Both the position numbers and the translations under genes were made by a program. From a virus, in the IMG/VR virus record IMGVR_UViG_3300023196_000690, positions 1 through 24,070 of that record: a DNA stretch of 24,070 nt. One strand, written 5' to 3'. Shown here piece after piece: positions 1-24,070 of this stretch. The first letter of the stretch is position 1. Each line of letters begins with the position of its first letter. The notes below the pieces were generated by a model. The model was not told the origin of the DNA. It searched no databases and saw nothing but the letters and a program-made list of their open reading frames with translations.

Positions 1-71
1 GCCAAGTTGGCGGCATTCTGCTTGGCGTTGACGATCTCTGGCGTCAGGATCTTCTTGGTCACGTCATCCAT
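1..71 (-). CDS. Partial CDS, N-terminus of a gene running off the left edge
   Basis: Only the first 23 codons are present; the product begins MDDVTKKILTPEIVNAKQ. The ATG at 71-69 shares its A with the TGA stop of the preceding gene (TGATG), the same one-base coupling seen at 985 and 1419, which supports both the start and membership in the terminase-side late operon. Too little is present to assign a family. Its position downstream of terminase and the ADP-ribosyltransferase-like gene suggests a structural or tail-related protein, which is inference from context only. Confidence 0.6.
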   Translation of the reverse strand, partial: MDDVTKKILTPEIVNAKQNAANL

Positions 72-985
72 CAGAAACCCCTCTCAGTGTTGCGCTCCTG
101 CATTCCAATTCCAAGCAGGCCAGTGCCAGCGGCTGCGGCTGACAGGTTTTTAAGATGTGCTAGGCGCGGGTCGAAGCGGGCGAATTGGCTGCGAACCTGA
201 TTTGGATACATTCGCGCTTCAATCGTTGATGGCATAAACGCACGTTCAATTGATTCAGCTTGATCATCCCTTAATTTCCCATCAGGAAAATATTTACTAA
301 AATAACCGCCGACATCGACCATGTCGTTAAATGTTACACCACTGAAACCCTGTGCCTTTGCGGCTCGGACAATATCATCCGTCCTTAAAATATCTTCGCC
401 ATATATTGCAATATCTTGCTGATCTGTCAAAATATTTGGCAAGTATGGTGCATTGCCGCCACCAGCGCGCATTGATGGCGTCAATCTATTAAAGTTTGCA
501 CCTCCAGCTTCTATGACTGGTGAGCCGTTCATGGCACGCATTGTCAGTGGCATGATGCTGCCGCTGTCTCTGGGTGCGTATGTGTATGCCAAATCAGGAT
601 TGTTTGTCGCAAAAACTGCTTGATTGTTGAAACTGGTAAAGTCCTCGCCAGTTCCGCTATATAAACCGCTTTCATGTCCGATCTGCTTTGCTCGCGCCAT
701 TCGGCTGGCTGCATCCATAGGCAGATCATAGTTGCGATAAAGATATTGATTGAGGTTGGCGTTCAGCACAGGATCGCCCATGTCCAGCATTTCTTCGGTA
801 ACGTCATCGCTACGTCCAGACCGAAGTAAGTCAACGATCTCAGCGCCACGCACAACCGCAGGATCTGCCTGCTTGGCCAGCATGGCCGCAACGTCATCGG
901 GAATTGACAGAGTTTTACCACCCTTGGCCAACGCGCCAATGCCGTCAGCAAGCAGACCAGCCAGTGTCTGAGCCTTGCCAGCCAT
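71..985 (-). CDS. ADP-ribosyltransferase-like (ART-PolyVal type) virion-associated protein
   Basis: The 304-residue product resembles the ADP-ribosyltransferase-like domain found in phage polyvalent proteins. Signatures visible are: GLYSGTGEDFTSF near residues 107-119 (the usual LYHGT-type strand, here with Ser in place of His); AVFATNNPDLAYTYA at about 123-137; AQGFSGVTFNDMVDVGG at about 211-227; and the closing VRSQFARFDPRLAHLKNLSA at about 264-283. The first 100 residues are unassigned. Proteins of this class are thought to be packaged and injected, and to modify host targets; activity here is unproven because the canonical His is replaced. The gene starts at an ATG overlapping the previous stop by one base, so it is translationally coupled to the terminase operon. 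Alternative: an inactive structural ART fold. Confidence 0.68.
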   Translation of the reverse strand: MAGKAQTLAGLLADGIGALAKGGKTLSIPDDVAAMLAKQADPAVVRGAEIVDLLRSGRSDDVTEEMLDMGDPVLNANLNQYLYRNYDLPMDAASRMARAKQIGHESGLYSGTGEDFTSFNNQAVFATNNPDLAYTYAPRDSGSIMPLTMRAMNGSPVIEAGGANFNRLTPSMRAGGGNAPYLPNILTDQQDIAIYGEDILRTDDIVRAAKAQGFSGVTFNDMVDVGGYFSKYFPDGKLRDDQAESIERAFMPSTIEARMYPNQVRSQFARFDPRLAHLKNLSAAAAGTGLLGIGMQERNTERGF

Positions 986-1419
986 CAGTAATAACCGCGC
1001 ATCACATTCACCAACTGCTCAGGCGACATCATTGGCTGTGCCTGCGGGGCAGAATTGATGGCGCGCAGCATGGCCGCAGTGTATTCATCCATGCCGCCAT
1101 ATCCGCCCACCAGTGGCTGCTGCGAGATCGGCTGCAATTGCATCGGGCGCACCTCTGGCCGAGGTGGCGGGGCCACCATCATCGGGTTGCCCTGCGGCCG
1201 CGCCATCGGACGGCGCTGCGGCATCTGCTGTTGCATCTGCTGCATCTCAGCCTGACGCTGGTTATACCCAAGTGGGCGCACGCCGATGGCGTTCAGCAGG
1301 CCAGAGCGCAGTCCGCCGACGAACTTGTCACCCGACCGACCAGCGCCGCCACCGTCAACCATGTCACGCAGGCTGGTATATCCGCCGCCGCTGTTATTCT
1401 CTGCACCGCTACCGAACAT
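985..1419 (-). CDS. Hypothetical Gly/Met/Gln/Pro-rich late protein
   Basis: This 144-residue product is not recognised. It has a Gly-rich N-terminus, a central low-complexity stretch dominated by Gln, Met, Pro and Arg (about residues 53-105), and a short ordered-looking tail (MDEYTAAMLRAINS and the C-terminal EQLVNVMRGYY). Its ATG at 1419 shares a base with the terL stop and its own stop shares a base with the next ATG, so it is locked between terL and the ART-like gene. A flexible linker, head-completion or virion accessory role is plausible from position, but nothing in the sequence proves it. Confidence 0.75.
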   Translation of the reverse strand: MFGSGAENNSGGGYTSLRDMVDGGGAGRSGDKFVGGLRSGLLNAIGVRPLGYNQRQAEMQQMQQQMPQRRPMARPQGNPMMVAPPPRPEVRPMQLQPISQQPLVGGYGGMDEYTAAMLRAINSAPQAQPMMSPEQLVNVMRGYY

Positions 1420-2822
1420 CAGGCAATCCCTTTCAAATTACGCCGCAGTGGCTTGCCCCAAGACACGGACTTGCCACCCATCGCCGTCACCCCGTCACCA
1501 GCCAGCGTCAAGCAGACGGCGTCTGCGATGTCTGGCGAGTGCAGCCCACGGCGCTTCATCTCGTCCTTGCTCTCGGCCTTCATCTTGCCGTTGCTGCTGA
1601 AACTATACCTGATCGCGGTCAATTCGGCAAGCAACTGTTCATTCTTAGGCAGTCGGCTGGTGCGCTCCTCCAGCATCCCGCGCATCTTGAACCACAATTC
1701 ACTGCGAAGATTGGTGTAAGTCCCGCCCATCGACGGAGCCTCGGACACATTCACGCCGCGCACTGGCAGCCCCAATTCGCGCAGGCGGTCAACCACGCCG
1801 CCGCCCATGCCGATCACGTCAACCAGTATCTCCACGGGCTGCATGGATGGTGGCAGGCCGTCATACTGCGCCTTCACGCGGCCCACGGTCTGCATCAGAT
1901 CCAGCCCCTGCCAACTGCTGACCGCCGTCCACACCGAGCCAGCGCGCTCTGCCAGTGCCGACTTGTCCGATCCAAAGCGCGCCACGTCCAGACCCCAGAC
2001 AATCGTGCCGCCCTTGGCAGGCTCAATGTCGCGCTCCATCGCACTGTCCACCAAGTGAAACGGGATGATCGTGTCGTCGTCGGCCAGCGGGAACTCACCC
2101 AAGACGCGGATGCGAAACGCATTGCTATCCTCGCCGTAGCGCAGCCTCATCTCGTCAACGAACTCATCGCTGACCAGCTTACTCTCGACGCAGGACCAGC
2201 GGCGCGTCCACCAAGATCCAGCCAGCCGCGTTTGGCTTTCGTAAAACGTGCCGCTGGAGCGTGTCGGGTTGGATAGCAGGATCGTCACCGCCGAGTGACC
2301 CGACATCGACCCCGCAGCGGCCTCAAAGACGGCCTCTGGCACGCCTGACGCCTCGTCCACGACCAGCATGACATTCTCAGAGTGAACCCCAGCCAGCGCC
2401 TCTGGCGTCTCGGCACGCGATGTCCGAGCAGAGATAAACGCCTCAGACGGCGCGGCGATCAGTTCAACGCGATCAGACTTCACCGTCAGCATCGACTTCA
2501 GCGGCGCTGGCAGTTCGTTGATCCAACGCTTTAACTCCGCAAAAAGTGCGTCGAATAACTGTCCGCTGGTGGGTGCAGTCACGACGACCTTGTTGGGAAA
2601 CCTCAACAGCAGATACCACAGCATCGCCCACGAGGCCGCCGTTGACTTACCCGTGCCGTGGCCAGAGCGGATCGAGATCTTGCGCTCACCGCTGGCCAGA
2701 GCCTGCAGGAACTCGGCCTGATACGGCTGCGGCTCGACGCCGAGGATCTCGCGCACGAACAGCACGGGATCGTTGTGATACGCGGCGACAAATGCCTCCA
2801 TCGGGTTTTCGTCGTTACTCAT
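1419..2822 (-). CDS. terL: Terminase large subunit (packaging ATPase-nuclease)
   Basis: The motor that pumps DNA into the prohead and cuts concatemers. The 467-residue product (ATG at 2822) carries Walker A SGHGTGKS (catalytic Lys about 59), Walker B VMLVVDEAS (Asp156-Glu157) and the coupling motif LLSNPT (about 182-187). The RNase H-like nuclease domain shows WGLDVARFGSDKSA (Asp279), VDVIGMGG (Asp335) and HSPDIADAV (Asp434). All key acidic residues are present, so it looks functional. A GTG at 2831 in frame would add three residues; I prefer the ATG because GGGTGA lies about 5 bases upstream of it. The start overlaps the terS stop by 8 bases, and the stop is coupled to the next gene. Confidence 0.95.
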   Translation of the reverse strand: MSNDENPMEAFVAAYHNDPVLFVREILGVEPQPYQAEFLQALASGERKISIRSGHGTGKSTAASWAMLWYLLLRFPNKVVVTAPTSGQLFDALFAELKRWINELPAPLKSMLTVKSDRVELIAAPSEAFISARTSRAETPEALAGVHSENVMLVVDEASGVPEAVFEAAAGSMSGHSAVTILLSNPTRSSGTFYESQTRLAGSWWTRRWSCVESKLVSDEFVDEMRLRYGEDSNAFRIRVLGEFPLADDDTIIPFHLVDSAMERDIEPAKGGTIVWGLDVARFGSDKSALAERAGSVWTAVSSWQGLDLMQTVGRVKAQYDGLPPSMQPVEILVDVIGMGGGVVDRLRELGLPVRGVNVSEAPSMGGTYTNLRSELWFKMRGMLEERTSRLPKNEQLLAELTAIRYSFSSNGKMKAESKDEMKRRGLHSPDIADAVCLTLAGDGVTAMGGKSVSWGKPLRRNLKGIA

Positions 2823-3285
2823 CCTCGTCACCCGTCACGTCGATGGCCACCGCGTCAATCAATCCAACACGCACCTTACGCAGCGCGTCCAAGTGCATAT
2901 CGCCAATGCTGATGGTAACCGACTTCTCCTTCGGCGCAAACCTGTCTGGATGGTTGATCGCGGCAAACCACTTGCGCGTGTCAATCCGCTGCTTGGCCGC
3001 CGCCACGTCCTGTGACGTCAGGTCAGCCTTGACCGCCAGCGCATCGGCAATTTGAAGCGTATCCTCTGCCATCAACTCCGCGCTCTCGCGGCGTGCCTCA
3101 TCCAGCAGCTTGCGATACTCAGGATGCCCGTTGATCTGTCGGCTGACATAGGCGCGATCCATGCCAATGTCAGCCGCCAGAGCCGCAATCGACTTCCCGT
3201 TTGCAATGTGAGCGTAAACGAACTCTGGCCCGCCGAGGTCAGCCAGAACCTCAAACAATTTTTTCTTCATCGGTCTGCCTGCCAT
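2815..3285 (-). CDS. terS: Terminase small subunit (DNA-recognition component)
   Basis: The 156-residue product has an N-terminal helix-turn-helix (about residues 31-52, SIAALAADIGMDRAYVSRQI) followed by a helical segment with the typical small-terminase pattern AEDTLQIADA...DTRKWFAAINHPDRFAPKE, which suggests an oligomerisation core. The acidic C-terminus ends GDEDE. Small terminase subunits bind the packaging site and regulate the large subunit, and direct adjacency to terL supports the call. The start is preceded by GGAGGAGACACCG, a strong ribosome-binding site. This is the first gene of the leftward packaging operon and has a roughly 200-bp leader from the best candidate promoter. Confidence 0.88.
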   Translation of the reverse strand: MAGRPMKKKLFEVLADLGGPEFVYAHIANGKSIAALAADIGMDRAYVSRQINGHPEYRKLLDEARRESAELMAEDTLQIADALAVKADLTSQDVAAAKQRIDTRKWFAAINHPDRFAPKEKSVTISIGDMHLDALRKVRVGLIDAVAIDVTGDEDE

Positions 3286-3309
3286 CGGTGTCTCCTCCGT
3301 CCAGCAATT

Positions 3310-3325
3310 TATAAAAATTTTTATA
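3310..3325. promoter_or_regulatory. AT-rich perfect palindrome near terS (candidate -10 region or melting site)
   Basis: TATAAAAATTTTTATA is a perfect 16-bp palindrome 25 bases upstream of the terS start. It contains TATAAA on the leftward strand, but no convincing -35 lies 16-18 bases further upstream. It could be a late promoter needing an activator, or a DNA-bending site. Confidence 0.35.
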
Positions 3326-3468
3326 CACGGCGGGCGTGTGTTTGCATAGGGGTGGGGGGGGTCTACATATTTGGCTGGGTAAAAATCTGTGTGTGTTGGG
3401 TTGTCATAGCAACCGCACCCCGAAAACGTGCGGGTGGGGGGGGGTCAAAAGATGCCTGCCAGATCGGG

Positions 3469-3490
3469 CGGATGTTAGCGCTAACATCCG
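3469..3490. promoter_or_regulatory. 22-bp perfect palindrome resembling a LacI-family operator
   Basis: The arms CGGATGTTAGC and GCTAACATCCG are exact reverse complements with no spacer. The core TTAGCGCTAA, with its central CG, is the shape known for operators of LacI/GalR-family repressors in Alphaproteobacteria. It sits immediately downstream of a candidate leftward promoter (3502-3531), the classic place for a repressor to block transcription. No LacI-family gene is encoded in the window, so a host protein or a gene outside the window would have to bind it. Confidence 0.5.
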
Positions 3491-3501
3491 ATAATCACTA
3501 T

Positions 3502-3531
3502 TATGTAATGTGCGCACTCTAATGATATCAA
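3502..3531 (-). promoter_or_regulatory. Candidate leftward promoter for the packaging operon
   Basis: On the minus strand TTGATA (3531-3526, five of six to the -35 consensus) is followed after 18 bases by TACATA (3507-3502), a weak -10. An overlapping CATAAT is present but at 20-base spacing. The predicted transcription start would fall at the edge of the 22-bp palindrome. Weak by sequence alone; its location between a terminator and terS supports it. Confidence 0.35.
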
Positions 3532-3560
3532 TGACTTAGCATATTTAGACAAAAGATAAC

Positions 3561-3591
3561 GCCGACCTATGCTGTGCGTGCATGGGTCGGC
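3561..3591 (-). terminator. Terminator-like hairpin ending the leftward accessory operon
   Basis: A 12-bp stem (GCCGACCTATGC with GCATGGGTCGGC, one G-T wobble) encloses a 7-base loop. On the leftward strand it is followed by GTTATCTTTTG, a short interrupted T-tract. It lies 90 bases past the stop of the last accessory gene (3681), so it probably separates that operon from packaging transcription. Confidence 0.6.
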
Positions 3592-3680
3592 GCTGTTTGA
3601 CTGTGCAGAAATGTGTAGACAGATGGTCGGCTGTGCGTTCCCGCGCACACACGCGAGGCAGCGTGTCGCCGTTGTGGTGG

Positions 3681-3893
3681 TCAATGCAACATCACGTCAC
3701 CATCCATAGCCTCAGTCATCACCGCCTTGACGGCACGCGACACGGACAGACATATCTCCTGCAGGTCCGTGCCGCTTTCAATCTCGGACCACATGATTTC
3801 TGTCCACATATCAACGAGTTCCTCCACAGTGTTGGGATCGCACTCATCGACGTTTACGTCCATCATCATTATGATCCGCAGCGGTTTACTCAT
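3681..3893 (-). CDS. Hypothetical small acidic protein
   Basis: A 70-residue product, not recognised, with many Met, Asp and Glu residues and no membrane segment or cysteine motif. It begins with a hydrophobic strand (LRIIMMMDVNVDE) and continues as a likely helix (VEELVDMWTEIMWSEIE). The ATG at 3893 overlaps the stop of the DUF6378 gene by 8 bases. It is the last gene of the accessory operon, followed by the hairpin at 3561-3591. The overlap supports translation even though no function can be given. Confidence 0.7.
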   Translation of the reverse strand: MSKPLRIIMMMDVNVDECDPNTVEELVDMWTEIMWSEIESGTDLQEICLSVSRAVKAVMTEAMDGDVMLH

Positions 3894-4449
3894 CGCGCAA
3901 CTCGTCCATCACGCACTCATACGCAATGCCCGCGTATGCCATCAGGTCAACGTAATGATCACGCTTGCTTGGGCTAATGCGCGCCCGTGCAATCTTCGCC
4001 GCGATCAGGACCATCACCACGTCATGCGCGGTTAAGTCCTTGCCAGTCGCAATGGAGGCGATCTTGGCGATGTTGTCGTGGTTACCAACTGGATCGCCGT
4101 AGTCCATGTGACGGTCGCCGCAGGTGATCTCCTCTGCCTCACGCAGCAATTGTGCGCGCAGTGCGACTGGCTTCTCTGGAACTTTCACATCAGCCCACCC
4201 CTGCATGGATGCAGCCTTGCTGATGCCGCGTGGATCATAGCCGAATGATATCACGTTGAGCGCCTCCATCAGCTTATCCTGAATTGGCGTCAGCTTCGGA
4301 TCCTTATGCTCCCTGAGATGCGCCAGCCCATTGCGGTCGATGAAATCGTCCAGCGCCTTCTCATTAATTGTCGGCCCGACACTCGCAAGTTCGAGCGCCT
4401 CGTCCACCGTCATGCTGCCCTTGCCGCCTGCTGTTTTCTTGACTTTCAA
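3886..4449 (-). CDS. DUF6378 domain protein, TTG start
   Basis: The 187-residue product carries a C-terminal domain matching DUF6378, a phage family of unknown function. It has the hallmark LLREAEEITCGDRHMDYGDPVGNHDNIAKIA split around residues 99-130, then HDVVMVLIAAKIARARISP and DHYVDLMAYAGIAYE. Asp, His and Glu residues in these helices suggest a metal or nucleotide site, which is inference. The start is TTG at 4449, overlapping the previous TGA as TTGA. A very strong GGGGAGG about 7 bases upstream decides it over the next in-frame Met at residue 13. The N-terminal 80 residues are unassigned. Confidence 0.8.
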   Translation of the reverse strand: MKVKKTAGGKGSMTVDEALELASVGPTINEKALDDFIDRNGLAHLREHKDPKLTPIQDKLMEALNVISFGYDPRGISKAASMQGWADVKVPEKPVALRAQLLREAEEITCGDRHMDYGDPVGNHDNIAKIASIATGKDLTAHDVVMVLIAAKIARARISPSKRDHYVDLMAYAGIAYECVMDELRDE

Positions 4450-5051
4450 AATATGACCTCCCCGTCATCAAGTTCTGGCAGCGGCCCTATATTGGTAACC
4501 TCCGCCTCAGTTCCAAAGTGCTTGCGCGCCTCTGCTACCACATCCGATAGCAGACTGCCGTGATATGCCACAAGTGCCAGCACCATTTCACGCTCGGTAA
4601 TTATTCTGGCATCGGGCAGACGCTCGGCCACCTCCTGCCATTTCCGTCCATCTTTCAGTATCGCAAACTTGATCCCCTCAGCCTCCACCTCCCACACGTC
4701 CGTAGAGAGCGCCAGATGGCCCCTAGAGAGCGCCTCGGCATCCATTATGACCAGACCCCGCCTGCAACTCTCAACCCACTTCAAAACGTCTCCCACGCAG
4801 TGTGCGTCCATCGCCTCATTCAGCTTGGCCATCGCCAGTCCATACTTCGCCGCCGTTTCTGTTGACACCAACTCCTCCAGCCTGCCGATGCCCCACTTCC
4901 AGTCCATCCGCTGCGTGTCATGTGTCAGCGCCCCGACCATCGTGTCACACTGCTGCTCCTCGACGCTCATCCTCGGACTGATCACGCGATCAGACTTCAT
5001 GTGTCGAACTGGCCGCTTCACCACCGTCTTCTTACTGCTTGCCTTAGCCAT
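4446..5051 (-). CDS. Hypothetical conserved phage protein (201 aa)
   Basis: Function not recognised. It has a basic N-terminal tail (MAKASSKKTVVKRPVRHMKSD), then a helical region with WKWGIGRLEELVSTETAAKYG at about 52-72, a segment KWVESCRRGLVIMDAEAL, and a mixed region ending in an acidic tail. The basic leader may contact nucleic acid, but this is inference. It is the first gene downstream of the GGCGCAC repeat region (5083-5267), so that region may contain its promoter or operator. Its stop overlaps the TTG of the DUF6378 gene, implying coupled translation. Confidence 0.75.
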   Translation of the reverse strand: MAKASSKKTVVKRPVRHMKSDRVISPRMSVEEQQCDTMVGALTHDTQRMDWKWGIGRLEELVSTETAAKYGLAMAKLNEAMDAHCVGDVLKWVESCRRGLVIMDAEALSRGHLALSTDVWEVEAEGIKFAILKDGRKWQEVAERLPDARIITEREMVLALVAYHGSLLSDVVAEARKHFGTEAEVTNIGPLPELDDGEVIF

Positions 5052-5082
5052 CGACTTTCACCCCCTCAAACTGACCCAACTC

Positions 5083-5267
5083 GGCGCACCTCATTTTCCG
5101 CACCCTAAACCCCGCCAACATCAGGCGCACTTTAGGCGCACTACCTACCCCCCCTAAAGGGGGGGTATAGGATAGGTGCGCCGAAACTGCGCGCAACTGT
5201 CTTGTTCCGAACCGCCAAAAAGGCGCACTAGGCGCACCTCGGCGCACCTCAAATCTCAAGGTGCGCC
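5083..5267. repeat. Array of eight GGCGCAC(C)/GTGCGCC repeats (iteron-like)
   Basis: GGCGCAC occurs at 5083, 5124, 5135, 5222, 5231 and 5241. Its inverse GGTGCGCC occurs at 5175 and 5260. Adjacent direct copies are 9-11 bases apart, about one helical turn, and the array surrounds a G/C hairpin at 5146-5167. This fills a 255-bp gap with no convincing gene, in the middle of an otherwise tightly overlapping operon. Such phased two-orientation repeats are typical of initiator or regulator binding arrays; a replication origin or operator is inferred. Confidence 0.6.
5146..5167. other. C7-TAAA-G7 hairpin inside the repeat array
   Basis: TACCCCCCC and GGGGGGGTA form a 9-bp stem with loop TAAA. It is nested inside an outer inverted pair, GGCGCAC (5135-5141) and GTGCGCC (5176-5182), giving a cruciform-capable element of 48 bp. 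On either strand the hairpin lacks a T-tract, so it is not a typical terminator. An origin or protein-binding cruciform is more likely. Confidence 0.6.
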
Positions 5268-5269
5268 AC

Positions 5270-5291
5270 CCACGCCAAGACCACGCCAAGA
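5270..5291. repeat. Tandem 11-bp repeat, two copies
   Basis: CCACGCCAAGA is present twice head to tail (5270-5280, 5281-5291), directly abutting the last GTGCGCC element and followed by a partial third copy (CCACACC). It borders the iteron-like array and may be part of it. Confidence 0.6.
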
Positions 5292-5306
5292 CCACACCAC
5301 TGCCCA

Positions 5307-5507
5307 TCAAAGCGTCCCCATCGACGGCATATCCGTCTCCACGCAGCGCACCATTTTGACCTCCAGCCCGTCCAGTTCAAGCTGCTCACGGACGGCCAGA
5401 ATGTTCTCGCCGCAGATGTATTTGTTGCTGAAGGGGATGTATGTGTTGAACCCCTCAAACGGGCCAGCGCCGAAGGTGACGACCATGATTGTCCAAAATG
5501 TTGTCAT
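5307..5507 (-). CDS. Hypothetical small protein
   Basis: A 66-residue product starting with a hydrophobic strand (TFWTIMVVTFG), then GFNTYIPFSNKYICGENILAV and a helix-strand end (EQLELDGLEVKMVRCVETD). Not recognised. The mix looks like a small alpha/beta domain rather than a membrane protein. The ATG at 5507 overlaps the upstream stop as ATGA, supporting translation. It is the last gene before the repeat array, so the transcript may end or be regulated there. Confidence 0.65.
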   Translation of the reverse strand: MTTFWTIMVVTFGAGPFEGFNTYIPFSNKYICGENILAVREQLELDGLEVKMVRCVETDMPSMGTL

Positions 5508-5689
5508 GGCTTGACCTCCAGTTCGGCGGCTTGGATGTGCTTGTGTGCATCATTCCACGTTGCGCACTCTGGGTCGTCAGGCGTTTCAATCGGCCCCATA
5601 GCACCGCAACGACATGACACTTGCCGCCCCTCATATCCGTCAGGTGTGCAACGGCAAAACGGGCATGACTTCAATTCAGGTGCGGTCAT
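5504..5689 (-). CDS. Lar-like zinc-finger protein (restriction-alleviation family)
   Basis: The 61-residue product matches the layout of the Lar/restriction-alleviation small zinc fingers: LKSCPFC (Cys9, Cys12), then VSCRCGAMGP (Cys26, Cys28) and a terminal ECATWNDAH matching the usual A..WN.R ending. Family members such as Rac-prophage Lar modulate type I restriction, but most phage homologues are uncharacterised. The second cysteine pair is C-x-C rather than the usual C-x-x-C, which may alter metal binding. It overlaps both neighbours by 4 bases in the accessory operon. Confidence 0.72.
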   Translation of the reverse strand: MTAPELKSCPFCRCTPDGYEGRQVSCRCGAMGPIETPDDPECATWNDAHKHIQAAELEVKP

Positions 5690-6039
5690 TCTTCTTCTCC
5701 CTCGATTTTCTCAAACGTGAACGATGGCACACCATTGAGTGTATCCACCCGCACAAAGCCGATTACATGGGCAGGGTCATTGTCATCAAGTGCCTCACGC
5801 TTTGTGCCGTATGACCATCCCAGAGAACCATTCAAAAGCACCACGGTCCACGTTGTTATCGCTACAGGCGCGGGCTTGCCACGGTATACAACGTTCAATT
5901 CCCAAGTTGGCTTAAAGGCAGAATGCCATTTATCTAAATGATAATGTTCCCACCCATGCGGCCAGTTCTGTAATTCAGATCGCTCTGTTACGCTGAGTAA
6001 CCGTAATGGAATGCGGTTTGTTGTCGGATCAAATGTCAT
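5686..6039 (-). CDS. Hypothetical protein (117 aa)
   Basis: Not recognised. It is rich in aromatic residues (NWPHGWEHYHLDKWHSAF, TWELNVVYRG, TTWTVVLLNGSLGWSYG) and predicted mostly beta, ending in an acidic tail EKIEGEEE. No cysteine motif or membrane segment is seen. Overlaps on both sides (stop at the Lar-like start, start within the stop of the HTH gene) place it firmly in the accessory operon. Confidence 0.7.
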   Translation of the reverse strand: MTFDPTTNRIPLRLLSVTERSELQNWPHGWEHYHLDKWHSAFKPTWELNVVYRGKPAPVAITTWTVVLLNGSLGWSYGTKREALDDNDPAHVIGFVRVDTLNGVPSFTFEKIEGEEE

Positions 6040-6455
6040 TCCGTTTCCTCCATGTAAGCGTCAGCGATCACGATGGCCGCATACTCGTAAATCGTCATGC
6101 CGTCAGGCGTGTTGCGGTCCAGCCACTCGATCACGTCAAGTTGCAGGAATTGAAACACAAGTCCGTGCGTCTTTTGCTGCAAGACTGACCGCACATATGA
6201 CGGGACCATACCGTATTTGCGGGCGATATCAGAGATGGTCATGCCGCTGCGCCAGTCGTCTGTCATCATTCGGCGGTTGGCATATTTGCCACTCGGTGGC
6301 AGCCCGCGCAGGCGCTTAAACGTGATGCCATTGTCGCGGCAGATGTTGTGGATCGTGGTGCGCGACACGCCCAAGATGTGCATCGCATCGGCGCAAGTGT
6401 TTGCTTGGATCACGTCCATCTCATGCTGCGTGCTTTTGCGTTTGTTCTGTGGCAT
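6036..6455 (-). CDS. DNA-binding protein with two helix-turn-helix segments
   Basis: The 139-residue product shows two candidate helix-turn-helix units: residues about 19-45 (CADAMHILGVSRTTIHNICR) and about 70-94 (MTISDIARKYGMVPSYVRSVL). Duplicated HTH units of this kind occur in phage regulators and in small-terminase or homing-associated DNA-binding proteins. The C-terminus (LQLDVIEWLDRNTPDGMTIYEYAAIVIADAYMEE) looks like a separate helical domain. It is coupled to the membrane-protein gene upstream by a one-base TGATG overlap. A transcriptional regulator of the middle genes is the likeliest role; target sites are unknown. Confidence 0.7.
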   Translation of the reverse strand: MPQNKRKSTQHEMDVIQANTCADAMHILGVSRTTIHNICRDNGITFKRLRGLPPSGKYANRRMMTDDWRSGMTISDIARKYGMVPSYVRSVLQQKTHGLVFQFLQLDVIEWLDRNTPDGMTIYEYAAIVIADAYMEETE

Positions 6456-6670
6456 TACTCATCCCCCTCAAAAAATCCCAAGACCACGTCAGCGAGTGCG
6501 AACGCGGGCCAGAATACGATGACCAGCGCCATCAGGGCGCGCATCGCCCAAGCCTTCAACTCTCGCTCATCGTCATTGACTAGGTGACTTAGAAAATTCT
6601 CCAGTGACCTCGACAACGACAGCAGCCAGACCGCTGGCAGTGCGTAAAGGATCAAAGCTATTTCCATCAT
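6455..6670 (-). CDS. Small membrane protein with two predicted transmembrane segments
   Basis: A 71-residue product with an N-terminal hydrophobic segment (MMEIALILYALPAVWLLSLS, about residues 1-20), a polar stretch containing LVNDDERELKAW, and a second segment (RALMALVIVFWPAFALADVVLGFF, about 44-67). The order suggests an inner-membrane helical hairpin. It lies away from the lysis cassette, so superinfection exclusion or host-membrane modification is as likely as lysis; none is proven. It overlaps both neighbours. Confidence 0.7.
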   Translation of the reverse strand: MMEIALILYALPAVWLLSLSRSLENFLSHLVNDDERELKAWAMRALMALVIVFWPAFALADVVLGFFEGDE

Positions 6671-6882
6671 TTGACTTCTCCATTTTCATTTGAACGTAAA
6701 TCTGTGACTGCCAACTGGACTGCCGCGTCAGAGATAATAAAACGCAAAACATCTTTGACTGGCAGATCCATCGCCATCGCCGCCTTGTCGATCATGCGAA
6801 AGCAGTAATGATCTAGGCAGATTTTGATGTTGCGATCCCCATTCGGTGACAGCCTGCTGCGTATTCTTTTGTATCCACTCAT
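6667..6882 (-). CDS. Putative ribbon-helix-helix-like small protein
   Basis: The 71-residue product has a strand-helix-helix layout (RNIKICLD, then HYCFRMIDKAAMAMDLPVKD, then VLRFIISDAAVQLA) that resembles ribbon-helix-helix regulators and DUF1778-type antitoxins. The match is by pattern only. No toxin gene is adjacent, so a stand-alone regulator is more likely. It overlaps dcd by 4 bases (ATGA), and its stop overlaps the membrane-protein start. Confidence 0.55.
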   Translation of the reverse strand: MSGYKRIRSRLSPNGDRNIKICLDHYCFRMIDKAAMAMDLPVKDVLRFIISDAAVQLAVTDLRSNENGEVK

Positions 6883-7325
6883 TCGAACTTCGCCGCCACT
6901 GGCATATCCGCCTGATCCTGATACTTGCCCTCATAGGCAGCATATTGCAGCGTGCGGTGGAACAGCACCTGCGCGATGCCAGCGCCTGCGGGAATGTATA
7001 TCTCCTTCTCACCCCAGTAGGCCAATTCCAGCGTCAGGAACCCCCGCCACGCTGGCTCTATGACCGTATTGAATACTGACAGCCCCTGCCGCGCCCAGCT
7101 TGACTTGTCGTGGACAACGCCCACCAAGTTCGGCGGCATATCAAACTCCTCAATGGCGCTGGCCAGTGTGAAACGCTTGGCAGACGACAGCCACGTTGGC
7201 TGCTTGAGGCGGATATCAAATCCAGCCTCGGTCAAGCCGTGGCTGACGCCATGCTCGCGGCGTTTCTCTGTCAGCATATTCTTGATTGGCGCAAGTTCGA
7301 GCAGCGCCGTCCCGTTGATGATCAT
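6879..7325 (-). CDS. dcd: dCTP deaminase / dUTPase-family enzyme
   Basis: Trimeric nucleotide enzyme that deaminates dCTP to dUTP (bifunctional members continue to dUMP), feeding thymidylate synthesis. The 148-residue product shows AGFDIRL (about 34-40), the signature KSSWARQGL (74-82), TVIEPAWRGFLTLEL (87-101) with the catalytic-type Glu100 of the deaminase branch, GAGIAQVLF (114-122) and the nucleotide-closing YEGKYQDQ (131-138). It is shorter than E. coli Dcd, mainly in the N-terminal half. The start at 7325 overlaps the upstream stop as ATGA. No thymidylate synthase is in the window, so dUMP would be handled elsewhere. Confidence 0.88.
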   Translation of the reverse strand: MIINGTALLELAPIKNMLTEKRREHGVSHGLTEAGFDIRLKQPTWLSSAKRFTLASAIEEFDMPPNLVGVVHDKSSWARQGLSVFNTVIEPAWRGFLTLELAYWGEKEIYIPAGAGIAQVLFHRTLQYAAYEGKYQDQADMPVAAKFE

Positions 7326-7780
7326 TTTGTAATCTCCAAAAAATGTCTTTGATTTTCTTCAACATATGACAGCGGAAGAATTGTCATCAGGTCTCCCCTG
7401 TTCGGGCGCGTGTGCAAGCCGAATGGACCCTTGTAATATTTTGTGCATCTGGCGCGCAGGTCGTCGATGATGTCAGACGGGTTTATCAGGTGAAAACCCT
7501 TTTGAGACCGCAGGGCAATCATCCTGTCAATTCCGTTTGGCACGCCCCACCCCTTTTGTGGTGTCGGCCTATTTACGGTGCGTAACTCCCACCACAAGGC
7601 ATAGTCAGTGTCGCCATGCCTGTGCGTGCTTTTTGGACCCTTGATGTCAACCCGACCAAACTCGGCATCCATCACGTCCCAATGCTCGTTCATATCCTCA
7701 TCCCGCGTGGCCATGCGAAGGATCTTATCCCCGCGAAGGCCGACGAACTCCAACTCGGCACTGACGCCGTTGTTACCCAT
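7322..7780 (-). CDS. PD-(D/E)XK-like phage protein of unknown role
   Basis: The 152-residue product contains ATRDEDMNEHWDVMD followed by FGRVDIKGPK (Asp45-x-Lys47) and WWELR (Glu65), then KGWGVPNGIDRMIAL and KGFHLINPSDI. This pattern recurs in marine-phage proteins and resembles the D-x-K core of restriction-endonuclease folds; nuclease activity is inferred. I chose ATG 7780 because GGGAG lies about 7 bases upstream. An in-frame ATG at 7816 would add 12 residues, but it falls inside the GTGGCC operator/promoter region. It is the first gene of the accessory operon, coupled to dcd by ATGA. Confidence 0.62.
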   Translation of the reverse strand: MGNNGVSAELEFVGLRGDKILRMATRDEDMNEHWDVMDAEFGRVDIKGPKSTHRHGDTDYALWWELRTVNRPTPQKGWGVPNGIDRMIALRSQKGFHLINPSDIIDDLRARCTKYYKGPFGLHTRPNRGDLMTILPLSYVEENQRHFLEITK

Positions 7781-7807
7781 GATAAAACTCCCGTTGTGTG
7801 CTTTAGT

Positions 7808-7836
7808 GGGCCACATTTATAACCTAATTGTGGCCC
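7808..7836. promoter_or_regulatory. GTGGCCC inverted-repeat operator
   Basis: GGGCCACA (7808-7815) and TGTGGCCC (7829-7836) are exact inverted repeats, with centres 21 bp apart, about two helical turns. The site overlaps the candidate promoter for the accessory operon and shares the GTGGCC word with the sites at 12387-12396, 12476-12492 and 13280-13296. Confidence 0.6.
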
Positions 7837-7842
7837 CGTCAA
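7814..7842 (-). promoter_or_regulatory. Candidate leftward promoter of the accessory operon
   Basis: Reading leftward, TTGACG (7842-7837, five of six to -35 consensus) is followed by TATAAA (7821-7816) at 15-base spacing or TAAATG at 17. It begins just after the primase-helicase stop (7848) and points to the gene starting at 7780. One GTGGCC half-site lies in the spacer, as in the rightward promoters. Confidence 0.5.
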
Positions 7843-7847
7843 CGGGT

Positions 7848-10235
7848 TTATAGTCCAGCCTCGTCACCATTTATCCAGACGCCGACGATGATTGCAGCGA
7901 CTTCCCTGCGCGCCACTTCATCGCGCACCATCTCGCGCCGCAGCACATCGGTGTCTATCCACTTACGCACAATTGACTTGATGCGGCCCTTGTCCTCTGG
8001 CTTGTCCACGTCGAGGTTCAGCACCTCGGCAACGGCCAGCCCGATCCAGTTCTTTGCCTGCACATTCTCGCGCATCGGATCTGGCGCATTGCCGACGATC
8101 TTCTGGACCGCCATCGCGTGCCGAGCCGTCACCCCGTCGAAGGCGTCTGGCATCTCAAAGTTCGTCGCCACGCCGACCCACTCACTGTTGGCAATCTGCA
8201 CGCCGATCATTTTGTAATATGTCGCCTTGGCTGACGGTGGAGCCAAGTTGGCCTTGCCATCATCTATACGGAATATACCAACAGCATCTTTCTCAGGTAT
8301 CCCCAGCTTCATAAGTTCATCTGGGCTAACCTTATTGATAACACGCGCCGCCCGCACCGCGCCGATCAGCGCACCAGCGCCACGCACGCTGTCGATGCTG
8401 GCATCCTCGCCACCCGTCTTGCGGATGTGGTGGACCAGCATGACGCTGCTGTCGGTGACATCGGCAATGCGTCGAACCTGCGCCACGGCCTTGTTCATCT
8501 GGACGTTGTCATTCTCTAAGATGTCGTTGGCCCCTATCCACGGGTCGATGAACGTCACGCCGATGCCATGCTCAATGATCTTGGTCTGCATATGCTGGAT
8601 CAGCTTCTCGTTGACCACGACCTCGCCACGCGACAGGGCGGTAAACTTCATGCTGAAGTCTCGGCCAGCGTCGAGGAACAGCCAGCCCTCGACCTCCTCA
8701 CGCTTGATGCCGTAATGCTTCATCACGGCCAGCACGCGCCGCTGCATTTCATCAATCGGATCCTCCAAGTTGACCAAGTAGACCTTGGTGCGCTCATGCA
8801 CAGTCTCACCCAGCAGTGGCCTGCCAGTGCAGATGGACAGCGCCTCAACGATCTGCAGAGATGTCTTGCCGTTGCCGCCAGCCGCAGCCAGCAGGCTGAC
8901 AAACCCGCGCAGGTAATGCTTGCCGTATATCCACTGTCTGGGGCGCAGCGTGGCCGCATCGAACATGGTGTATGCTGTCGGGAAGGTTGGACCACTGACC
9001 GTGTCTGGAACGTCTACATGGGTCTCCGCCTGATCGCTTACGCCGACCACCTCCCGCGTGACGGTGATGTCCGCGAAACTGAAATCCTCCAGATCGTCTG
9101 CATCTGGCGGAGCGCCGATGTCTGCCATTGGCTCTCGGAATGGGTCAGGCGTGCGCGGGTTGATTTCCTCGCCATATGCCCGCACCGCCGCCTTGAAGTC
9201 GCCGCCGTGTTCATAGTGGACGTATAGGTCAAAGGCGTCACCCCACGCATACGCCATCTCGCCAATGCTCTTGGCCGAGCCAACACCCGCCGCCGCATCG
9301 CTGCCAGACAGGCTGACCCAATGATCGCCAAAGTCTTTCGTGGCGTATGATCCCGATGACTGGTAGCGGCTCTTGTATTGCTGGCTGCTGCCTTGGCGTT
9401 CATATCCATACAGGGCAAGCAGGTCGCTGATGCGCGTATTCTCGTTGAACACGTCCACAGGGTTGCGCTCGTTTGGCTTTTGCAGCATCCGCTTCTCGCG
9501 CTCGGCCAGACGCTTGGCTCGGTCCAGTGCAGACTGGCGCTCGGTCTCGGCCTCCCACTTCAAGATTGCGTCAACGCGATCCTGCAGGATTGACTTGGTG
9601 CATTCAAAGAAGCCCTCGCCCGCGTCACGCTCGAACTGATAGAACAGCGGCTCACCGTTTTCGTCTCTGCGCTCTGGCGGCACGTTTGGCAGGAACACGG
9701 GCTGACCAGCGCGTGCCAGCGCCCCGTCCGCTGCGATGCCGAACAGGCCGAGCGCCTCAAACAGTGCCAACTGCATCCTGACGTAAAGCTGTCCGCTGAT
9801 GGGGCTGGCCAATGGGATCAACACGCGCCACTTGCGCGTCTCCTCGGTGGACGATGCGCTGGAATAGATCAGCATCGCGCACTTGCCGCAGACCTCGCGC
9901 ACCGCGTTGGCCACGTCAGGCATCGTCGGATTGCCGCTGTCCACGTCCACGCACAGCATCCAGAAGTTGCCGCGCTCACGCTGCGCCTGATGCTCCCTGC
10001 CGTCAAATTTGCGATAGTCAGATGGAATGATGAACGATGCGGCCTTCTTGTCCACGGCCTGCGGTTTCGTCACCAATTGCGAAATTTCACGCAGCGTAAT
10101 GCCGCCGTATGTCGTCGCCTCGTTGTGCTTCTTGGTGTCAGATGCACCGTGCGCGACTAACATCATAGCCTTGTTAATTGCTGTATTCTTTGATAAACTC
10201 ATGGCGTGCGATATCCTGATCAATGTGTTGCACAT
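7848..10235 (-). CDS. Primase-helicase (bifunctional primase-like domain plus RepA-type AAA ATPase)
   Basis: The replication protein of the phage. The N-terminal third has features of archaeo-eukaryotic-type primases: FWMLCVDVDSGN with Asp97 and Asp99, then LIYSSASSTEETRKWRVLIPL and ADGALARAGQPVFLPNVPPER. A linker with a charged coiled coil (about 225-250) follows. The C-terminal domain is a RepA-like helicase ATPase with Walker A AAGGNGKTS (Lys457), Walker B GVTFIDPW (Asp564) and VMLVHHIRKTGG followed by RGAGALIGAVRAARV. At 795 residues it is full length. The start is uncertain: ATG 10235, or ATG 10202 (11 residues shorter) with AGGA 11 bases upstream. No DNA polymerase is in the window, so host polymerase is presumably recruited. 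Confidence 0.85.
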   Translation of the reverse strand: MCNTLIRISHAMSLSKNTAINKAMMLVAHGASDTKKHNEATTYGGITLREISQLVTKPQAVDKKAASFIIPSDYRKFDGREHQAQRERGNFWMLCVDVDSGNPTMPDVANAVREVCGKCAMLIYSSASSTEETRKWRVLIPLASPISGQLYVRMQLALFEALGLFGIAADGALARAGQPVFLPNVPPERRDENGEPLFYQFERDAGEGFFECTKSILQDRVDAILKWEAETERQSALDRAKRLAEREKRMLQKPNERNPVDVFNENTRISDLLALYGYERQGSSQQYKSRYQSSGSYATKDFGDHWVSLSGSDAAAGVGSAKSIGEMAYAWGDAFDLYVHYEHGGDFKAAVRAYGEEINPRTPDPFREPMADIGAPPDADDLEDFSFADITVTREVVGVSDQAETHVDVPDTVSGPTFPTAYTMFDAATLRPRQWIYGKHYLRGFVSLLAAAGGNGKTSLQIVEALSICTGRPLLGETVHERTKVYLVNLEDPIDEMQRRVLAVMKHYGIKREEVEGWLFLDAGRDFSMKFTALSRGEVVVNEKLIQHMQTKIIEHGIGVTFIDPWIGANDILENDNVQMNKAVAQVRRIADVTDSSVMLVHHIRKTGGEDASIDSVRGAGALIGAVRAARVINKVSPDELMKLGIPEKDAVGIFRIDDGKANLAPPSAKATYYKMIGVQIANSEWVGVATNFEMPDAFDGVTARHAMAVQKIVGNAPDPMRENVQAKNWIGLAVAEVLNLDVDKPEDKGRIKSIVRKWIDTDVLRREMVRDEVARREVAAIIVGVWINGDEAGL

Positions 10236-10237
10236 CT

Positions 10238-10277
10238 AGACCACGCTGGACCTCCCGCCAGCGTGGTCTTTCTTTTC
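10238..10277 (+). terminator. Rightward (antisense) terminator-like hairpin upstream of the primase-helicase
   Basis: A perfect 12-bp stem, AGACCACGCTGG (10238-10249) with CCAGCGTGGTCT (10258-10269), has an 8-base loop. It is followed on the plus strand by TTCTTTTC. That orientation would stop rightward transcription, yet all nearby genes run leftward. On the leftward mRNA the loop exposes GGGAGG, a ribosome-binding-site-like sequence, just before the primase start. Confidence 0.6.
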
Positions 10278-10334
10278 TATGTATCGGCGCGTTGGCGGTC
10301 AAGCTGATCACTCAGCCCGACCAGCGCATACATC

Positions 10335-10976
10335 CTAAAATGGAATTTCGTCATCCAGATCATTGCGCGGCTTTGGTGCGCTGTATGCCGTTTGCGCTGG
10401 CTCACCAAAAGGGTCCGCCGCTGCCGCTGGCTTCTCCATTGGCTTTTCAGAGAAATCGTCTAGACCACCTCCACCATAGACGCACTTGGTGACCTGCACG
10501 GCGTCAAAGAACAGGCTCAGGCCGTGGTTGCCATCTGGGTCAACTGTCGGTGCAGCGTAGAAGCGAATTGTGCCGACCGATCCACTCCACACGTTTGGAT
10601 CTGCCAGTGGCTGCTTGTCACCGCCGATGACCTTCGGCGCATCGTTGATCGTGCCGTCAGCCTTCGTGCCGTTGCGTTTGGCTCGGAACTCGACCATGCC
10701 GTCATCCAGCTTTTTCATGCCGAACACGGTCTTGAACTCGCCAATCTTCGCGTTGACTGCCTTGCGCGCCATGAAGTGCGCCTTCAGTTGGCCGTGCAGC
10801 TTGGCCGCCGCATCCATTGGCATCACCCAGTTGACGGTATATGCAGCACCGCTGGCTGTTGGCTGGCACTGCTCTGACCGCTTCTCGCCAGTGTTGTAGC
10901 GGTATGTCGCGGCGAGGCGCGGATACTTCAACTCAACGTCAGGAACGATCACCTTCAAGAAATCATCATTAGCCAT
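10335..10976 (-). CDS. Single-stranded DNA-binding protein (gp2.5/DUF2815-like)
   Basis: The 213-residue product has the domain layout of phage DUF2815-type ssDNA-binding proteins: FLKVIVPDVELKYPRLAATYRYN at the start, AKLHGQLKAHFMARKAVNAK, a long beta-rich OB-like region with WSGSVGTIRFYAAP and GLSLFFDAVQVTK, then a disordered Pro/Ala/Lys linker (about 180-205) and the terminal acidic DLDDEIPF. That acidic tail is the hallmark by which SSB proteins recruit partners. It is located between the RecE-like exonuclease and the primase-helicase, matching a replication/recombination module. Start by ATG at 10976. Confidence 0.82.
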   Translation of the reverse strand: MANDDFLKVIVPDVELKYPRLAATYRYNTGEKRSEQCQPTASGAAYTVNWVMPMDAAAKLHGQLKAHFMARKAVNAKIGEFKTVFGMKKLDDGMVEFRAKRNGTKADGTINDAPKVIGGDKQPLADPNVWSGSVGTIRFYAAPTVDPDGNHGLSLFFDAVQVTKCVYGGGGLDDFSEKPMEKPAAAADPFGEPAQTAYSAPKPRNDLDDEIPF

Positions 10977-10987
10977 TTTTAGTCTCC

Positions 10988-11791
10988 TCAGTGGTTAAAA
11001 TCATCGTCGCTTGGCGCATCAGCAAGCCAAGTCGGCAATTGGACAATGTTAAGGCTGGGCCATCCAGTTGGATAATCCTGCTCGGCCTCGGCCCGCTTTA
11101 TGACATGGAGCGTGTGCTGGACACGATCGTATGCATACTGCAGGTAGTCATCGGACAGCACATGGATGCTGACCGCATACGGTGGCTTTTTCTCGACGGC
11201 CACAAACATAAACTGATCGGCATCCTGATTGGCGAGTGAAAGCGCCTTCAGGTAAAATGCCGCCTGCATATCGTAACAGTATTTGCGGATCTCGCGCTCA
11301 AAGCCGCGTGGACTTGCATCCAGCGTGGTCTTGATGTCGATCACCAGCCCACGGTCGCGCACGAATGCGTCTGGCCGTGTCTTGAGGCGCAGCCCAGTCT
11401 CAGGGTCGTCGGCAAAGAATGACGCCTCTATCACCGTCGACTTGTTTTCAAGAAATGCGCGCACGTTGTCGTTAGCCAAAACCGACTGCGCCATTGCCTG
11501 CGCTTGTTCATAGTCTCCAGAGGTGAGAAGCAATTGGCCATTCATGGTGGCCGCCCGCTGCTTTGCCTTCCAGTCCGCGCCGCGCCGATCATCTGGACCG
11601 CAGACCACATAGTTTAGATGTGGCTCCAGCACCAGCGAATGCACGGCAGTCCCAAGATCCCATGCAGTCTTGGTCTCCCTCACTGCGCCCTTCCAGTGTG
11701 CCAGCGTGCTGTTGGCAACCGTCTTGACGGCAGACGACGATATGCCTTCCTCGGCGTGATACGTCTCGTTGAGCATATCCAAGATCATCAT
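10988..11791 (-). CDS. PD-(D/E)XK exonuclease (RecE/DUF3799-like)
   Basis: The 267-residue product shows the core of the phage exonuclease family used in recombination: ISSSAVKTVANSTLAHWKG at the start, LGTAVHSLVLEP with His51, LKTRPDAFV with Asp141, VIDIKTTLDASP with Asp152-x-Lys154, and YDMQAAFYLKAL with Gln176. All the metal and catalytic positions expected are present. It would resect double-strand ends, feeding the adjacent SSB-like protein; no RecT/Beta-type annealase is visible nearby. The start overlaps the resolvase stop (ATGATG at 11791/11788; either ATG is possible). Confidence 0.85.
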   Translation of the reverse strand: MMILDMLNETYHAEEGISSSAVKTVANSTLAHWKGAVRETKTAWDLGTAVHSLVLEPHLNYVVCGPDDRRGADWKAKQRAATMNGQLLLTSGDYEQAQAMAQSVLANDNVRAFLENKSTVIEASFFADDPETGLRLKTRPDAFVRDRGLVIDIKTTLDASPRGFEREIRKYCYDMQAAFYLKALSLANQDADQFMFVAVEKKPPYAVSIHVLSDDYLQYAYDRVQHTLHVIKRAEAEQDYPTGWPSLNIVQLPTWLADAPSDDDFNH

Positions 11792-12216
11792 GTCCGCATC
11801 TCCCTGTTGAGGGCCATGACTTCACGGGTGACGTAGTAAAACGTCTCCATGCCCATGTCGATCAGGTGGCCATACGGCATCGTCGGGTCCAGCACTGACG
11901 CCTGCATGGCGACACGCACGGGCAGCCTGTCGTATTTGTAAATCACGACTGGCTCCTTGTGGACTGACGTGGCGGCCTTGCGCGCCTGATCCCACCACGC
12001 TGGCTTGCAGCCAGTGCCGCTGGCGTATCGCTTGCACTCGATCACCCACGGCCAATCTCGGTCGTCGGCAATCAGGTCACCGTGATCGCCTGCGCGGTAT
12101 TGCTCCAAGTCCCGCTTCAGCTTGACGCCCAAGTTCAGGAAAATCTCGTTGGCAATCTCACGCTCAAAGGCCGCGCCCTTGTTGCGTCCGTTGACTGGTT
12201 TCTTCGCGTCAGCCAT
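11788..12216 (-). CDS. Holliday-junction-resolvase-like nuclease (PD-(D/E)XK)
   Basis: The 142-residue product begins with a basic tail, then GAAFEREIANEIF (Glu18), YRAGDHGDLIADD (Asp44/Asp47) and VIECKRYASG (Glu60-x-Lys62), the classic order of the archaeal Hjc-like and phage resolvase fold. A later AWWDQARKAA helix fits this group. It probably resolves branched DNA formed in replication or recombination. Its start overlaps the stop of the repressor-like gene by 8 bases, and its stop overlaps the exonuclease start, so all are expressed together. Confidence 0.78.
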   Translation of the reverse strand: MADAKKPVNGRNKGAAFEREIANEIFLNLGVKLKRDLEQYRAGDHGDLIADDRDWPWVIECKRYASGTGCKPAWWDQARKAATSVHKEPVVIYKYDRLPVRVAMQASVLDPTMPYGHLIDMGMETFYYVTREVMALNREMRT

Positions 12217-12367
12217 CGGCCAGCCCGTCAGGCATATCCTTGACCGCTACTTGCAGTGCAGCCCAGCGCATCATGGTGGACGTGGCGATGCCCATCTTGT
12301 TTGCCGCACTGGTGATCGCATCGAACTGCTGCTCACTCATGCGGACCTTTACAATCCGATCCTTCAT
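12209..12367 (-). CDS. Arc/MetJ-type ribbon-helix-helix protein, probable repressor
   Basis: A 52-residue product that is easily missed. It starts at ATG 12367 after a strong CAGGAGG about 5 bases upstream. It shows the RHH layout: beta-strand RIVKVRMS (4-11), helix EQQFDAITSAANKMG (12-26), then the S/T cap and helix TSTMMRWAALQVAVK (29-43). Such proteins bind as dimers to short repeated operators. The palindrome TGTGGCCACA (12387-12396) lies 20 bases upstream of this gene, and related GTGGCC sites overlap three promoters, so this is the best candidate for the regulator of those sites (inference). It is the first gene of the leftward replication operon and overlaps the resolvase gene by 8 bases. 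Confidence 0.8.
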   Translation of the reverse strand: MKDRIVKVRMSEQQFDAITSAANKMGIATSTMMRWAALQVAVKDMPDGLADG

Positions 12368-12382
12368 GTAGTCCTCCTGTGT

Positions 12383-12403
12383 CTAGTGTGGCCACATCTA
12401 GTG
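12383..12403. promoter_or_regulatory. GTGGCC palindromic operator in the divergent region
   Basis: TGTGGCCACA (12387-12396) is a perfect 10-bp palindrome flanked by two CTAGTG copies (12383-12388, 12398-12403). CTAGTGTGGCC reappears exactly at 12482-12492 within the rightward promoter. The site lies just upstream of the ribosome-binding site of the RHH gene, suggesting autoregulation. Confidence 0.6.
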
Positions 12404-12423
12404 ACCTTTTATCCCACAATCAA
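12395..12423 (-). promoter_or_regulatory. Weak candidate leftward promoter for the replication operon
   Basis: On the minus strand TTGATT (12423-12418) is followed after 17 bases by TAGATG (12400-12395), a poor -10 match. An alternative -10-like GATAAA (12413-12408) has no good -35. Whichever is used, the TGTGGCCACA palindrome would overlap or follow the start point closely. Confidence 0.3.
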
Positions 12424-12533
12424 GCCCTGAAATAAAGTTTGGCAAAATGTGTTTTTCTTTCGATTGCCTATTGAAGTGGCCCTAGTGTGGCCCTATATAG
12501 GATGCATAAGCAAGCAACCAAGGAGACAGACAG
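12421..12533 (+). repeat. Promoter-leader cassette, copy 1 (R1)
   Basis: This stretch and 13225-13336 are near-identical direct repeats. They share CAAGCCCTGAAATAAA, a 36-bp identical block (12447-12482 and 13251-13286), the CCC-TATATAGGAT box, and the leader TAAGCAAGCAACCAAGGAG. They differ chiefly in a 10-base patch after AAATAAA and in the bases inside the promoter spacer. Confidence 0.85.
12471..12499 (+). promoter_or_regulatory. Rightward promoter P1 with embedded GTGGCC operators
   Basis: TTGAAG (12471-12476), a 17-base spacer and TATATA (12494-12499) form a good sigma-70-type promoter. GTGGCC occurs at 12476-12481 and 12487-12492, exactly 11 bases apart and filling the spacer, so a bound protein would block polymerase. 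It drives the gene at 12534. Confidence 0.7.
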
Positions 12534-12857
12534 ATGCAGATCCAGATCAAAGAAGCCATCGCATACGAAGGTCCAGCAGTCCAGTACACGGGCGATGACG
12601 GTTACCCCACCGCCATCATCATGCCAGTCTTGGTCGCCATTGCCCGCGACGGTCGCTGGTTCCAGCTTCCCAACGGCATCGTGCGTGAGTACGACGACGA
12701 GTATGGCGACATGAATGTGCGCACCCGTTGGAACATCTGCAAAGCCAACGAGATGGCTGCGGCAATTAATGATCGCAAGTTCATCGATGACGAGCATTGG
12801 GTCGAGGTCAGCGAAGAAGGGATGGAAGCTTATAATTGTGGCGCGTATCAGTTCTGA
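12534..12857 (+). CDS. Hypothetical protein, first gene of the rightward operon
   Basis: A 107-residue acidic product without a recognised family. It has a beta-rich first half (QIQIKEAIAYEGPAVQYTG, PVLVAIARDGRWFQLPNG) and a helical, acidic second half (NEMAAAINDRKFIDDEHWVEVSEEG). Translation is supported by AACCAAGGAGAC with ATG 6 bases later, placed 34 bases after the -10 of P1. First position behind a strong regulated promoter suggests an early host-interaction gene, which is inference. It is followed by a C(TGCG)G-loop hairpin. Confidence 0.78.
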   Translation: MQIQIKEAIAYEGPAVQYTGDDGYPTAIIMPVLVAIARDGRWFQLPNGIVREYDDEYGDMNVRTRWNICKANEMAAAINDRKFIDDEHWVEVSEEGMEAYNCGAYQF

Positions 12858-12868
12858 CTTTCTGGTGA

Positions 12869-12886
12869 CCAGCCCTGCGGGGCTGG
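12869..12886 (+). other. Intergenic hairpin 1 with C(TGCG)G tetraloop
   Basis: CCAGCCC-TGCG-GGGCTGG forms a 7-bp stem. An outer TCTGG/CCAGA pair (12861-12865, 12890-12894) may extend it across a 3x3 internal loop. The RNA loop C(UGCG)G belongs to the extra-stable UNCG class. There is no T-tract, so RNA processing or stability is more likely than termination. Confidence 0.7.
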
Positions 12887-12926
12887 CATCCAGAGGGCCA
12901 ACCAATAGTAACCAAGGAGACTTACA

Positions 12927-13193
12927 ATGACAACGATCTCAATCAACACCGCAAAAAACCGCATCAACGTAAATGGTCGCGCATATCACGCAGGCCGCTT
13001 TGAGCAAATTGAAAAGACGGGCAGCGGCAAGTGGCAGGGCAAGGCATCTGGGCTTGACTTCACAATCTTTGGCGGTCTTGCGGCTGGTGGCTCACGCAAC
13101 GAGTGGTTTGTGAAGTGGGAAACTCAAGGGGTGCAAGACTTTGTTAAGTGCGGCAGCGCCATTGAGGCGATCAACTTTATCAACAAACAATAG
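12927..13193 (+). CDS. Hypothetical small protein (88 aa)
   Basis: Not recognised. It begins with beta-like TTISINTAKNRINVNGRAYH, continues with GKASGLDFTIFGGLAAGGSRNEWFVKWE and ends with a helix SAIEAINFINKQ. It resembles a compact beta-sheet domain with one C-terminal helix. Preceded by AACCAAGGAGAC (12910-12921) and hairpin 1; followed by hairpin 2 and a second promoter. It is probably co-transcribed from P1. Confidence 0.75.
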   Translation: MTTISINTAKNRINVNGRAYHAGRFEQIEKTGSGKWQGKASGLDFTIFGGLAAGGSRNEWFVKWETQGVQDFVKCGSAIEAINFINKQ

Positions 13194-13198
13194 CATTG

Positions 13199-13214
13199 TG
13201 GGGCTGCGGCCCCA
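13199..13214 (+). other. Intergenic hairpin 2 with C(TGCG)G tetraloop
   Basis: TGGGGC-TGCG-GCCCCA forms a 6-bp stem with the same UNCG-class loop and no T-tract. It lies 6 bases after the stop at 13193 and just before promoter cassette R2. Confidence 0.75.
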
Positions 13215-13224
13215 ACCAACCAAG

Positions 13225-13336
13225 CAAGCCCTGAAATAAATTTTATCTTCATGTGTTTTTCTTTCGATTGCCTATTGAAGTGGCCCGCGTGTGTCCCTAT
13301 ATAGGATATATAAGCAAGCAACCAAGGAGACTGACA
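13225..13336 (+). repeat. Promoter-leader cassette, copy 2 (R2)
   Basis: Near-identical direct repeat of R1 (12421-12533), 804 bases downstream and in the same orientation. It places a second promoter and leader in front of the gene at 13337. Differences in the spacer alter the second GTGGCC half-site to GTGTCC, which may change repressor affinity. Confidence 0.85.
13275..13303 (+). promoter_or_regulatory. Rightward promoter P2
   Basis: TTGAAG (13275-13280), a 17-base spacer and TATATA (13298-13303) match P1 exactly in the boxes. One intact half-site GTGGCC (13280-13285) and a degenerate GTGTCC (13291-13296) lie in the spacer. A weaker operator than P1 is predicted. Confidence 0.65.
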
Positions 13337-13795
13337 ATGACCAACAACGAAATCATCACCGCCGCATTTGCCGACCTAAACGCAAAGATGCTGGAGCGCC
13401 AGTTGGAGTGGGCATACAAGCGCCAAGCAGCGGTCAAGGCATTGGTTGAGGAATTGTCGCCAAAGCGCCGCAAGATGGGCGAGTGGGCATACTACGATGC
13501 AGTGTTCGCTGCCGCTGGTGGCAAGACTTGGTTCAACCTGCTGACATATGGCGGCATTGCAAAAAACGTCACCAAAAACGTCGATGCAATCATCGCAAAT
13601 CGTGACGCAAAGATCATCGCTGCGCTGGCCAAGGCTGGCATCACCGAGATCGCGCCGTTTGAATTGACCCACACCAGCGATGGCGTTGAAGGTCATTTTG
13701 ACATCGACGGCCACCGCGTCACCATCAAGACAATCTTGGCAGGCGGATACAACATCCAATGCCTTCACCAGCGCACCACCGTCAAGGTGCGCTAA
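13337..13795 (+). CDS. Hypothetical protein of the rightward operon (152 aa)
   Basis: The start at ATG 13337 is chosen because AACCAAGGAGAC (13320-13331) precedes it; the open frame extends upstream through the promoter but without a ribosome-binding site. The product is not recognised. The N-terminal half is helical and basic (ERQLEWAYKRQAAVKALVEELSPKRRK), then WAYYDAVFAAAGGKTWFNLL and a KNV/NAKIIAALAKAG region. The C-terminal part is beta-rich (FDIDGHRVTIKTILAGGYNIQC). It is driven by P2 and perhaps P1, and followed by hairpin 3. Confidence 0.76.
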   Translation: MTNNEIITAAFADLNAKMLERQLEWAYKRQAAVKALVEELSPKRRKMGEWAYYDAVFAAAGGKTWFNLLTYGGIAKNVTKNVDAIIANRDAKIIAALAKAGITEIAPFELTHTSDGVEGHFDIDGHRVTIKTILAGGYNIQCLHQRTTVKVR

Positions 13796-13801
13796 CCCAA
13801 C

Positions 13802-13817
13802 GGGGGCTGCGGCCCCC
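13802..13817 (+). other. Intergenic hairpin 3 with C(TGCG)G tetraloop
   Basis: GGGGGC-TGCG-GCCCCC forms a 6-bp GC stem with a UNCG-class loop, 7 bases after the previous stop. It is directly followed by AACCAAGGAGAC (13821-13832) for the next gene. No T-tract. Confidence 0.75.
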
Positions 13818-13837
13818 ACCAACCAAGGAGACTGAAA

Positions 13838-14068
13838 ATGAAAATGACTGACAGCCAAATGGAACAAGCGATGCGGATGTTGGAGCGCGGAAACACCCTG
13901 CGGTGGCATGGCTGGACGATAAAATTTGACTGGGCCATAGGATACATTGCAGACCGCAAAATGGCAGACGGGTCCGCAACTCACCTTGAGGTGTTCAGCG
14001 ACTTCCCGACACTGGCAGACGAGATGTTTGAAATCGACAGCAAGGAAAAATCAAATGAGCAAGTTTAA
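13838..14068 (+). CDS. Hypothetical small protein (76 aa)
   Basis: A short acidic protein, not recognised. It has an N-terminal helix (SQMEQAMRMLERG), then LRWHGWTIKFDWAIGYIADRK and a beta/helix tail ending IDSKEKSNEQV. Starts at ATG 13838 or 13844; AACCAAGGAGAC is 5 bases before the first ATG, which favours 13838. It overlaps the next gene by 14 bases, so from here the operon switches from hairpin-separated to overlapping genes. Confidence 0.72.
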   Translation: MKMTDSQMEQAMRMLERGNTLRWHGWTIKFDWAIGYIADRKMADGSATHLEVFSDFPTLADEMFEIDSKEKSNEQV

Positions 14069-14408
14069 TCGCATCGCCAATGTCCAGTTCGCCATCAACG
14101 GCGAGGATCAGACCGTCACCGTGTCAAACCTGCCATATGTCTGGGATGACTTGACTGCGCCAATGGATCAGCAGGCGATATTTGATGCCTGCAATTATCT
14201 GCGCCGCATTGGCGTGCAGCGCGGCCTGAGCGTGGTCTGGGTTGAGACCAGCCCAGCGCCAGTGGCTGCGGACTGCCCAGAGTGCAGCGGCAAGGGATAC
14301 AATGACTTTGACCGTGAGGAGGCAGACGGTTTCGTGACATACAAACCAAAATGCACCAACTGCAAAGGCACTGGCAAAATTGAGAAAACGGAGGAAGACA
14401 ATGCGTAA
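14055..14408 (+). CDS. DnaJ-type zinc-finger-like small protein
   Basis: The 117-residue product ends with two CxxC knuckles, CPECSGKGYND (Cys74, Cys77) and CTNCKGTGK (Cys100, Cys103), the CxxCxGxG pattern of DnaJ-type zinc fingers. The N-terminal 70 residues look like a beta/helix domain of unknown role. It might act as a small nucleic-acid or protein adaptor; it lacks a J-domain, so it is not a chaperone itself. The ATG at 14055 is inside the previous gene, and a preceding AAGGAAA gives a usable ribosome-binding site. It overlaps the next small gene by 8 bases. Confidence 0.72.
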   Translation: MSKFNRIANVQFAINGEDQTVTVSNLPYVWDDLTAPMDQQAIFDACNYLRRIGVQRGLSVVWVETSPAPVAADCPECSGKGYNDFDREEADGFVTYKPKCTNCKGTGKIEKTEEDNA

Positions 14409-14508
14409 AATTTTTGATTGGCTGATTGGCGACTTTGAGGACGCGGCGATTGCCATCATTTTTCTCTGCATCACGGTGGTGTTCTGCGCGTATATGGTGC
14501 TGGCATGA
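14401..14508 (+). CDS. Single-pass membrane micropeptide (35 aa)
   Basis: A short gene with good signs of translation: GGAGG lies 6 bases upstream of ATG 14401, it overlaps the previous stop by 8 bases and its TGA overlaps the next ATG as ATGA. The product is MRKIFDWLIGDFEDA followed by a hydrophobic span (IAIIFLCITVVFCAYMVLA), a transmembrane helix of about 19 residues. With 35 residues and this topology it could be a small membrane effector or exclusion peptide; function unknown. Confidence 0.7.
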   Translation: MRKIFDWLIGDFEDAAIAIIFLCITVVFCAYMVLA

Positions 14509-15155
14509 TCAAGCAGCCATTTGAGACGTATGACGAGAAGGCGCTGGCCGAGGTCTGGAAAATGGAGGTCGAGATGTCTCGCAGGCATGACGACCCAGAT
14601 GACAATCGCATTGCCAAGCCGCGTGACTACAGATGCCACAGCGATGTCGCGCTGAACCGTGTCATCACCGACGATATGCGTGGCATCATGTCAAAGTTCT
14701 GGCACAAGGGGCGTGAGGCATTCGTCGAGTGGGGCGACAACGAGATCGCCGCTAGATGCGGGATACCACAATACAGCATCGACAAAATCCTGACGCGCAT
14801 GGTGAAGCTGGGCGCGCTGACGTGGCGCAGGAACCGTGGTAATAGGTTTTCACAGCGAGAGGAAATGATCATGTATCGCCTCACCGCCATTGGAGCGTCT
14901 GTTGCCACTGCCGACAGGCACGCACGCCAGCGTTTCGGTGGCGCAATGATGCCAATGCAGATGCTGTCGATCCGAAAGCAGATGGGCATCCTGCCACGCC
15001 ACATGGCCGCACGATTGAACATTGAGGTCAGCGACCTACTTGCAATGGAGGCTGGAAAGAAACCAATATCCGCAGAGATGGCTGCGTCTGTTGACAATGA
15101 ACTGAAAAAGCACATCCAACGCACATCAGACGTGCATAATATTTATGGGGAATAA
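14505..15155 (+). CDS. DNA-binding regulator with winged-helix-like and XRE-like regions
   Basis: The 216-residue product has a likely winged helix at about 78-110 (NEIAARCGIPQYSIDKILTRM followed by GALTWRRN) and a C-terminal segment at about 151-200 (MQMLSIRKQMGILPRHMAARLNIEVSDLLAMEAGKK) that resembles an XRE/Cro-type helix-turn-helix. It is probably a transcriptional regulator made during the rightward (early or middle) phase. Its ATG overlaps the micropeptide stop. DNA targets cannot be read from the sequence. Confidence 0.66.
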   Translation: MIKQPFETYDEKALAEVWKMEVEMSRRHDDPDDNRIAKPRDYRCHSDVALNRVITDDMRGIMSKFWHKGREAFVEWGDNEIAARCGIPQYSIDKILTRMVKLGALTWRRNRGNRFSQREEMIMYRLTAIGASVATADRHARQRFGGAMMPMQMLSIRKQMGILPRHMAARLNIEVSDLLAMEAGKKPISAEMAASVDNELKKHIQRTSDVHNIYGE

Positions 15156-15156
15156 A

Positions 15157-15669
15157 ATGACAGGCAAAAACGAAAGCGCAATTTTCATCACAAACATCAT
15201 CGGCAGCGGATCTGGGTTCGCCTCTCGCGCATCTGATGGCTACGGCGTGTTCATCCCGCCATCGGTGATGAAAACCGTCATGGACAGCGTGCAGGTTGGT
15301 GATCAGGTGATGGCCGTGACTGTGCCAAACTCCAGCGATCTCGACAAAAAACTGCCACTGATGGCGGTCAGCCTGTCCCTGCCTATCGACCTTCCGCAGA
15401 GTGAAGTTAAGAATGATCTAGGCTCTGAGATATCAATGGTGGACAGGGTTATGAACATCCTGACCGACACTGCATACGATGACCGATGGTTTACGATTGA
15501 AGATATGTGTGCAGAGTTGGGCATGAGCGAGACACGGCAGTCGTATGCCAGCATCAATTCTGCGCTGCAGTTTGCCTGTGACATGGGTATGTGCAGCAAG
15601 GTTCAGGCATACTCGTCAAGCGACACCAAGACTTGGTTTACAGTTGAGGAAATAAAGCCAGAGGAATAA
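15157..15669 (+). CDS. Cold-shock/OB-like plus winged-helix-like protein
   Basis: The 170-residue product has an N-terminal small beta-barrel-like region (FITNIIGSGSGFASRASDGYGVFIPP, QVGDQVMAVTVPN), reminiscent of cold-shock or OB folds that bind single strands. A C-terminal segment (EISMVDRVMNILTD to MCSKVQAYSS, about 91-155) looks like a winged helix. The ATG at 15157, with GGGG about 5 bases upstream, is preferred over ATG 15145, which overlaps the previous stop. It is the last gene of the rightward operon, ending 2 bases before the hairpin at 15672. Confidence 0.6.
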   Translation: MTGKNESAIFITNIIGSGSGFASRASDGYGVFIPPSVMKTVMDSVQVGDQVMAVTVPNSSDLDKKLPLMAVSLSLPIDLPQSEVKNDLGSEISMVDRVMNILTDTAYDDRWFTIEDMCAELGMSETRQSYASINSALQFACDMGMCSKVQAYSSSDTKTWFTVEEIKPEE

Positions 15670-15671
15670 AA

Positions 15672-15707
15672 ATATCGGGCCAGAGGTGACTGTCTCTGGC
15701 CCGATAT
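15672..15707. terminator. Strong hairpin at the junction of converging operons
   Basis: A perfect 14-bp stem, ATATCGGGCCAGAG with CTCTGGCCCGATAT, and an 8-base loop. It ends the rightward operon; on the minus strand it is followed by TTTTTATTCC, a genuine T-tract, so it also stops transcription of the leftward lysis/structural operon. A bidirectional terminator. Confidence 0.82.
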
Positions 15708-15792
15708 AATGGCAGATAGACTGGATCACCTCACCTTCGCAGCGGCAACTTGCCCAATCAGTTTACCCGTGCGCCACGCGCAGTCAACCTGT

Positions 15793-16167
15793 TTACTGTG
15801 CGCCTGCCATCGCGGACAGGGTTGACGATTGCGCCAACTCTGTGAACGCGCTGCCGTCTATTGTGATGGTCTTGTTCTTCACCTCTGCCGATGGCATGAA
15901 AATCATTAACTGTATGTCCAGCGCGACGAATACATACCAATCAGATCTACCAGCGTTTCGGGCGAGGAACCGATATTTGTCTCCGCTTTTCTTGTGCGCT
16001 GGGGTGTTTGACGCCTTGACTTCAAGTCTGACTACGCGACCAGACGGCACAACTGCGAGGATGTCCGTGGTTGAGTTCAGGTGATGCGCCTCGATGCCGT
16101 TCAGTTCAAGCAGATAGCAGCACAGATATTCCGCCGCCCTGCCAGTCTGCGTTGACCTGAGTTCCAT
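15793..16167 (-). CDS. PD-(D/E)XK nuclease-like protein
   Basis: The 124-residue product shows GRAAEYLCCYLLELNG (Glu13), STTDILAVV (Asp35) and VRLEVKASN (Glu49-x-Lys51), the order of small restriction-like nucleases such as the I-Ssp6803I/Hjc group. Its role could be DNA repair, resolution or defence against rivals. It stands at the end of the leftward lysis/structural operon, 12 bases from the endolysin gene and before the bidirectional hairpin. Confidence 0.7.
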   Translation of the reverse strand: MELRSTQTGRAAEYLCCYLLELNGIEAHHLNSTTDILAVVPSGRVVRLEVKASNTPAHKKSGDKYRFLARNAGRSDWYVFVALDIQLMIFMPSAEVKNKTITIDGSAFTELAQSSTLSAMAGAQ

Positions 16168-16179
16168 CGTGCGGCCAGC

Positions 16180-17037
16180 TTATGCGTCAAACATTTTCTG
16201 CAGCGATGATGGGCAAATCACGCCATCTGGCGTCAATCCAACTTTCCCTTGCCACTTCTTGACGGCTGCCTCGGTGGCTGGCCCAAAGCTGCCGTCAGCG
16301 GTCAATCCTAGCGCCGTCTGAACGCGCTTGACCATGTCTCCGCCACTACCCCTGCGTAGCGTCTCAGAGGCGCTCTGTGGGGCGCTGTGCGCGGCCTTTG
16401 GTGTGTCGCCAGTTAAGACCGCCATAGCCTTCGCATAGCGCGCCTGACGGTCAGCTAGGCCAATGTCCCCCCCGTTAATGATCTCGCTGAGGCGTTTGAC
16501 GTCAGAAGTGTCTGCGACCTCGTTTAGGTTTCGGCTATCCCAGAACCACAGCGCACTTTCCAGCGCGCCTTTTTTGGTCAGCAAATACTCTGCCGCTTGT
16601 TCCGCTGTCATGCCAATCGTCTTGCCAAAAGCTTCATGATTTGCGCGGCCCGTAATTTGCTTGAGACCTTTGCCTCTCATCGCCCACCCATCGCCATCCT
16701 GCACGTTTCCGAGCGCGCCTGCCTTGGAACGGTTCTTGTCCATGTAAACGTAGTTTGCGATTTTCTCAGGCTTGCCAGCATACTCGGCGGCATTGGCTTT
16801 CCCAGCACCAAAGTAGCGCGGAAACACCCGCAGCAGGGTGGCCTCCTTGTAATTCAGGTTTTCTTCAAGCACCCGAAAATCCATGCTCTCATGCGCGCAC
16901 TGGCTCACAAATCCAGCGATGCGCTGCGGCGTGTTGATCTCATATGCAGGCAGCATCTCGTTGAGAGCCTCGCACCACTCTGCCGCTTCCTTGTTTGTCG
17001 GGATCATCTCTGACAGTTGGTCTGGTGTCAGTTTCAT
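16180..17037 (-). CDS. GH19 (chitinase-like) endolysin with C-terminal peptidoglycan-binding domain
   Basis: Cuts host cell-wall glycan at lysis. The N-terminal domain (about 1-205) is GH19-like: RIAGFVSQCAHESMDF with catalytic Glu50, EENLNY with second Glu59, then GWAMRGKGLKQITGRANHEAFG. The C-terminal part (about 224-282) is a PG_binding_1 domain (LRRGSGGDMVKRVQTALG, DGSFGPATEAAVKKWQ). There is no signal peptide, so it depends on the holin encoded next to it (start 17037 overlaps the holin stop by 4 bases). The modular order resembles many alphaproteobacterial phage lysins. Confidence 0.87.
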   Translation of the reverse strand: MKLTPDQLSEMIPTNKEAAEWCEALNEMLPAYEINTPQRIAGFVSQCAHESMDFRVLEENLNYKEATLLRVFPRYFGAGKANAAEYAGKPEKIANYVYMDKNRSKAGALGNVQDGDGWAMRGKGLKQITGRANHEAFGKTIGMTAEQAAEYLLTKKGALESALWFWDSRNLNEVADTSDVKRLSEIINGGDIGLADRQARYAKAMAVLTGDTPKAAHSAPQSASETLRRGSGGDMVKRVQTALGLTADGSFGPATEAAVKKWQGKVGLTPDGVICPSSLQKMFDA

Positions 17038-17429
17038 TTCGACAAACCCTTCTGCTTTTCATAAGTCCGCAGGCCACCGAGGCCAAGCATACCCATCATC
17101 ACTGTCATCAGCGACGACATATCGAACTCAGGCAGTGGCGGGATGTCAACGCCAGCCACCGTAACGCCAAAGATGATCACGGGCTGCAACACAAAGTGAT
17201 ACGCGAATGCGCTGCCGCATACCCAGCCGATGAATGGACGCCAGCCGCCCTTGAACAGCGACCCGCTTGCCGCCTCCGCTTGGTTCACACCGATCTGGGC
17301 GATGGCGAGATCCTGCGCGTGCTTGTCGGCCATTGTGGCCAACTCATGCGCCAATGCAGCCTTCTGGTCTTTATCTTCAATAAACTTGTCCAAAAGTCCC
17401 GTGACTGGTCCGATCAATTTGCCGATCAT
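17034..17429 (-). CDS. Holin of the 3TM superfamily
   Basis: The 131-residue product has an amphipathic N-terminus (LIGPVTGLLDKFIEDKDQK), a helical middle, then GGWRPFIGWVCGSAFAYHFVLQPVIIFG, a second hydrophobic span and a terminal MTVMMGMLGLGGLRTYEK. The WRP-x-x-GW signature is characteristic of 3TM phage holins. It would form the membrane lesion that lets the GH19 endolysin out. Flanked by endolysin and the EF-hand protein with ATGA overlaps. Confidence 0.85.
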   Translation of the reverse strand: MIGKLIGPVTGLLDKFIEDKDQKAALAHELATMADKHAQDLAIAQIGVNQAEAASGSLFKGGWRPFIGWVCGSAFAYHFVLQPVIIFGVTVAGVDIPPLPEFDMSSLMTVMMGMLGLGGLRTYEKQKGLSK

Positions 17430-17731
17430 TTGCCTGCCTCCATTGCGTTAAATCCAAAGTATGCCGCCGTAACTCCAGAAACGGCCACGACATAGACGGT
17501 GGCGATGTCAGCAACCAAGCTGGCCGCCGCGTCCAGACCGAGCAGTGACGCGGTCAGGATTGCCACTGGATACATGACCATGCCAGCCAAGGCGAACCAC
17601 GTCATGCGGCGCTGTGCGTCTCGCTTGGCATCGGCATCTTCCATCTTGCGCCGACGATCTTCCAGCATGATGGCGCGCTCGTCGCGATCAATCTTGCCAT
17701 TTCCATTGATGTCATATTCTTCAAGTGTCAT
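17426..17731 (-). CDS. Membrane protein with N-terminal EF-hand (lysis cassette)
   Basis: The 101-residue product starts with a perfect single EF-hand loop, DINGNGKIDRDE (residues 7-18, all calcium ligand positions filled). A charged coil with DRRRKMEDADAKRDAQRRM follows, then two transmembrane segments (about 45-65 and 72-95). It sits next to the holin, sharing a TGATG start-stop junction, so a second holin, antiholin or calcium-sensing lysis regulator is plausible but unproven. ATG 17731 is preferred over 17737 because the GGGG lies 7-8 bases before it. Homologues with this EF-hand plus 2TM plan occur in other marine phages. Confidence 0.72.
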   Translation of the reverse strand: MTLEEYDINGNGKIDRDERAIMLEDRRRKMEDADAKRDAQRRMTWFALAGMVMYPVAILTASLLGLDAAASLVADIATVYVVAVSGVTAAYFGFNAMEAGK

Positions 17732-18216
17732 CACCATTTCCCCTGACTGTGACCGACAAACCAAAACACTGTCGCCGCACCAGCAAATCCAGTCAACACG
17801 ATCAGCGTGCCGAGCGTCCAGACCATGATCGCCTCTTTGATTTCGGCTTTGCGGTATATTGTGTCTTGTTGCTGCTTTCTGATCTTGGCCTCTATTGACA
17901 AAAACTCTTGCCAACCAGACTGACCCCACGAGTATGAAATCAGCTTCTTTAACTCTGCACGCTGGAACTCTTGCTGCTTTCTTGCCGCGAATACCTCAAT
18001 GGCATTCTGCTCGACATTGCCAAATAGGATTTGAAATATATTCGGATCTTCGACCTTGCGCGCCACAAACGAGACATCAGAGACGGCTTTGCCCCACTCA
18101 CCAAGCTGACCAGCCATGTCCTGCAGTTCACGGCCAGCGGCGATCCCCTTTTGGATCATGCTGAACGCTTTGGTTCCAGCACTCACCGCCATGCTGATGG
18201 AAATTGGATCGAACAT
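17731..18216 (-). CDS. Conserved hypothetical virion-region protein with C-terminal TM segment
   Basis: A 161-residue product whose pattern (an N-terminal DPISISMAVSAGTKAF, GKAVSDVSF, NIFQILFGNVEQNAIEVFAARKQQEF, then LISYSWGQSGWQEFLSIEAKIRKQQQD) recurs in marine-phage gene sets as an unassigned family. One transmembrane helix ends it (MVWTLGTLIVLTGFAGAATVFWFVG, about 131-155). It lies between the EF-hand gene and structural unknowns, so a lysis or virion accessory role is possible. Confidence 0.7.
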   Translation of the reverse strand: MFDPISISMAVSAGTKAFSMIQKGIAAGRELQDMAGQLGEWGKAVSDVSFVARKVEDPNIFQILFGNVEQNAIEVFAARKQQEFQRAELKKLISYSWGQSGWQEFLSIEAKIRKQQQDTIYRKAEIKEAIMVWTLGTLIVLTGFAGAATVFWFVGHSQGKW

Positions 18217-18228
18217 GGCAGACGCCCC

Positions 18229-18459
18229 TTACTTGCGGTCCCGCAGGTATTCCTCAATGCTGTCCAGCTTCATAAAGATCGCCCGCACAGTTTCACGGAA
18301 CTCTTTCATTTCACGGTCAGATGACAGTTTGTTGGCCTCAACCTGAGACTTCAAGACTGCAATGTCTGTATGGTGGTCCTGCTGCCGCGTCCACAATACA
18401 TAAACAAAGGCCGCGATTGGCGCGACGATCCACTGCATGACGGCATTGACCATTTCCAT
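18229..18459 (-). CDS. Small membrane-anchored coiled-coil protein (XhlA-like)
   Basis: The 76-residue product has one N-terminal transmembrane helix (MQWIVAPIAAFVYVLWT, about 8-24) followed by a charged coiled coil (LKSQVEANKLSSDREMKEFRETVRAIFMKLDSIEEYL). ATG 18459 is chosen because AAGGG lies about 8 bases upstream; the upstream frame would overlap the preceding gene. Topology resembles hemolysin/XhlA-type or spanin-like accessory lysis proteins, but no cysteine or lipobox is present, so this is a weak guess. Confidence 0.6.
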   Translation of the reverse strand: MEMVNAVMQWIVAPIAAFVYVLWTRQQDHHTDIAVLKSQVEANKLSSDREMKEFRETVRAIFMKLDSIEEYLRDRK

Positions 18460-18460
18460 C

Positions 18461-18745
18461 TTAAACACCCTTAATCCGAAATGCTGCAAAGTCACCATCC
18501 ATCAGCTTGCGCTTGCAATATTCCGCAAACTCAATTGACCCGATGGCTGCGCCACACTCACGCGACCATTCTTCGGCCACCACAAATGGAATGCTGCCCA
18601 CCTTACGATGCGCGGCCTGACCATACATCGACGGCAACTCTGACGCCTCTCGACGGTTGTTGTCCATGATCAACTGGACATCCTGCGACCGCTTAATGAT
18701 TAAGCGACCGTCATCCTGAAACATTCTTTCTGCGACTTGTGACAT
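18461..18745 (-). CDS. Conserved hypothetical phage protein (94 aa)
   Basis: The sequence DDGRLIIKRSQDVQLIMDNNRRE near residues 11-33 is a pattern also seen in unassigned proteins near phage capsid genes, followed by VGSIPFVVAEEWSREC and a C-terminal DFAAFRIKGV. It has no membrane segment. Its location between capsid-associated genes suggests a virion or head-associated function; unknown. Confidence 0.7.
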   Translation of the reverse strand: MSQVAERMFQDDGRLIIKRSQDVQLIMDNNRREASELPSMYGQAAHRKVGSIPFVVAEEWSRECGAAIGSIEFAEYCKRKLMDGDFAAFRIKGV

Positions 18746-18747
18746 GG

Positions 18748-18915
18748 CTATGCCTTCTTTGTTGACGCCTTTGGCTTTTCTTCCTCGACCTTAACAGCCA
18801 TGCCAAGTGCGATCAAGTTTTCGCCAACTGCAGCGTCAACTTCGCCAACGTAGCCAGCGTCCTGCGCCTGCCCGTCAAACCATACCTGACGTGTCCCAGT
18901 AAGTTTAATTTTCAT
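18748..18915 (-). CDS. Small head-associated protein following the major capsid gene
   Basis: A 55-residue product starting MKIKLTGTRQVWFDG, with GYVGEVDAAVGENLIALGMAV and a Lys/Glu tail. It matches the size and pattern of short phage proteins encoded directly after capsid genes (function unknown). GGAGG 5 bases before ATG 18915 decides this start against an upstream in-frame option that runs through the capsid terminator-like hairpin. Confidence 0.72.
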   Translation of the reverse strand: MKIKLTGTRQVWFDGQAQDAGYVGEVDAAVGENLIALGMAVKVEEEKPKASTKKA

Positions 18916-18934
18916 GCTGACCTCCAAATAAAGC

Positions 18935-18959
18935 TGTGGGGGCAATGGCTGCCCCCACA
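18935..18959. terminator. Hairpin downstream of the major capsid gene
   Basis: A 10-bp stem, TGTGGGGGCA with TGCCCCCACA, and a 5-base loop, 10 bases after the capsid stop. On the minus strand it is followed by GCTTTATTTGG, a weak T-tract. It may attenuate transcription to the genes downstream, giving capsid higher dosage. Confidence 0.55.
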
Positions 18960-18968
18960 TATCTTAAA

Positions 18969-19943
18969 TTACAGTGCTGGGTTGATGTCAGCGATGACGC
19001 CGTGCGCCTTCTCAGAGTCAACCTGCAGGCCATACTCGGTCGAGATCAGGCGGTTTTCAGCGTGGCCAGTGCGCGCCAATGGCTGCTGCTTGACGTTCTG
19101 CAAGTATGCAACCTTGGCATAGGCTGGGTCCAAGATGAACACGTCACGCGAACGAACAAAGCGCGAAGGCACAATGGTCAAGGTTCCGAAGTCGCTGACG
19201 TAAACGTCAATGGCTGCGGACAGGGTCTTGTCCATGATGTCCTTATACTTCGTCGCATTACCAGTGAAGGTCGAGGAGATCTTCGACTTCACGCCAGCGC
19301 CACACAGCACAACGCTTGGCTCTGCGCCTGCGGTCCAGCAGCTTGCAATGGTGGTGTTCAGGATGGTCTCAGTCAGTGCGCGCAGCGTGCCGTCAGTGGC
19401 CGCAGCGTCTGGATAGCCAGCGGTTGTGCCAGACAGCGTGCCAGATGCACCGCCAACGCCACGATCCACGTTGGTGGTCAGGAACGCCGACAGGGTGGCA
19501 GTTGCGCGTGCAGTGCCAGATGCACCAGCGGCTGCAGCCGAGTTGGAGCCAACCAACATGGTTTCCATATCGCGCTTCAGTTCTTTCAACTTCAGTGCAA
19601 TCTGCTTGGCCACGGTCTGGTTCGACGCAACGCCGTTGACCTTCTCAGCGGTATCCGAGACCGAGACGATCTTGTCCGAAATCTGAGTGTAGTTGGAAAG
19701 GCGTTTGGCATTGGTAGGCGCGTCAACTGCTGGTGCAGCTTCGCCTTCAATGACGCGGTTCGACGACGATGCAGCAGCCAAATCGACTTCTGCCCACTCA
19801 AAGTAGGTGTTCGACACATTTTTTGTGCCGATTGCAGTCATAAATGGCGTTTCGGTTGGCGAGATGCTGATCAAAGCATCCTGCAGATCCTCACGGATCG
19901 TGGTGACGTTATACGTCTGGTTGGTATTCGCGGTAACACCCAT
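18969..19943 (-). CDS. Major capsid protein (SU10/DUF5309-like)
   Basis: Main shell protein. The 324-residue product begins YNVTTIREDLQDALISISPTETPFMTAIG, a clear signature of the SU10-type capsid family, with FEWAEVDLA, YTQISDKIVSVSDTAEKVNG, LKLKELKRDMETMLVGSN, then an Ala/Gly/Thr-rich insertion region and FGTLTIVPSRFVRSRDVFILDP near the end. It has an HK97-like fold by family. ATG 19943 is preceded by AAAGGA at a normal distance. It directly follows the scaffold gene (21-base gap), the standard order. Confidence 0.9.
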   Translation of the reverse strand: MGVTANTNQTYNVTTIREDLQDALISISPTETPFMTAIGTKNVSNTYFEWAEVDLAAASSSNRVIEGEAAPAVDAPTNAKRLSNYTQISDKIVSVSDTAEKVNGVASNQTVAKQIALKLKELKRDMETMLVGSNSAAAAGASGTARATATLSAFLTTNVDRGVGGASGTLSGTTAGYPDAAATDGTLRALTETILNTTIASCWTAGAEPSVVLCGAGVKSKISSTFTGNATKYKDIMDKTLSAAIDVYVSDFGTLTIVPSRFVRSRDVFILDPAYAKVAYLQNVKQQPLARTGHAENRLISTEYGLQVDSEKAHGVIADINPAL

Positions 19944-19964
19944 TGGATTGTCCTTTCACGGGGT

Positions 19965-20936
19965 TTAAGATAACAAGAACTTAGCAACGTCATCTACGCT
20001 GCCAGTGGCTTTCATGCGCTGCGCGACTTTCTGCTTCGCCTTCGCCGTTGCTTGGGTCTCGCTGTGCTTGACGCCAGCCTTAATGACTGGACGAGCATTC
20101 TGCATTTTGGTCTGAGCGCCCTGTGACTTGGCAAGCATCTCACGATACTTGATCGCATCGTTCAGCACGCGGATTGCGCGTGATGATGTCTCCGATGTCA
20201 CTTCCTCGACAGTCAGTCCGTAATGCTCAACTGCACCCTTCACCAATTTATCACGATAGGCAGTTGCCCGCTTAGGGTCCGCCAGTTCGGGAATGACTTG
20301 CTGCAAGGCGGAGAGTTCCTCCTGCACCAAGGCTTGGTGTTGCGCCTCCATTTGAGCCTGACGATGCTGCTCGACAACATTCAGCATTTGCTGTGTCTGT
20401 TGATATTCAGCAATCTTTTCTCTGTACTCCATGTCAGCTTCCACGAAGCCAATTGGATCACTCTTGAAAAGTTCGCGGCTCGGTGGCTGGGGTGGAGTTG
20501 CTCCAATCCCTGCCTGTAGGCGCTGACGTGTTTGAGATAAAAAGTCAGCCTCGCCTTTTAGCTGCTCGACAAATGTTTCAACCTGCTTGCGCTGGTTGGC
20601 CACATCTTCGAGCCGCTTCTGGATCGCCGCCTGTCCTGAAAAACCCTGTTTTAGCTGCTCCAAAGTCACGTTTTGAGGCTTACCGTCCACCATTACTGTG
20701 TGGAGGCTCTCTTGTGGCTCCTCGTCAACCTCGTCGTTTTCCTCGTCGTGATCCTCGTCGTCGGCCTCGATAGCATCATCAGCCTCGACATCATCTGTCG
20801 CCTCACCATCGTCGATGGCTTCTACAGATTGCTCATCCTCATCATCAGCCTGAATGGCTTCCTGATCATTGACTTCGGACATCAAAAGGCTATCCGCCAC
20901 GGCGTCAATGCTGCCGTCTTGATCAGTCGTGTTCAC
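19965..20936 (-). CDS. Capsid scaffolding protein
   Basis: The 323-residue product has a strongly acidic N-terminal third (about residues 25-78, runs of Asp/Glu such as DDEDEQSVEAIDD and DEDHDEENDEVDEE), then long coiled coils (RKQVETFVEQLKGEADF, YREKIAEYQQTQQMLNVVEQHRQAQME) and a basic C-terminus (KAKQKVAQRMKATG). Acidic plus coiled-coil composition and its position between portal and capsid fit a scaffold that is expelled during maturation. The start is GTG at 20936 (overlap GTGA with the upstream stop), supported by AAGGA 8 bases before it. Confidence 0.85.
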   Translation of the reverse strand: MNTTDQDGSIDAVADSLLMSEVNDQEAIQADDEDEQSVEAIDDGEATDDVEADDAIEADDEDHDEENDEVDEEPQESLHTVMVDGKPQNVTLEQLKQGFSGQAAIQKRLEDVANQRKQVETFVEQLKGEADFLSQTRQRLQAGIGATPPQPPSRELFKSDPIGFVEADMEYREKIAEYQQTQQMLNVVEQHRQAQMEAQHQALVQEELSALQQVIPELADPKRATAYRDKLVKGAVEHYGLTVEEVTSETSSRAIRVLNDAIKYREMLAKSQGAQTKMQNARPVIKAGVKHSETQATAKAKQKVAQRMKATGSVDDVAKFLLS

Positions 20937-21178
20937 GGTCCCGATCCTTTCTTTAACTGCCGATCAAACATCTTCCCAGCATCGACAAACGATTGCAGAG
21001 CCTCAGTCATCTTCGACTGCGCCAGAACAATTCTGTGCGCTTCCATGATCTCGTCCTGCGTTGAATTGGGGTGTCTGAATACCCCAACACAATTCTCATA
21101 TACCACATCTTGTGCGGCTTTGAAAACCTCATCTACCAGTAGTAGTTCAGCTTTACGCGCTCTCCCGATCACATCCAT
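20933..21178 (-). CDS. Hypothetical small protein between portal and scaffold
   Basis: An 81-residue helical product (AELLLVDEVFKAAQDVVYENCVG, STQDEIMEAHRIVLAQSKMTEALQSFVDAGKMFD), not recognised. Marine phages often place an unassigned small helical protein here. ATG 21178 shares a base with the portal stop; an alternative GTG at 21181 would add one residue. Its stop overlaps the scaffold GTG. A head-assembly helper is plausible. Confidence 0.7.
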   Translation of the reverse strand: MDVIGRARKAELLLVDEVFKAAQDVVYENCVGVFRHPNSTQDEIMEAHRIVLAQSKMTEALQSFVDAGKMFDRQLKKGSGP

Positions 21179-23355
21179 CACATACCGCCGTTAATTTGTG
21201 GGCCAGACATCAAGATGCGCTGCAGGTTCTGCTCACGCTGCAGAGCCAGCTTATCCACCTCGACACCATATTTTGCCGCCAGTTCCGCATCCTTGATCGC
21301 AAGATCCTGCGCCATCTGATCGCGCTTCAGGTCGTCGTCCATGATGGCCTTGCGCGCCGCCTCTTGCGCCTTGAACTGCTCAATGGCGATGCGCTGCTGG
21401 GCCTTCATTTCCTCTGCCTTCAGGAATGCCTCGTTGGGATCCATTGGCGGCTCTTGGCCCTGCGCTTCCTGCGCTGCCATCTGCTGCAATTGCTGCTCAA
21501 TCTCTGGCGTGATTGGATTGAAGTAACGCTCAGAGTTGCGGATGCCTGCCAGTGCCAGCATATCGGTAAGCGTGTTCCGCATACCCGACAAAGTGACGAC
21601 ACCGTTGTTTGGTCCATACTGCGTGTAAACCTGCTGCTGAAGTTGCAGGATTTCGCGGTATGCCATCGCCTTTTCTTCATCGCGGCCAACGCCCAGCCCG
21701 ACATTAATGGTGAGATCCATAGCAACATCCCACAGGCGAGGGTCGACTGGCTGGAACTCGCCATTGATCCGCATCCAGTTGGCCGCGTCAGCGTGCTTGA
21801 TGGTCAACGCCAGCATGATCTTAAACAGGCGGCGCATACCACCCTCAGCCAAGTTGCGCGCCATGACCTCAATCTGCCCCGCAGCAGCCTGCACAGTGGC
21901 CTGCACGGCTGCCTTGGTGGTTGACTGCAGGGCATCAGGCGTCAGGCCCATAGACGCACGGCTCACGCCTGTCTTTTCCTCAATGCCAGCGTCAAGATAC
22001 TGTAGCGCCGCCATTGTCTGGCCAGCCACGAATGGGACGGCTAGTGGCTGCACCGCGCCAGCCTGACGCATACGCACGACTGCACCGATCTCATTATTCA
22101 GAATATCGTCTAAATTAGCCTGCCCCTCTACAACACTCAACCGCGGGTTGTTGACCATCGCCACGTTGTCAAGAATGCCGCGCAAGACAGCCGTGGTGGC
22201 GTCCTGATCTGGCATAACGATGTCGGCTATGGAGCGACCCCAAAATGTGTGCGGCTCTGGGTCAATCTGGAAGACGGCGTATGGGATTTCGTCACATGGC
22301 TCTGCATCCAGCAACTTGTAGCTGGAGCCACCGAGTGTGACTTTGTGCAGGATCGGGATACCCGTGCCGTCTTTATCTATCCTAATATAACATTCTGTGA
22401 TGGTCACCAGCTTCATGGAGATGTCGGCGCTCTGATCTGCCTCGTCGCCATTGAGTGCATATCCGCGCCGTTCCTGATCCTCCTCATTGGCCGTGTCGGC
22501 AACGCTGATGGAGTTGTCCAATTCAGACACGATGCCAAAATCGTAGCCCTGAGCGACAAGATCGCCAACGCGCATATCCACACGGTTTCCGCAGACATAG
22601 CAGTCGTCAATGCTGCGCGCTGCGCGGTCAATAAAGAAACTCTCAGGCGGCACGCTGATGACCTCAATGTCGCCCTTGCTGCGCCTGTGCAGGATCTTCA
22701 TGTCATGCGTGCGCGGCGTGGCCTGCATCATTGGGTCCATGCCGTCGATGATCTCGGCGGTGACTTCCTCGGTGGCGCTATGCTCAATGACTTCAACGTC
22801 TGGATCATCAACCAGCGCATACGCCTGCTCGTCTGACAGGCCAGTGTAACTGTAAACTTTGGACAGGTCTGTCTTGACGTAATACGCCTTTGCAATGCCG
22901 ATCTTCTTGACCAGTGCATCGTGGATCACGTCAGACAGAATGCGGAACCCGCCGATGCTCTGAAACTTCCAGTGCATATATGATGTCGCCTGATCGGCCA
23001 GTGGCACATCCTCTGGCCCGTTTGGCACATATTCGACATAGCGTCCGCTGGACAGGAACACACGCATCAGCGATGGCTTCACGGCGCGCACAGTGTCGCG
23101 CACCTTGGTTGACACCAAGCCAGATCGGCCAGTCTCATATGTCAGGTCTGTCTCGCCGTCAAAGTATCGCTGCGACTTGATGCGAATTGGCGAGATTTCA
23201 CTTGAGATAAAGTCAACGGCGTCCTGCACGGCCATCGACACGATGCTGTTGACCTCCTCGATTGACAGAGGCTTTGGCCCCTCCACGGGCGCGCTGACCG
23301 CGTCATCCGTGATGTCGATGCCGTCTAGGATGAATGTCTCTGCGTCAATTTCCAT
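21178..23355 (-). CDS. Portal protein (P22/SU10-like)
   Basis: Forms the dodecameric DNA gateway at one head vertex. The 725-residue product has DAVDFISSEISPIRIKSQRYFDGETDL, ETGRSGLVSTKVRDTVRAVKPSLMRVF, a VPPESFFIDRAARSIDDCYVCGNR stretch, EPHTFWGRSIADIVMPDQDATTAVLRG, and a long helical C-terminus with Gln/Met/Ala-rich coils (barrel-like). Length and order match the long podovirus/SU10 portals. ATG 23355 is preceded by AAGGA. Coupled to the next small gene by overlap. Confidence 0.9.
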   Translation of the reverse strand: MEIDAETFILDGIDITDDAVSAPVEGPKPLSIEEVNSIVSMAVQDAVDFISSEISPIRIKSQRYFDGETDLTYETGRSGLVSTKVRDTVRAVKPSLMRVFLSSGRYVEYVPNGPEDVPLADQATSYMHWKFQSIGGFRILSDVIHDALVKKIGIAKAYYVKTDLSKVYSYTGLSDEQAYALVDDPDVEVIEHSATEEVTAEIIDGMDPMMQATPRTHDMKILHRRSKGDIEVISVPPESFFIDRAARSIDDCYVCGNRVDMRVGDLVAQGYDFGIVSELDNSISVADTANEEDQERRGYALNGDEADQSADISMKLVTITECYIRIDKDGTGIPILHKVTLGGSSYKLLDAEPCDEIPYAVFQIDPEPHTFWGRSIADIVMPDQDATTAVLRGILDNVAMVNNPRLSVVEGQANLDDILNNEIGAVVRMRQAGAVQPLAVPFVAGQTMAALQYLDAGIEEKTGVSRASMGLTPDALQSTTKAAVQATVQAAAGQIEVMARNLAEGGMRRLFKIMLALTIKHADAANWMRINGEFQPVDPRLWDVAMDLTINVGLGVGRDEEKAMAYREILQLQQQVYTQYGPNNGVVTLSGMRNTLTDMLALAGIRNSERYFNPITPEIEQQLQQMAAQEAQGQEPPMDPNEAFLKAEEMKAQQRIAIEQFKAQEAARKAIMDDDLKRDQMAQDLAIKDAELAAKYGVEVDKLALQREQNLQRILMSGPQINGGM

Positions 23356-23393
23356 GTCGTGTCCTTACTGTGACAAAGCCTGTTTTGTGCCGA

Positions 23394-24070
23394 TCACTCA
23401 CGGCCAGACTGTAACCCAAAATTAGCCCCAAGCAGGCCAGAGTAGACCTCTGGACGGCGTGACAATTGCTGGCGCATCTGCTCGTCAATTATGTTGCGCT
23501 GGTTTAGGCGCTGCATGATGCTGGCCTGCTGTGCTGGATCTGCGGAGAATAGCATTCTAGACATATCTGCCGCACCTCGCTCACCGATGCCCTGCGCCCG
23601 CGACATCATGCTTTGCGCGGCATTATACGCAGCGCCAGTGACATTGCCAGTTCCAGCCTGCCCCAAGATGCTCATAATGTTTGACGGATCAACTCCGCTA
23701 TCCTCGCGCTGCATAAGGCGCTCGGCTGTCTCAGAGCCGCCCATCACCTTGCGCGCAGTCCGCACCTTGTCCTGCTGGATCTTAATAAACCGCTCAAACC
23801 GTTCAAATTCCTTTGAGTTTTCAAACGCAAGGCGAAGTGCCGATCGACGCTGTGGTGACCCAAAGATTGTCGTGGTGAAGTCTGACGCATCGCCAGTGAC
23901 AGATGCAAGTTCCTGCACCTTGCTGATGACACCAACGCGCAGTGCCTCTTTCTCTTGCGGCGTCATCTTACTGACTTTGCGCGCCAATTCCTTTTCAGGA
24001 ATGCGGTTGAACAATGCGCCCGCGTCATAGGCAGACTGCAAGCCTGACCGATCTGCAAACATTTTATTGG
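23394..24070 (-). CDS. C-terminal part of a large polyvalent-type virion protein (partial, cut by right edge)
   Basis: The reading frame continues off the window: the bases before its first in-frame ATG at 24062 encode Asn-Lys with no stop. Visible residues (FADRSGLQSAYDAGALFNRIPEKELARKVSKMTPQEKEALRVG, FGSPQRRSALRLAFENSKEFERFERFI, MGGSETAERLMQRED) match a repeating pattern I recognise from C-terminal regions of large injected phage proteins. It is therefore probably the end of a much larger internal virion protein. It ends 38 bases before portal. Confidence 0.65.
   Translation of the reverse strand, partial: NKMFADRSGLQSAYDAGALFNRIPEKELARKVSKMTPQEKEALRVGVISKVQELASVTGDASDFTTTIFGSPQRRSALRLAFENSKEFERFERFIKIQQDKVRTARKVMGGSETAERLMQREDSGVDPSNIMSILGQAGTGNVTGAAYNAAQSMMSRAQGIGERGAADMSRMLFSADPAQQASIMQRLNQRNIIDEQMRQQLSRRPEVYSGLLGANFGLQSGRE

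Follow-up and report, generated by a model that had tools for sequence, protein, structure and literature searches.

Arc of phage P22 is a small ribbon-helix-helix (RHH) phage protein that represses early transcription; the half-sites it binds, inside the promoter it targets, are spaced by about one turn. CopG, a tiny RHH protein and plasmid copy-number repressor, is the autorepressor of an operon containing a replication gene. NikA and MobC (PF21983) are RHH mobilisation proteins whose gene is paired with that of a DNA-cutting enzyme, a relaxase. The SvtR protein of the archaeal virus SIRV1 is an autorepressor that also binds at three further sites of the virus (PMC5569661).

The locus described here lies in a 24,070-base virus record (the window, by which we mean the whole stretch of DNA analysed) from a marine phage of an uncultured clade. 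We consider it likely that its 52-aa RHH protein is an autoregulated repressor and the putative reader of the word GTG(G/T)CC at four promoters, a regulator for which Arc, CopG and SvtR would be the known analogues. The target of Arc is a single divergent promoter region in a temperate phage, whereas the window protein would use the word GTGGCC to act at four promoter regions, that of the replication operon included; apart from the fold, no similarity to Arc was found at the sequence level. CopG belongs to a plasmid rather than a phage, and it controls a single operon through another word. SvtR works on archaeal promoters, and its site at the structural-gene target is long and degenerate and lies about 80 nt away from the promoter elements; the partner of the window gene, in contrast to that of NikA/MobC, encodes a PDDEXK nuclease. 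The features concerned are as follows.

12209..12367, minus strand: RHH regulator, 52 aa, opening the leftward replication operon, with a ribosome site of AGGAGG type
11788..12216, minus strand: PDDEXK endonuclease (PF24608, E 2.5e-14), overlapping the RHH gene
10988..11791, minus strand: exonuclease VIII-like recombinase (phrog_412, E 3.5e-74), same operon as RHH
10335..10976, minus strand: Gp2.5-like single-strand DNA-binding protein, SSB (phrog_112, E 2.4e-11), RHH operon
7848..10235, minus strand: primase-helicase (PF13481, E 4.3e-34), last gene of the leftward replication operon
7808..7842, minus strand: accessory-operon promoter, -35 TTGACG (7837-7842), N17, -10 TAAATG (7814-7819), inverted arms at 7808-7814 and 7830-7836
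7322..7780, minus strand: first gene past the accessory promoter (g7322), start chosen by ribosome site
12395..12423, minus strand: RHH promoter, -35 TTGATT (12418-12423), 17-bp spacer, -10 TAGATG (12395-12400), aligned with relatives
12387..12396, no strand: palindromic putative operator TGTGGCCACA at the RHH promoter -10, partner subsite GTGACC at 12401-12406
12471..12499, plus strand: promoter P1, TTGAAG (12471-12476), 17-bp spacer with GTGGCC at 12476 and 12487, TATATA (12494-12499)
12534..12857, plus strand: first gene past P1, matching no named family
13275..13303, plus strand: promoter P2, TTGAAG (13275-13280), 17-bp spacer with GTGGCC at 13280 and GTGTCC at 13291, TATATA (13298-13303)
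13337..13795, plus strand: first gene past P2, function unassigned; in the relatives L001 and L016 it lies upstream of RHH on the same strand

The leftward operon thus runs RHH, PDDEXK nuclease, exonuclease, SSB and primase-helicase. A second leftward group begins at 7780 and includes a dCTP deaminase, DUF6378 and the terminase small-subunit gene; because the start of its first gene was taken at 7780, the operator falls outside that gene. Judged by sequence and position, ORF 1419-2831 would encode the terminase large subunit. Between the SSB and primase-helicase genes, at 10238-10269 on the plus strand, lies a strong terminator-like hairpin of 12 pairs followed by TTCTTTTC, and at 3286-3680 there is a 395-bp noncoding gap with G runs and an inverted repeat, GGATGTTAGCGCTAACATCC, near 3471-3490.

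The ORF at 12209-12367, proposed in the preliminary description as an RHH gene, was confirmed as a minus-strand frame of 52 aa with an RHH fold by prediction and by profile. Its monomer model (AlphaFold, pLDDT 89) has helices at residues 12-25 and 29-43, with the N-terminal strand unformed, and the top Foldseek matches were the antitoxin Rv0298, CopG, TacA1 and Arc, at high probability and with E > 0.05, the modest E-values being due to the short chain. Searches with the single sequence gave no match because the protein is too short, and relatives were therefore reached through neighboring genes. A profile of 20 RHH homologues matches NikA (E 2e-4) and CopG (1b01/2cpg, E 2.3e-4), the latter among the best solved sequence relatives. 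Together, the predicted fold and the profile matches make assignment to the RHH (MetJ/Arc) superfamily firm. For the NikA-like family PF21983 the window protein scores 21.8 bits, below the gathering cutoff of 27, which two relatives pass (L061 with 54 bits, L101 with 27.5 bits). By alignment with CopG, K7 and R9 would be the DNA-facing residues of the strand, and both are unchanged in L001 and L016.

The preliminary description had also placed an operator beside the RHH gene, paired words in P1 and P2, and inverted arms at the accessory promoter, all of which are present in the sequence when checked: TGTGGCCACA occurs in the window as an exact copy only at its site, the two GTGGCC words of P1 are 11 bp apart within the spacer, the second P2 word is indeed the decayed GTGTCC, likewise within the spacer, and the arms GGGCCAC and GTGGCCC are exact. 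Words paired 11 bp apart in a spacer, overlapping the promoter, match the arrangement of an Arc-type operator. The promoter hexamers were assigned by eye and are backed by conservation; at the word-bearing promoters the sigma70 hexamers are mostly non-consensus, and a generic consensus promoter scanner listed none of the four. The P1 region (12417-12532, plus strand) is duplicated as the P2 region (13221-13336) over 116 bp at 89% identity, 804 bp apart, so that the words of P1 and P2 are not independent and, the two being copies of one unit, three independent promoter types rather than four carry the word.

The GTGGCC pattern exceeds chance. In the 1,562 bases of noncoding DNA the word occurs 7 times against a mean of 1.5, a count reached by 1 of 2,000 dinucleotide shuffles, and this is a better test of enrichment than the count over the whole window (30 against 16.7 expected). 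The word takes the form GTG(G/T)CC at 19 subsites over three phages, most often with C or A as the next base; that variation is restricted to its fourth base arises by construction of the search.

The only close relatives of the window are two metagenomic phages, L001 and L016 (the same contigs as L058 and L057, respectively), both of them incomplete contigs. Their replication-block proteins are 75-86% identical to those of the window and their RHH proteins 46-50% identical. A check set beforehand, for an RHH gene and words at the same promoters in relatives, found both kept with the same spacing in the two phages. Their P-type promoters read TTG(A/C)AG-N17-TATAT(A/C) and hold two GTGKCC words exactly 11 bp apart, and in every P-type promoter of the three phages except P1 one of the two words is GTGTCC. 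Past the primase-helicase gene all three phages have TTGAC(A/G)GGGCCAC-N15-GTGGCCC with a -10 of TA(A/G)ATG spanned by the word pair, the segment GGGCCAC-N15-GTGGCCC being identical in each; these accessory promoter words are invariant while the leader and the downstream gene diverge (g7322 in the window, an unrelated ORF in L001, a dCTP deaminase in L016). The RHH promoters carry GTGGGC-N5-GTGGCC in L001, GTGGTC-N5-GTGACC, a decayed site, in L016, and the palindrome plus GTGACC in the window, in all three cases 11 bp apart around a TA(A/G)(A/G)TG -10 and 17 bp past a TTG -35. Gene order around RHH is rearranged between the window and the two relatives, and the words are retained. L001 has in addition an HNH-like ORF (by eye) at 2728-3144, between the SSB and primase-helicase genes, that is absent from the window.

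A separate feature is a hairpin with about ten copies of a short word around it (window 5052-5306, L001 7650-7866, L016 11225-11400, L010 3281-3457). The hairpin centre CCCTTTAGGG is common to relatives while the flanking word changes, being TGCGCC in the window, ACTGTGG in L001, ACTGCGG in L016, GTATAA in roseophage CRP-821 and CTACAAA in CRP-811 and CRP-823; the repeated words with the hairpin are possibly iterons or an origin.

When 2.9 million viral contigs were scanned for exact matches, both the tandem and the inverted design turned up only in the window, L001 and L016, apart from one coding match. That match, an inverted design in L050/L051, was set aside as chance, as it lies inside a coding region of an unrelated phage, with the same sequence in two contigs. 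Neither design was found in the remainder of the 1.46 Mb of collected loci. Both are absent from the more distant roseophages CRP-811, CRP-821 and CRP-823, though these share the primase-helicase and exonuclease, and the RHH strand there is divergent (EIRFRV/EIRFKC); L002 is alike in having the same replication block, a different RHH strand and no such designs. L060 has an RHH protein with similar helices (STFMRWAAL) and a different strand (THVKS), and no GTGKCC pair was found at its own RHH promoter. The paper describing the CRP roseophages mentions neither a ribbon-helix-helix protein nor a repressor (PMC12629253). Scans of bacterial genomes found no relative and hence no prophage or host link.

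From the words, their spacing, promoter overlap and conservation, all observed directly, and from the predicted fold, we infer how the protein would dimerise, bind DNA, repress and set timing. It would form a homodimer of the CopG/Arc type whose N-terminal strand, with the residues K-x-R, reads GTG(G/T)CC. At P1 and P2, dimers would sit one helical turn (11 bp) apart on the tandem words between -35 and -10; dimers would also cover the -10 of the RHH gene's own promoter; and at the accessory promoter dimers would occupy two words 21 bp apart flanking the -10. Placed on the -10 or in the interval from -35 to -10, the words suggest by analogy with RHH repressors generally that bound dimers would block RNA polymerase, giving repression and feedback on the RHH operon. 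All promoters would fire at the onset of infection, and accumulation of RHH would then turn off both rightward operons as well as its own replication operon, and would restrain the accessory/packaging operon. Since the promoter designs are kept in L001 and L016, this one small protein probably times most early genes of the phage. No integrase or cI-type repressor was found among the proteins scanned, a part of those on an incomplete 24-kb contig, which makes lytic early shut-off likelier than immunity.

The window RHH is the first gene of an RHH-PDDEXK nuclease pair found in many marine phages. An alignment search with the nuclease showed that 316 viral contigs encode a relative; in about 70 of the 80 contigs kept from these, an RHH-like ORF ends where the nuclease gene starts, and 25 of the paired RHH proteins share less than 80% identity with one another. 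In L059 a Cro-like protein (HTH_3, E 2.6e-10) at 9772-10005 occupies the RHH slot before the nuclease, which suggests that this slot belongs to a regulator, and in L123 RHH is one gene further from the nuclease. In L078 (2345-2926) RHH forms the C-terminal portion of a longer ORF resembling, by eye, a GIY-YIG/T5orf172-type domain. Around the RHH promoter of the KESRV subfamily, three copies of the word TAGGA(T/C) hold fixed positions, two of them being 11 bp apart and flanking the -10; diverged members have it at other positions or orientations, and it is absent from two, L104 and L108. This pattern supports a link between word and protein, confounded by relatedness. TAGGA words in these phages are gathered at the RHH/divergent promoter and form no clear multi-promoter set, and the word GCGGTGCG of CRP-821 and CRP-811 is essentially confined to their own RHH promoter; the four-promoter set is therefore not general. 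The family-wide proposition that RHH promoters always carry repeated words is weakly supported, a blind repeat test on 22 non-redundant RHH promoters being weakly above chance (combined p 0.011).

The words could be operators read by another protein, either a second phage protein or a host regulator, with the RHH site elsewhere. Two phage candidates exist, g6036, with helix-turn-helix (HTH) matches, and g14505, which is HTH-like by eye and has a 49% homologue in L016; L001, however, keeps the accessory operators with no g6036 homologue detectable on its partial contig. A host factor would leave unexplained why the word is limited to a single small clade and missing from relatives that have the same replication genes. 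Each of the three phages also has a word pair right at its RHH promoter, and in the KESRV subfamily too a word marks that promoter, so we regard a different reader as unlikely. Were the words instead the product of promoter duplication and inheritance with no regulator, the 89% identity of P1 and P2 would be expected, yet the accessory and RHH promoters carry the word and are not P1 duplicates, the accessory words are invariant beside a diverged leader and downstream gene, and the noncoding enrichment is significant; this is very improbable.

RHH might, in a further alternative, be mainly the DNA-targeting partner of the adjoining PDDEXK nuclease, as in NikA/MobC, and bind promoters only as autoregulation of the pair. 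Fifteen of the 20 RHH homologues match the Pfam NikA-like family, the pair is retained in the many contigs counted above, and MobC of RA3 is reported to autoregulate a bicistronic mobC-nic operon (PMC4175270). The Cro-like protein of L059, the fusion in L078 and the separation in L123 are nevertheless more easily squared with a slot for a regulator than with an obligate subunit of the nuclease, and the words lie in promoters rather than in one origin-like array, which leaves a role mainly in nuclease targeting improbable, somewhat more so than a different reader.

Across the family, strand and word would pair as KVRx with GTGGCC, KESRV with TAGGAT/C, and EIRFRV with GGTGCG. We propose, tentatively and with real doubt, that RHH-PDDEXK is a widespread phage control module in which strand and word co-diverge, and that in the window clade the word may have spread to four promoters, turning a local autorepressor into a phage-wide switch. 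The 25 diverse RHH proteins beside one nuclease amount to a natural experiment on how an RHH protein changes its DNA word. If the proposed regulation is true, it would provide a readable early-gene circuit for an uncultured marine phage clade, made of one 52-residue protein, a 6-base word and four promoters.
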